Source: Candidatus Bipolaricaulota bacterium (GTDB lineage Bacteria; Bipolaricaulota; Bipolaricaulia; Bipolaricaulales; Bipolaricaulaceae). Taken from it: a DNA stretch of 47,807 nucleotides. Within the stretch, counting starts at the first letter, position 1; each line of letters begins with the position of its first letter. Both the position numbers and the translations under genes were made by a program. The stretch spans positions 1 to 47,807 of the forward strand of contig JAOACA010000005.1 in assembly GCA_026418075.1 (NCBI GenBank). The letters are read 5' to 3'. Positions 1 to 47,807 of this stretch are shown piece by piece. The notes below the pieces were generated by a model that saw nothing but the letters and a program-made list of their open reading frames with translations, was not told the DNA's origin and searched no databases.

Positions 1-86
1 CTCTGGAAGAGCCAACCCGAACAGCCCGCGAGGAGGAGGGACAGCCCCACCACGCCGAGAACCGCAACGACTGTCTTCCGAGTCAT
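1..86 (-). CDS. Lipoprotein, N-terminal 28 residues only (runs off the window)
   Basis: This reading frame is too short for the ORF track. On the minus strand an ATG at 86 follows a strong site (GGAGGTGAGGG) and opens a frame beginning MTRKTVVAVLG and reaching a lipobox, LLLAGC. The frame stays open to base 1, so only the signal peptide and about six mature residues are present. The ribosome site overlaps the stop of the upstream lipoprotein gene at 98-100, so the two are almost certainly co-transcribed. The mature function cannot be read. Seen directly: start, SD and lipobox. Inferred: lipid-anchored envelope protein. Confidence 0.8.
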   Translation of the reverse strand, partial: MTRKTVVAVLGVVGLSLLLAGCSGWLFQ

Positions 87-97
87 CCCTCACCTCC

Positions 98-1600
98 TCA
101 CCAGCCCCTTGTGGTGAACGTGAAGATTTCCCACGGAGTCTGCGTTGGGAACACCGTGGTGTAGCCGTTGTTCGTGGCGATGGAGACGGCGTTGGCCGTG
201 GTGACGTCGATGGCGAACGCCGCCCGCATTTCCCAGTGGTACATCCGGTGGGGCTGGAGGCGCTCCCAGGCGCTACCGGAGATCCCCGTGTACTGGGCGG
301 AGGTGGCGTTGAGGACGCGAATGACGATCCCCGCCGTGTCCCCGTGGGGCATGTCCCAGAAGGCGAGCTGGTAGAACTGGGTGGTCCCGACGATGGCCGT
401 GGGGGCCCAGGTGAATGTGGGGAAGAGGTCCACGTCCTTGGCCTCATCCGCGGGGGAGACGAGCCGCACGTCCCAGGTGGGAAGCGGGGTGCACGAGGCC
501 TCCAGCGGCGCCGATTCCACGTTGCCTCGGTAGGCCACGATGCGGTACGTGGCCGTGACCCCCACCTGAAGATCGGGGGTGCTGTCGCGGTAAAGGTAGG
601 TCGAGGCCCCTGGGGCGGCCACGGTGTAGAGGAGCCGGAAGTCGGCCTCGCCCGCAAGCTTGCGGTAGATCCGGTAACCGGTGATTGCTCCTCCACCGGT
701 GTCGCTGGCTGACCGCCGCCAGCGGAGCTCGACGTACACGTTGCCCCCGGCGGGGGCTGCCGTGGGCTCTAGGCCGTAGAAGGCCACCTTCTTGTTGAGG
801 GTCACCGCGAGGGCGGTCCGCGCCGGGATGAGCACCCCAAAGACAGCGTCGGTGAGGATGTTGGCCGTGGGCTCAAGGGGCGGGGCAATCGATACGGGGT
901 CGGAGGCAGGGGTTACGTAGACCCGGTAGATCACGTGGGTTCGGTTTTCGTTGTAGTCGTAAACCACGACCTCAAACGTCGTCCACCCCGAGACCCCATA
1001 GGTGGCGGGGTTGATGGTGAGCGTTCCTGTCGTGTAGGTGTTGGTGCGGAGCTCCCGCGGGGCGGTGAGAAGGCTTGCCCCCGGCATCTTCCCGAACGCG
1101 GCGTAGATGTAGAGGATGTCGTTGGGGCCCTGGGCGTTGATCGTCACGTTGACCGGTCCGGAGACCGTGGCCCCCTCGCTGATCCCGGTGATCGTGACCG
1201 TGGGCGGGGTGAGGGACCAGTTGGGGTTCACCACCGGCTTCTGGACGATGTCCACCCGGGCCGTGCTCGCCACCTTCACCCCCTCCACCCGGGAGGTGGC
1301 GTGGCCGTCCTTCCGTACCTCAAGGACGTAGAGGCCCTCGGGGAGCACGAGCCGGTAGAAGCCCCGCCCGTCCGTGACCGTCGAGGTCCCGTAGTACGGC
1401 GAGCCCACGCTGTACATGGGGTTGGCGCCGCCCAAAGGCCAGGCCTTGACCGTTGCTCCAGCCACGGCCTCGCCGGAGAGGTGATCCGTGACGTACCCTT
1501 CCACGGTCCCCGTGGACGGCGCGGAGACAAACAGACACCCCGCCAGGAACGCCGCCCCCAGGGAGAGAAGAGCTGCAAACACCACTCTTGTCTTGGTCAT
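98..1600 (-). CDS. Surface lipoprotein with carboxypeptidase-regulatory-like and FnIII-like domains
   Basis: The protein has 500 residues. The tracked ORF is longer, but the real start is the ATG at 1600, which has GGGAGGCGACG before it and begins MTKTRVVFAALLSL with a lipobox LAGC at residues 19-22. Residues about 30-110 look like a carboxypeptidase regulatory-like beta sandwich (GYVTDHLSGEAVAGATV, later TDGRGFYRLVLPEG). An Ig-like segment (PPTVTITGISEGATV) follows. Two fibronectin-III-like segments are near residues 290-380 (ITGYRIYRKL) and 390-500 (LVSPADEAKDVD). No catalytic motif is visible. The gene lies 10 nt after the CCG barrel-like gene and just before another lipoprotein, so an exported-protein operon is likely. 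Role unknown; adhesion or structure is inference. Confidence 0.8.
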   Translation of the reverse strand: MTKTRVVFAALLSLGAAFLAGCLFVSAPSTGTVEGYVTDHLSGEAVAGATVKAWPLGGANPMYSVGSPYYGTSTVTDGRGFYRLVLPEGLYVLEVRKDGHATSRVEGVKVASTARVDIVQKPVVNPNWSLTPPTVTITGISEGATVSGPVNVTINAQGPNDILYIYAAFGKMPGASLLTAPRELRTNTYTTGTLTINPATYGVSGWTTFEVVVYDYNENRTHVIYRVYVTPASDPVSIAPPLEPTANILTDAVFGVLIPARTALAVTLNKKVAFYGLEPTAAPAGGNVYVELRWRRSASDTGGGAITGYRIYRKLAGEADFRLLYTVAAPGASTYLYRDSTPDLQVGVTATYRIVAYRGNVESAPLEASCTPLPTWDVRLVSPADEAKDVDLFPTFTWAPTAIVGTTQFYQLAFWDMPHGDTAGIVIRVLNATSAQYTGISGSAWERLQPHRMYHWEMRAAFAIDVTTANAVSIATNNGYTTVFPTQTPWEIFTFTTRGW

Positions 1601-1610
1601 CGTCGCCTCC

Positions 1611-2780
1611 CTAGAAGGTGAACGTCCAGCCCAGGGCGAGGCTCGCCGGCCCGCCCACGGTGACCCCGAGCACAAGGTCCAGCGTGAAGTTGGCCATGAC
1701 CGGGACCTTCGCCACCGCCTCCAGCCGCCGCAGGCCAAACAGGGACCCCATCGGCTGGAAGTAGGACGTCAGGGTCAACGTGTACTTCCCGCCGCAGCAG
1801 CCCGCGCCGCAGAACCCGAGCTTCAGGTACTCGAACTCCGGCCCCTGGAAGATGTCCTCCTCCAGCAGGGCCTCCAGCGCGGCCACGTTCAGCGCGGTGA
1901 GGAGCTCCAGGTAGTTGCACTCCCCAAGGGCGCAGCGGACCTTGAACCCGTAGATCGCGATCCCCTGCCAGGTGTTCCCGACGAACACCGCGTCCCCGTA
2001 CACCGCGAGGCACCCCTCGATCCCCTTCCACCGGGGGGTCACCGCCACCGTCTTCGCCGTCGTGGTGTACCGAACCGTGGTGTCGAAGGTCACCCCGCAG
2101 CAGAGGGGCACCCCCTTGAGGGTGAGGGAGAGGGCGTCAAACCCGGCCTTGGTGAACGTCAGCGCGCTGTCAAGGGTCACCCCACAACAGAAGGGGATTC
2201 CCGTGGCGTCGATCTTGAGGTTGGTGAAGGAGGACCCCCCCGGGAACGGGTCCACGGGGTAGGTCTTCGTGTACGTCCCGACCCCGGTGAAGGTGATCGT
2301 AAACGGGCTCAGGGACGCCCCGAACCCGGCGGCCAGGCTGACCTTCGTCCCCCCGAGGTCGGCCTTGGCCACGACCACCGCTCCCCCCGACGGGCCGCCG
2401 AAGAAGTACCCGGGGATCGTGGGCCCGACGTGGGCGGTGTAGAGGTCCAACTCCAGTCCGCCCCAGGAGAAGGTCGTCTTCCCCAGGGTGTACAGGTACG
2501 CGGGGGCCAGGGGGCCAAAGAGCACCGTCCACTCCGTCTTGGCCGGCCCGAACATCCCCCCGACCGTCACGGTCTGCCACACGTACCCATCCGTGCCGAA
2601 GAACTCTGCCGTCCCCCCCACCTTCCACCCGGACCAGTCCGCGGTCAGGGTGAGCTGGTTGTCGATGCTGATCGTGGGGAGGAGGTTGACTTTGGCCGAC
2701 CAGCTGCCGCTGAACGTCATCTGGGCAGCCGCCACGGCCGACACGCACACCACAAGCGAGAGCCACAACCGTGCCTTCAT
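1611..2780 (-). CDS. Cys-rich exported barrel-like protein with paired CCG motifs (left copy)
   Basis: The protein has 389 residues. The ATG start at 2780 is preceded by GGCGAGGAGGTACG. A signal peptide (MKARLWLSLVVCVSAVAAAQ) is followed by alternating hydrophobic/polar strands and an aromatic C-terminus (GWTFTF), as is common for outer-membrane barrels. Ten mature cysteines occur as CCGV (198-199), CCGV (227-228), C257, C283/C288 (CNYLEL) and FCGAGCCGG (324-329). All ten have counterparts in the 387-aa gene at 44942-46105, along with VMANFTL and the same last residues. Residues 184-212 and 213-242 form a tandem repeat. I do not recognise the family. Outer-membrane or sheath location is inference; disulfide or metal roles for the cysteines are untested. 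Confidence 0.8.
   Translation of the reverse strand: MKARLWLSLVVCVSAVAAAQMTFSGSWSAKVNLLPTISIDNQLTLTADWSGWKVGGTAEFFGTDGYVWQTVTVGGMFGPAKTEWTVLFGPLAPAYLYTLGKTTFSWGGLELDLYTAHVGPTIPGYFFGGPSGGAVVVAKADLGGTKVSLAAGFGASLSPFTITFTGVGTYTKTYPVDPFPGGSSFTNLKIDATGIPFCCGVTLDSALTFTKAGFDALSLTLKGVPLCCGVTFDTTVRYTTTAKTVAVTPRWKGIEGCLAVYGDAVFVGNTWQGIAIYGFKVRCALGECNYLELLTALNVAALEALLEEDIFQGPEFEYLKLGFCGAGCCGGKYTLTLTSYFQPMGSLFGLRRLEAVAKVPVMANFTLDLVLGVTVGGPASLALGWTFTF
2055..2231 (-). repeat. Tandem 29/30-residue repeat inside the left CCG protein
   Basis: Residues 184-212 and 213-242 repeat the pattern F-x2-L-x-I/L ... G-I/V-P-F/L-CCGV-x-L/F-D. Unit lengths are the same as in the right paralogue. Confidence 0.7.
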
Positions 2781-2877
2781 CGTACCTCCTCGCCTCGGAG
2801 TTGAGACCTGAATCCAGCCTAAGCTGCAGACTCTCTTTCCGGTACCACCCCCCTTCCCATGGGCTAAGACGGCCCGA

Positions 2878-2907
2878 AGTATAGGGCGAACCCCACCCTG
2901 AGGTCAA
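2878..2907 (-). promoter_or_regulatory. Sigma70-type promoter of the left CCG gene
   Basis: On the minus strand TTGACC is followed after 18 nt by TATACT. The expected transcription start is near 2871, giving a leader of about 90 nt that ends in a good SD before the ATG at 2780. No obvious hairpin was noticed in the leader. Confidence 0.7.
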
Positions 2908-3042
2908 CAGAGGCAAGGAATTCCATCGATATCCGTTTTATTCTTTCTAGGTTAGGTTTAGAAATGCCCACTATTCTTGTTGACCCTGCGATTGCGTTGG
3001 GGATTGGCGCTCGGCGTCGGGCGGCGTACCATGGTGTACGCC

Positions 3043-4053
3043 ATGCCGAGGGCGATCCTGTGGGAGCGGATAGGGGAGGAGCGCGTCCGGTGCGCCCTCT
3101 GCCCCCACCGCTGCCTCATCCCGCCCGGAGGGCGTGGGGTGTGCGGGGTCCGGGAGAACCGGGAGGGGACCCTCTACGCCCTCACCCACGGCCGCCTTGT
3201 CTCCCAGGCCCTGGACCCGATCGAGAAGAAGCCCCTATACCACTTCCTCCCCGGCTCCCTCGCCCTGTCCGTGGCCGCGGTCGGCTGCAACCTCCGCTGC
3301 GACTTCTGTCAGAACCACGTGATCTCCCAGTACCCCCGGGAGCACCCGGGGGCCGTCCCCGGCGAGCGGGTCCCCCCCGAGGCCGTGGTCCGGGCGGCGG
3401 AAGAGGCGGGCGCCCCGGCCATCGCCTACACCTACACCGAGCCCACGGTGTTCTTCGAGACGTGCCTCGAGATCGGGAAGCTCGCCCGCGCCCGGGGGAT
3501 CCGGAACGTGTTTGTGACGAACGGCTACATGACCGCGGAGGCCCTGGGGGAGGCTCAGGGGTGGCTCGACGGGGCGAACGTGGACCTCAAGGCGTTCTCA
3601 GACGACTTCTACCGCCGCTACTGCGGAGGATCGCTCCAGCCGGTGCTGGATACGATCGGCCGGATGGTCGAGGCCGGGATCTGGGTCGAGGTGACGACCC
3701 TCGTCATCCCCGGCCGGAACGACTCCGAGGAGGAGCTCCGCTGGATCGCCCAGTTCCTCGCCGGCCTCTCCCCGGACCTCCCCTGGCACGTTTCCCGGTT
3801 CGTCCCCGCCTACAAGGTCCAGGACCGTCCGCCCACGCCGGTGGCGACCCTTCGGCGGGCGCGGGAGATCGGGCGCGAGGCGGGGCTCCGGTACGTCTAC
3901 CTCGGGAACGTCCCCGGGGAGGGGGAGGACACGGCCTGTCCCTCCTGCGGCCGGGTCGTCCTCCGCCGGTACGGGTTCCGGGTTCTGGAGAACGCCCTTG
4001 TCGACGGCCGCTGCCCCGGCTGCGGGGAGGCCATCGCCGGCGTCTGGTCCTAG
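3043..4053 (+). CDS. amrS: AmmeMemoRadiSam-type radical SAM enzyme (AmrS-like)
   Basis: A radical SAM protein related to pyruvate formate-lyase activating enzymes. The sequence has an N-terminal CALCPHRC segment, the cluster motif CNLRCDFC (Cys 82, 86 and 89 with the start used here), and a C-terminal pair CPSCG ... CPGCG ending in GVW. This order fits the AmmeMemoRadiSam radical SAM family, whose substrate is not established. The tracked TTG start at 2977 is unlikely. I use the ATG at 3043 (MPRAILWERIGEERVRC), which matches where the family usually begins and has TACCAT 10 nt upstream; the ATG at 3031 is an alternative. No MEMO or AMMECR1 partner gene is in the window. The stop shares CTAG with tsaE on the other strand. 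Confidence 0.8.
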   Translation: MPRAILWERIGEERVRCALCPHRCLIPPGGRGVCGVRENREGTLYALTHGRLVSQALDPIEKKPLYHFLPGSLALSVAAVGCNLRCDFCQNHVISQYPREHPGAVPGERVPPEAVVRAAEEAGAPAIAYTYTEPTVFFETCLEIGKLARARGIRNVFVTNGYMTAEALGEAQGWLDGANVDLKAFSDDFYRRYCGGSLQPVLDTIGRMVEAGIWVEVTTLVIPGRNDSEEELRWIAQFLAGLSPDLPWHVSRFVPAYKVQDRPPTPVATLRRAREIGREAGLRYVYLGNVPGEGEDTACPSCGRVVLRRYGFRVLENALVDGRCPGCGEAIAGVWS

Positions 4054-4469
4054 CGGCGGAGGGTGATCCGCCGCCGGTCCCCTCCCGCGTGCTCGAGGGT
4101 GACCCAGACTGCCCCCGGGGGAATTCGGTCGGGGATTCGGTCCGCCCACTCCACCGCCGTTACCCCCCGCGCGGGGGGGAGGAGCTCGTCCAGCCCGACC
4201 TCCGCGAGTTCCCGGAACGACCGGACCCGGTAGAGGTCGAGGTGGTGGAACGGGACCCGCCCCGCGTAGGAGCGGGCGAGGACGAAGCTGGGGGAGAGGA
4301 GGACGTCCTTCACGAAGAGGCCCCGGGCCAGGCCCCGGACGAACGTGGACTTCCCCGCCCCGAGCTCCCCCACCAGGGCCACGACGTCCCCGTCCCGGAG
4401 GGTGGGAGCGAGCTCGGCCCCCGCTTCTTCGGTCTCCTCGGCGCTGGCGGTGATGAGGACCCGTTCCAT
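4050..4469 (-). CDS. tsaE: tRNA threonylcarbamoyladenosine biosynthesis ATPase TsaE
   Basis: TsaE is the ATPase that drives turnover of the TsaB-TsaD complex making t6A at position 37 of ANN-decoding tRNAs. The 139-residue length is slightly short of typical. It carries the Walker A GELGAGKSTF near residues 34-43, a family-typical SPSFVL segment, the HHLDLYR motif near 95, and AVEWADR near 125. It starts one base after the pheT stop (TGAGATG), so it is translationally coupled to pheT. Its stop overlaps the amrS stop in a CTAG tetranucleotide. The other t6A genes are not in the window. Confidence 0.93.
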   Translation of the reverse strand: MERVLITASAEETEEAGAELAPTLRDGDVVALVGELGAGKSTFVRGLARGLFVKDVLLSPSFVLARSYAGRVPFHHLDLYRVRSFRELAEVGLDELLPPARGVTAVEWADRIPDRIPPGAVWVTLEHAGGDRRRITLRR

Positions 4470-4470
4470 C

Positions 4471-6804
4471 TCAGGCCCGGATCCGAACCCCCAGGAGGCT
4501 CAGGCGGGCGAGGATCCGCTCCACCGCCCCGTCCACGTCGCCGGAAGCGAGGGTCCGCTCGGGGTCCCGGAACGCGACCTCGTAGGTGAGGCTGAGGTAC
4601 CCCTCGGGAAGCCCGGCCCCCTCGTACCGGTCGTAGAGGAACGCGCTCTCCACGAGGGGCTCCCCGCGGATCGCCTCGGCCACCCTCCCCGCGGGGAGGT
4701 CGCGGGGGACGAGGAGGGAGAGGTCGCGCTTGGAGGCCGGGGCCCGGGGGAGGGGGCGGTGCTCCGCCGGCCGGGCGAGCTCCCGCAGGGCGGTGAGGGA
4801 AAGCTCGAACGCGAGCACCCGCCGCTCCCCGGGGAGGTCGGCGGTGAGGGCGGGGGCGAGCTCCCCCACCCAGCCGATCCGCCCCTGGGGCCCGTGGATT
4901 CCGGCCCGGCGGTAGGGGTGAAGCCGGGGGTCGTCGGTGTCTCCCAGGGTGACCCCCTCAACCCGGAGGGCGGCGAGGAGGGCGTCGAGGACGCCCTTGA
5001 GGTGGGCGGGGGTGAACTCGTCCTTCCCCGCGAGGGGGATCCCCGGCCGGCCGGCGAGGGCGGCCGCGGCCCGGTCCTCCTCGAGCACCTCCCCGCCCCG
5101 GCGGAGGAACACCCGCCCGACCTCGAACAGGGCGACCCCGGGAGCCCCGGCCTCGAGGTTCGCCCGCACCACCGCAAGAAGCCCGGGGAGGAGGCTCGCC
5201 CGGAGGCCCTCCGCCCCCTGGGCTAGGGGGTTCCGGACGAGGACCTCCGCCTCCCCGGCCGGGACAAGCCCGGGGGTGCAGACCTCGAGGAGCCCAAGGG
5301 AGGATAGGATTTCCCGGACCCGGTCGGCAAACGCCTCCCGGGGGTCCTTCCTCCCCACCCGGGGCTCGACCCGGGGAGCGGAGGCCGGGATCCGGTCGTA
5401 CCCGTGGAGCCGGGCCACCTCCTCCACGAGGTCGATCTCCCGGAGGAGGTCCCCCCGGAACGGGGGAATCGCTGCCTCCCAGGCGTCGCCCCGGTCCCGA
5501 AGCCGCAGGCCGAGGCGGGTCAGGCCGTCCTCAACCTCGGCGGGCGGCACGGCGACCCCCAGGATCTCCGCGACGCGCCCCTTGCGGAGGGCGACGGTCC
5601 GGGGCCGGGCCGGGGAGGGGTAGACGTCCACCGCCCCCCGGAGGACCTGGACCGGCGCGTGGCGGGCGAGGACGGCGCACAGGCGGCGGGAGGCCACCTC
5701 GGCCATTTCTGGAGACAGCCCCCGCTCGAACCGGAGGCTGGCCTCGGTCCGGAGCCCGAGGGACCGGGCCCCCCGGCGGACCCGGACCGGGGAGAACGCC
5801 GCGGCCTCCAGAAGCACGTCCCGCGTCTCCGGGCCGATCTCCGTCTCCGCCCCCCCCATCACCCCCGCCACCGCCACCGGACGGTGGGCGTCGGCGATCA
5901 CCAGGACCTCCGGGGAGAGCTCCCGCTCCACCCCGTCCAGGGTCCGGATCCGCTCCCCTGCCCGGGCCCGCCGGACGACGACCCGCCCTTCCGCCAGGCG
6001 CCGGTGGTCGAAGGCGTGCAGCGGGTGCCCGAGCTCGAGGAGGACGTAGTTCGTGGCGTCGACCACGAGGGACAGGGGCCGCATCCCCCCCTTGAGGAGT
6101 CGTGCCTGGAGGAGGAGCGGGGACGGCCGGTCGTCCACCCCCCGCAGAACCCGGGCCACGTACCGAGGGCAGTCCCCCGGGTCCTCGATCTCCACCGCGG
6201 TCGCGCGCTCCGCCCCCGGCGTGGCCTCGGGGAACCCAAGCTCCGGCTCCCGAAACGGCGTCCGGTAGAGGGCGGAGATCTCCCGGGCGATCCCGAGGAC
6301 CCCAAGGAGGTCGGGGCGGTTGGAGGTGATCTTGAGGGAGAGGACCACGTCGGGGAGCTCCAAGAGAGGGGCGAGCTCGGCCCCCACGGGGAGCCCTGCG
6401 GGGAGGTTCCAGATCCCCGGGGACTTCGCCTCCAGGCCCAGCTCCTGCCGGGAGAGGATCATCCCCTCGCTCCGGACCCCGCGGATCGTGGCCTCCGACA
6501 GGGTCCCCCCGGGGAGGCGGGCCCCGGGGAGGGCGAGGGGGACGAGGCCCCCGGGGACCACGTTCTCCGCCCCGCAGACCACGGTCCGCGTCCCGGAGCC
6601 GGTGTCCACCGCGCACACGGAGAGGTGATCCGCTTTGGGGTGCCGCTCCACCCCTTCCACCCGGGCCACCACCACGCCCTCGACCGTCAGGTCCTCGACC
6701 CGCTCGACCTCGAGCCCGGCGATCGTCAACCGCTCGGCGAGCGCCTCCAGGGGGACCTCGGGGAGGTCCACGTACTCCGAAAGCCAGTTGAGCGAAGCCC
6801 GCAC
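4471..6804 (-). CDS. pheT: Phenylalanyl-tRNA synthetase beta subunit
   Basis: The cytoplasmic beta subunit of PheRS, which charges tRNA-Phe as an alpha2-beta2 enzyme. Its 777 residues match the bacterial family. The start is a GTG (MRASLNWLSEYVDLP) preceded by AGGAGG. Visible in order are the N-terminal core, an EMAP-type tRNA-binding domain (residues about 40-150, HPKADHLSVC), the B3/B4 editing region, the B5 domain (DLVEEVARLHGYD near 455), and the C-terminal FDX-ACB anticodon-binding domain (SKRDLSLLV to the end). pheS, usually directly upstream, is absent; the upstream gene encodes the M1-type peptidase. tsaE follows after one base. Confidence 0.95.
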   Translation of the reverse strand: MRASLNWLSEYVDLPEVPLEALAERLTIAGLEVERVEDLTVEGVVVARVEGVERHPKADHLSVCAVDTGSGTRTVVCGAENVVPGGLVPLALPGARLPGGTLSEATIRGVRSEGMILSRQELGLEAKSPGIWNLPAGLPVGAELAPLLELPDVVLSLKITSNRPDLLGVLGIAREISALYRTPFREPELGFPEATPGAERATAVEIEDPGDCPRYVARVLRGVDDRPSPLLLQARLLKGGMRPLSLVVDATNYVLLELGHPLHAFDHRRLAEGRVVVRRARAGERIRTLDGVERELSPEVLVIADAHRPVAVAGVMGGAETEIGPETRDVLLEAAAFSPVRVRRGARSLGLRTEASLRFERGLSPEMAEVASRRLCAVLARHAPVQVLRGAVDVYPSPARPRTVALRKGRVAEILGVAVPPAEVEDGLTRLGLRLRDRGDAWEAAIPPFRGDLLREIDLVEEVARLHGYDRIPASAPRVEPRVGRKDPREAFADRVREILSSLGLLEVCTPGLVPAGEAEVLVRNPLAQGAEGLRASLLPGLLAVVRANLEAGAPGVALFEVGRVFLRRGGEVLEEDRAAAALAGRPGIPLAGKDEFTPAHLKGVLDALLAALRVEGVTLGDTDDPRLHPYRRAGIHGPQGRIGWVGELAPALTADLPGERRVLAFELSLTALRELARPAEHRPLPRAPASKRDLSLLVPRDLPAGRVAEAIRGEPLVESAFLYDRYEGAGLPEGYLSLTYEVAFRDPERTLASGDVDGAVERILARLSLLGVRIRA

Positions 6805-6816
6805 CGCGCCTCCTGT

Positions 6817-9450
6817 CTACAGCCCCAGGCCGAAGTAGAACACGGCCTCGCCCCCGGGGACGAGGGGCCATCCCACCCCGAGGATCACCTGGACGGCGGC
6901 GAGACCCCCGAGGAGCTCCAGGGTCGCCACCGCCTCCGCCCCGGCCTCGAGGTAGGCCGCGATTGTCTCCCCTTCCTGGCCCCTCTTCCACAGCCGGGCC
7001 CAGGAGAGGTACAGGCGCGGCCGGACCTCGGTCACCAGGGCTGCCCCCCCGAGGGAGTAGTCGGGCCGGAGGGGGGGAAGCCAGATTCCCAAGGAGAACA
7101 CGGTCTTCCGCTCCCCCTGGGGGAGGGCCTCCCCCGGCAGGGTCCGGAGCTCGGTGAGGGCCGGAAGGAGCTTTTCGGGAGCGCCGGGGCTTGCGAGACC
7201 GAACCGCGCCCCGAGGGTGAGGTAGGCGTGGGGAAAGAGCCCGAGGAGGTGGGTGTGCCCAAGTTCCGCGGCCCACCCCACCCCGGGCAGCCAGAGGAGG
7301 GACAGCCCGCCGGCGTGGGCCCGGGCCAGGTTCTCCCCCCAGGCGAGGTCGAGCCCGAGCCCCCACTCCGGCCGCCGGCTCACGGTGAGGGTAAGCTCCC
7401 CCACCCGCTCCCAGTACGTCCCCGGCGTCCCGAGGGTCGGCCGGTTCCAGAGGTAGCGGGTGAAGGACAGGGCCCCGAGGAGGGTCTCTCCGAGGGCGGC
7501 CCAGCCGGAGAGGGCCCCCTCCCGGCCGTAGCGCACCCACCCGGCCACGGCGAGGGCCTGGGGGAAGATCCCCCACCCGAACCGGTCCAGGTACTGGATC
7601 GTCATTCCCTCGCTTTCGAGGTCGGGCCGGACGAGGTAGGCGTCCAGGGGGAGGGCGTTCCGATCGAGGGCCACGGTGAACTTCCGCGGCCAGGCGTTGT
7701 TGAGGCGGTCCACGTCGGGGGCCCGCCCGTCGGGGTCAACCACGGCCCGCACCACGGGGAACGTCGTCCGGAACTCGAGGGTTGCCGTTTCGGCCTCGGC
7801 GTCCCAGCGCGCCCGCTCCCGCTCCCCCTTCGGGCCCTGGACCTCCACCGTCACGGGCATGGCCCCAGTCCCCCTCCGGGAGAGCTGGACGACCGTGACG
7901 TGCTCCTCCCCGTCCCGGGACCGGGTCAGCCCGAGGGCGGCGTAGTCGGCCCACGCCTCCCCGTACACCCACGCCGCGAAGAACGGCCCCCAGTCCCGTC
8001 CCGTCTCCCCCTCGAGGAGGGCCTGGAGGTCGGAGCTCCCGAACCGCCCGGCCCTCCACCGGGCGTGGGCCTCCCGGAGGACCCGGTCGAACGCGTCCTC
8101 CCCGGCGAGGGCGGCCGCGGCCCGGAGGACGAGGTACCCCTTGTTGTAGAGCCGGTCCCCCGTCGCCTGCTCGTAGCGGACCTCGGAAAGGGGCTTGGCC
8201 AAGGCCTCGTCAAACCCCGAAAACGCCCGCTCCATGTACGGAAGCTCGGTCAAGTGCTCCCGGAGGTTCAGGAACCCCAGCTCCCGCTCGACGACCTCCT
8301 CCCCCAGGCCCCGCCCCTCGAGGGCGAACACGTTCCCCCCCGTGGCCCCGTACCGGTCCTCGAACCAGCGGATCGCCAGGTACTGGCTCGTCCCCTCCGA
8401 GAGCCAGTTTTCGGCGTCGAAGTCCACCCCGATCCCGATCCCCCACCACAGGTGGGCGAGCTCGTGGGCGAGGATGTACTGCCCGTACCGGGAGAGAACG
8501 CCCCGTGCGGTGAGGTCCTGGCGGCGGAAGTACCACCGGGGGAGGAACACGACCCCGTCGGCGGTCATCGCCACGCCCACCTCGTTGGGGTGCTCCACGA
8601 GGAGAACCCGCCCCTCCGGGTAGGCCCCGTACCGCTCCCCGTAGTAGGCGAGGATCTCCGGGACGTAGGTCGCCATCGTCCGGAGCTTGTCCTCGTCCCC
8701 GGGGAGAGCCACCCCCTCCACGGTGACCCCGGGGAAGGAGAGGGTGAAGGGGCGGACGGACCCTTGGGGGGCGAGGAAGAGGGAGATGGAGCGCACCGGG
8801 CCGGCGAAGCGGACGGTGTACCGGGTTTCCTTTTCTACCCGCTCCTCCGCCACTTCCCCGGGCAGGGCGGCGATCCACCCCTCGGGGACGGTGAGGCGGA
8901 GCCGGTAGTCGTGGGCGGGGAGGACGAACGGCCACCGGCCGTCCGTTGGGGACGCGGTGGGAACCGGGTGCCAGCCGAACCGCCAGGTGTGGACGTCCCC
9001 CAGCCGCCCCGGCTCCCCAAGCCACAGGTGGGGAAACCTCGTCCGAAACTCGATTACGATCTCCCCGGGCCCCCCCGGGAGGGGCACCCGGAGGAGGACG
9101 TCCCCCAGGGAGTAGGTCTGGAGCGTGGGGGGCGCGGGGAGGAGATCGTAGGGGAGCTCCGTCTCCCCTCCCGGCGTCGCCCACGCCACCCGCTCGATCT
9201 CTGTCCACGCCGGGTCGAAGCCGGCGACGTACGTCCCGTCCTGGACGAGGGGGGAGACGTAGGGGTTGGGCTCCCGGCCGAGGTTCCCCAGGAGGGCAAA
9301 CCACGCCTCGGCCAAGGACCCCTCGACCGCGATCCGCATCGTCCCGGATACCGTGTGGTCCCCCGGAGAGAAGGCGGCCTCGATCGTCACCGGGGCCGAA
9401 GAAGCGGCCGCCGCCAAACTTCCCAATACGCACAGGATGAGGGTTCTCAA
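6817..9450 (-). CDS. Exported M1-type zinc metallopeptidase with C-terminal barrel-like domain
   Basis: The protein has 877 residues and starts with a TTG (AGGAG six bases upstream) whose bases overlap the TGA of the preceding corC-like gene as TTGA. A signal peptide (LILCVLGSLAAAASSAP) is followed by an N-terminal beta region and the gluzincin motif HELAH (329-333), with the third zinc ligand Glu352 18 residues later (NWLSEG); this spacing is that of peptidase family M1. From about residue 595 to the end the sequence changes to short aromatic and Gly-rich strands ending in VFYFGLGL, resembling an outer-membrane barrel or surface-antigen domain. The protease assignment is firm by motif. Barrel anchoring in the outer membrane is inference. 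Confidence 0.8.
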   Translation of the reverse strand: MRTLILCVLGSLAAAASSAPVTIEAAFSPGDHTVSGTMRIAVEGSLAEAWFALLGNLGREPNPYVSPLVQDGTYVAGFDPAWTEIERVAWATPGGETELPYDLLPAPPTLQTYSLGDVLLRVPLPGGPGEIVIEFRTRFPHLWLGEPGRLGDVHTWRFGWHPVPTASPTDGRWPFVLPAHDYRLRLTVPEGWIAALPGEVAEERVEKETRYTVRFAGPVRSISLFLAPQGSVRPFTLSFPGVTVEGVALPGDEDKLRTMATYVPEILAYYGERYGAYPEGRVLLVEHPNEVGVAMTADGVVFLPRWYFRRQDLTARGVLSRYGQYILAHELAHLWWGIGIGVDFDAENWLSEGTSQYLAIRWFEDRYGATGGNVFALEGRGLGEEVVERELGFLNLREHLTELPYMERAFSGFDEALAKPLSEVRYEQATGDRLYNKGYLVLRAAAALAGEDAFDRVLREAHARWRAGRFGSSDLQALLEGETGRDWGPFFAAWVYGEAWADYAALGLTRSRDGEEHVTVVQLSRRGTGAMPVTVEVQGPKGERERARWDAEAETATLEFRTTFPVVRAVVDPDGRAPDVDRLNNAWPRKFTVALDRNALPLDAYLVRPDLESEGMTIQYLDRFGWGIFPQALAVAGWVRYGREGALSGWAALGETLLGALSFTRYLWNRPTLGTPGTYWERVGELTLTVSRRPEWGLGLDLAWGENLARAHAGGLSLLWLPGVGWAAELGHTHLLGLFPHAYLTLGARFGLASPGAPEKLLPALTELRTLPGEALPQGERKTVFSLGIWLPPLRPDYSLGGAALVTEVRPRLYLSWARLWKRGQEGETIAAYLEAGAEAVATLELLGGLAAVQVILGVGWPLVPGGEAVFYFGLGL

Positions 9451-10766
9451 CGGTTCTCCTTTGGTTCGCTTGGGCCCTCGCCCCGGGCCTCGGGGAGGAG
9501 GGTGAGGCGGAGGGCGTGGATCTCCCGGGCGCTCGCCCGCTCGACCGCGATCTCCGCCCGGCCCACCCGGAGGGTGGTTCCCGGCTCGGGGATGTCCCCG
9601 AGCTTCTCCAGCACGAGCCCGGCCATGGTCACCGCCTCGCTTTCCGGGAGATCGAGGCCCAGGGTTCGGTTCACCGTCCGGACTTCCGCGTCCCCGTCCA
9701 CGATCGCCTCGGTGGGGGAGAGGCGCCGGATGAGGGGCCGTGGCCGTCGCCGGTCGTACTCGTCCTCGATCTCCCCCACGATCTCCTCGAGGATGTCCTC
9801 CAGGGTCACGATCCCCGCCACCCCCCCGTACTCGTCCACCACCACCGCCATGTGGGACCGCTCCTGTTGGAACTCCCGGAGGAGAGCCCCGATGGGTTTT
9901 GTGGTGGGGACGTAGGACACGGGCCGGAGGAGGCCGGTCAGGCCGAGGTCGGTCCGGCAGGCGGCGAGGTGGGGGAGGAGGTCTTTCGCGTGGAGGATCC
10001 CGATCACGTTGTCCGGGGACCCCTCGTAGACCGGGTACCGGGAGTGACCGTCGGAGACGATGAACGCCACCGCCTCGGGCAGGGGGGTGGCCACGTCGAT
10101 CGCCTTGACCTCCGTCCGAGGGACCATGACCTCCTCGGCGGTGATCTCGTCCAGGGCGAGGATCCGCCGCATCATGAGCCCGTGCTCCTTGGAGAGAGCC
10201 CCCCGCTCCTCCCCAAGTTCAAGGATCGACACGAGCTGGTCCTTGGAGAGGGGGGTCCTCTCCCGGCGGAAGAACTCCACCCCAAAGGGCTGCACCAGGT
10301 GGGCCGCCGCCCCCCGGAAAAAGCGGACCACCGGGCGGCTCAGGCGCGTCAGCCGCCACACCGGCACCACCACCGCGAGGGCCACCGCCTCGGCTCGGTT
10401 CCGGGCCAGGTTCTTCGGGGTGATCTCCCCGATGAGGAGGAGGAACACGGTGAGCACCACCGTGGCCAGAAGCCCCGTCACGTAGGGGGGGAGGCTCGGC
10501 GGAAGAAGCCGGAGGAAGAGGAGGGTGGCCAGGCTCGAGGCGGCCACGTTCACGAGGTTGTTGTAGACGACAAGGCAGGTGATGAACTCGCCCGGGTCCC
10601 GGAGGAGGTGTTCAAGGGCCCGGGCCTTGGGGGACGATCCGGCCCGGCGGAGGAGGTGGAACACCCGCAGCTCAGAAATGGACGAGAGGGCCGTCTCCGC
10701 CGCGGAGAAGAACGCGGAGAGGATCAAGAGAAAAAAGAGGATGATCCCTTGCGATTCCGGACTCAC
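9447..10766 (-). CDS. CNNM/CBS-domain membrane protein, CorC/HlyC (hemolysin) family
   Basis: The protein has 439 residues with a GTG start at 10766. It shows the family's order: an N-terminal DUF21/CNNM membrane domain with about four hydrophobic segments (residues 5-155, AFFSAAETALSS, IGEITPKNLA), a CBS pair (about 205-330, VMVPRTEVKAI and VVVDEYGGVAGIVTLEDILEE, quoted in part), and a C-terminal CorC_HlyC domain (345-425, DAEVRTVNRTLGL). Members are usually linked to Mg2+/Co2+ efflux or ion homeostasis; substrate specificity cannot be read here. The gene is first in a likely operon with the M1-type peptidase gene and pheT-tsaE. Confidence 0.88.
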   Translation of the reverse strand: MSPESQGIILFFLLILSAFFSAAETALSSISELRVFHLLRRAGSSPKARALEHLLRDPGEFITCLVVYNNLVNVAASSLATLLFLRLLPPSLPPYVTGLLATVVLTVFLLLIGEITPKNLARNRAEAVALAVVVPVWRLTRLSRPVVRFFRGAAAHLVQPFGVEFFRRERTPLSKDQLVSILELGEERGALSKEHGLMMRRILALDEITAEEVMVPRTEVKAIDVATPLPEAVAFIVSDGHSRYPVYEGSPDNVIGILHAKDLLPHLAACRTDLGLTGLLRPVSYVPTTKPIGALLREFQQERSHMAVVVDEYGGVAGIVTLEDILEEIVGEIEDEYDRRRPRPLIRRLSPTEAIVDGDAEVRTVNRTLGLDLPESEAVTMAGLVLEKLGDIPEPGTTLRVGRAEIAVERASAREIHALRLTLLPEARGEGPSEPKENR

Positions 10767-10786
10767 GCCTCCGTCACCTCGGCCGT

Positions 10787-10792
10787 ATTATA
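10787..10792 (-). promoter_or_regulatory. Consensus -10 box upstream of the corC-like gene
   Basis: A perfect TATAAT on the minus strand ends 20 nt before the GTG at 10766; GGAGG lies just before the start. No convincing -35 was seen at 17 nt. It is divergent from the ffh promoter. Confidence 0.6.
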
Positions 10793-10842
10793 GGCCCTGT
10801 TTCACCTTTCGCTTCTCCCTGGGCGGTTCCCGCCGCGGGCCG

Positions 10843-10848
10843 TAGACT
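10843..10848 (+). promoter_or_regulatory. -10 box of ffh, leaderless spacing
   Basis: TAGACT is followed by seven bases and then the GTG of ffh, with no Shine-Dalgarno. Transcription would begin at or next to the start codon. Confidence 0.55.
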
Positions 10849-10855
10849 TACGCCC

Positions 10856-12157
10856 GTGTTTGAATCCCTGAGTGCGCGGCTGGGGGAGGTGTTCCGCCGG
10901 CTCCGGGCCCCGGGCCGGCTGACCGAGAAGGAGGTCGAGGCGGGGCTGCGGGAGATCCGGCAGGCGCTGCTGGCCGCCGACGTCCACTACGGGGTGGCCC
11001 GGGACCTCCTCTCCCGGGTGGCGGAGCGGGCGGTGGGGGAGCGGGTGGTCGAGTCCCTGACCCCGGCGGAGCAGCTCCTGGCGATCGTGCGGGCGGAGAT
11101 GGCCGCGGCGATGGGGGGCTCGGCGGCGAAGCTCCGCCTCTCCGGCCGGCCGGCGCTCGTCCTCCTGGTGGGGCCCGCGGGGTCGGGGAAGACGACGACC
11201 GCGGGGAAGCTGGCCCGCCACCTCCTCAAGCGGGGCCGGCGGCCCCTCCTCGTCTGCGCCGACCCCCAGCGCCCCGCGGCCGCGGAGCAACTGGCGACCC
11301 TCGCGGCTCGCGTCGGGGTCCCGTTCGCCTCCGCTGTGGACGACCCCGTGGGGGAGGTGGCCGCGGCCGCCGACCGGGCGCGGCGGGAGCTCCTGGACCC
11401 GCTGGTCGTCGACACGCCCGGGTTTCCGCCCGGCGTCCAGCCGGACCCGTTCCTTGGGGAGCTCGTGAGGGCCCTCGCTCCCGGCGACGTCCTCCTCGTC
11501 CTCGACGCCCTGGCCGGCCAGGAGGCGGTGCGGATGGCCGAGGCGTTCCTCCCCCTGGGGGTCACGGGCCTCGTCCTCACCAAGCTGGATGGGGACGCCC
11601 GGGGTGGGGCGGCCCTTTCCCTTCCCAGTCGGCTCGCGAAGCCGATCCTGTTTGTTGGGGTGGGGGAGCGGCCGGAGGACCTGGAGCCGTTTGAGCCGGA
11701 GCGGATGGCGGACCGGATCCTCGGGTTTGGGGACCTCGCGGGTCTGGCGGAGAGGCTCGCCGAGGCGGGGGGGGAGGCGGCCGCGGCGAGCGCGGCCCGG
11801 GTCCGGGAGGGGACGTTCACCCTCGAGGATTTCCTCACCCAGCTTGAGGCGATGGGCCGGGCCGGGCCGTTGGACCAGCTCCTCGCCCGAATCCCAGGCC
11901 TGGGGAAGGTGGCCCAGGAGGAGGAGCTGGAGCGGGAGCTTCGGCGGGCGCGGGCGATCATCCAATCGATGACGGTTGAGGAGCGGCGGAACCCGCATAT
12001 AATCGGAGCCAGCCGCAAACGGCGCATCGCCCGGGGGTCGGGGACCACCGTTCAAGAGGTGAACCAGCTCCTTTCCCAGTACGAGGGGGCGCGGCGCCTG
12101 GTGCGGGAGCTTGGGAAGCGGCGGCTCCCCCCGGGGTGGGGGAGCCCCGCAAGATGA
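10856..12157 (+). CDS. ffh: Signal recognition particle GTPase Ffh (SRP54)
   Basis: Ffh binds signal peptides and SRP RNA and docks with FtsY to target proteins to the membrane. The N domain covers residues 1-95; the G domain has GPAGSGKTTTAGKL (G1, about 106-119), DPQRPAAAEQL (G2), TKLDGDARGG (G4) and GVGERPEDLEPF (G5). The M domain ends in NPHIIGASRKRRIARGSG followed by TVQEVNQLL. At 433 residues the C-terminal tail is short. The G3 element reads DTPGF (186-190) where the SRP family normally has DTAGR, which is unusual. The gene heads ffh-rpsP-khpA-trmD and appears leaderless with a GTG start. Confidence 0.95.
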   Translation: MFESLSARLGEVFRRLRAPGRLTEKEVEAGLREIRQALLAADVHYGVARDLLSRVAERAVGERVVESLTPAEQLLAIVRAEMAAAMGGSAAKLRLSGRPALVLLVGPAGSGKTTTAGKLARHLLKRGRRPLLVCADPQRPAAAEQLATLAARVGVPFASAVDDPVGEVAAAADRARRELLDPLVVDTPGFPPGVQPDPFLGELVRALAPGDVLLVLDALAGQEAVRMAEAFLPLGVTGLVLTKLDGDARGGAALSLPSRLAKPILFVGVGERPEDLEPFEPERMADRILGFGDLAGLAERLAEAGGEAAAASAARVREGTFTLEDFLTQLEAMGRAGPLDQLLARIPGLGKVAQEEELERELRRARAIIQSMTVEERRNPHIIGASRKRRIARGSGTTVQEVNQLLSQYEGARRLVRELGKRRLPPGWGSPAR

Positions 12158-12166
12158 GGTGATGGA

Positions 12167-12445
12167 ATGGTCAGGATCAGGCTCATGCGGGTGGGCAAGC
12201 GCAAGCAGCCCAGCTACCGGATCGTGGTGATGGACAGCCGGACGAAGCAGGGGGGGCGGACCGTGGCCACCTTGGGCCACTACAACCCGCTTTCCGAGCC
12301 GGCGGAGGTGACGGTGGACACCGCGGCGGCCTTGGCCTGGCTCCGGCGCGGGGCCCAGCCCTCGGACGCCGCCCGCCGGCTCCTCGCCCAGGCGGGGGTC
12401 CTCCAGGCGTGGCACGAGGCCCGGTCCGGGAAAGGTGCTGGCTGA
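12167..12445 (+). CDS. rpsP: 30S ribosomal protein S16
   Basis: A small-subunit ribosomal protein of 92 residues. It opens MVRIRLMRVGKRKQPSYR, the signature S16 N-terminus, and contains GGRTVATLGHYNP and the usual ALAWLRRGAQPSD segment. The ATG follows GAGGTGA and lies nine bases after the ffh stop. The khpA-like gene starts inside its last codons, so the two are coupled. Position after ffh and before trmD matches the conserved bacterial operon. Confidence 0.97.
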   Translation: MVRIRLMRVGKRKQPSYRIVVMDSRTKQGGRTVATLGHYNPLSEPAEVTVDTAAALAWLRRGAQPSDAARRLLAQAGVLQAWHEARSGKGAG

Positions 12446-12650
12446 GCTCGCCCGCTACCTCCTCCGGGCGGTGACCGCCCGCCCGGCCGAGGCCCAGGTC
12501 GAACACATCCGTTCTGGCGACGTCGACTTCCTCTTCTTCCGCGCCGGGGGCTCCGAGAAGCTTGCCCCCCGAGACCAGGAGGCCCTGGCCACCGTGGTGG
12601 AGCGGATCGGGGCCCGGGCCGGGTGGACCGTGATCGCCGACTGGAAATGA
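12435..12650 (+). CDS. khpA: KhpA-like KH-domain RNA-binding protein, GxxG loop apparently lost
   Basis: A 71-residue protein with a GTG start that overlaps the rpsP stop by 11 bases. Its location between rpsP and trmD, its size, and its start (MLAELARYLLRAVTARP) and end (ERIGARAGWTVIADW) fit KhpA/YlqC, the small KH protein that binds RNA with KhpB. The segment that in KhpA carries the GKxG RNA-binding loop is here AGGSEKLAPRDQEAL, shorter and without a GxxG. It may therefore bind RNA differently or be degenerate. The family call rests on synteny and weak sequence likeness. Confidence 0.7.
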   Translation: MLAELARYLLRAVTARPAEAQVEHIRSGDVDFLFFRAGGSEKLAPRDQEALATVVERIGARAGWTVIADWK

Positions 12651-13354
12651 GGTTCGACGTCGTCACCCTGTTCCCGGAGATGCTCGTCCCCTTCGCCTCC
12701 GAGGGGATCCTCCGCGGGGCGCAGGACAAGGGGCTTCTCGAGATCCACCTCCACGACCTTCGGCTCTTTTCCCCGGATCCCCGGGGCCTGGTGGACGACC
12801 GGCCGTTTGGGGGAGGGGCGGGGATGGTGATGCGGCCCGAGCCGTTCGTCCGGGCCCTGGAGGCCATCACGGGGGAGATCGGGCGGCGGCCGTACGCGGT
12901 CCTCCTCTCCGCCCAAGGGATCCGGTTCACCCAAGAAGTGGCCAAGGACCTCGCGCGGAGGGGGGCGGTGGCCCTCCTCTGCGGCCGGTACGAGGGGGTG
13001 GACGAGCGGGTGGCCCTCCTGTGCGACCTCGAGCTCTCGATTGGGGACTTCGTCCTGGCGGGGGGGGAGCTCGCCGCGGCGGTGGTCGTGGAGGCGACGG
13101 CGCGGATGGTGCCGGGGGTGGTGGGCCGGCACGAGTCGGCGGCCACGGACTCGTTCTACGCGGGACCGGTCCTCGGCTACCCCCAGTACACCCGGCCCCG
13201 GGTGTTCCAGGGGATGGAGGTCCCCCCGGTCCTCCTCTCCGGGGACCACGAGAAGATCCGGCGGTGGCGGGAAAAGGAGGCGTGGAAGAAGACCCTCCGG
13301 AACCGCCCCGACCTCGTGGGGCTGAAGACCCCTTCTTCGCCCCGCCCAACCTAG
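12647..13354 (+). CDS. trmD: tRNA (guanine-N1)-methyltransferase TrmD
   Basis: TrmD methylates G37 of tRNAs with G36, using SAM bound in a trefoil knot. I start at the ATG at 12647, which overlaps the khpA stop (ATGA) and gives the family N-terminus MRFDVVTLFPEML; the tracked start is eight codons too early. The 235-residue product includes DRPFGGGAGMVMRPEP, LLCGRYEGVDERV near residue 115, and SIGDFVLAGGELAA, all diagnostic. The C-terminal domain ends normally (WREKEAWKKTLRNRPDL). rimM, usually between khpA and trmD, is missing here. Confidence 0.96.
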   Translation: MRFDVVTLFPEMLVPFASEGILRGAQDKGLLEIHLHDLRLFSPDPRGLVDDRPFGGGAGMVMRPEPFVRALEAITGEIGRRPYAVLLSAQGIRFTQEVAKDLARRGAVALLCGRYEGVDERVALLCDLELSIGDFVLAGGELAAAVVVEATARMVPGVVGRHESAATDSFYAGPVLGYPQYTRPRVFQGMEVPPVLLSGDHEKIRRWREKEAWKKTLRNRPDLVGLKTPSSPRPT

Positions 13355-13369
13355 CTGTACTCCTCCGGC

Positions 13370-13867
13370 GTGCTCTGCGTCGCGAGGGGGGATCTGCAGC
13401 TCTTGGATCTGTACGTGCTCGTCGTGCGGCTTGTGGGCGTCTGGCTGGCGTTCTCCGGGGTGATCTACCTCTCCATGCTCCCTGGCGTCGGGGTGGACCT
13501 CCTGGCTGCCTGGGCGGTGTCCGTTGGGGTGTATGGGACCACGGCGTTTTTGTTGCTCCGCTACCCACGTGCCATCGCGCGGTGGCTGGCGCGCGAGGAC
13601 GGGGAGAAAACCCTCGCCCTCGGATTGGGGGCGGGCGATCTCCAGTCCGTTCTTGTGTTCGCGATTGGGTTCTACCTGATCGTCACGGGCGTTCCGTCCC
13701 TGGTGGCCGCCCTGGTCCCTCAGCCGTACCAACCGGGGAGCCGGTGGCAGGAGGTGGTGCGGCCCGGAGTTCCAATCCTCGTGGGGGTTCTCGTTCTGAC
13801 CCGGAGGCGGTGGCTGCCCGCACTGGTCCGGGCCGTTGAAGCATGGCGGAAGTCCCGAGAGGACTAG
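13370..13867 (+). CDS. Small integral membrane protein of unknown function
   Basis: The protein has up to 165 residues with about four hydrophobic segments (near 12-36, 42-64, 92-115 and 130-145). No motif or family is recognised. The GTG at 13370 has TGTACT eight bases upstream and could be leaderless. A TTG at 13403 with GAGGGGGGAT nine bases before it would give 154 residues and begins MDLYVLVVRLVG; this is a real alternative. It sits where rplS often follows trmD. Its stop shares CTAG with ruvX on the opposite strand. Confidence 0.65.
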   Translation: MLCVARGDLQLLDLYVLVVRLVGVWLAFSGVIYLSMLPGVGVDLLAAWAVSVGVYGTTAFLLLRYPRAIARWLAREDGEKTLALGLGAGDLQSVLVFAIGFYLIVTGVPSLVAALVPQPYQPGSRWQEVVRPGVPILVGVLVLTRRRWLPALVRAVEAWRKSRED

Positions 13868-14280
13868 CCCCGCCTCGTGCGGTCGAGCCAGGCCTGGAGG
13901 ATGAGGACGGCGGAGAGGGCGTCCGCCCGCCTCTTGCGGGCCCGCTGGGATAGCCCTCCCTCGCGCATCGCCCGCTCGACCTCCGCGGACGTGAGCCGCT
14001 CGTCCACGTAGTGAACGGGAAGGCCAGCCTCTTGGGCTATCGCCTCGGCGAGCTCGCGGGCCTTCTTCGCCTGATCCCCCTCCGTTCCGTCCATGTTCAG
14101 AGGGAGCCCGACCACGATCGCCTCCGCCCCGAGCTCTCGCGCCAGCCGGGCGAGGTGGAGGGCGTCTTCGGGGGGCGACCTCCGGGTGCAGACCCCGTGG
14201 GGGCTCGCGATCGTCCCCGTCTCGTCGGAGACGGCGATCCCCACCCGCCTGTCCCCGATGTCGAGGCCCAGGGCCCGCAT
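13864..14280 (-). CDS. ruvX: RuvX/YqgF-family RNase H-fold nuclease
   Basis: The protein has 138 residues. The tracked ORF is twice as long, but the ATG at 14280 gives the family start MRALGLDIGDRRVGIAVSD. Conserved features are VVGLPLNMDG near residue 65, YVDERLTSAEVE near 98, and the C-terminal DALSAVLILQAWLD; the acidic residues D7, E100 and D124 (approximate) are those of the RNase H fold. YqgF proteins act in 16S rRNA maturation or as Holliday junction resolvase homologues. The gene is downstream of ruvA with a two-base gap, consistent with a small minus-strand operon. Confidence 0.93.
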   Translation of the reverse strand: MRALGLDIGDRRVGIAVSDETGTIASPHGVCTRRSPPEDALHLARLARELGAEAIVVGLPLNMDGTEGDQAKKARELAEAIAQEAGLPVHYVDERLTSAEVERAMREGGLSQRARKRRADALSAVLILQAWLDRTRRG

Positions 14281-14282
14281 CC

Positions 14283-14870
14283 CTAGCCCTTGGCGAGGAG
14301 GGAGAGGGCCCGCCGGATGAGCTCCTCCACCGAGGCGTCGGGGGCCTCGCGGAGGAGCCGCTCCACCGCCCGGCGGGCCTCGGCCTCGGGGAACCCGAGG
14401 ACCTTCGAGGTCAGGGCCTTCAGGACGACCTGGGCCTTCTCCCCCTGGGGGGAGGGCGCGGCGGGTGCCCACCGGGCGAGCTTCTCCGAGAGCTCGACCA
14501 TCACCCGCTGGGCGGTCCGGCGGCCGATCCCCTTGACCCCGTCCAGGGCGGAGAGGTCGCCCCGCCGCACCGCCGCCGAGAGCTCGGCGGGGGGAAGGGC
14601 GGACACGAGCCGGAACGCGAGTTTCGGGCCGACCTGGGGGACGGAGAGGAGGGCCACGAACATCTCCCGCTCCTCCCGGGTCGCAAACCCCCAAAGCTGG
14701 AGCCCGTCCTCCCGGAGGACGAGGTGGGTGTACAGGCGGGCGGCTTCCGCCCCCCGAAGCCCGGCGGCCGTCCGGGCCGGAACCGAGACCTGGAGCCCAA
14801 GGCCCCCCACGGCGAGGACGAGGGACTCCTCCCCCGCCTCGACGACCGGCCCCTCAACGAACTCGATCAT
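14283..14870 (-). CDS. ruvA: Holliday junction branch-migration protein RuvA
   Basis: RuvA binds four-way junctions as a tetramer and loads RuvB. Its 195 residues match the family. Domain I (OB fold, residues 1-62) includes LYTHLVLREDGLQLWGF. Domain II contains two helix-hairpin-helix motifs, VPQVGPKLAFRLV near 78 and VKGIGRRTAQRVMVEL near 112. Domain III (about 145-195) has the usual KALTSKVLGF-like segment. The start ATG overlaps the stop of the upstream 256-aa gene (ATGA). ruvB and ruvC are not in the window. Confidence 0.96.
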   Translation of the reverse strand: MIEFVEGPVVEAGEESLVLAVGGLGLQVSVPARTAAGLRGAEAARLYTHLVLREDGLQLWGFATREEREMFVALLSVPQVGPKLAFRLVSALPPAELSAAVRRGDLSALDGVKGIGRRTAQRVMVELSEKLARWAPAAPSPQGEKAQVVLKALTSKVLGFPEAEARRAVERLLREAPDASVEELIRRALSLLAKG

Positions 14871-15637
14871 CCCACCCGCGGCGGGGGCTCCGTTCGGGCG
14901 AGGGAGGAGAGCTCGGAAAACGCCCGCTCCACGTTCTCCTCTTCCCCGACGAGGAGGAGGGTCACCGCCCCACTGCCCGGCCCCACGCCCCCGCTTCCGA
15001 GGTGGTGGGCCCGGACCCCGTAGAGGAGGGCGGCCGCCTCGACCTCGGTCACGACCGTGCCCACGAGGGGGAAGAGCCCCACCGGTCCTCCCATGGCGCG
15101 GGCCACCCTCCCGATCCCCAGTTCAGGGACGAGCTCGGACACGAACCCGTGGATCGACTTCGCGCACGAGATCGGGATCACGAGCTCCACCCCCCGGGCG
15201 AGGGCCGGAGCGATGAGCTTCCCCACCGTTCCCCCCGCCGGGGAGGCCATGAAGACGCCGCACACCCCGGACGGATCGAGGACGTTTGCCCCCTTGATGA
15301 GGATGTCCCCTGCCTTGAGCTCTGCCACGACCTCGTCCAAGGAGAGATCCACCGGCTCCCCTCGGCGGAGGACGAGGGGTTTCGCCTGCCGGTCGGGGGG
15401 AAGCCAGGCGAGGGCCTCCCCGATGTAGCCTGCGCAGAACCGCTCCCGCTCGATCGCCCGCCCGAGGAGCTCCTCGGCCACGTAGGCGTTCGTTGTCCCC
15501 AAGGTGACGACGATCACGCCCTCCCTCCGCGCCCGCGCGACCGCGGGGAGCTGGGCCACCCCCCGGGCGATGAGCCGCCGCGCCGCTCCCGGTGGCAGGA
15601 CCACAAGCGCCCTGGTTGCGTTCCCGTCCCCGCGCAT
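14867..15637 (-). CDS. Conserved-looking protein of unknown function
   Basis: The protein has 256 residues, begins MRGDGNATRALVVLPPG, and has no signal peptide or clear membrane segment. It contains an internal stretch DILIKGANVLDPSG, then ASPAGGTVGKLI, VIPISCAKSIHGFV and GPVGLFPLVGTVVTEVEA, which look like ordered catalytic or binding loops; the Gly-rich GSGGVGPGSGAVTLLLV near the C-terminus resembles a phosphate- or nucleotide-binding turn. I do not recognise the family. It is first in the operon with ruvA and ruvX, coupled by ATGA, and divergent from the acyl-CoA synthetase. A -10-like TAGTGT ends six bases before the ATG. Confidence 0.75.
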   Translation of the reverse strand: MRGDGNATRALVVLPPGAARRLIARGVAQLPAVARARREGVIVVTLGTTNAYVAEELLGRAIERERFCAGYIGEALAWLPPDRQAKPLVLRRGEPVDLSLDEVVAELKAGDILIKGANVLDPSGVCGVFMASPAGGTVGKLIAPALARGVELVIPISCAKSIHGFVSELVPELGIGRVARAMGGPVGLFPLVGTVVTEVEAAALLYGVRAHHLGSGGVGPGSGAVTLLLVGEEENVERAFSELSSLARTEPPPRVG

Positions 15638-15639
15638 GC

Positions 15640-15645
15640 TATAAC
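15640..15645 (+). promoter_or_regulatory. -10 box of the acyl-CoA synthetase gene
   Basis: TTGCGT at 15616-15621, 18 bases, then TATAAC. The leader is about 33 nt and carries AAAGGGGTGA before the ATG at 15685. The box overlaps the divergent -10-like element of the minus-strand gene starting at 15637. Confidence 0.5.
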
Positions 15646-15684
15646 ACTAGCCAACGCGGCAACCTTCGGCAAAGGGGTGATCGG

Positions 15685-17304
15685 ATGGTCTTCACGCGCG
15701 AGCAGTACGAGCGGGAGCGGCGGGAGTTCCGGTGGGACATCCCCCCGGGGTACACGATCGCGGGGGCGGTGGACGGCCACGCCCGGGCCCACCCGGACAA
15801 GCCGTGCGTCCTGTGGGAGTCGGAGAAGGGGGAGCGGCGGACGATGACCTGGGGGGAGCTCTCCGAGCTCTCGAGCCGGTTTGCGTCGGTCCTCCAGGGC
15901 CTGGGGGTGCGGAAGGGGGACCCGGTGATGCACATCTTCCCCCGGATCCCCGAGGCGTTCGTGGCCCAGATCGGGACGTTCAAGGCCGGCGGGGTGGCCG
16001 TTCCGGGGACGGACATGCTCCGGGCCAAGGACATCGTCTACCGCTCCGAGACGGCTGGGGCCCGGGTGGTGATCGCCCATGTGTCGACGATCGGCGAAGT
16101 GGAGGAGGTGCGGGGGAAGTGCCCGCTGGAGCAGTTCATCTTGATCGGGGGCGAGAAGCCCGGGTGGATCTCGTTTGAGAAGGCCCTCAAGGACGCCCGG
16201 CCCACGGCCCCCGTCCCCCTCACCGCCCAGGACCCCCTCACGATCAACTTCACCTCCGGGACCACGGGGAACCCCAAGCCCGTCATGCACCGCCACCGCT
16301 GGATGTACGGGCACTTCCGGATCACCGCCCGCTACTTCTGGGGGGCGAGCCCCGACGACCTCATCTGGGCCACGACCGCCCCGGGGTGGGCCAAGTGGTA
16401 CTGGGCCCCGATGGGGGTCGGCCTGACCGTGGGCTGCACCCAGCTCATGTACCACGGCCGGTTCGATGCCGAGCGGTACCTCGAGCTCCTCGCCCGCTAC
16501 CCGGTGACGAAGCTCTGCGCCACCCCCACCGAGTACCGGATCATGATCCAGCTTCCGGACCTTGGGAAGCGGAAGGTGGCCCTGCGGGACGCGGTCTCGG
16601 CCGGGGAGCCCCTGAACGCCGAGGCGATCGAGGTGTTCCGGCGGGCGTTTGGGATCACGATCCGGGACGGGTACGGCCAGACGGAGTCGGTGTGTTTGGT
16701 CTGCAACCCGCCAGGCCTCCCGGTGAAGCCCGGCTCGATGGGCCTCCCCACCCCGGGCCCGAACGCGACCCCGATCGACGAGGAGGGGAACCCGGTGGGC
16801 CCCGGCGAGGTGGGGGAGATCGCCGTCCCGGTGGGGAACCCGGGGATTTTCGACGGGTACTGGAAGGACCCCGCCCTCACCGCCCAGGTCCTCTCCGGGA
16901 AGTGGTACCGGACCGGGGACCTCGTCCGGGTGGACGAGGACGGGTACTTCTTCTTCGAGGGCCGGGCCGACGACGTGATCAAGGCCTCCGGGTACCGGAT
17001 CGGGCCGTTCGAGGTCGAGGACGCCCTCGTCTCCCACCCGGCGGTGGTCGAGGCGGCGGTGGTGGGGGCCCCGGACCCCGTGCGGGGGCAGATCGTGAAG
17101 GCGTTTGTGGTTCTCGCCAAGGGGTACCAGCCCTCCGAGGCCCTGGTGAAGGAGCTCCAGGAGCACGTGAAGGCGGTCACCGCCCCCTACAAGTACCCCC
17201 GGGCGATCGAGTTTGTGACCGAACTTCCCAAGACCTCAAGCGGCAAGATCAAGCGGGCCGAGCTGCGGAAGCGGGAAATGGAGAAGGCCAAGGGGGGAGG
17301 CTAG
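15685..17304 (+). CDS. AMP-forming acyl-CoA synthetase, acetyl/medium-chain type
   Basis: Activates a carboxylic acid to acyl-AMP and then acyl-CoA. The 539-residue product starts at the ATG at 15685 with an SD, not at the tracked upstream ATG. Visible are the P-loop-like NFTSGTTGNPKPVMH (near 195-210), SAGEPLN, DGYGQTES near 330, YRTGDLVRVDEDG near 410, and the C-terminal lysine motif PKTSSGKIKR near 520. The architecture is closest to the MACS group and acetyl-CoA synthetase relatives. Chain-length preference is not readable from the sequence. The stop overlaps the next start as TAGTG. Confidence 0.88.
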   Translation: MVFTREQYERERREFRWDIPPGYTIAGAVDGHARAHPDKPCVLWESEKGERRTMTWGELSELSSRFASVLQGLGVRKGDPVMHIFPRIPEAFVAQIGTFKAGGVAVPGTDMLRAKDIVYRSETAGARVVIAHVSTIGEVEEVRGKCPLEQFILIGGEKPGWISFEKALKDARPTAPVPLTAQDPLTINFTSGTTGNPKPVMHRHRWMYGHFRITARYFWGASPDDLIWATTAPGWAKWYWAPMGVGLTVGCTQLMYHGRFDAERYLELLARYPVTKLCATPTEYRIMIQLPDLGKRKVALRDAVSAGEPLNAEAIEVFRRAFGITIRDGYGQTESVCLVCNPPGLPVKPGSMGLPTPGPNATPIDEEGNPVGPGEVGEIAVPVGNPGIFDGYWKDPALTAQVLSGKWYRTGDLVRVDEDGYFFFEGRADDVIKASGYRIGPFEVEDALVSHPAVVEAAVVGAPDPVRGQIVKAFVVLAKGYQPSEALVKELQEHVKAVTAPYKYPRAIEFVTELPKTSSGKIKRAELRKREMEKAKGGG

Positions 17305-17699
17305 TGGACGAGGCGGGGCTCGTTCAGGCAGCGGTTGCGGCCCGAGGGCGGGCCTACGCCCCCTACTCCCGGTTTCCTGTGGGAGCGGCGCTCCTCGCCT
17401 CCGACGGCCGGGTCTTCACCGGCTGCAACGTGGAGAACGCTTCCTACGGCCTCACCGTGTGCGCCGAACGGGTGGCCCTGTTCAAGGCCGTCTCCGAGGG
17501 AGCGCGGGAGTTCCTCGCCCTCGCCGTCGCCTGCGGGGACCGCCCCTGTTCCCCCTGCGGGGCCTGCCGCCAGGTCCTCCGGGAGTTCGCCCCCGACCTC
17601 CCGGTCCTGCTTGCCGATGGAGAAGGGAAGAGGTGGGAGAGGACGAGCCTCTCCCACCTCCTTCCCCGCAGCTTCGGACCCTCCGACCTCGGGTCCTAG
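17304..17699 (+). CDS. cdd: Cytidine deaminase
   Basis: Deaminates cytidine and deoxycytidine to uridine forms for pyrimidine salvage. The 131-residue product has the tetrameric-type signatures: YAPYSRFPVGAAL, CNVENASYGLTVCAERVAL with the zinc Cys and catalytic Glu (quoted in part), and the second zinc site PCSPCGACRQVL. The GTG start shares its G with the stop of the acyl-CoA synthetase (TAGTG) and has GGGGGAGG before it. It is not in the tracked start position because the ORF caller used a shadow extension. The stop shares CTAG with the gene on the other strand. Confidence 0.94.
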   Translation: MDEAGLVQAAVAARGRAYAPYSRFPVGAALLASDGRVFTGCNVENASYGLTVCAERVALFKAVSEGAREFLALAVACGDRPCSPCGACRQVLREFAPDLPVLLADGEGKRWERTSLSHLLPRSFGPSDLGS

Positions 17700-18823
17700 A
17701 GAACCTTCATTGCCAACGAGAGGTTCAGGTCAAGCGACCACCCCGGCGCGGTCGGGCCCTTGGCCAGCGCCACACCGATCCCGATCTGGGCCTTCCCCCA
17801 GGTGAAGGAGAGCTGGCCGCTTGCCGTGATGGAGTCCGCGGGGGCCTCCCCCGGCGCCTTCCGCCGCTGGAAGAGCACCTTTCCCTGGAGGGCCGCGGTG
17901 GGCCCGAGTTCCTGCTCATACGAAGCGGTGAAGCTCAAGGTGTGCTCGTTGGCGATGTTGAAGGGTCCCTCGGCGGCCGCCCGGAGGAGGAGCTGGGCCT
18001 CGGGGGTCGGGGCGAACGCTGCGTCGGCGGACAGGGTCAGGACCACATCCCGGCTACCGCCCGTCGGATCGAGGAGCTCGTAGCCCAGGCCCCCTTGGAC
18101 TGCCCACCCGCAGTAGCGCTCCTGGCCGGTGGCGAGGACGACGTCCTCGACCGCGAGGACCGTCCGCGGGTCCACGGTGGCCTTCGTGGCCCGCTGGACG
18201 AGGACCACGAGCGCCGCGGCGAGGTCCTTGGCCGCCTGCTCGCGGGTCTTGCCGGCCGCGTACTCCGCCCACTTGCCGATCTCGTTCCCCATCGCCAGGA
18301 GGTAGTCATCGGGCAGGTCCTGGGAGATGACCTTCCGGGCGAGGAGGAGTTTCTGGATTCGGAGGGCCTTCGCAAGGGGGGTGACGTTGGCGAACCGTCC
18401 GTAGCCGGCCCCTAGGCTCACCGTGGCCCCCAGCTGGGGCTGACCGGTGGCGTATCCGAGCTGGATTCCTCCGAACCCAAAGTACGGTTCCCCGGAGGCG
18501 AAGTAGTACCGCAGGGCGTGCGCAGCCTGGGCGGTGATCGTTTTGGGGACAAAGTTTACGAACCCCAGCTCGCCCAGGGCTGTGACGGTGTAGCCGAAGT
18601 TGGGCGAGTCCAGGAACCGGGTGTGGTCGAGGCCGATTCGGCCGGCGTTCACGTCCACACCGGGGGTGGCGGGGTCCTCGAAGTACCGGTACGTTCCGGT
18701 CAGCCACAGGCTGGTGAGGCTGGTCCTGGGCTGCCGGTAGTCACACAGGGTCACGGCCCCCGCCACGCTCAGCCCGACGAGGGCCACCCCCACCATGGTG
18801 CTGACAACCGCTCGCTTCAGCAT
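17696..18823 (-). CDS. Exported barrel-like protein, putative outer-membrane protein
   Basis: The protein has 375 residues from the ATG at 18823, which has AAGGAGGGAACG upstream; the tracked 686-aa ORF extends too far. A signal peptide (MLKRAVVSTMVGVALVGLSVAGA) precedes strand-like segments such as GTYRYFEDP, FGFGGIQLGYATG and GATVSLGAGYGRF. A helical stretch lies near residues 140-225 (KTREQAAKDLAAALVVLVQR), and more strands follow to the end (SLDLNLSLAMKVL). It lacks the CCG motifs of the two Cys-rich proteins. Outer-membrane location is inference from strand pattern. The helical insert is unusual for a plain barrel. Family not recognised. Confidence 0.72.
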   Translation of the reverse strand: MLKRAVVSTMVGVALVGLSVAGAVTLCDYRQPRTSLTSLWLTGTYRYFEDPATPGVDVNAGRIGLDHTRFLDSPNFGYTVTALGELGFVNFVPKTITAQAAHALRYYFASGEPYFGFGGIQLGYATGQPQLGATVSLGAGYGRFANVTPLAKALRIQKLLLARKVISQDLPDDYLLAMGNEIGKWAEYAAGKTREQAAKDLAAALVVLVQRATKATVDPRTVLAVEDVVLATGQERYCGWAVQGGLGYELLDPTGGSRDVVLTLSADAAFAPTPEAQLLLRAAAEGPFNIANEHTLSFTASYEQELGPTAALQGKVLFQRRKAPGEAPADSITASGQLSFTWGKAQIGIGVALAKGPTAPGWSLDLNLSLAMKVL

Positions 18824-18870
18824 CGTTCCCTCCTTGTGCGTTCTTCCTGCGCTTGGATGCAGGGCCCCCG

Positions 18871-18879
18871 ATTGTACCA
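18871..18879 (-). promoter_or_regulatory. Extended -10 promoter of the 375-aa exported protein
   Basis: On the minus strand TGGTACAAT forms an extended -10 (TG-N-TACAAT) with no clear -35. The leader would be about 40 nt and ends in AAGGAGGG before the ATG at 18823. Confidence 0.6.
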
Positions 18880-18939
18880 AGGGAAAGGCGCCGCGGGCCC
18901 AGAGGAGGCCCCGGGGTTCCCACCCCACGGAGGCCCGGG

Positions 18940-18945
18940 TAGCAT
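18940..18945 (+). promoter_or_regulatory. -10 box of the MBL-fold gene, leaderless spacing
   Basis: TAGCAT, then seven bases, then the ATG at 18953. There is no SD. Confidence 0.5.
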
Positions 18946-18952
18946 GCCCCCG

Positions 18953-19753
18953 ATGGGGTACGTGAAGTTCCTCGGGACAGCCGGGGCGCGGTTCGTCGTC
19001 GCCCGCCAGCTCCGCTACTCGGCCGGGACGTGGATCGAGCTTGGGGGGACCGAGCTCCTCCTCGACCCCGGCCCGGGGACCCTCCTCCGGGCCCGGAAGA
19101 GCCGGCCCCCCCTCGATCCGTTGAAGCTCCAGGCCATCCTCCTCTCCCACAAGCACCTCGACCACTCGACGGACGTGAACGTGATGGTCGAGGCGATGGC
19201 CGACGGCGGCTATCGGCGGCGGGGAGCGCTCTTCGCCCCGGCCGATGCCCTGGAGGGGGACGATCCGGTGGTCCTCCGCTACGTCCGGCCGTTCCTCGAG
19301 CGGATCGAGACCTGGGACTGTGGCCGCGAGCACGCGGTGGGGGCCGTGCAAATTCGGCCCGTCCCCCACGGCCACGGGGCGGTGGAGACCTACGGCCTTG
19401 TCCTCGCCTCGCCCGAGGGGCGGGTGGGGTTCGTCACCGATGGCCGGTTTGACCCCCAGCGTGCCGCGGACTACGCCGGGTGTGACCTCCTTGTCCTCAA
19501 CGTGGTCCTCAAGGACTGGAAGCCGGACGTGGACCACCTCAGCCTCCCCCAGGCCGGGGAGCTCATCGCCGCCGTCCGGCCGCGGCTTGCGGTCCTGACC
19601 CACTTCGGGACGACGATGCTCCGGGGGAACCCCCGGGTGCTCGCGGCGGGGCTGGGGGAGCGGCTCGGGATCCCCGTCCTCGCCGCCGACGATGGGATGA
19701 CCGTGGACGCCTCCCGCTGGGGGGGCGGTGTTGCCCCTCCCACGGAGGGGTGA
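18953..19753 (+). CDS. MBL-fold metallohydrolase
   Basis: A 266-residue metallo-beta-lactamase-fold protein beginning MGYVKFLGTAGARF. I choose the ATG at 18953 because a TAGCAT box sits seven bases upstream; an ATG three codons earlier is possible. The metal motif is SHKHLDH (HxHxDH), followed by VPHGHGAV, VTDGRFD with a metal-bridging Asp, and LTHFGTTM near the C-terminus. LDPGPGTLL at residues about 35-45 is also typical. The substrate is unknown; the sequence does not show an RNase or glyoxalase signature. An inverted repeat (CCCCTCC/GGAGGGG) spans the end of the gene. Confidence 0.82.
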   Translation: MGYVKFLGTAGARFVVARQLRYSAGTWIELGGTELLLDPGPGTLLRARKSRPPLDPLKLQAILLSHKHLDHSTDVNVMVEAMADGGYRRRGALFAPADALEGDDPVVLRYVRPFLERIETWDCGREHAVGAVQIRPVPHGHGAVETYGLVLASPEGRVGFVTDGRFDPQRAADYAGCDLLVLNVVLKDWKPDVDHLSLPQAGELIAAVRPRLAVLTHFGTTMLRGNPRVLAAGLGERLGIPVLAADDGMTVDASRWGGGVAPPTEG

Positions 19754-19759
19754 CACAAT
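19731..19759 (+). promoter_or_regulatory. Promoter of the PKD lipoprotein gene
   Basis: TTGCCC, 17 bases, then CACAAT, 20 nt before the ATG at 19780. The spacer includes the inverted repeat CCCCTCC-CAC-GGAGGGG. Overlap of the promoter with the hairpin and with the stop of the MBL gene may allow control, but that is speculative. Confidence 0.45.
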
Positions 19760-19779
19760 GGCCCTTCAAGGAGGTACTG

Positions 19780-20427
19780 ATGAAGAAGAGCGTCGTGGGT
19801 GGGTTGGCCGTTCTGCTCCTGGGGCTGGGAGGCTGTGGGCCCGCGGTTCCCCCCGGGGAGGGGCCGGTGGCCCTGTGCATCTACTCCCCCGTCCAAGGGG
19901 AGGCCCCCCTCCAGGTCACGTTCGACGGGACGCTCTCCACTCCCCCCGGATCCCAGATCACGAGCCTCCGCTGGGACTTCGGGGACGGGGCGAGCGCGAC
20001 CGGGGCCGTGGTCTCCCACTGGTACCGGGAGGAGGGGACGTACTCTGCCCGGCTCACGGTGACGGATGCCCAGGGCCGCACGGGAACAACCGTGGTCCCG
20101 GTGATTGTGGGGATCTCCTACCCCCTGGACGTCCTCGAGTGGCGGGTGGAGGAGATCTACTTTGGGACGAAGGTCTCCGGCCGGGTGCGGAACATCGGGG
20201 ACCGGCGGATCAACGAGGGCCGCGTGGCGGTCCGGTTCTACGACAAGGACTGGAACCTCGTCCGCGAGCGCTCGAAGATCCTCGGTGACCTCGCCCCGGG
20301 CCAGGAACAGATCTTCGAGATCACGACCGACCTTCGCCCGGTGGAGATCGGCGGAACCCCCCACCACGCGATCTACACCGAGGTCATCCACACTGACCAC
20401 CCGCTGTCGGGGCTGGGAGGCCTCTAG
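19780..20427 (+). CDS. PKD-domain lipoprotein
   Basis: A 215-residue exported protein. The ATG at 19780 has AAGGAGG nearby and opens MKKSVVGGLAVLLLGLGGC, a lipoprotein signal with LGGC as lipobox. A PKD beta sandwich covers about residues 30-110 (TFDGTLSTPPG, SLRWDFGDGA, GTYSARLTVTDAQG). The C-terminal part (VSGRVRNIGDRRINEGRVAV, LAPGQEQIFEI) resembles a FxLYD or CARDB-type sandwich. No enzyme motif is visible; such domains usually mediate carbohydrate or protein contacts. Its stop shares CTAG with the thioredoxin-like gene on the other strand. Confidence 0.8.
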   Translation: MKKSVVGGLAVLLLGLGGCGPAVPPGEGPVALCIYSPVQGEAPLQVTFDGTLSTPPGSQITSLRWDFGDGASATGAVVSHWYREEGTYSARLTVTDAQGRTGTTVVPVIVGISYPLDVLEWRVEEIYFGTKVSGRVRNIGDRRINEGRVAVRFYDKDWNLVRERSKILGDLAPGQEQIFEITTDLRPVEIGGTPHHAIYTEVIHTDHPLSGLGGL

Positions 20428-20948
20428 GGAAGGGCGATCCCGCACTGGGCGAGGAGCTCGAGGAGGTGGGGGAGGTCGCGGATTGCCACGGCCCACACCC
20501 CGACCACCTTCCCCCGCTCGTCCACGAACGCGGTGAACGGGTAGCGGAGGTTGTCGGACCTCTGGTAGTGGCGGGTCACGGCCGCTCCGGGGTCGTGGAC
20601 GATTGGGAACGTGATCCCCCGCTCGGCGAGGGTTTTAGGGACCTCGGGCCACCGCTCCGGGCAGACCCCGACCACGGCGACCCGGTCCCCGTACCGGCGG
20701 TGGAGCTCCTCAAGCACGACGAGGTCGTGCTTGCACGCCCCGCACCACGTGGTCCAGAACGCGATCACCATCGGTCTTCCCCGGGCGTTGTTGGTGGAGA
20801 ACGCGCCCACCCCGGAGAGGGAGAACGCGGGGGCCTCCTCGCCCACGATGGGGAAGAGCCCCTCCCCGGGCCGGCCGCCCCGGGGGGTGGAGAGGAACGC
20901 CAGGACGAGGAACACGGCCAAGGCCAGGCCGAGGAGGCGGAGGTCCAC
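20424..20948 (-). CDS. Membrane-anchored TlpA/ResA-like thiol-disulfide oxidoreductase
   Basis: A 174-residue protein with a GTG start at 20948 that shares bases with the hypF stop (TAGTG); the tracked 967-aa ORF is a shadow extension. An N-terminal hydrophobic anchor (LLGLALAVFLVLAFL) precedes a thioredoxin fold with active site WCGAC (near residue 70, AFWTTWCGACKHD) and the cis-Pro region YPFTAFVDERGKVVG. It fits the TlpA/ResA family acting outside the cytoplasmic membrane. Tight coupling to hypF hints at a role in hydrogenase or metal-site assembly. That link is inference only. Confidence 0.85.
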   Translation of the reverse strand: MDLRLLGLALAVFLVLAFLSTPRGGRPGEGLFPIVGEEAPAFSLSGVGAFSTNNARGRPMVIAFWTTWCGACKHDLVVLEELHRRYGDRVAVVGVCPERWPEVPKTLAERGITFPIVHDPGAAVTRHYQRSDNLRYPFTAFVDERGKVVGVWAVAIRDLPHLLELLAQCGIALP

Positions 20949-23188
20949 TAGCCCCTCCCGCGGGCGGCCTGGGCGAGCTGGCCGAACGCCAGGCCCCCGT
21001 CCCCGGGCGGGACGAGGCGGTGGAGGAGGAGCCGGAGCCCCGCCCCCTCCACCGCGGACCGGACCGTCGAGGCGATCGCGTCGTTCACCGCCACCCCCCC
21101 GGTGAGGCCCACCGCCCCGATCCCCTCCCGCCGGGCCGCCTCCACCGCCAGCTGCGCCAGGCCCCGGGCAAGGGTGGCCTGGGCGGTGGCGGCGAGGTCG
21201 GGCAGGCTCGCCCCTTCTTCCCGAAGCTCGACCAGGCTGCGGAACAGGGCCACGGTGTCGAGGACGGGCCGCCCGCCCACCTCCCGGAAGGCGAGCGGAA
21301 CGTCCAAGGGGCTTCCCCCCGCGGCCACGGCCTCGAGCCGCATCGCCGGCTCCCCCTCGTACGTCCGCTCTCCCGCGATCCCCAGCCACGCCGCCACCGC
21401 GTCGAGGAACCGCCCCGCGCTCGTCGTGGGGGGGCAGTTCACCCCCCGCTCGATCTGGAAGAGGGCGGCTTGGAGCTCCTTGGGCGGGAGGCCTGCGGCG
21501 GCGGGATCGAGCCCCGCCGCGCGGAGGTAGCTTGCCGCCATCCGCCCCGGCCGGAGGGTCGCGAGGTCCCCCCCCGGCAGGGGAACGGGGGAGAGCGAGG
21601 CGGCCCGTCTCCAGGCGCCCCTCCGCCACACGATGACCTCCCCCCCCCACGCCGTCCCGTCCTCCCCGTACCCGTAGCCGTCGGCGGCGATCCCCACGAG
21701 CTCCTCCGCGCCGTGCTCCGCACCGAGGCCCGCGACGTGGGCGACGTGGTGCTGGATCGGCACCGCCTCCCCAAGCTCGCGGGCCAGGCGCGAGGTCGGG
21801 AACCGGGGGTGGAGGTCGCAGGCGATCCGCCGGGGGAGCGGGATCCCCGTGAGGCGGAGGAGGTGGTCCAACGCCTCCCGGAGGAAGTCCGCGGTCGCCA
21901 CGTGCTCGGTGTTCCCGATGTGCTGGGAAAGGAACGCCCGCCCGCGGGCGTAGACCCCGACGGTCACGTTGAGGTCGCCCCCCAGGGCGAGGAGGGGTTC
22001 CTCCCCAAGGTCCACCGGGATCGGCTCGGGGACCCAGCCCCGGGACCGGCGGAGGAAGGTGGGGACCCCGGCGGAGAGGCGGACGACGGAGTCGTCGCAC
22101 CGGGCGGCGATCCGCCGGTTGTGGAGGAGGAACGCGTCGGCGACCCCGGCGAGCTCGGCGAGGATCCGGTCGTCGTCGATGAGCATCGGTTCCCCCGGGA
22201 AGTTCGCGCTCGTCATCACCAGGGGGAACGGGAGCGCCGCGAGGAGGAGGTGGTGGAGCCCGGTGTAGGGGAGCATCACGCCTACGGTGTGGAGCCCGGG
22301 GGCCACGGACGGGGCGAGGGCCCCGGGCCGGGAGGGGAGGACGACGATCGGCCGCCTCGGGGAGCGGAGGAGCTTCCACTCCTCCTCCGCGGGGGAGGCG
22401 AACGCGGGGACCTGGTCCTCCCGGGCCATGACGGCAAACGGCTGCCCCGACCGACCGAGCCTCCGCCGGAGCTCGGCCACCGCCGCCTCGGCTGTTGCGT
22501 CGCAGGCGAGGTGGGTCCCCCCCCAGCCCTTGACGGCGACGATCCTCCCCGCCTGGAGCGCCCGCTGGGCCAGGGCGATCGGGTCCCCCTCCCGGAGCTC
22601 GCCGTCCTCCAGGTAGCGGAGCTTTGGGCCGCAGGCCGGGCAGGCGATCGTCTGGGCGTGGTACCGGCGGTTCAGGGGATCGGTGTACTCCCGGGCGCAG
22701 TCCGGGCACATCGGGAAGTCCCGGAACGCCGTCCGGGGCCGGTCGTAGGGGAGGCCTTCGATGACCGTGAACCGGGGGCCGCAGTCGGTGCAGCTCGTGG
22801 CCCAGTAGCCGTGGTACCGGCTTTTGGGGTTGGCGAGATCCCGAAGGCAGGGGACGCAGGTGGCGACGTCGGGGGGGAGCGCCCCCGCACCGCCCTCCCC
22901 GTCCGTGGAGGGGAGGATCCGGAACTCCCCCTCCCCGTTGGGGGGGAGGCCCTCCACCTCCAGGGCCTCGACGACCGCCAGGGGGGGAGCGTCGCGGCGG
23001 AGGGCAACGAGGAACTGCGCTACGGCCGCCGGGGCTCCCTCGACCTCGACTTCCACCCCCGCGTCCCCGAGGTTGCGGACGAACCCTCCAAGGCCGTGGC
23101 CGACCGCGGTCCGGTAGACGAAGGGGCGGAAGCCCACCCCTTGGACGGTTCCCCGCACGCGGATCCTCTTCCGGACGCGCTCCTCCAT
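20948..23188 (-). CDS. hypF: Carbamoyltransferase HypF, [NiFe] hydrogenase maturation
   Basis: HypF converts carbamoyl phosphate to carbamoyl-AMP and transfers the carbamoyl group to HypE for CN ligand synthesis. The 746 residues show the complete order: N-terminal acylphosphatase domain (GTVQGVGFRPFVYR), two Cys4 zinc fingers (CVPCLRDL and CPDCAREYTD), a YrdC-like domain (AVKGWGGTHLACDATAE), and a Kae1-like domain with IQHHVAHVAGLGAEHG. The ATG at 23188 has TATACT nine bases upstream and no SD. It is the leader of hypF-tlpA. hypC, hypD and hypE lie elsewhere. Confidence 0.96.
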   Translation of the reverse strand: MEERVRKRIRVRGTVQGVGFRPFVYRTAVGHGLGGFVRNLGDAGVEVEVEGAPAAVAQFLVALRRDAPPLAVVEALEVEGLPPNGEGEFRILPSTDGEGGAGALPPDVATCVPCLRDLANPKSRYHGYWATSCTDCGPRFTVIEGLPYDRPRTAFRDFPMCPDCAREYTDPLNRRYHAQTIACPACGPKLRYLEDGELREGDPIALAQRALQAGRIVAVKGWGGTHLACDATAEAAVAELRRRLGRSGQPFAVMAREDQVPAFASPAEEEWKLLRSPRRPIVVLPSRPGALAPSVAPGLHTVGVMLPYTGLHHLLLAALPFPLVMTSANFPGEPMLIDDDRILAELAGVADAFLLHNRRIAARCDDSVVRLSAGVPTFLRRSRGWVPEPIPVDLGEEPLLALGGDLNVTVGVYARGRAFLSQHIGNTEHVATADFLREALDHLLRLTGIPLPRRIACDLHPRFPTSRLARELGEAVPIQHHVAHVAGLGAEHGAEELVGIAADGYGYGEDGTAWGGEVIVWRRGAWRRAASLSPVPLPGGDLATLRPGRMAASYLRAAGLDPAAAGLPPKELQAALFQIERGVNCPPTTSAGRFLDAVAAWLGIAGERTYEGEPAMRLEAVAAGGSPLDVPLAFREVGGRPVLDTVALFRSLVELREEGASLPDLAATAQATLARGLAQLAVEAARREGIGAVGLTGGVAVNDAIASTVRSAVEGAGLRLLLHRLVPPGDGGLAFGQLAQAARGRG

Positions 23189-23197
23189 CGATGGGGG

Positions 23198-23203
23198 AGT
23201 ATA
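23198..23203 (-). promoter_or_regulatory. -10 box of hypF, near-leaderless spacing
   Basis: TATACT on the minus strand, nine bases before the hypF ATG; no SD between. Confidence 0.55.
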
Positions 23204-23304
23204 CCCGGCGGCACCGGGGCCCCCTCGCCGGCTCCCCTCTGTCCCTCAGGGCGCGGACGGGGGAGGTTGGCGGGGGAGGCCACGGGGGCTGGAATCGGGG
23301 GCGC

Positions 23305-24381
23305 ATGGTGCGGGCCGAGGTGGACACGGGGGCGGTGCGGGGGAACCTGGAGCGGCTCCGGGGTTGGCTTCCCCGCCGGGTGGCGATCCTGTTCGTCGTG
23401 AAGGAGGACGCCTACGGCCACGGGCTCCTCCCCGTGGCCCGGGCGGCCCGGGGCCTCGTCGACTGGTTTGGGGTCGCCCACCTCGGGGAGGCCCGCGCCC
23501 TCCGCCAAGCCGGGTTCCCCGAGCCGATCTTCATCATGACCCCCCCCGTAGGGGCGGCCCTCGTCGCGGCGATCCGCGAGGGCTACCACCTCCCCGTGGG
23601 CGACAGCGGGATGATCCCCGAGCTTGAGGCCGCGGCCGCCCGCGCCGGAAAACGGGCCCTCGTCCACCTCGAGGTGGACACGGGGATGGGCCGGTTCGGG
23701 CTCCTCCCCGAGGAGGTCGACCGGGCCCTCGAGCTTCTCCACCGGGATCGGATCGAGGTTGTGGGGGTCTACTCCCACCTCTCCTCGGCCAACGGCCGGT
23801 CCCCGGAGGACCTCCACTTCACGAGGGCCCAGGTGTGGTGGTTCCGCCAGGTCCTCCAGGAGTGGGAGCGGCGGGGGGTCGAGATCCCCTGGCGGCACCT
23901 CGCCAACTCCGCGGCGGTGCTGGCGTTTGACGAGGCGACGGCCCCCCCTTTGAACATGGTTCGGGTGGGGACTGCGGCCTACGGGTACCCCGAGGGTCCG
24001 ACCGCCCCGCCCGTGCAGCTCGTCCCCGCCGCCCGGGCGTGGACCGAGGTGGCGGCCCTCCGGGACCTTCCTCGGGGCTGGCCGGTGGGCTACGGCCACA
24101 CCTACGTCACCCCCGAGCCCCGGCGGATGGCGATCCTCGCTGCCGGGTACGGGGACGGCCTGCGGCCCGAGCTCAAGCGGGTCGTGATCCGCGACAGGGC
24201 CGCCGAGCTCGTGGGGAAGCTGGGGATGGACAGCGTGGCCGCCGACGTGACGGGGATCGAGGGCGTCCGGCGGGGGGACCGGGCCCTCCTCTTTGGGCCG
24301 GGAGTCGCCGGCTACCAGGGCTGGGTCTGCCCTGTCCTCGTCCCGGTCCTCCGCTCCGCCCGCCGCCGCTGGCGCGGATAA
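23305..24381 (+). CDS. alr: Alanine racemase
   Basis: A PLP enzyme making D-alanine for peptidoglycan. The 358-residue product starts at the ATG at 23305 (MVRAEVDTGAVRGNLERL); the tracked ORF begins 38 codons earlier without support. The PLP lysine lies in FVVKEDAYGHG, with Glu in place of the usual Ala after Lys. HLEVDTGMGRFG, HLANSAA, and MVRVGTAAYGYP follow. The catalytic Tyr is in GYGHTYVTPEP and KLGMDSVAADVT completes the family pattern. A weak TGGAAT lies nine bases upstream. The gene is divergent from hypF and unrelated in function to its neighbours. Confidence 0.93.
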   Translation: MVRAEVDTGAVRGNLERLRGWLPRRVAILFVVKEDAYGHGLLPVARAARGLVDWFGVAHLGEARALRQAGFPEPIFIMTPPVGAALVAAIREGYHLPVGDSGMIPELEAAAARAGKRALVHLEVDTGMGRFGLLPEEVDRALELLHRDRIEVVGVYSHLSSANGRSPEDLHFTRAQVWWFRQVLQEWERRGVEIPWRHLANSAAVLAFDEATAPPLNMVRVGTAAYGYPEGPTAPPVQLVPAARAWTEVAALRDLPRGWPVGYGHTYVTPEPRRMAILAAGYGDGLRPELKRVVIRDRAAELVGKLGMDSVAADVTGIEGVRRGDRALLFGPGVAGYQGWVCPVLVPVLRSARRRWRG

Positions 24382-24387
24382 GGGTGG

Positions 24388-24393
24388 TATACT
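24388..24393 (+). promoter_or_regulatory. -10 box of the HEPN gene, leaderless spacing
   Basis: TATACT, seven bases, then the GTG at 24401; no SD. It lies within 20 nt of the alr stop. Confidence 0.5.
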
Positions 24394-24400
24394 GCCCCTT

Positions 24401-24784
24401 GTGGAGCGCTCCCGGGACTGGTGGACCCAGGCCCAGGCCGACCTCGCCCATGCCAAGGCCGCGGCGAGCGTGGGGCACTTCGACTGGGCTTGCTTTGCTG
24501 CCCACCAGGCGGCGGAAAAGGGGCTCAAGGCCGCGTTCGAGCGGCGCGGGGAGAAGGTGGGGGGGCATTCCGTCCGGTACCTTCTCTCCGCCCTCGGGGA
24601 GGGGGTCCCGCCCGAGCTTCTCTCGGCGGCCAAGGTCCTGGACAAACACTACATCCCCACCCGGTACCCCAACGGCTTGGCCCAGGGGGCGCCGACCGAG
24701 TTCTACACCAGGGAGGAGGCGGAGGATGCGATCCGCCGTGCGGAGGAGATCCTGCGGTTCTGTGACCGTCTACTCGCTGGATAG
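24401..24784 (+). CDS. HEPN-domain protein (probable toxin-like partner of MNT)
   Basis: A 127-residue helical protein. Start chosen at the GTG 24401, just after a leaderless-spaced TATACT box; the tracked start is 36 codons too early. The sequence matches the HEPN family pattern: WWTQAQADLAHAKAAA, WACFAAHQAAEKGLKAA, then a C-terminal KHYIPTRYPN and AEDAIRRAEEILRF. In HEPN/MNT pairs the HEPN protein is usually an RNase or a target of AMPylation by the MNT partner. The overlapping gene at 24762 encodes exactly such a nucleotidyltransferase. Active toxicity is not shown. Confidence 0.85.
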   Translation: MERSRDWWTQAQADLAHAKAAASVGHFDWACFAAHQAAEKGLKAAFERRGEKVGGHSVRYLLSALGEGVPPELLSAAKVLDKHYIPTRYPNGLAQGAPTEFYTREEAEDAIRRAEEILRFCDRLLAG

Positions 24785-25127
24785 GGAGGCGGTCGAGGCG
24801 GCCCTCGCCCAGTGGGTGAAGGAGCTTGCGGCGCGGCCGGAGGTCGAGGCGGTCGTCCTGTTCGGCTCGTTTGCCTCCGGTCGGGCGGTTCCGGGAAGCG
24901 ACCTCGACCTCCTCATCGTCCTCCGCGAGGACCCCCGCCCGTTCCTTGACCGTCTCCCCGACTACATGCCCGACGACTTGCCCCTTCCCGTGGACGTCTT
25001 TCCGTACACGCGGGCGGAGCTCGAAGCCGGCCAGCCCCTCGGGGAGGACGCCCTCCGGACGGGGCGCGTCCTTTGGGTCCGCGGGGGGAGCGCATGGCCG
25101 GGGCGCCTCAGTCTGGCTAGCCCGTGA
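24762..25127 (+). CDS. MNT-type nucleotidyltransferase (antitoxin-like)
   Basis: A 121-residue protein of the minimal nucleotidyltransferase family. The GTG at 24762 overlaps the HEPN gene by 23 bases; GGAGGAG lies upstream. The catalytic motif GSFASGRAVPGSDLDLLIV (quoted in part as GS...G...SDLDL) and a third acidic residue in LPLPVDVFPY are present, so an active transferase is plausible. MNT proteins neutralise HEPN partners by AMPylation or binding. Its end overlaps the 3' end of hypA on the opposite strand by 11 bases. Confidence 0.85.
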   Translation: MTVYSLDREAVEAALAQWVKELAARPEVEAVVLFGSFASGRAVPGSDLDLLIVLREDPRPFLDRLPDYMPDDLPLPVDVFPYTRAELEAGQPLGEDALRTGRVLWVRGGSAWPGRLSLASP

Positions 25128-25497
25128 CTTCGTCCACCGACAGGCCGATGATTGCGAGTTCCCGGCCCTCGATGACCTCTGCCCGGCCCTCACACCGGGG
25201 GCAGGCGAGGATAGGGACTGCGAAGTGCCAGCCCTCGCCTGCGTACTTCACCGGCCCCTCGTACCCACACGAGCCGCAGCGGACCTTCACCGGGACCTTC
25301 TCCAGCCGGAGGGCGGAGCCGGCGAGGGGGGTCCCCGCGGTGAGGATCCGCCACGCCTCGGCGAGGGCCTCCTCGGAGAGGATGAGGAGCTCCCCCTTCC
25401 GGACGTGGACGGCCGTGATCCGGCCCGCGACCGGGTGCTCCCGGAGGTGGTCGGTCAGGCCGTCGAGGAGGGCGTGGGCCAGGGAGTACTCGTGCAC
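25117..25497 (-). CDS. hypA: Hydrogenase nickel-incorporation protein HypA
   Basis: HypA delivers nickel to the [NiFe] hydrogenase large subunit with HypB. I start at the GTG at 25497, giving 126 residues and the required N-terminal His (MHEYSLAHALL) that binds nickel. The zinc site is CGSCG (74-78) and CPRC (99-102). The start shares its first base with the hypB stop (TAGTG), so the two genes are coupled. The tracked ORF has a false N-terminal extension through hypB. Lies 1.1 kb from the mbh operon. Confidence 0.93.
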   Translation of the reverse strand: MHEYSLAHALLDGLTDHLREHPVAGRITAVHVRKGELLILSEEALAEAWRILTAGTPLAGSALRLEKVPVKVRCGSCGYEGPVKYAGEGWHFAVPILACPRCEGRAEVIEGRELAIIGLSVDEVTG

Positions 25498-26141
25498 TAG
25501 AGCCCCAGGGCGGCGAGGAGCTCCTCCACCCCCCGGCCGCTCCGGGCATCGGTGAGGACCACCTTTCCGTGGGGGTTGAGCGTGCGGTAGTCGTCCACGA
25601 GGACCATTGGGTCCACGCCGACGAACGCCGCCAGGTCCACCTTGTTCACGGCCAGGACGTCCGTCTGGGCGAAGATCTTGGGGTGCTTGCGGACCATGTC
25701 GTCCCCCTCGGTGACGGAGATCACGACGAGGTCCCCTTCGGTCCCCAGGGGGAAGTCGGCCGGGCACACGAGGTTCCCCACGTTCTCGATGAACAGGACG
25801 TCCACCTCCCCGAGGGGGAACTCCTCCAAGGTGTGGCCCACGCGGTGGGCATCGAGGTGGCAGGCGTCCCCGGTGTTGAGGTTGGCGGCGACGAGCCCTG
25901 CGGACGCGAACCTCTGGTAGTCGTCGTCCCCGGCCACGTCCCCGGCGATCGCCCCCACCCGGAGGCCCCGCTCCCGGAGCCGCTCCGCCATCCGGAGGAT
26001 GAGGAGGGTCTTCCCCGACCCGATCGCTCCCATCACGTTGAACGCCCGCACGTTCCGCCTCTGGAGGAGCTCGTAGTTGCGGGCGGCGAGCTCGAGCTGC
26101 CGCTTGAACACGTCTTCGGTCCCGACCCGGATGTCGTGCAT
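25497..26141 (-). CDS. hypB: Hydrogenase nickel-incorporation GTPase HypB
   Basis: A 214-residue SIMIBI GTPase that drives nickel insertion with HypA. The start is the ATG at 26141 (MHDIRVGTEDVFKRQ), nine bases after TATCAT; the tracked start is 17 codons too far upstream. The P-loop is MGAIGSGKT near residue 40, the G-domain metal motif is DACHLDAHRV, FIENVGNLVCPADF matches the family, and NKVDL is G4. The N-terminal CxxCGC and His-rich nickel-storage segments of some HypB proteins are absent, as in many archaeal and thermophile forms. Confidence 0.95.
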   Translation of the reverse strand: MHDIRVGTEDVFKRQLELAARNYELLQRRNVRAFNVMGAIGSGKTLLILRMAERLRERGLRVGAIAGDVAGDDDYQRFASAGLVAANLNTGDACHLDAHRVGHTLEEFPLGEVDVLFIENVGNLVCPADFPLGTEGDLVVISVTEGDDMVRKHPKIFAQTDVLAVNKVDLAAFVGVDPMVLVDDYRTLNPHGKVVLTDARSGRGVEELLAALGL

Positions 26142-26150
26142 ACGGGCCCG

Positions 26151-26156
26151 ATGATA
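26151..26156 (-). promoter_or_regulatory. -10 box of hypB
   Basis: TATCAT on the minus strand, nine bases before the hypB ATG, no SD. Divergent from the mbh promoter about 80 nt away. Confidence 0.5.
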
Positions 26157-26236
26157 CCCTCCGGGGAGGAGGGCGCGGAAGCGCGTTCCCATGGCTGTTG
26201 GTCGGGGAGGGGTTTGCGGGAGGCTGAGCCCCAGGC

Positions 26237-26242
26237 TATAGT
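26237..26242 (+). promoter_or_regulatory. -10 box of the mbh operon
   Basis: TATAGT, nine bases, then the ATG of mbhA. No SD precedes the first gene of this 14-gene operon. Confidence 0.5.
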
Positions 26243-26251
26243 CCGTTCCCT

Positions 26252-26767
26252 ATGCGCCGGCTGGCGGAGCGGACGACGACCGGGGTCCTCGTCTTCGCCC
26301 TGTACCTCCTCTTCTCCGCGTTCACCGGCCCGTGGGGGGTGTGGGCCCCCGACGAGCTCCTGGCGGGCGGAGTCCTCGCCCTCGTCGTGGGCTGGGTGGC
26401 CGGCCCCCTCGTCTGGGAACGGGGCGGCTGGCGGCTCCTCTCTCCCCAGCGGTGGGCCCTCTTCCTCGTCTACCTCGTTGGGCCTTTCCTCTACGCGATG
26501 GCCAAGGCCAACCTGGACGTCGCCTGGCGGGTCATCACGGGCCGGATCCAGCCTGGGATCGTTCGGTTCAACCCTGAACTCGCGACCGACTTCGGCCGGA
26601 CCTTCCTCGCCAACTCGATCACCCTCACCCCGGGCACCCTGACCCTGGACGTGGACGACGCCACGGGGGACTTCTTCGTCCACTGGATCAACGTGACCGA
26701 CCCATCCCCAAGCGCAGACGCCGTGTGCGGGCCGTTCCCCGCGTGGGCAAGGAGGATCGCCGAATGA
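26252..26767 (+). CDS. mbhA: Mbh hydrogenase subunit A, MnhE/MrpE-like
   Basis: A 171-residue membrane protein with about two N-terminal hydrophobic segments (LVFALYLLFSAFTG; LALVVGWVAGPLV) and the family C-terminus (TFLANSITLTPGTLTLDV, then FFVHWINVTD). It corresponds to the MrpE-type subunit that begins Mrp antiporters and Mbh hydrogenases. Order here is mrpE-F-G followed by the rest of Mbh, the same as mbhA-N of Pyrococcus furiosus. It is first in the operon and coupled to mbhB by ATGA. Confidence 0.9.
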   Translation: MRRLAERTTTGVLVFALYLLFSAFTGPWGVWAPDELLAGGVLALVVGWVAGPLVWERGGWRLLSPQRWALFLVYLVGPFLYAMAKANLDVAWRVITGRIQPGIVRFNPELATDFGRTFLANSITLTPGTLTLDVDDATGDFFVHWINVTDPSPSADAVCGPFPAWARRIAE

Positions 26768-27024
26768 TCGTTCCGTTGGCCGCGGGGGGACTGGCGCTCC
26801 TTGGGGCGATCGTTGTGTGCATGGTGCGGCTCTCGATTGGCCCCACGGCGGCCGACCGGGCGGTGGCCCTGGACACGATCAACACCCTCGTCGTCGCGGC
26901 GATGGTCCTGTTTGGCGCGGCGTTCGACCTCGTCGTCCTTCTCGACGTGGCCCTCGTCTACGCCCTCCTCTCCTACGTCGGGACCCTGTACATCGCCCGG
27001 TACCTCGAAGGGGGGCTTCCGTGA
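26764..27024 (+). CDS. mbhB: Mbh subunit B, MnhF/MrpF-like
   Basis: An 86-residue hydrophobic protein from the ATG at 26764 (MIVPLAAGGLALLG), with the typical MrpF core VRLSIGPTAADRAVALDT and a third membrane helix (LDVALVYALLSYVGTLYIAR). Together with the G subunit it forms part of the ion-translocating module. Starts in the mbhA stop (ATGA) and ends inside the next start (GTGA). The tracked ORF had 13 extra codons. Confidence 0.9.
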   Translation: MIVPLAAGGLALLGAIVVCMVRLSIGPTAADRAVALDTINTLVVAAMVLFGAAFDLVVLLDVALVYALLSYVGTLYIARYLEGGLP

Positions 27025-27368
27025 GCGTCCTCATCTACGTGTTCCTTGCGATTGGGGCCCTGTTCAACCTCCTCGGGGCGGTGGCCCTCCTCCGCTTCCC
27101 CGACGTCTACACGCGGATCCACGGGGCGACGAAGTGCACGACCTTCGGCTCGATCTTCTCGGTCCTGGCGGTGGCCGTCTACGGGATTGCCCGGGGCGGG
27201 GGGGAGGGCGGCACGATGGCGATCCGGGCGTTCCTCGCCCTTGTGTTCCTCCTCCTCACGAACCCCACGGGGTCCCACGCCCTGGCCCGGGCCGCCCACC
27301 GGTCGGGGATCAAGCCGTTCCGGGCGGTGGTGGACCGGCTGGAGGAGGCCGGGAAGGAGGGGCGATGA
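27021..27368 (+). CDS. mbhC: Mbh subunit C, MnhG/MrpG-like
   Basis: A 115-residue membrane protein with a GTG start that overlaps the mbhB stop. The diagnostic MrpG segment [19 protein letters not shown] is present, followed by a second and third hydrophobic segment ([27 protein letters not shown], quoted as part of the family pattern). It belongs to the Mrp-type Na+/H+ module. Confidence 0.9.
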
Positions 27369-27616
27369 CCCTCTGGGCCGCGATCCAGATCGTGATCCTC
27401 GTCCTCCTCGTCGCGGGCTCGGTCCTCGCCGTGTGGCTCAAGGACCTCCTGGCAAGCGTCATCGCCCTCGGGGCCTCGAGCCTCCTCCTTGCCCTGGAGT
27501 TCTACCTCCTCCAGGCCCCGGACGTGGCGATCGCCGAGGCCGGGGTCGGGGCGGCCCTCACCACGGCGATCTTCGTCCTCGCCCTGCGGAAGACCCGGCG
27601 GAAGGAGGAGGAATGA
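27365..27616 (+). CDS. mbhD: Mbh subunit D (DUF4040, MrpA-derived)
   Basis: An 83-residue membrane protein starting at the ATG in GATGACC. The segment [18 protein letters not shown] is the hallmark of the MbhD/MrpA middle domain, which contributes to the hydrophilic axis between antiporter modules. It ends KKEEE-like (RRKEEE). Coupled by ATGA on both sides. Not in the track as its own ORF. Confidence 0.88.
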
Positions 27617-27879
27617 AGCGCTGGGTCCTGCTCGCGGCGTTCCTCGTCGTGGCGGGGTCCCTCCTCCTTGGGGCGGCGCGGATGCGCCCGTTCGGCGCTC
27701 CCCGCCTGGACCTCATGGACCGCTACTTCAACGCCCTCTCCCAGGGCGAGGCGGCGACGAACAACGTCGTCACCGCCATCGTGTTCGACTACCGGGGCTA
27801 CGACACCCTGGGCGAGGCCACGGTCCTGTTCACCGCGGTGGTCGGCGTGGCCCTGATCCTCCGGAGGCTCAAAGGATGA
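27613..27879 (+). CDS. mbhE: Mbh subunit E (MrpA C-terminal type)
   Basis: An 88-residue protein with an N-terminal hydrophobic helix and the family segment [19 protein letters not shown], followed by a second helix ([13 protein letters not shown]). This is the segment that in Mrp systems is the C-terminal part of MrpA; its separation here matches Pyrococcus MbhE. Coupled by ATGA to mbhD and mbhF. Confidence 0.88.
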
Positions 27880-28325
27880 GCGTCGTCGTCCGCACGATCG
27901 CCCGGATCCTCGTCCCGGTGGCCCTCCTCTTCGGGGGGTACGTGATCCTCCACGGGCACCTCACCCCGGGAGGGGGGTTCCAGGGCGGGGCGGTGGCCGC
28001 CTCGGCGGTGGCCCTCCTTCTTGTGGCGTTCGGGACCTCCGCCGTGAAGGGGCTCAAGTCCCCGTTTGCGGTCCTTGAGGACCTCGGGGGCGTGGCGTTC
28101 GTCGTTCTGGGGTTCCTGGGGATCGGGTACACGTTCTTCTTCAACGTGCTCGCGGGCTCCGGCGGCCTGTTTGGGGCCCCGGTGGCCCCGGGCCCGAACC
28201 CCGGGTTCCTCAACACCGGGGGGACCCTCCCCCTCATGAACTGGGCGGTGGGGTTCAAGGTGATCGGGGGCCTGGGGGCGGTGGTGGTCCTGTTTGCCCT
28301 GTTCGGAGGCGGGGATGATCGGTAA
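27876..28325 (+). CDS. mbhF: Mbh subunit F, MnhB/MrpB-like
   Basis: A 149-residue membrane protein. The MrpB motif [18 protein letters not shown] is near residue 25, with three to four hydrophobic segments and the C-terminal helix [19 protein letters not shown]. Starts at the ATG overlapping the mbhE stop. Its TAA stop lies 11 bases inside mbhG. Confidence 0.92.
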
Positions 28326-28662
28326 CGTTCCGTTCGTCGTGTGCATGGTCCTCGTCCTCCTCGGACTTGCCGCCCTCCTCTTCCGGCGGAACCTGATCAA
28401 GGTCGTGATCGGGCTCAAGATCATCGAGAACGGGGTCAACCTGTACCTCGTGGCCACGGGGTACGTCCAGGGCGGGGTGGTCCCGATCTGGACCTACGCC
28501 CCCCCGGACGCGGCGATGGTCCTCCCCACCCCCCAGGCCCTGACCCTGACGAGCATCGTGATCGGGCTTGCCACCACGGCCCTCATGCTCGCCTTTGCCG
28601 TGGTGATCCACCGCCACAAGGGGTCCCTCGACGGACGAAAGGTGGTGGAGCTCTCCGGATGA
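28315..28662 (+). CDS. mbhG: Mbh subunit G, MnhC/NuoK-like
   Basis: A 115-residue NuoK/MrpC-type membrane protein with three helices. The conserved Glu segment LKIIENGVNLYLVATGY and the loop before helix 3 (PTPQALTLTSIVIGLATTAL, in part) are as in the family. I use the ATG at 28315 ([12 protein letters not shown]); the tracked start is seven codons earlier. Overlaps mbhF by 11 bases and mbhH by four. Confidence 0.92.
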   Translation: MIGNVPFVVCMVLVLLGLAALLFRRNLIKVVIGLKIIENGVNLYLVATGYVQGGVVPIWTYAPPDAAMVLPTPQALTLTSIVIGLATTALMLAFAVVIHRHKGSLDGRKVVELSG

Positions 28663-30197
28663 ACCTCGCCCTCCACGCCCCGATCCTGGCGATCGCCGTC
28701 CCCCTCCTCGGGGGGTTCGCCCTGCCGCTGTGGGCGAAGTTCGGCCGGCCCCTGCGCGACCTCTGGCTCCTCCTCGTCTCCGCGGCGACCGCCTCCCTGG
28801 TGGGCCTCGTGGCATTTCAGGTCTACACGGGCGGGATCCAGGTCTACACCCTGGGCGCGGCCTGGCCCACGGACACCCTCGCCCCGGGCGGGTTCCCGAT
28901 CCGGATCGTGCTGGCGGTGGACGCCCTCGGGGCCCTCGTCGGCCTCATCGCGACCCTGGCGGCCCTCGTGGGCTTCGCCTACGCCGCGCGGTACCTCGCC
29001 GAGGAGGAGGGGAAGACCCTCGCCCTCACCCTGGGGACCCTTCTCTGGGCGGGGATGCTTGGGATGGCGTTCACCGGGGACCTGTTCAACCTGTTCGTGT
29101 TCTTCGAGGTGACCTCGATCGCCGCCTGCGGCCTCATCGGGTACCGGACCTGGACCTCCCGGGGCCCGGAGGCGGCGTTCAAGACGATGGTTCTCTACAC
29201 CGTGGGGGGCCTGTTCGTGCTCCTGGCGATCGCCCTCCTCTACGGGGAGTACGGGGCGTTGAACCTCGCCCACCTCGCCCGGCTCCTCCGGGGCTCGACC
29301 GTGGACCGGGTGACCCTGGCTCTCCTCCTCGGGGGGCTCCTGATGAAGGTCGGGGCGGTGCCCGTCCACATGTGGGCCCCGGACGCCTACGGCGAGGCCC
29401 CGGCCCAAGGGGTGATCCTCCTCGTTGCCAACACCCAGGTCTCCCTCTACGCCCTGTTCCGGATCCTGTTTACCCTCTACGGGGGCCTGGCCGACCCGGG
29501 GATCGGCTGGCTCGTCGTCGCGATGGGGACGCTCACCCTGCTCGTGGCGTCGCTGATGGCGGTGGTCCAGATGGACCTCGGGCGGCTCATCGCGTTCGGG
29601 GCCGTGTCCCAGATCGGGTACATGCTCCTCGGGGTCGGGGTCGGGCTCACCGTGCTGGCCTCCCGGCCCGCCTACGGCCTCCTCGCCCTCCAGGGCGGGA
29701 TCTTCCACATGCTCAACGACGCCCTGGCGATCGGGCTCCTCTTCCTCGCCGTGGGGGCGGTGGAGAAGGCCGCGGGGGGCCGGAACCTCGGGGCCCTCGG
29801 GGGCCTCGGGCACGACCTCAAGTGGACGGCCGCGTTCTTCTTCCTCGGGGCCCTTGCCCTGGCCGGGATCCCGCCCCTCAACGGGTTTGCCTCCAAACTC
29901 ATGATCTACCAAGGGTCGTTCCTCCTCTCCCCGATCCTCTCGGCCCTGGCGATCCTCGCCTCGATCCTGCTTCTTGCCGTGTTCGTCCGGGCGTTCCAGG
30001 GGGCGTTCCTTGGGCCGCGGATGCTCCAGCCGGAGCCGGTTCCGAGCTCGATGCTCCTCGCGATGGGGGCCTTGGCCCTGGGCGTCCTCGTCCTCGGGCT
30101 GTTCCCAGACCTCGTGGTGCGGCACGTCGTGGCCCCGGCGGCGGACGCCCTGTGGACGGGGCGGGAGGTCTACCTGCGGGCGGTGTTTGGGCGATGA
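28659..30197 (+). CDS. mbhH: Mbh subunit H, MrpD/NuoN-like proton-translocating antiporter subunit
   Basis: A 512-residue polytopic protein of the NuoL/M/N family, with about 14 hydrophobic segments. Key elements are FTGDLFNLFVFFEVTSIAACG (TM5 Glu; quoted in part), LMKVGAVPVHMWAPDAYGEAP with the conserved lysine and the discontinuous helix region, and GGIFHMLNDALAIGLLF-like later segments with another polar helix. Starts at the ATG overlapping the mbhG stop. It is the main ion-pumping subunit of the complex. Confidence 0.95.
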   Translation: MNLALHAPILAIAVPLLGGFALPLWAKFGRPLRDLWLLLVSAATASLVGLVAFQVYTGGIQVYTLGAAWPTDTLAPGGFPIRIVLAVDALGALVGLIATLAALVGFAYAARYLAEEEGKTLALTLGTLLWAGMLGMAFTGDLFNLFVFFEVTSIAACGLIGYRTWTSRGPEAAFKTMVLYTVGGLFVLLAIALLYGEYGALNLAHLARLLRGSTVDRVTLALLLGGLLMKVGAVPVHMWAPDAYGEAPAQGVILLVANTQVSLYALFRILFTLYGGLADPGIGWLVVAMGTLTLLVASLMAVVQMDLGRLIAFGAVSQIGYMLLGVGVGLTVLASRPAYGLLALQGGIFHMLNDALAIGLLFLAVGAVEKAAGGRNLGALGGLGHDLKWTAAFFFLGALALAGIPPLNGFASKLMIYQGSFLLSPILSALAILASILLLAVFVRAFQGAFLGPRMLQPEPVPSSMLLAMGALALGVLVLGLFPDLVVRHVVAPAADALWTGREVYLRAVFGR

Positions 30198-30517
30198 CCC
30201 TCTTCACCGGCTACGGCTTCTGGAACCCGCTCCTCTGGCTGGCCGGGGCGGCCGGGGTCACCCTCCTTGGACTCCTCTTCTGGTCCCGGGGCCGGAGGGA
30301 CTACCGGCGCGGGGAGGGGGAGCTCCCGTTCCTCTCGGGCGAATCCGTCCCCGGCGCCCACGTCGGGGGTGGGCACCTCTACTGGGGGTTCGTGGAGGGG
30401 CTCCGGCCGTACGTCGAGCGGCTGCGGGGCGCCCACACCGGGCTTGTGAACGACTACGTGGGGTGGTTGGTGGTCATCCTGGCCGTGGTGTTCCTGATCG
30501 TCCTCGTGGGGGGCTGA
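30194..30517 (+). CDS. mbhI: Mbh subunit I
   Basis: A 107-residue protein with an N-terminal and a C-terminal hydrophobic helix (WLAGAAGVTLLGLLFW; WLVVILAVVFLIVLVGG) and a soluble middle segment (GELPFLSGESVPG). Size, topology and position between mbhH and mbhJ match MbhI, which links the membrane and hydrogenase modules. Coupled by ATGA to mbhH; mbhJ starts one base after its stop. Confidence 0.8.
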   Translation: MTLFTGYGFWNPLLWLAGAAGVTLLGLLFWSRGRRDYRRGEGELPFLSGESVPGAHVGGGHLYWGFVEGLRPYVERLRGAHTGLVNDYVGWLVVILAVVFLIVLVGG

Positions 30518-30518
30518 G

Positions 30519-30947
30519 ATGGGCCTATCCTCGTTCAAGCGGGCGCTGTGGGTGTTCCACGTGGCGACGGGTTCCTGCAACGGCTGCGACATCGAGATCG
30601 TGGCCGCCCTCACCCCCCGTTACGACGTCGAGCGGTTTGGGATCCGGCTCGTGGGGACCCCCCGCCACGCCGACGTCCTCCTCGTGACCGGGCCCGTGAC
30701 GCGGCCAATGGCCGAACGCCTCAAGCGCGTGTACGAGCAGACCCCGGACCCCAAGGCCGTGGTCGTGGTCGGCGGCTGCGGCTCGACCTCGGGCGTGTTC
30801 TACGATAGCTACAACGTGGTCGGACCGGTGGACGCGGTCATCCCCGTGGACGTCTACGTCCCGGGGTGCCCGCCCCGGCCGGAGGCGATCGTCCACGGGG
30901 TCGTGACCGCGGTGGCGAAGCTGGAGAAGGTGGCGGAGAAGCGATGA
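30519..30947 (+). CDS. mbhJ: Mbh subunit J, hydrogenase small subunit (NuoB-like)
   Basis: A 142-residue [4Fe-4S] protein equivalent to NuoB. The proximal-cluster cysteines are C20 and C23 in GSCNGCDIE, C87 in VGGCGSTSG, and C117 in VPGCPPRPE. It passes electrons from the ferredoxin-like subunit MbhN to the Ni-Fe site of MbhL. Length is short, as usual for group 4 hydrogenases. Confidence 0.95.
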   Translation: MGLSSFKRALWVFHVATGSCNGCDIEIVAALTPRYDVERFGIRLVGTPRHADVLLVTGPVTRPMAERLKRVYEQTPDPKAVVVVGGCGSTSGVFYDSYNVVGPVDAVIPVDVYVPGCPPRPEAIVHGVVTAVAKLEKVAEKR

Positions 30948-31462
30948 CGGCGGACGAGGTGGTGGCGGCCCTGCGGACGGCGGTGCCCGACCTTGCGGTC
31001 GAGCTCCGGCCCCGGAAGGCCGGGGTCCGGGCCCCCCTCGAGGTCCCCGAGCTGTGGGCGACGATCGGCCGCGACCAGCTCCTCCCCGCCGTCTCCGCCC
31101 TCAAGGGAGCCGGCCCCTTGCACATCTCGATCATCTCCGGCCGGGACCTCGGGGAGACGATCGAGCTCCTCTACCATTTTGCCGTCGGGTACGGAACGCC
31201 AGGGGGCGAGGTCGTGGTCACCCTCCGCGTCCCCGTCCCCGCCTCCGACCCGACCGTCCCCTCCATTTGCGGGATCCTTCCCGGGGCGGAGACCACCGAG
31301 CGGGAGAAAATCGAGTTCCTCGGGGTCCGGTTCACCGGGATCCCCCGCTCCGACCACGTGTTCCTCCCCGATGGCTTCCCCGGCCACCCGTGGCGGAAGG
31401 GCGATCCGGAGACGGCGAAGCTTGTGAAGCGGACCGTGGAGTGGGAGAAGCGCGATGGCTGA
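30944..31462 (+). CDS. mbhK: Mbh subunit K, NuoC-like
   Basis: A 172-residue soluble protein of the NuoC (30 kDa) family. Start at the ATG overlapping the mbhJ stop. Family features are LLYHFAVGYGTPGGEVVVTLRV (in part) and the C-terminal DGFPGHPWRKGDPE. It holds no cofactor; in complex I-like enzymes it supports the catalytic large subunit. It overlaps mbhL by eight bases. Confidence 0.92.
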   Translation: MTADEVVAALRTAVPDLAVELRPRKAGVRAPLEVPELWATIGRDQLLPAVSALKGAGPLHISIISGRDLGETIELLYHFAVGYGTPGGEVVVTLRVPVPASDPTVPSICGILPGAETTEREKIEFLGVRFTGIPRSDHVFLPDGFPGHPWRKGDPETAKLVKRTVEWEKRDG

Positions 31463-32708
31463 GGCGCAGAAGGTGTACGAGATCCCGATTGGCCCGATCC
31501 ACCCGGCCTTGAAGGAGCCGATCCGGTTCACGTTCCAGGTGGAGGGGGAGCGGATCCGGGGGGTGGACGTCCGGCCTGGGTTTGCCCACCGGGGGATTGA
31601 GTTCATGGGGCTCAAGCGGAACCTGATCCAGGTTCTCTACCTCTCCGAGCGGATCTGCGGGATCTGCTCGATCTCCCACCCGATCGCGATCACGCTCGCG
31701 GTGGAGCGGGCGGCGGGGATCGAGGTTCCGCCAAGGGCCCAGTACCTGCGGGTGATCTTCTCCGAGCTTGAGCGGATCCACTCCCACCTCCTCTGGGCCG
31801 GGGTTGCGGCCCATGAACTTGGGTTCGACACCCTCCTCCACCTCACGTGGAAGGTGCGAGAGGAGGTCCTGGACGTCCTTGAGGAGCTCTCGGGGAACCG
31901 GATCGACTACTCGATCCCGATCTACGGCGGGGTCCGGCGGGACATCGCCCCCGAGCAGTACCCCAAAGTGGAGGCGATGATCCGCCACTACCGCGGGCTT
32001 CTTGAGGAGCTCCTCGACGCGTTCCTCCGCGACCCGTCGGTGGCGGCCCGGACGCGGGGGGTTGGGGTCCTCACCGCCGAGGAGGCGGACTCCCTGTGCG
32101 CGGTCGGGCCCACGGCGCGGGCGTCGGGGCTCGCGAAGGACGTGCGCCAGGACCGGCCGTACCTCGTGTACGGGGAGCTTGGAGTCCGGGCGATCACCCC
32201 CCGGGACTGGGGCCTCGAGCCCCGGGGCGACGTGTACGACAAGGCCGTGGTCCGGCTCCTCGAGATCGGGCAGTCCCTCGACCTCATCGAAAAGTGCCTC
32301 CACGAGATGCCGGACGGGGAGATCACCGCGTTCCCCAAAATCCCGGCGCTCCTCGCGTTCCTCAAGAAGGCCGAAGGGGAGGGCCTGGGCTGGCACGAGG
32401 CCCCCCGGGGGGAGGTCATCCACTACATCCGCCTCGAGGCGGGGGTCGAGGAGCCGGTGGCCTGGAAGGTGAAGGCCCCCACCTACTCGAACCTCATGAG
32501 CTGGGTCCCGATGTTCCGGGACCAGGAGGTGGCCGACATCCCGATCATCGCCGCCTCAATTGATCCCTGCATGTGCTGCATGGACCGGGTGCACGTGGTG
32601 CAGGACGGTTCCCCCTCGACCCTCCTCAAGGAGGAGCTCCTCCGGCTGTCCCGGGCCAAGACCGAGCGGGTTCTTCAGGGACTGTCCCGTGTCGGGGGTG
32701 GGGCATGA
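31455..32708 (+). CDS. mbhL: Mbh subunit L, group 4 [NiFe] hydrogenase large subunit
   Basis: The catalytic subunit, 417 residues. Both nickel-binding pairs are intact: C68 and C71 in ERICGICS, and C372 and C375 in DPCMCCMDR. This separates it from complex I NuoD and from sulfur-reducing Mbs relatives, which lack one or more of these cysteines. The tail after the second pair is 42 residues; whether it is cleaved during maturation is unclear. The fold and neighbours indicate H2 evolution from reduced ferredoxin coupled to ion translocation. Confidence 0.96.
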   Translation: MAEAQKVYEIPIGPIHPALKEPIRFTFQVEGERIRGVDVRPGFAHRGIEFMGLKRNLIQVLYLSERICGICSISHPIAITLAVERAAGIEVPPRAQYLRVIFSELERIHSHLLWAGVAAHELGFDTLLHLTWKVREEVLDVLEELSGNRIDYSIPIYGGVRRDIAPEQYPKVEAMIRHYRGLLEELLDAFLRDPSVAARTRGVGVLTAEEADSLCAVGPTARASGLAKDVRQDRPYLVYGELGVRAITPRDWGLEPRGDVYDKAVVRLLEIGQSLDLIEKCLHEMPDGEITAFPKIPALLAFLKKAEGEGLGWHEAPRGEVIHYIRLEAGVEEPVAWKVKAPTYSNLMSWVPMFRDQEVADIPIIAASIDPCMCCMDRVHVVQDGSPSTLLKEELLRLSRAKTERVLQGLSRVGGGA

Positions 32709-33697
32709 GCGGACTCGGGCTCCTCTGGCAGGGGGCGGCCGTGCTCGTCGGGGGCGGGCTCCTTGGGCTCGTCTACAAGGGCCTGGACCGGAAGCTCGCC
32801 GCCCGGATGCAGGCCCGGATCGGGCCCCCCTTGCGGCAGCCGTTCCTCGACCTCGGGAAGCTCCTCGTCAAGGAGACCGTCGTCCCCAAGGACGCAGTGG
32901 GGTGGCTGTTCCGGGCGATGCCGTTTTTGGCCCTCGTCGCCTCGTTCACGGTCCTCCTCTACCTCCCGTGGGGCCCGTTCCCCGCGGTCCTTGGGCGGTA
33001 CGGGGACGCGATCCTCGTCCTCTACCTCCTCGCCGTCCCCGCGGTGGCGATGGCCCTTGGCGGGTTCGCCTCGGGCTCGCCCCTCGCCGTGGTGGGGGCC
33101 CAGCGGGAGATCGTGATGCTCATGTCCTACGAGTTCCCCCTCGCCGTGGCCGTGGTCGGCGTGGTGTGGCGGCTTTCAACCCTCGGGGTCGGTCCCGCGT
33201 TTTCCCTAGGGACGATCGCCGCCGCGCCCCTGTGGGGGCAGGTTGGGCCCCTCGGGGTGATCGGCCTCGCGATCCTCGCCGCGTGCCTCCTCATCGTGAC
33301 CCCGGCCGAGCTCTCCAAGATCCCGTTTGACATCCCCGAGGCGGAGACGGAGATTGCGGGCGGGCTTCTCGTCGAGTACTCCGGGACGTACCTCGCCCTC
33401 TTCTACCTCGCCGATGCGGCGAAGACGGTGGCCATGGCCGCCCTCGTCGTGATCCTGTTTGCCCCCTACGGGATCGCCGGGGCGTTGGGGCTTACAGGCG
33501 CCGGTGCCCAAGCCGTGGACCTCCTGTTCCACCTTCTGAAGATCTTCGCCGTGATGTTCGTTGCCGTGACCACCGTCCGGGTGGCGATGGCCCGGCTCAA
33601 GATCGACCAGGTGGCGCGGGGGTTCTGGCTCCAGATCACCGCCGTGGCCGTGGGGGGGCTCGTCCTCCTCGTCCTCGATCGGATGGTGGTCGGATGA
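32705..33697 (+). CDS. mbhM: Mbh subunit M, NuoH-like membrane anchor
   Basis: A 330-residue membrane protein of the NuoH/HycD family with about eight helices. Conserved features include QARIGPPLRQPFLDLGKLL, YEFPLAVAVVGV and the acidic loop IPFDIPEAETEIAGGLLVEYSG (quoted in part), which connects redox chemistry to proton movement. The start at 32705 overlaps the mbhL stop (ATGA); the tracked ORF has 44 false codons. Confidence 0.95.
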   Translation: MSGLGLLWQGAAVLVGGGLLGLVYKGLDRKLAARMQARIGPPLRQPFLDLGKLLVKETVVPKDAVGWLFRAMPFLALVASFTVLLYLPWGPFPAVLGRYGDAILVLYLLAVPAVAMALGGFASGSPLAVVGAQREIVMLMSYEFPLAVAVVGVVWRLSTLGVGPAFSLGTIAAAPLWGQVGPLGVIGLAILAACLLIVTPAELSKIPFDIPEAETEIAGGLLVEYSGTYLALFYLADAAKTVAMAALVVILFAPYGIAGALGLTGAGAQAVDLLFHLLKIFAVMFVAVTTVRVAMARLKIDQVARGFWLQITAVAVGGLVLLVLDRMVVG

Positions 33698-34086
33698 TCC
33701 TCAAGACCCTGTTCTCCCAGCTCCTCACGCGGCCGCCCACGAACCGCTTTCCGGCCAAATACATGCCGAAGTCGGTCCTGGGGTTCTTGGGGAGGGTGAA
33801 GGAGGGGAAGGCGGAGCTTGTCCCGCCCGTGCCCGTCCCGCCCCGGTTCCGGGGGAAGATCGCCTATAGCCGGGAGAAGTGCATCGGCTGCCAGCTCTGC
33901 ATCCGGGTCTGCCCGGCCAAGGTGATCGAGTTCCTGCCCGAAGTGAAGAAGATCCGGATGCATGTCGCCCGGTGCACGTTCTGTGCCCAGTGCGTGGACG
34001 CCTGCCCGGTGGGCGCCCTCTCCGAGAGCCCCGAGTTCCTCCTCTCCGACACCGACCGCCGCTCTCCTGCCCTCACGGTGGAGTAG
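33694..34086 (+). CDS. mbhN: Mbh subunit N, NuoI-like 2x[4Fe-4S] ferredoxin
   Basis: A 130-residue iron-sulfur protein, last gene of the operon. Two [4Fe-4S] motifs are present, CIGCQLCIRVCPA and CTFCAQCVDACPV. It receives electrons from soluble ferredoxin and passes them to MbhJ. Start overlaps the mbhM stop. No hairpin terminator was seen in the six bases before the convergent protease gene. Confidence 0.95.
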   Translation: MILKTLFSQLLTRPPTNRFPAKYMPKSVLGFLGRVKEGKAELVPPVPVPPRFRGKIAYSREKCIGCQLCIRVCPAKVIEFLPEVKKIRMHVARCTFCAQCVDACPVGALSESPEFLLSDTDRRSPALTVE

Positions 34087-34092
34087 GGCTCC

Positions 34093-34827
34093 TCAGCGGG
34101 CGCCGGGGGGGAGCCGGGCTTCCACCCGGAGGACGGAGGCTCGGGTTCGGGCCTCGACCTCCGCGGGGGGGAGGGGGTCGCCCGCGAGGGAGATCTCCAC
34201 GGGGACCCCTAGGCTCCTGAGCCAGGCGGCGGCCCGGGAGGCGGGGGTGGCCACCCCGAACTCGTCCCCTCCCGAGGCCACGTTTCCCGTGACGATCCCA
34301 ACCACGTGGCCGGACGCGTTCACCAACGGCGCACCGCTTGAGCCCTTCGCGAACGGGTCGGTCGTGTAGACCGCCCCGCGGGCCCCGGACCCGCCGACCC
34401 CGGCCACAGCCGTCCACCGGGCCACGGGCTGGGAACTGCCATGGGGATACCCGACGGCGACACCCCGTTCCCCCACCACCGACCCCGGGGCCCACGGGAG
34501 GGGAGAGAGGCTGGGGAGACCCTCGACCCGGAGGAGGGCGAGGTCCTCTCCCGGGTTCACCGCGACGGAGGTGGCCGGGTAGCGGCGGCCTTCCCGGTAG
34601 ACCGCGATCTCCCTTGCCCCCTCCACGACGTGGGCCGCGGTGAGGACGTAGCCATCCCCCACGACGAACCCGGTCCCGGATCCCGTCCCCTCCCGGGGGA
34701 GGAGGCCGGGGATGAGAAGGGCGAGCAGGGTCCCGGCGACGAGGAGGGCGACCGCCGGAATCCACCACCGCCGGGGCCGCGGCCTCTCGGGAACTTCCTC
34801 CTCGAGCGGGATCTCCCCTTCGGGCAC
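34093..34827 (-). CDS. Membrane-anchored trypsin-like serine protease (S1C-like, no PDZ)
   Basis: A 244-residue protein with a short cytoplasmic N-terminus and one membrane helix (WWIPAVALLVAGTLLALLIPG). The triad is His in LTAAHVVEG, Asp in NPGEDLALLRVE and Ser in KGSSGAPLVN. The fold is DegP/HtrA-like but the protein ends without a PDZ domain. The GTG start at 34827 lies six bases from the M20 peptidase stop, so this is the third gene of a minus-strand operon. Substrate unknown. Confidence 0.85.
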   Translation of the reverse strand: MPEGEIPLEEEVPERPRPRRWWIPAVALLVAGTLLALLIPGLLPREGTGSGTGFVVGDGYVLTAAHVVEGAREIAVYREGRRYPATSVAVNPGEDLALLRVEGLPSLSPLPWAPGSVVGERGVAVGYPHGSSQPVARWTAVAGVGGSGARGAVYTTDPFAKGSSGAPLVNASGHVVGIVTGNVASGGDEFGVATPASRAAAWLRSLGVPVEISLAGDPLPPAEVEARTRASVLRVEARLPPGAR

Positions 34828-34833
34828 GGGGCC

Positions 34834-35985
34834 CTACCGCCGCCGGCGGCGGACCCGCCGCTCGGCGGGCGGGGCTGCCCGCTCCCCGGGCACGAGGAGC
34901 GTCCGGAGGAGCTTCCGGTACGCCGCGGCCGCCTTCTCGAGGTCGGCAAGGAGGACGTTCTCGTCGGCCTGGTGGGCGAGGGCCTCGTCCCCGGGGCCGT
35001 AGCCCACGGTGGGGATCCCCCGCCGGGCGCACGACTCCACCCCGTCGGTGGAGAACCGCCACACCCGCATCGGGGGCGAGCCGAGGGCCTCCCGGGCCCG
35101 GACGACCCACGGGTGCTCGGGGTTCATCCACCACGCCGGGAAGAAGCAGTCCGCACCGAACTTCTCCCCCGTGTACGCGGTGAGCTCCACCCGCTCGATC
35201 CGCGCCTCGAGCTCCATCCCCTCGTAGGGGGCGAGGACCGACTCCGGGGTCTCGTCCCGGGAGATCCGGCGGTCGAGGAGGACCCAGCACGCCTCGGGGA
35301 CCACCGGTCCCGCGGCGGGGGTTCCGACCGCGATCGGGGTCGCCGTCTCCTCCCCGAGGAGGGGGTCGGTGGGGAGGAGGACGTCGAGGGCGGGGGGAAG
35401 GGCCTCCACCATCTTGAGGATCGCGTTCTCCCCAAGCTGGGGCATCGCGGCGTGGGCGGGCTTTCCCCGGGCCGTGAGCCGGACCACCGCCCGTCCCCGG
35501 TGGCCGATCCCGAGCCGGAGGTCCGTGGGCTCCCCGAGGACGACGAGGTCGGGCTTCCCCACCTGATCCAGGACCCGCGACAGGACAACCCCTTCCACGA
35601 TCTCTTCGTAGGGGACGTAGACGAGGAGGAGGGTTCCCCGGAGGTCCCGGGCGGCCGAGGCGGCGGCCGCGATCTGGCAGGCGATCGCCCCCTTCATGTC
35701 CACCGCCCCCCGGCCCCACAGCCGCCCCTCGGCGATCTCCCCGGTGTAGAGCCCCCGGGTCCAGGCGTCCTCGTCCCCCCCCGGAACCGTGTCCAGGTGC
35801 CCTTCAAGCATCACCGTGGGCCCCTCCCCCCGGGACACCCGGGCCACCACCGCCCCGAGGGGCCCCCGCTCCACTTCGGCAAACGCCCCCAAGGTGGTGA
35901 GGAGGAAGTCCGCCAGGTCCCCCTCCGCCCCCGAGGGGCTCGGGATCCGCACAAGCTCCTGCGCCAGTCGGATGGGGTCGGTCAT
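34834..35985 (-). CDS. M20-family metallopeptidase / deacylase
   Basis: A 383-residue dinuclear zinc hydrolase. Motifs are [10 protein letters not shown] near residue 62, [10 protein letters not shown] near 91, the catalytic Glu pair PYEEIVEG near 127, and [10 protein letters not shown] and GKPAHAAMP of the lid domain near 165-180, with the last ligand His in [10 protein letters not shown]. Family M20 includes DapE, ArgE and dipeptidases; the substrate cannot be chosen from sequence alone. The C-terminus is very Arg-rich (RRVRRRRR). ATG overlaps the TGS GTPase stop. Confidence 0.85.
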
Positions 35986-36965
35986 GCGAGGTGGATCTCC
36001 ACGATGTCCTTGTCCTGGACCACGTGGTCCAGGGGGGCGTGTTGGCCGTCAAACCGGCCCGAGCCCCACAGCCGCACGTACCGCAGTCGGCTCACGAAGT
36101 CCTTGTGAATCTGCTCCACCACGTTGAGCACGGTTGCTCCTTCCCGAATCGTGTAGGGTTGCGCAAGGTCCGGGGGATGGCCGGGTTTCTTCGTGTACAC
36201 CCGCACGACCCCTGAGCTGCGGAAGATCGCCCGCTTCACCTCGTCCAGGCCCTCCCCGGTGGCCGTGGACGCCACCGCGGCCGGGAACCGGCCTTGGGCC
36301 CACGCCTGGAACGCCGCGATCCGCTCCCCCCCGAGGTCGGCCTTGAGCCCAAGGGCCACGGTCCGCTTCTCCACCGTCCGCCAGTCAAGCGGGCGGCTGG
36401 GGCCGGAGGTGAGGATCGTGTGGCGCTCCCCAAGGAGCGCGAGCACTTCCTCGACTTCTTCCTTCCAAGTCTCACTTTCGAGGCTCACGCACAGGGCCAC
36501 GGCGTCGGCCTGGCGGACGAGCCCGTATACCCATCCTTCGGTGGCGTCCCGGGCGATCGGAGGGAGGTCCACGAGCTGAATCTGGATGTCCTCGTAGGGC
36601 ATCATCCCCGGGAGGGGGCGGAGGGTGGTGAACGGGTAGGGGGCGATCTCCGGGGTGGCCCGGGTGAGGGCAGCCAGAAGGGAGGACTTCCCCGCGTTGG
36701 GGGGGCCAACGAGGGCCACTTGGGCCGCCCCCTCCCGGGGGACGTGGTAGGTGGCTCCCCCCTTCCCCGACCGCCGCTGCTGCTCCTGCTTCTCCTTGAG
36801 CTTGGCGATCCGGCGCTTGATGTCCGCCTGCATCTTCTCCGTCCCCTTGTGCTTGGGGATCGTGGCGAGCATCTCCTGGAGGGCGTCCAGGCGCTCCTCA
36901 TCCGTCTTGGCCCGGTTGAACCGGTCCCGGGCGGCGAGGAACGCGGGGGTCAGGTTGGCCGGCAT
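35982..36965 (-). CDS. Obg/DRG-like GTPase with TGS domain
   Basis: A 327-residue protein. The N-terminal helical part ([30 protein letters not shown], in part) is typical of DRG-type proteins. The P-loop is GPPNAGKSS (87-95), the switch 2 motif is VDLPPI where canonical G proteins have DxxG, and a C-terminal TGS domain (about 252-327) has the pattern [20 protein letters not shown]. No NKxD G4 motif is visible; the region reads LTSGPSRP. The ATG is eight bases from TACAAT with no SD. Likely RNA- or ribosome-linked; GTPase activity is uncertain. Confidence 0.85.
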
Positions 36966-36973
36966 CTCGGCTG

Positions 36974-36979
36974 ATTGTA
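36974..36979 (-). promoter_or_regulatory. -10 box of the TGS GTPase operon
   Basis: TACAAT on the minus strand, eight bases before the ATG at 36965; no SD. Confidence 0.5.
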
Positions 36980-37024
36980 GTGACGCGGCCAGTCTCGTTC
37001 ACACCGAACCCGCGAGGGACGGGA

Positions 37025-37030
37025 TATAGT
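37025..37030 (+). promoter_or_regulatory. -10 box of mutS2
   Basis: TATAGT, seven bases, then the GTG of mutS2; no SD. Back to back with the TACAAT box of the divergent operon. Confidence 0.55.
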
Positions 37031-37037
37031 ACCTGCC

Positions 37038-39350
37038 GTGGGTAACCCGTTTCCTGAACCGGCGGTCGCGAACCCCCGCACCCGGCGGGACCTCGAGCTC
37101 GACAAGGTCCTTGGGGCGGTGGCGGCGTTCGCCGCCTCGACCCTTGGGGCGGAGGCCGTCCGGTCCCTCGCCCCCCGGGCCGACCGGGAGGCCCTCGCGC
37201 GGGAGTTCGCCCTCCTCCGGGAGATGGACGAGGCGATCGGGGGCGGCTTCTCCCTGGGGGGGATCCACGACCTCGCCCCTCTCCTCGAGTCCGCCCGGGA
37301 GCACGGGGTCCTCGCCCCCGAGGACTTCCTCCCTGTGGCCGAGACCCTCACCGCCGCGGCCGAGGTCCGGCAGGCCCTCGCGGGATCGCGCCTTCCCGGC
37401 CTCAAGGCCCTCGGGGAGAGGCTCTCCGACCAGGCCGACCTCCTCCGGGCGATCTGGCGGGTGGTGGACGAGCGGGGGGAGGTCCGCCCCGACGCCAGCC
37501 CCCGCCTCGCCGCCCTCGGCCGGGAGAAGCGGGACCTCACCGCCCGGATCACCGACCTCCTCCGCCGGTACCTTGACCAGAACCGGGACCTCGTCCAGGA
37601 CCCGGTGATCACCCAGCGCGGCGGCCGCTACGTCGTCCCCCTCAAGGCCGGGGCGAGGGGGCCCGGAATCGTCGTCCACGAGACCTCGGGGAGCGGCCAG
37701 ACCCTGTTCGCCGAGCCCGCTTCCGCCGTTGAGCTCAACAACCGGCTCCGGGAGTGCGAGGAGGAGATCGGGCGGGAGGTCCACCGGATCCTTACCGAGC
37801 TCACGGGGAAGCTCCTCGGGGCCGAGAAGGACCTCCGCCGGGACCTCGCCCTCCTTTCCCGTCTCGACTCCCTCTACGCCCGGGCCCGGTGGGCCCAGGC
37901 GGTGGGAGGGGCGATCCCCGGGCTCGCCGACGACGGGCGGGTGGAGCTTGTGGACGCCCGCCACCCCCTCCTCGGGGACCGGGCGGTCCCGGTCTCGATC
38001 CGGCTTGGGGGGCGGAAGCGGGTGGCCGTGATCACCGGCCCCAACACGGGGGGGAAAACCGTCCTCCTCAAGACGATCGGCCTCCTCACCCTCCTTGGCC
38101 AGTGTGGGATCCCCGTCCCCGCCTCCCCGAAGACCGTCCTCACCGTGTTCCCCAAAGTGCGGTCCGACATCGGGGAGGAGCAGTCGATCGAGCAGAGCCT
38201 CTCCACGTTCTCGTCCCACATGACGAACATCGTCGCGATCCTTCGGGAGGCCGATGAGCGGACCCTCGTGCTTCTCGACGAGCTTGGGGCGGGGACGGAC
38301 CCCCAGGAGGGGGCGGCGCTGGGGCTGGCGATCCTCGAGCGGATTTTGGAGCTGGGGTGCACGGCGGCGGTGGCCACCCACCTCACCCCCCTCAAGCACT
38401 TCTCCGTCTCCCACCCTGGGGTCCTCTCCTGCTCGATGGAGTTCGATCCGGAGACCCTGGCCCCGACGTACCGGGTCTTGGAGGGGGTGCCGGGGCGGTC
38501 CTGCGCCCTGGAGATCGCCGCGCGCCTGGGGCTTCCGGGGGAGCTCCTGGAACGGGCGCGGGGGGCCCTCTCCGGGGGGGAGGTCCGGGCCGAGGAGGTC
38601 ATCGCGGAACTGGAGCGGGAGCGGGGGGCGGCGCGGAGGCTCCGGGCGAACCTGGAGCTCGAGCGGGAGACCGTGGCGGGGCTCCGGGCGGAGTACGAGC
38701 GGCGCCTGGCCGCGCTCAAGGAGAAGAAGGCCGAGGCCCTCGGGCGGGAGCTTGCGCGCCTGGAGGAGGAGATCCGGGCCGCCCGGAAGGAGCTCGCGGC
38801 CCTGATTGCCCAGGCCCGGGAGGCGGAGGCGGCCGAGGCCCGGCGGGAGGTCCTCCGGAGGGTGGAGGAGCTCGCCTCCTCCCTGCCCACCCTGCCTGCG
38901 CCCCCTCGGCGGCCGGCGAGGGTCGAGGTGGGGAGCCCGGTGCGGGTCCGGTCCACGGGGGCGGTGGGCCGGGTGCTCGGGGTCGAAGGGGACCGGGTCC
39001 TCGTCGAGGTCCGGGGGAGGAGGATCGAGCTCCCCCCGGAGGAGCTGGAGCTGGCGGAGGAGGTGCCCCCGCCCCGGGCCCCGGCCCTCCCCCTGGGCGC
39101 GGTCGGGCAGGTGAGCCTGGAGATCTCCGTCCGGGGCCTCACCGCCGCCGAGGCGGAGCGGGAGGTGGCCTCGTGGCTCGACCGCCTCCTCCGGGCCGGG
39201 ATCTCCTCGGGCAGGATCGTCCACGGCAAGGGAACCGGGGCCCTCCGGGAGGCCCTCCACGCCTACCTCCGCCGCGCCCCGTACGTGAAGGGGTTCCGCC
39301 TCGCCCCTCCCCAGGAGGGGGGGGACGGGGTCACGATCGTCGAGCTCTAG
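37038..39350 (+). CDS. mutS2: MutS2 endonuclease / ribosome-rescue ATPase
   Basis: A 770-residue MutS2 protein. The ABC-type core has Walker A GPNTGGKTVLLKT (near 334) and Walker B LVLLDELGAGTDPQEGA, and a coiled-coil segment lies at about 515-610. The C-terminal Smr domain (about 690-770) contains IVHGKGTGALRE. The catalytic Asp position of the Smr LDxR motif is Ser here (ISVRG). MutS2 acts in recombination control or in splitting stalled ribosomes. A GTG start with a leaderless-spaced TATAGT box is used. Confidence 0.95.
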   Translation: MGNPFPEPAVANPRTRRDLELDKVLGAVAAFAASTLGAEAVRSLAPRADREALAREFALLREMDEAIGGGFSLGGIHDLAPLLESAREHGVLAPEDFLPVAETLTAAAEVRQALAGSRLPGLKALGERLSDQADLLRAIWRVVDERGEVRPDASPRLAALGREKRDLTARITDLLRRYLDQNRDLVQDPVITQRGGRYVVPLKAGARGPGIVVHETSGSGQTLFAEPASAVELNNRLRECEEEIGREVHRILTELTGKLLGAEKDLRRDLALLSRLDSLYARARWAQAVGGAIPGLADDGRVELVDARHPLLGDRAVPVSIRLGGRKRVAVITGPNTGGKTVLLKTIGLLTLLGQCGIPVPASPKTVLTVFPKVRSDIGEEQSIEQSLSTFSSHMTNIVAILREADERTLVLLDELGAGTDPQEGAALGLAILERILELGCTAAVATHLTPLKHFSVSHPGVLSCSMEFDPETLAPTYRVLEGVPGRSCALEIAARLGLPGELLERARGALSGGEVRAEEVIAELERERGAARRLRANLELERETVAGLRAEYERRLAALKEKKAEALGRELARLEEEIRAARKELAALIAQAREAEAAEARREVLRRVEELASSLPTLPAPPRRPARVEVGSPVRVRSTGAVGRVLGVEGDRVLVEVRGRRIELPPEELELAEEVPPPRAPALPLGAVGQVSLEISVRGLTAAEAEREVASWLDRLLRAGISSGRIVHGKGTGALREALHAYLRRAPYVKGFRLAPPQEGGDGVTIVEL

Positions 39351-39377
39351 CCCTTTCCCCCCTTGCGGCGGGCCGGC

Positions 39378-39383
39378 TATCAT
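39378..39383 (+). promoter_or_regulatory. -10 box before the xpt-like gene
   Basis: TATCAT, five bases, then the ATG at 39389. Spacing is slightly tight for transcription to begin at the start codon. Confidence 0.4.
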
Positions 39384-39388
39384 TGGGC

Positions 39389-39994
39389 ATGGCGACGGGC
39401 GAGGTTTGGGACGAGGCGGCGGAGATCCGGGCCTGGATCCTCCGCGAAGGGGTGGTCCTGTCGGCGGACTTCCTCCGCGTGGACAGCTTTCTCAACCACC
39501 GGGTGGACCCGGGGTTCGTGGCCCTGGCCGGGGCGGCGCTGGCGCGGGCCTTCTCCACGGCCGGGGTCACGTGCGTGTTCACCGCCGAGGCGGCGGGGAA
39601 CGTGATCGCCTACGAGACGGCCCGGCGGCTCGGGGCGGCCGCCCTCTACGCGAAGAAAGGCGCGGCCAGGACGATGGCCCGCGCCCTCACCGCCCGCGTT
39701 CGCTCCCCCACAAAGGGATCCGAGGGGGACCTCTGCGCGAGCGCCGACTACCTCCGCCCCGGGGAGCGGGTCCTCGTGGTGGACGACTTCCTCCACCAGG
39801 GGACGACGAGCGCGGCCCTGGCGGGGATGGTGGCCCAGGCGGGGGCCGAGCTTGTGGGGTTTGGGTTCGTGATCGAAAAGCGGCCAAGCGGCGGCCGGAG
39901 GGTCCTTGAGCCGTTCGGCGTCCCCATCGTGTCCCTGGCGATCATCGACGCGATGGACCCGGCGACGGGGCGGATCGTCTTCGCCCAGGGATGA
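39389..39994 (+). CDS. xpt: Xanthine phosphoribosyltransferase-like protein
   Basis: A 201-residue purine-salvage PRTase. The N-terminal LRVDSFLNHRVDP is specific for the Xpt group. FTAEAAGNVIAYETA and YAKKG follow; the PRPP motif is VLVVDDFLHQGTTSAAL near residue 130; the end (GVPIVSLAIID) is family-like. It joins PRPP and xanthine (or a related base) to give XMP, which GuaA, encoded by the next gene, converts to GMP. The start lies five bases after a TATCAT box; the tracked ORF is far too long. Overlaps guaA by ATGA. Confidence 0.88.
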   Translation: MATGEVWDEAAEIRAWILREGVVLSADFLRVDSFLNHRVDPGFVALAGAALARAFSTAGVTCVFTAEAAGNVIAYETARRLGAAALYAKKGAARTMARALTARVRSPTKGSEGDLCASADYLRPGERVLVVDDFLHQGTTSAALAGMVAQAGAELVGFGFVIEKRPSGGRRVLEPFGVPIVSLAIIDAMDPATGRIVFAQG

Positions 39995-41505
39995 GCGTCG
40001 TCGTCCTCGACTTCGGGTCCCAGTACACCCAGCTCATTGCCCGCCGGCTCCGGGAGCTCCGGGCGTTCTCGGTCATCGTCCGCGGGACCGCCCCGTGGGA
40101 GGACATTCTGGCCCACCGCCCCCAGGCCCTCGTCCTCTCCGGATCCCCGGCATCGGTGGTGGCCCCGGACGCCCCCCGCCCGGACCCCCGGGTGTTCGCG
40201 AGCGCTCTTCCGATCCTGGGGATCTGCTACGGGATGCACCTCCTCGCCCTGGCCGGCGGGGGAAGGGTGGTCCCGGGCCGGGCCCACGAGTACGGCCGGG
40301 CCGCGCTCGTCCACGGGGGCACCGGCCTGTTCGCCGGGCTTCCCCAGCCCCTCCCGGTGTGGACCAGCCACGGGGACGCGGTGGCCGATCCTCCCCCGGG
40401 GTGGGAGGTCCTCGGGTCCACGGCCGAGTGCCCGATCGCGGCCCTGGCCTCTCCGGATGGGCGGAGGGTTGGGCTCCAGTTCCACCCCGAGGTCGCCCAC
40501 ACCCCCCACGGGAAAGAGGTCCTGGGGCGGTTCCTCGACCGGGCCGGGGTGGACCGGACCTGGACCCCGGAGAACGTGGCCGAACGGCTCGTGGTTGAGG
40601 TCCGGGACCGGGCCCAGGGCGGGCGGGTCCTCCTCGCCGCCTCGGGGGGAGTGGACTCCTCGGTTCTTGCCCTCCTCCTCGTCCGGGCCGGGGTGGACCA
40701 CAAGGCCGTGTTCGTGGATCACGGCCTCCTCCGGGAGGGGGAGCGGGACGAGGTGGTGGCCGCCCTCCGCGGGCTGGGGGTCTGCCTCCACGTGGTGGAC
40801 GCGTCCGACCGGTTCCTCCGGGCGCTCCGGGGGATCCGGGATCCCGAGGAGAAGCGGAGGGCGATCGGGGCCACGTTCATCGCGGTGTTCCGGGAGAAGG
40901 CTGCGGAGCTCGGCCCGTTCCGGTTCCTCGCCCAGGGGACCCTGTACCCGGACGTGATCGAGTCCGGGGAGGGGGCGGGGGCGGCGAAGATCAAAAGCCA
41001 CCACAACGTGGGCGGGCTCCCGGCGGAGCTGGGGTTTGAGCTCCTCGAGCCCCTCCGGCTGCTCTTCAAGGACGAAGTGCGGGAGGTGGGGCGGGTGCTC
41101 GGCCTCCCGGATTCGATCCGGCTCCGGCACCCGTTTCCCGGCCCGGGCCTCGCGGTCCGGGTCCTGGGGGAGGTGACGCCGGAGGCCCTGGCGATCCTCC
41201 GCCGGGCCGACCACGAGTTCGTCTCCGCCCTCCGGGAGGAGGGGCTGTACGGGGAGGTGTGGCAGGCCCTGGCCGTGCTCCTCCCCGTGCGCACCGTGGG
41301 GGTGACCGGGGACGGCCGGCGGTACGGCCACGTCGTGGCCCTCCGCGCCGTGACGAGCGCGGACGGGATGACCGCCGACTGGGCCCGCCTCCCCCCCGAG
41401 TTCCTCGACCGCGTGGCCGCCCGGATCACCCGCCGCGTCCCCGCGGTGGGCCGGGTGGTCTACGACATCACCGGCAAGCCCCCGGCCACGATCGAGTGGG
41501 AGTAG
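39991..41505 (+). CDS. guaA: GMP synthase (glutamine-hydrolysing)
   Basis: A 504-residue fused GMP synthetase. The class I amidotransferase domain has the Cys in GICYGMHLLAL and the His-Glu pair in QFHPEVAH. The ATP-pyrophosphatase domain has SGGVDSSVLALLL near 218. The C-terminal dimerisation domain has RHPFPGPGLAVR and ends with the conserved DITGKPPATIEWE. It aminates XMP made by the preceding Xpt-like enzyme, so the pair forms a two-gene guanine-nucleotide salvage unit. Start overlaps the xpt stop. Confidence 0.97.
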   Translation: MSVVVLDFGSQYTQLIARRLRELRAFSVIVRGTAPWEDILAHRPQALVLSGSPASVVAPDAPRPDPRVFASALPILGICYGMHLLALAGGGRVVPGRAHEYGRAALVHGGTGLFAGLPQPLPVWTSHGDAVADPPPGWEVLGSTAECPIAALASPDGRRVGLQFHPEVAHTPHGKEVLGRFLDRAGVDRTWTPENVAERLVVEVRDRAQGGRVLLAASGGVDSSVLALLLVRAGVDHKAVFVDHGLLREGERDEVVAALRGLGVCLHVVDASDRFLRALRGIRDPEEKRRAIGATFIAVFREKAAELGPFRFLAQGTLYPDVIESGEGAGAAKIKSHHNVGGLPAELGFELLEPLRLLFKDEVREVGRVLGLPDSIRLRHPFPGPGLAVRVLGEVTPEALAILRRADHEFVSALREEGLYGEVWQALAVLLPVRTVGVTGDGRRYGHVVALRAVTSADGMTADWARLPPEFLDRVAARITRRVPAVGRVVYDITGKPPATIEWE

Positions 41506-41506
41506 G

Positions 41507-42808
41507 CTACTTCACCTCGACCCAGATCGGGTTCGTCCACGCCCCATCCCCGTCCGTGGCCACCACGCGGACGATGTACCACCCGCTCGTGGTCGGCCGA
41601 TCGGTGAAGGTGATCGTGGCCTCGGGCTTCCCGTCGAGGGCGAACTCCCGCACGACCGCGCCGTTTCGGATCACCTGGAGGAGGGAAAGGCCCCGCGGCC
41701 CGTCCCGGGGGGCGACGACGAGCTCGGCCCGGAGCCGGAGCTCCTCCCCGGGCTTGAGGGCGACCGTGTCCCCCGGCCGGGCCGCCCCTTGGGCGGTGAG
41801 GTTCACGAGGGGCCCGTAGGTCACGAACGCCCGGCCCCGCCCGAGCGCGTCGAGCCACTTCTCGACCGTGAACTCCCCCTCCACGTGGACGTAGGTCCGC
41901 GGCCGGCCGTAGGGGTCGGCCGGGTCCTTCCAGTCGTGGGCGTCGCTTGCCCCCACGGCCACGTAGCGACGCCCCTCGTTCCAGAACTTGAACATCTGCT
42001 CCACGGCCCGGGCGTCGTCGTCCTCAAACGGGCCGTTGGCGATCTCCACGAGCTCAAACCCGGGGTCGAAGAACGGCTTCCCCAGGGCCTCGAAGTACGG
42101 GGCCCCCGACCAGTAGGGGTGGTTCGCCTGAACAAACCGGGCGCCCTGGGCCCGGGCCTCGGCGAACGTGGGGGCAGGGGACCCGACCCCCATCCACACC
42201 ATGGGTGGGATCTGGGGGACGTAGGCCTGGACGGGAAACGCGTTCCAGTGCCAGCGGAACGCGGTGATTTCGATCCCGAGGACGACCGGGAACCCTCGGT
42301 TCGCCGCCGCCGCGGCGTAGGGGGCGTGGCCGTCCCCGGTGTTGTGGTCGGTGAGGAACCCCAGATCCAGGTCCGCGGCGAGCTGGACCGCCACGAGCTC
42401 CTCGGGCGGGGTTTTGCCGTCGAAGCTCGCGCTGGAGTGGGCGTGGGGGTCGCCCCCGTAGTAGCCCCAGGCGCGGGGGGAGAAGCCTGTGGGGAGCGCC
42501 ACCTCGAGCTCGACCGCCCTCCCCGCCTCCACGGTCACCTCCCGGAGGACGGCCCCCCGGGTGAACCCCGCCCCCCGGTCCACGACCAGGGTGTACGTCC
42601 CCGGGGGGAGCGGGATCCGCACGAGCCCCGGCGCCGCGGCCGGGCTGTAGTGGACCCCAAGCGTCTTTTCCCCCTGGCGGACGACGACCTTCACGTCCGC
42701 CGGCCTCCCGTCCAGGGTCGCCCGGACGAGGACCTCCCCTTGGGCGAGGGCGCTCCCCGCCAGGGCCGCCACGAGCACCAGTCCGATCAGGCGTCCTCCG
42801 CGCACCAT
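41507..42808 (-). CDS. Exported PHP-type metallohydrolase (CehA/McbA-like)
   Basis: A 433-residue protein with signal peptide MVRGGRLIGLVLVAALAGSALA and a strong SD (AAGGAGGCCCAAGG). An N-terminal beta region resembling a carboxypeptidase-regulatory sandwich (about 25-110, PLPPGTYTLVV) precedes the PHP core: DPHAHSSAS, LTDHNTGDG, QANHPYW and GASDAHDW carry the metal ligands. A C-terminal sandwich covers about 340-433. Members of this group hydrolyse phosphoesters or carbamates; the substrate is unknown. A possible promoter TTGTGG-16-TATCTT lies about 35 nt upstream. Convergent with guaA with a one-base gap. Confidence 0.85.
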   Translation of the reverse strand: MVRGGRLIGLVLVAALAGSALAQGEVLVRATLDGRPADVKVVVRQGEKTLGVHYSPAAAPGLVRIPLPPGTYTLVVDRGAGFTRGAVLREVTVEAGRAVELEVALPTGFSPRAWGYYGGDPHAHSSASFDGKTPPEELVAVQLAADLDLGFLTDHNTGDGHAPYAAAAANRGFPVVLGIEITAFRWHWNAFPVQAYVPQIPPMVWMGVGSPAPTFAEARAQGARFVQANHPYWSGAPYFEALGKPFFDPGFELVEIANGPFEDDDARAVEQMFKFWNEGRRYVAVGASDAHDWKDPADPYGRPRTYVHVEGEFTVEKWLDALGRGRAFVTYGPLVNLTAQGAARPGDTVALKPGEELRLRAELVVAPRDGPRGLSLLQVIRNGAVVREFALDGKPEATITFTDRPTTSGWYIVRVVATDGDGAWTNPIWVEVK

Positions 42809-42841
42809 CCTTGGGCCTCCTTCGTGGGATGTGGAGGGGAG

Positions 42842-42847
42842 AAGATA
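42842..42847 (-). promoter_or_regulatory. -10 box of the PHP hydrolase gene
   Basis: TATCTT on the minus strand with a weak TTGTGG 16 bases upstream; leader about 28 nt with an AAGGAGG site. Confidence 0.45.
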
Positions 42848-42895
42848 CCGAAACGGCCGGGGGCCACAAGGCCGGGAAGCGGGGGGCAGGGCCGG

Positions 42896-42901
42896 TAGAA
42901 T
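42896..42901 (+). promoter_or_regulatory. -10 box of the uORF-glmS unit
   Basis: TAGAAT, six bases, then GTG at 42908, which opens an 11-codon ORF ending one base before the glmS ATG. Confidence 0.55.
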
Positions 42902-42907
42902 CCCGGG

Positions 42908-42943
42908 GTGAACGGACGGGAACCTGCTGCGGAGGCGGTCTAG
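42908..42943 (+). CDS. Putative 11-codon leaderless upstream ORF (leader peptide) of glmS
   Basis: Too short for the ORF track. GTG AAC GGA CGG GAA CCT GCT GCG GAG GCG GTC TAG reads MNGREPAAEAV. It begins six bases after TAGAAT, where a transcript would start, and stops one base before the glmS ATG (TAGGATG). The glmS SD-like GGAGG lies inside its last codons. Ribosomes ending here could re-initiate on glmS. Translation is inferred from position only; the peptide may have no function of its own. Confidence 0.45.
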   Translation: MNGREPAAEAV

Positions 42944-42944
42944 G

Positions 42945-44735
42945 ATGTGCGGGATCTTCGGGATCGTGACCGACCGGGAGACGGCCCTCGGCCCGACCCT
43001 CGTGGAGGCCGGGCGGCGGCTGTCCTACCGGGGCTACGACTCCGTGGGCTGCGCCACCCTCCGGCCCGACGGGACGATCGACCTCCGCAAGGACGTGGGG
43101 CGGATCGACGAGGTGGCGGAGCGGCTCGGCTTTCGCGAGATGCGGGGGACCCGGGGGATCGTCCAGCTCCGCTGGGCCACGTTCGGGGCCCCCTCCCAGC
43201 TGAACGCCCAGCCCCACCTCGACTCCGACGGGGACCTCGTGGGGGCCCACAACGGGAACGTGGTGAACAACGTCGAGCTCCGGGCGCAGTTCCTCGCCGA
43301 GGGGATGACCGTGCGGTCCACGAACGACGGGGAGACGTGCGTTCACGCTGTGGAGCGGTACGTGGACCGGGGGTACCCGATGCTCGAGGCGATCCGGCAC
43401 GCGTACCGGGACCTTCAAGGGGACTACGCGTTCGTGATCGGCCGGGTCGGGGAGGAGCGGCTGTACGCGTTCAAGAAGGGGTCCGGCCTCGTGGCCGGGA
43501 TCGCCGACGGGGCGGCGGTCGTGTCCTCGGACCTCCCCTCGATCCTCCCCCTCACCCGGCGGGTCCTGCGGGTCGAGGACGGGGAGATCGTGGTCCTCGA
43601 GCCAGGCCGGGTCGAGCTCCGGCGGGTCGAGGACGGAAGCCTCGTCTTCCGGGAGGTCGAGACGGTGACGGAGTCGATGGAGGAGGCCCAGAAGGGGGGC
43701 TACCCCCACTTCATGCTCAAAGAGATCCACGAGCAGCCCGAGCGGGCCCGGGAGCTCCTCCACCTCTACGACGCCTCCCCCCACGTGGAGGCGATGGTGG
43801 CCCGGATGAGGGCGGCGCGGAACCTGTACCTTGTGGGGTGCGGGACGAGCTACCACGCCTGCCTGCTGGGGGCGGTGTACCTGGCGCGGCTCGCGGGCCG
43901 GCCGGCGATCCCCGTGCTGGGGCCCCAGTTCATCCCCCAGTGCGTTCCGGCCGTGGGGCCGGGGGACGTCGGGCTGTTTGTGAGCCAAAGCGGGGAGACG
44001 AAGGACGTCCTCCTCGCCCTCGAGGCCGGGGTCGCCCGGGGCCTGGAGCCCCTCGGGCTCCTCAACGTGATCGGCTCGACCCTCATGTACAAGAGCCGGG
44101 TCTACCTCCCCCTGGCCTGCGGGTACGAGATCAGCGTTCCAGCGACGAAGACCTTTTTAAACCAGGCCCTCGCCTTCCTGTACCTCGCCCTCCGGATGGG
44201 GGGACACCCCACCGCCTTCCTCCAAGGGCTCCCCGATCTTCTCGCGGAGACCCTCCGCTCCGCGGAGCCCTGGGTGGAGGGCCTCGTTGCGGACCTGGCC
44301 GGCCGGGACGACCTCTACTGCCTGGGGTACGGGCTGACCTACCCCATCGCCCTCGAGGGGGCGCTCAAGATGAAGGAGGTCACCTACGCCCACTGCGAGG
44401 GGATGCTCTCCACCGAGTTCAAGCACGGCCCGCTTTCGGCCGTCCACGACGGGTACCCGGTGCTCTTCGTCTGCGGGCCGGAGGACGTCCCCCGGATCGT
44501 GAGCGGGGTGAACGAGGTCACGTGCCGGGGGGGGCGGGCGATCGCGATCGGGGAGGAGGACGACCGCCTCCGGGCGAACGTCCACGACTTGCTCCCCCTT
44601 CCGCGGGCCGGTCCCCTCCTCAACCCCCTGCTCGCCGTGGTCCCGTTGCAGCTTCTTGCCTACAAGCTCAGCGTGGCCCGGGGGATCGACCCCGACTTCC
44701 CCCGCAACCTGAGCAAGACCCTGACCGTGGACTAG
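42945..44735 (+). CDS. glmS: Glutamine-fructose-6-phosphate aminotransferase (isomerising)
   Basis: Makes glucosamine-6-phosphate, the first step of amino-sugar and peptidoglycan precursor synthesis. The 596-residue product starts MCGIFGIV, with Cys2 as the glutaminase nucleophile; SYRGYDSVG and the asparagine loop HNGNVVNNVEL are family features. The isomerase half has two SIS domains with GCGTSYHACLLG near residue 305, SQSGETKDVL, and a C-terminal NLSKTLTVD ending as usual. No glmS ribozyme is recognised in the 43-nt leader. Confidence 0.95.
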   Translation: MCGIFGIVTDRETALGPTLVEAGRRLSYRGYDSVGCATLRPDGTIDLRKDVGRIDEVAERLGFREMRGTRGIVQLRWATFGAPSQLNAQPHLDSDGDLVGAHNGNVVNNVELRAQFLAEGMTVRSTNDGETCVHAVERYVDRGYPMLEAIRHAYRDLQGDYAFVIGRVGEERLYAFKKGSGLVAGIADGAAVVSSDLPSILPLTRRVLRVEDGEIVVLEPGRVELRRVEDGSLVFREVETVTESMEEAQKGGYPHFMLKEIHEQPERARELLHLYDASPHVEAMVARMRAARNLYLVGCGTSYHACLLGAVYLARLAGRPAIPVLGPQFIPQCVPAVGPGDVGLFVSQSGETKDVLLALEAGVARGLEPLGLLNVIGSTLMYKSRVYLPLACGYEISVPATKTFLNQALAFLYLALRMGGHPTAFLQGLPDLLAETLRSAEPWVEGLVADLAGRDDLYCLGYGLTYPIALEGALKMKEVTYAHCEGMLSTEFKHGPLSAVHDGYPVLFVCGPEDVPRIVSGVNEVTCRGGRAIAIGEEDDRLRANVHDLLPLPRAGPLLNPLLAVVPLQLLAYKLSVARGIDPDFPRNLSKTLTVD

Positions 44736-44759
44736 TCGCCCGCGGGCCCCCGCGGGCGA
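44736..44759 (+). terminator. GC-rich hairpin after glmS (no T run)
   Basis: TCGCCCGCGGG pairs with CCCGCGGGCGA immediately after the glmS stop. It has a very short loop and no poly-T, so it may be a transcript 3' end or a Rho-type site; intrinsic termination is uncertain. Confidence 0.4.
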
Positions 44760-44785
44760 TGGTGACGGCCGTTACACCGAGGGTC

Positions 44786-44814
44786 TTGACAGGGGACAGC
44801 CGTCTCGCTACCAT
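44786..44814 (+). promoter_or_regulatory. Strong promoter of the right CCG gene
   Basis: TTGACA, 17 bases, TACCAT. This is the closest match to the full sigma70 consensus seen in the window. Transcription would start near 44821, giving a leader of about 120 nt before the ATG at 44942. Confidence 0.75.
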
Positions 44815-44820
44815 CGGCCG

Positions 44821-44941
44821 CGTATCCTGGCAAAGAGGGAGGTGGTGGACCGAACGAGGAGACCGTTGTGCGTGCGGGATATCGGGATCCCGAAAGGCAG
44901 TACAACCGGAATCTGAGTAAGGAACCAAGGAGGATGGAACG
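44821..44941 (+). promoter_or_regulatory. Long 5' leader of the right CCG gene
   Basis: About 120 nt with a 10-bp palindrome CGGGATCCCG near 44883-44892 and an AAGGAGG site close to the start. No known riboswitch is recognised. The leader could stabilise or regulate an abundant envelope-protein mRNA; this is inference. Confidence 0.4.
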
Positions 44942-46105
44942 ATGAAGCGGGCTCTCGCGATTGCTGTTGCGCTGTGTACGCTTGGGTTTGCGGGCTTCTC
45001 CCAGATCGCCATCAAGGGGAGCTGGACGGCCTCCGTGTGCCTTGTCCCCTCGACGACCCTCACGAGCACCCTCAACCTGACCTACACGGTCGCCGGGTTT
45101 GACATCACGAGCATCACCGGGTTCGGCGCGGCCGGGATCACGTCCCAGCGGTTCACGTTCAAGGGCGTGTTCGGGCCGTTCTCCGCGTCGGGGAACGTGT
45201 GGTTCCAGCCCTCGCCGGCCGCCTACCTCGCCGCGGACGCGGTGACGAGCTTTGACTTCGGCGGGATCGCGATCGGGGCCACGGTCCGCCACTGGACGCC
45301 GGGGAACTTCCGGACGACCGAGTGGGCGCCGGACAGCGACCCCTGCGCGACCCAGACCCCGCCCGGTGTCGGCTACCTCCAGTACATCTTCACCGGGACG
45401 ATCTCCCCGCTTTCGATCCGCGCTCGGTTTGCGGACTGCTGCACCGGGGCCTCGTTCCAGGACCTGCGGATCTCCCTCACCGGGGTCGACCTCTGCTGCG
45501 GGATCAAGTACAACGCGGTTGTTGACTTCACGAAGGCCGGGTTCCAGAGCCTGACCCTCTCCGGGATCAACATCCCGCTCTGCTGCGGCGTGTCGTTCGA
45601 CCTCTCGATCACCTACTCCGTCGCCGCCAAGTCCGTGACCTTCACCCCGAAGTTCGCCGGGATCGCCGAGGCGTGCTTCACGGTGTGGGGCGGGCCGGTC
45701 TCCGGCGCGACGACCAACATCTGGGAAGGCCTCCGGATTGACGGGTTCCGGATCCGCTGCACGATCGCCGACTGCAACTACCTCGAGTACGTCCACGCCT
45801 TCGCTCCGACGGCTGGGACGATCCCGTCCGCGATCCGCGCCAAGTTCCTCGCGGCCTGCCAGGAGAACGAGTACCTCGAGCTCGGGTTCTGCGGCGCCGG
45901 CTGCTGCGGCGGGAAGTACGAGGTCAGCCTCCGGATCCTGTGGTCCACGACCCTCACCAACCCCGGCCTCTTCGGCGTGACCCGGTTCGTCGGCTCGGCG
46001 AAGATCCCGGTGATGGCGAACTTCACCCTCAACCTCGACTTCGTGATGCCGGCCGCGGCCTGCGCTTCGGCCAGCTTCTGCTTCGGCTGGACGTTCACGT
46101 TCTAG
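44942..46105 (+). CDS. Cys-rich exported barrel-like protein with paired CCG motifs (right copy)
   Basis: A 387-residue protein, paralogous to the gene at 1611-2780. Signal peptide MKRALAIAVALCTLGFAGFSQ is followed by GSWTASVCL, strand-like repeats, and the same C-terminal GWTFTF. Shared landmarks are two CCG motifs (185-186, 214-215), C245, C273/C278 (DCNYLEY), FCGAGCCGGKY (317-326) and IPVMANFTL. Extra cysteines are C33, C135, C166-167, C306, C374 and C380. Residues 171-199 and 200-229 are the tandem repeat. It has a strong promoter, good SD and an intrinsic terminator, as expected of a highly expressed envelope protein. Function and exact location are unknown. Confidence 0.85.
   Translation: MKRALAIAVALCTLGFAGFSQIAIKGSWTASVCLVPSTTLTSTLNLTYTVAGFDITSITGFGAAGITSQRFTFKGVFGPFSASGNVWFQPSPAAYLAADAVTSFDFGGIAIGATVRHWTPGNFRTTEWAPDSDPCATQTPPGVGYLQYIFTGTISPLSIRARFADCCTGASFQDLRISLTGVDLCCGIKYNAVVDFTKAGFQSLTLSGINIPLCCGVSFDLSITYSVAAKSVTFTPKFAGIAEACFTVWGGPVSGATTNIWEGLRIDGFRIRCTIADCNYLEYVHAFAPTAGTIPSAIRAKFLAACQENEYLELGFCGAGCCGGKYEVSLRILWSTTLTNPGLFGVTRFVGSAKIPVMANFTLNLDFVMPAAACASASFCFGWTFTF
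45452..45628 (+). repeat. Tandem 29/30-residue repeat inside the right CCG protein
   Basis: Two units share the pattern F-x2-L-x-I/L ... CCG-I/V-x-F/Y and each ends about 12 residues after the CCG. The left paralogue has the same pair at 2055-2231. Confidence 0.7.
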
Positions 46106-46126
46106 TCGAGCCGCTGCGCTTACACG

Positions 46127-46159
46127 GCGGGCCCTGGGAAACCAGGGCCCGCTCTTTTT
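46127..46159 (+). terminator. Intrinsic terminator of the right CCG gene
   Basis: GCGGGCCCTGG pairs with CCAGGGCCCGC across a GAAA loop and is followed by TCTTTTT. Classic Rho-independent structure about 20 nt after the stop. Confidence 0.92.
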
Positions 46160-46220
46160 CCGCTCGGCCGCCGATCCCCTCTTCCTACAGGACGTTGCGG
46201 AGACCGAGAGGGCCTCGCGG

Positions 46221-46416
46221 CTGCGGATACGGAAGGCGCGGGGAGGATTCCCGGGTAACCCCATGGAGCCGTCCGGCCCGTTCCAGGTGTCCCGCGAGGG
46301 GGCCAACGAGGCCCTGCCGATCGTGACGGTGCTCCCCCTCACGGGTGCGGCGGCCCGGATGCCGGGTTGACCCCAGCGAGGTGCTCCTGACGGCGGGAGC
46401 GGCCGATCGTGGGCGG
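46221..46416 (+). pseudogene. Decayed MazF/PemK-like toxin remnant
   Basis: Not in the ORF track as a gene. In one frame the bases read RIRKAR, an unusual GGFPGNPMEPSGPFQ, then SREGANEALPIVTVLPLTG, which closely resembles the MazF/PemK core (IRKxRPxxVVS...N...VxVxPLT). This frame meets TGA at 46368. A +1 frame continues with DPSEVLLTAG, the next conserved element (YPSEVLL...). No promoter or full N-terminus is visible, and the catalytic region is interrupted. I read it as a frameshifted, truncated remnant; a search against MazF profiles would settle it. Confidence 0.5.
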
Positions 46417-46470
46417 GGGATAACCCCAAGTGCGCCTCCCAAGTTTCACCCTCTTCCCCGGGATGGGAGG

Positions 46471-46499
46471 GAAAAAGAAGGCCCCGGCGCGCCGGGGCC
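46471..46499 (-). terminator. Intrinsic terminator of the PKD/DUF4384 gene
   Basis: On the minus strand GGCCCCGGC-GC-GCCGGGGCC is followed by TTCTTTTTC, about 25 nt beyond the stop at 46524. Confidence 0.88.
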
Positions 46500-46523
46500 T
46501 CCTCCCTTGGGTTCTCCGACCCC

Positions 46524-47807
46524 CTACGGGGCGTCCCCCTCGAGCTCCCGGATCGTCCCCGTCACCACGTGGAACCCCAAGGTCCCCTGGGCGATCCGGA
46601 AGTCGTGGACCGGGAGCACGGCCCCGATCGCCTCCACGGGCTTGAGGAACAGCATCGGGTTGTAGGGCGGGGAGACCTTCTTGGAGCGGAGGAAGGCCAT
46701 CGCCCGGGCGTCGGCCGGCGTCCGGGGGGTGGGGTCCCCGTCGCCGTCGAGGTCGAGGTACAGCTTGAGCTCGAGGATCCAACCGGCGTCCGTGAGCTCG
46801 AACTGGAGGTCCACCCACCCGGACCCGATCGTCCCCTGCCAGAGGAGGTTCCGGTTGTTGTTCGTGAGGGTGGGGGCCGGGCCGGAGCTGGGGGTCACGG
46901 CCACGTTCCGGAACTGGCCCACGGTCCCAAGCTCCACTTGGAACGGGCGGGGGCTCGTCCAGGTCGCGCTCCCAGCCACGGTGACGTGCCACCGGTACTG
47001 GGGGTCGCCCCACACGTAGATCCCGGGCTTGTCAATCGTCGGCATCCCGGGGAGGCTCGGGGGCGGCGGAGGCGGGGTCCCCACGGTGATCGTCCGCGTG
47101 GTCGTCCCCGTCGCCCCGAGGTTGTCGGTCACGGTGAGGGTCACGGTGTAGGTTCCGGGGGCGGTGTAGCGCTTCTGGATCTGGGGCCCGGTGCCCGTGG
47201 CCCCGTCCCCGAAGTTCCAGCTCCAGGCCACCACCGCCCCATCGGGGTCGGTCGAGGCCCGGCCGTCGAACGTGATCCACTGGTTCACCTGGGGGTTCGC
47301 CGGGGAGAAGGTGAACGAGGCCGTCGGGGGCTGGTTGGGAGCCGGTTGGATCGTGTACGGGGCCGATCCTTCGGCCCACGCCCCGGCCGGGACGTTTGCG
47401 GAAAGCCACGCCCGGACCTGGGAGAGGAACAGGGGCCCGTTCGTCGAGAGGATCGGGTACCCGGCGGGGTAGCTCGTCGGGAAGAGGGGGATCGCCCGGT
47501 CGGCGGCGAAGGCCACGATCTGCTCCGAGCCCACCGGCTCGGAGGTGATGAAGGCGTAGGTCGCGTTCCGCGGGAAGACGGTCGTCCCGGCGGGAACCGG
47601 AAGCGCCGCGTCTCGCCAGTTGGGGAAGAGGAGGATCGCCCGGCCAGCGGCGTCGAGCTCCACGAGGTAGAGGTGGCTCGCCCTCGACAGGGTCACCGTG
47701 ATCCGCACCGCCTCGCCCACGGTGTAGCTCCCCTTGTCCGTGGCCACAGCGAGCGCGAGCGCCGGCGCAGTCAGGGTGAGCTGGGCGGTGTTGTTCCCCT
47801 CGTCGGA
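46524..47807 (-). CDS. Exported PKD/DUF4384-type protein, N-terminus beyond the window
   Basis: The tracked ORF starts at a GTG at 47747, but the frame is open to the window edge and reads SDEGNNTAQLTLTAPALALAV before it, the tail of a CARDB-like sandwich, so the gene is 5'-truncated. At least 427 residues are present. After this tail comes a DUF4384-like segment (GSYTVGEAVRITVTLS, LYLVELDAAGRAILLFPN), a PKD domain (TFDGRASTDPDGAVVAWSWNFGDGA, in part) and a C-terminal domain of unknown type (YVWGDPQYRWHVTV, YLDLDGDGDPTPRTPAD). Surface or secreted role is likely. No catalytic motif is seen. Confidence 0.8.
   Translation of the reverse strand, partial: SDEGNNTAQLTLTAPALALAVATDKGSYTVGEAVRITVTLSRASHLYLVELDAAGRAILLFPNWRDAALPVPAGTTVFPRNATYAFITSEPVGSEQIVAFAADRAIPLFPTSYPAGYPILSTNGPLFLSQVRAWLSANVPAGAWAEGSAPYTIQPAPNQPPTASFTFSPANPQVNQWITFDGRASTDPDGAVVAWSWNFGDGATGTGPQIQKRYTAPGTYTVTLTVTDNLGATGTTTRTITVGTPPPPPPSLPGMPTIDKPGIYVWGDPQYRWHVTVAGSATWTSPRPFQVELGTVGQFRNVAVTPSSGPAPTLTNNNRNLLWQGTIGSGWVDLQFELTDAGWILELKLYLDLDGDGDPTPRTPADARAMAFLRSKKVSPPYNPMLFLKPVEAIGAVLPVHDFRIAQGTLGFHVVTGTIRELEGDAP

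Follow-up and report, generated by a model that had tools for sequence, protein, structure and literature searches.

Two cysteine-rich proteins of Bipolaricaulota predicted to form 22-strand outer-membrane barrels, one OmpB-like and one paired with a lipoprotein

Two related genes and their neighbours

The window, by which we mean the whole 47,807-nucleotide stretch analysed here, belongs to a genome of 1.25 Mb (86% complete) from the phylum Bipolaricaulota (Acetothermia). It contains two genes for cysteine-rich exported proteins, P0003 close to one end and P0002 close to the other (Table 1). The plus-strand reading of positions 1611–2780 is nonsense; the open reading frame of P0003 lies on the minus strand, and a lipoprotein gene starts 10 bp after its stop codon. 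On the other side of the window, a protease-like gene is convergent with P0002, an arrangement conserved beside P0002-type barrels in the host's own family (f1). Positions 46524–47807 encode part of this large exported protein, including a CARDB-like part; the S8-like protease part was read by eye from a full-length relative in L045. No Rfam or tRNA features were found in the window.

Table 1. Genes and sequence features of the window
Feature	Position	Strand	Basis or remark
Lipoprotein, 500 aa, lipobox LAGC, CarboxypepD_reg domain	98..1600	-	conserved partner of the P0003 subfamily
P0003, 389 aa, lipoprotein-paired subfamily	1611..2780	-	ORF, AF2, tree
P0003 FCGAGCCGG, aa 323-331	1788..1814	-	
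P0003 CCG motif 2, aa 227-229	2094..2102	-	
P0003 CCG motif 1, aa 198-200	2181..2189	-	
AmmeMemoRadiSam-type radical SAM enzyme	2977..4053	+	TIGR04337, E 3e-102
Sigma-70-like promoter of P0002, TTGACA-17-TACCAT	44786..44814	+	sequence, comparison of relatives
14-bp palindrome TTCGGGATCCCGAA (here ATCGGGATCCCGAA) in P0002 leader	44881..44894	+	conserved in P0002 subfamily
P0002, 387 aa, predicted 22-strand outer-membrane beta-barrel, OmpB-like tether-associated subfamily	44942..46105	+	ORF, AF2, tree
P0002 CCG motif 1, aa 185-187	45494..45502	+	predicted periplasmic turn 10/11
P0002 CCG motif 2, aa 214-216	45581..45589	+	predicted periplasmic turn 12/13
P0002 FCGAGCCGG, aa 316-324	45887..45913	+	predicted periplasmic turn 18/19
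Intrinsic terminator, 12-bp stem, CTTTTT tail	46126..46153	+	directly 3' of P0002
C-terminal part of exported S8-type protease with PKD, DUF4384	46524..47747	-	convergent neighbour of P0002

The original prediction described two open reading frames alignable from end to end, and this proved correct: BLASTP aligned the proteins over essentially their full length (141 of 388 positions identical, 36%; 176 bits; E 9e-56). They have in common the motifs FCGAGCCGG and VMANFTL, a terminal GWTFTF and ten aligned mature cysteines. The mature P0002 contains 17 cysteines in 367 residues and the mature P0003 10 in 369. The pair had also been called unlike any recognised family. Searches of Pfam, NCBIfam and the PDB sequences returned no match to either protein, whether the query was a single sequence or a profile built from 43 relatives.

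That the two genes bracket the window, on the other hand, turned out to be meaningless. Family members occur at no fewer than seven separate places in this genome, and the orthologues of P0002 and P0003 in G003, the nearest relative, lie on different contigs. With a family of so many copies, the 42-kb spacing is coincidental. A recent duplication within the window could be ruled out, since in a tree of 98 members P0002 and P0003 fall into two distinct groups, both well supported and both extending across several genera. They are ancient paralogues from different subfamilies with different gene partners, and therefore do not form one system.

Distribution of the family

The resemblance goes well beyond chance, as a search with a single sequence at E <= 1e-5 already detected the family in 63 of 100 Bipolaricaulota genomes. 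A 24-member profile matched 91 of the 100 at the same threshold, with up to 14 matches each, and among them were all 40 genomes of the host's own family. We also scanned 85,462 GTDB species genomes for CG[PA][GA]CCGG, a narrow pattern that could miss cysteine-poor relatives elsewhere; it returned Bipolaricaulota records alone, except for a few contigs with apparently wrong titles. Two contigs labelled Thermotoga (L061, L080) belong to a Bipolaricaulota genome of the host's own genus, with the same coordinates as G002:C82 and C5. Two others, titled 'archaeon' (L060) and 'Thermoanaerobaculia' (L077), were rejected as cases of spread outside the phylum: they fall within the family tree among Bipolaricaulota sequences and are probably mislabelled bins. 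As judged by these searches and as far as they reach, the family is restricted to Bipolaricaulota and nearly phylum-wide there, in keeping with the lineage specificity that had been proposed.

Some members are considerably longer than the two in the window. Those of 600–700 aa (L012 on the genome's own contig C17, 1585–3432; L059, L061, L065) carry an insertion of 230–320 residues in the loop that follows strand 7, at profile positions 124–137, and often stand in tandem behind a 440-aa member. At L013 (own contig C21, 1–2985) and L078 (3–3851), DUF11/CARDB/InlB-type repeats precede the barrel domain in the same frame; between repeats and barrel come a sorting-like hydrophobic segment and a further segment resembling a signal. 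In G010 and G032 such repeat-plus-barrel open frames exceed 3200 aa, and each is either a single giant protein or a pair of genes with no stop between them. At L015 (own contig C18, 25–2373), the gene for an exported protein with HYR/PKD-like repeats is followed directly by one for a divergent barrel-like protein, which matches the profile weakly.

Predicted barrel fold and export

AlphaFold2 models built with relatives reached a mean pLDDT of 86.6 and a pTM of 0.74 for P0002, and 89.4 and 0.76 for P0003. Both show an N-terminal signal helix followed by the same 22 antiparallel strands in one meander; P0003 has an extra hairpin in one loop. In P0002 the signal helix covers residues 2–20, the strands run from 25–35 to 378–386 and the C-terminal beta-signal reads FGWTFTF, while residues 211–260 are less certain (pLDDT 68–75). 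Hydrophobic and polar residues alternate within the strands, with a contrast that none of 2000 within-strand shuffles reached for either protein. A Foldseek search of the PDB with P0002 ranked BtuB first (E 4.8e-6, TMq 0.56), followed by LptD, AlgE and porins; with P0003 it gave OmpT, BtuB, porins and ushers. FimD and LptD are among the fold matches of the pair, and the TM-scores are modest, at about 0.5. The idea of a barrel-like protein ending in Phe is thus supported by models whose top fold matches are outer-membrane barrels, and no match to a soluble enzyme was obtained.

The C-terminus is well conserved in the family. The last residue is aromatic in 86 of the 88 members that could be read to the end, and 74 of them have the full beta-signal G(-5)/hydrophobic(-2)/aromatic(0). 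Both proteins would be exported by their signal peptide and passed to BamA by way of this aromatic beta-signal. BamA (Omp85, PF01103) was present in all 20 relatives' genomes searched, the host's own included.

TonB-dependent receptors likewise have 22-strand barrels, and one of them, BtuB, is the best fold match of P0002. Unlike these receptors, P0002 and P0003 have short loops and no plug domain (PF07715), and their strand 1 begins a few residues after the signal cleavage site, without room for a TonB box. The TonB-receptor plug family was also absent from all of the 20 genomes. An identity as TonB-dependent receptors was rejected because of the missing plug, and we expect both proteins to fold into 22-strand barrels without one.

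Gene partners of the two subfamilies

Wherever a P0003-type locus offers enough sequence, the barrel gene is directly followed by one for a lipoprotein of about 500 aa with a CarboxypepD_reg domain. The radical SAM gene stands divergently before the barrel in most of these loci and is probably not part of P0003's function.

The partner of the P0002 subfamily is a putative tether of 160–220 aa, consisting of a signal peptide, one SLH domain, a short coiled coil and a C-terminal hydrophobic helix. Tether loci were collected starting from SLH hits, not from barrels (n=29). A family barrel lies directly downstream on the same strand at 17 of them, in families f2, f3 and f5; a detectable downstream barrel is missing at the other 12. 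With some 1500 genes, a number estimated from genome size, and no more than about 14 barrels among them, we put chance adjacency at roughly 1% per locus. In the host's own family, the barrel is likewise directly downstream of the tether in G013, G014, G015, G019 and G020. Within the genus, the two genes are about 1.5–3 kb apart and divergent in five genomes (G001, G002, G003, G007, G010), and 15–17 kb apart in two more. The tether of the host genome itself is on a separate contig (C29; L114:2815–3297), so linkage cannot be judged there.

Family f6 has tethers, and no member of the barrel family was detected in it; these genomes may use a different barrel. At L151 (G043, f6), an SLH tether stands without a family barrel beside it. 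A 784-aa frame at L110 (G002:C56) differs from the short tethers in having two or more SLH domains and is possibly a true surface-layer protein.

Conserved cysteines

The ten aligned mature cysteines are, in P0002 numbering, C185, C186, C214, C215, C245, C273, C278, C317, C321 and C322. According to the predicted topology, all of them lie in or at the short turns that join strands 10 to 19 on the periplasmic side. Over the 98 members, C245 is retained in 99%, C321 and C322 in 96% and C186 in 93%, and distant members keep only these core four. The other cysteines were gained in twos: 185 with 273 (phi 0.76), 214 with 215 (0.91) and 278 with 317 (0.83).

It is quite possible, if somewhat doubtful, that these residues form structural disulfides which staple the periplasmic turns, rather than binding a metal or Fe-S cluster or staying free thiols. 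Their gain in twos beyond the core of four would suit disulfides, as would the predicted position of all of them at the exported, periplasmic rim. However, members often have an odd number of cysteines in total, and vicinal CC pairs are rarely disulfide-bonded to each other, which counts against this reading. Moreover, DsbA is absent from the host genome and from nearly all f1 and f2 genomes tested, and VKOR from all f1 genomes tested. There are f3 and f4 genomes with DsbA/VKOR, and the family members in them are weak and distant. The mature tether of the host genome has no cysteine at all, so the cysteine ring does not serve a disulfide to the tether.

Since Dsb and VKOR are missing despite the gains in twos, metal or Fe-S binding has to be considered as well. 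We regard it as distinctly unlikely that the ten-cysteine ring, with its core of C186, C245, C321 and C322, binds metal ions or an Fe-S cluster and closes or gates a plug-less 22-strand pore. If it did, this would be a thiol- or metal-gated outer-membrane channel in Dsb-less anaerobes, of a kind not described before. The ring raises a separate new question, that of thiol chemistry at the outer membrane of an anaerobe.

Comparison with known systems and proposed function

In Thermotoga maritima, the gene of the porin OmpB (TM0476) adjoins that of OmpA1 (TM0477), and both proteins build the toga (PMC3387000). OmpB is the major porin of the Thermotoga outer sheath (PMC3387000, PMC9388160); it and, by prediction, P0002 are exported barrels of about 390–420 aa ending in Phe. 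The likeness to the P0002 subfamily is one of architecture and gene order, with the barrel gene beside a gene for an SLH domain, a coiled coil and a C-terminal hydrophobic anchor. Unlike OmpB, which is reported to be low in cysteine, the Bipolaricaulota barrels are cysteine-rich and occur as several paralogues, and the 45 kDa rod of Thermotoga is far longer than their tether. OmpM of diderm Firmicutes and SlpA of Deinococcus-Thermus are SLH-tethered outer-membrane barrels as well, acting as channel and wall anchor. These have SLH domain, coil and barrel in one chain (PMC9388160, PMC10628300), with 30 strands in SlpA, whereas in Bipolaricaulota a gene of its own encodes the tether, and the barrel, which lacks an SLH domain, is predicted to have 22 strands. 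For the P0003 subfamily, LptD/LptE and SusC/SusD offer a parallel as pairs of barrel and lipoprotein. However, no sequence relationship to them was found, the lipoprotein of P0003 has a CarboxypepD_reg domain, and LpxC was absent from all 30 genomes searched, indicating that lipid A is not synthesised. A role in LPS transport was rejected on the same ground.

We consider it likely that both proteins are outer-membrane barrels specific to Bipolaricaulota, P0002 being an OmpB-like porin with a tether and P0003 a channel with a lipoprotein. The family, its export, the predicted barrel fold and the gene pairing are firm on the basis of sequence comparison and modelling. We infer pore activity, location, contact with tether or lipoprotein, and abundance; porin function, tether contact and abundance are assigned by analogy with Thermotoga. 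P0002 would most likely be the general porin of a lipid-A-free outer membrane, which its tether would hold to the cell wall, with OmpB and OmpA1 as the model for the two. P0003 would probably be a more specialised channel working with its lipoprotein. As a counterpoint, a 22-strand barrel without a plug would make a very wide pore, larger than those of usual porins. The best reading of P0002 is an OmpB-like porin in a lipid-A-free outer membrane.

The barrels could instead serve secretion or assembly rather than diffusion, by carrying or exporting other parts of the surface, with P0003 and its lipoprotein as an export pair like LptD/LptE. The large insertions after strand 7 in the 600–700-aa members, the repeats upstream of the barrel in the same frame at L078 and L013, the constant lipoprotein gene behind P0003-type barrels and the presence of LptD and FimD among the fold matches would all suit such a role. 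Yet neither P0002 nor P0003 carries a passenger or has any but short periplasmic turns, a substrate for Lpt is not expected where LpxC is absent, and the P0002 type is linked to a structural tether; this alternative therefore seems rather unlikely. It is very improbable that the proteins form a cysteine-rich beta-sheet layer outside the cell without spanning a membrane: they are exported, beta-rich, cysteine-rich and genetically linked to an SLH protein, but the amphipathic alternation of their strands, the conserved BAM signal and the barrel matches in the PDB argue against a surface-layer or cell-wall structural protein, and no SLH domain was found in P0002, P0003 or any A2 member and no Ig-like domain in P0002 or P0003. 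Of the 'envelope layer or pore' first suggested, the pore is thus the better supported half and the layer the weaker one.

A porin role bears on the envelope of the phylum. Its first closed genome was reported to be without LPS genes, in agreement with the absence of LpxC, and the only close study of Bipolaricaulota cells that we found left one versus two membranes undecided (Hao et al. 2018, PMC6092417). The near-ubiquitous barrel family, BamA in every genome searched and the adjoining SLH tether argue for two membranes without lipid A. The tether adjoining many family barrels suggests, by analogy, a two-membrane envelope like that of Thermotoga, and each small genome carries several paralogues predicted to be pores. 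One antibody or one purified protein could test the number of membranes in Bipolaricaulota, and the findings bring a little-known phylum into the discussion of how outer membranes came to be fixed to the wall.

Expression signals of P0002

The claim of high-expression signals held for P0002. Its promoter is conserved, with a -35 element that is invariant in seven species of the genus, and it has an AAGGAGG site. The terminator directly behind it makes the gene a single-gene transcription unit. RNA structure in the P0002 leader was not better than in shuffled sequences (z -1.07). In the loci examined, the palindrome TTCGGGATCCCGAA recurs some 55–70 bp 5' of the start codon of P0002-group genes from many species, and may be an operator for a regulator. 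Taken as sequence features, these signals fit a strongly expressed, separately regulated single gene.
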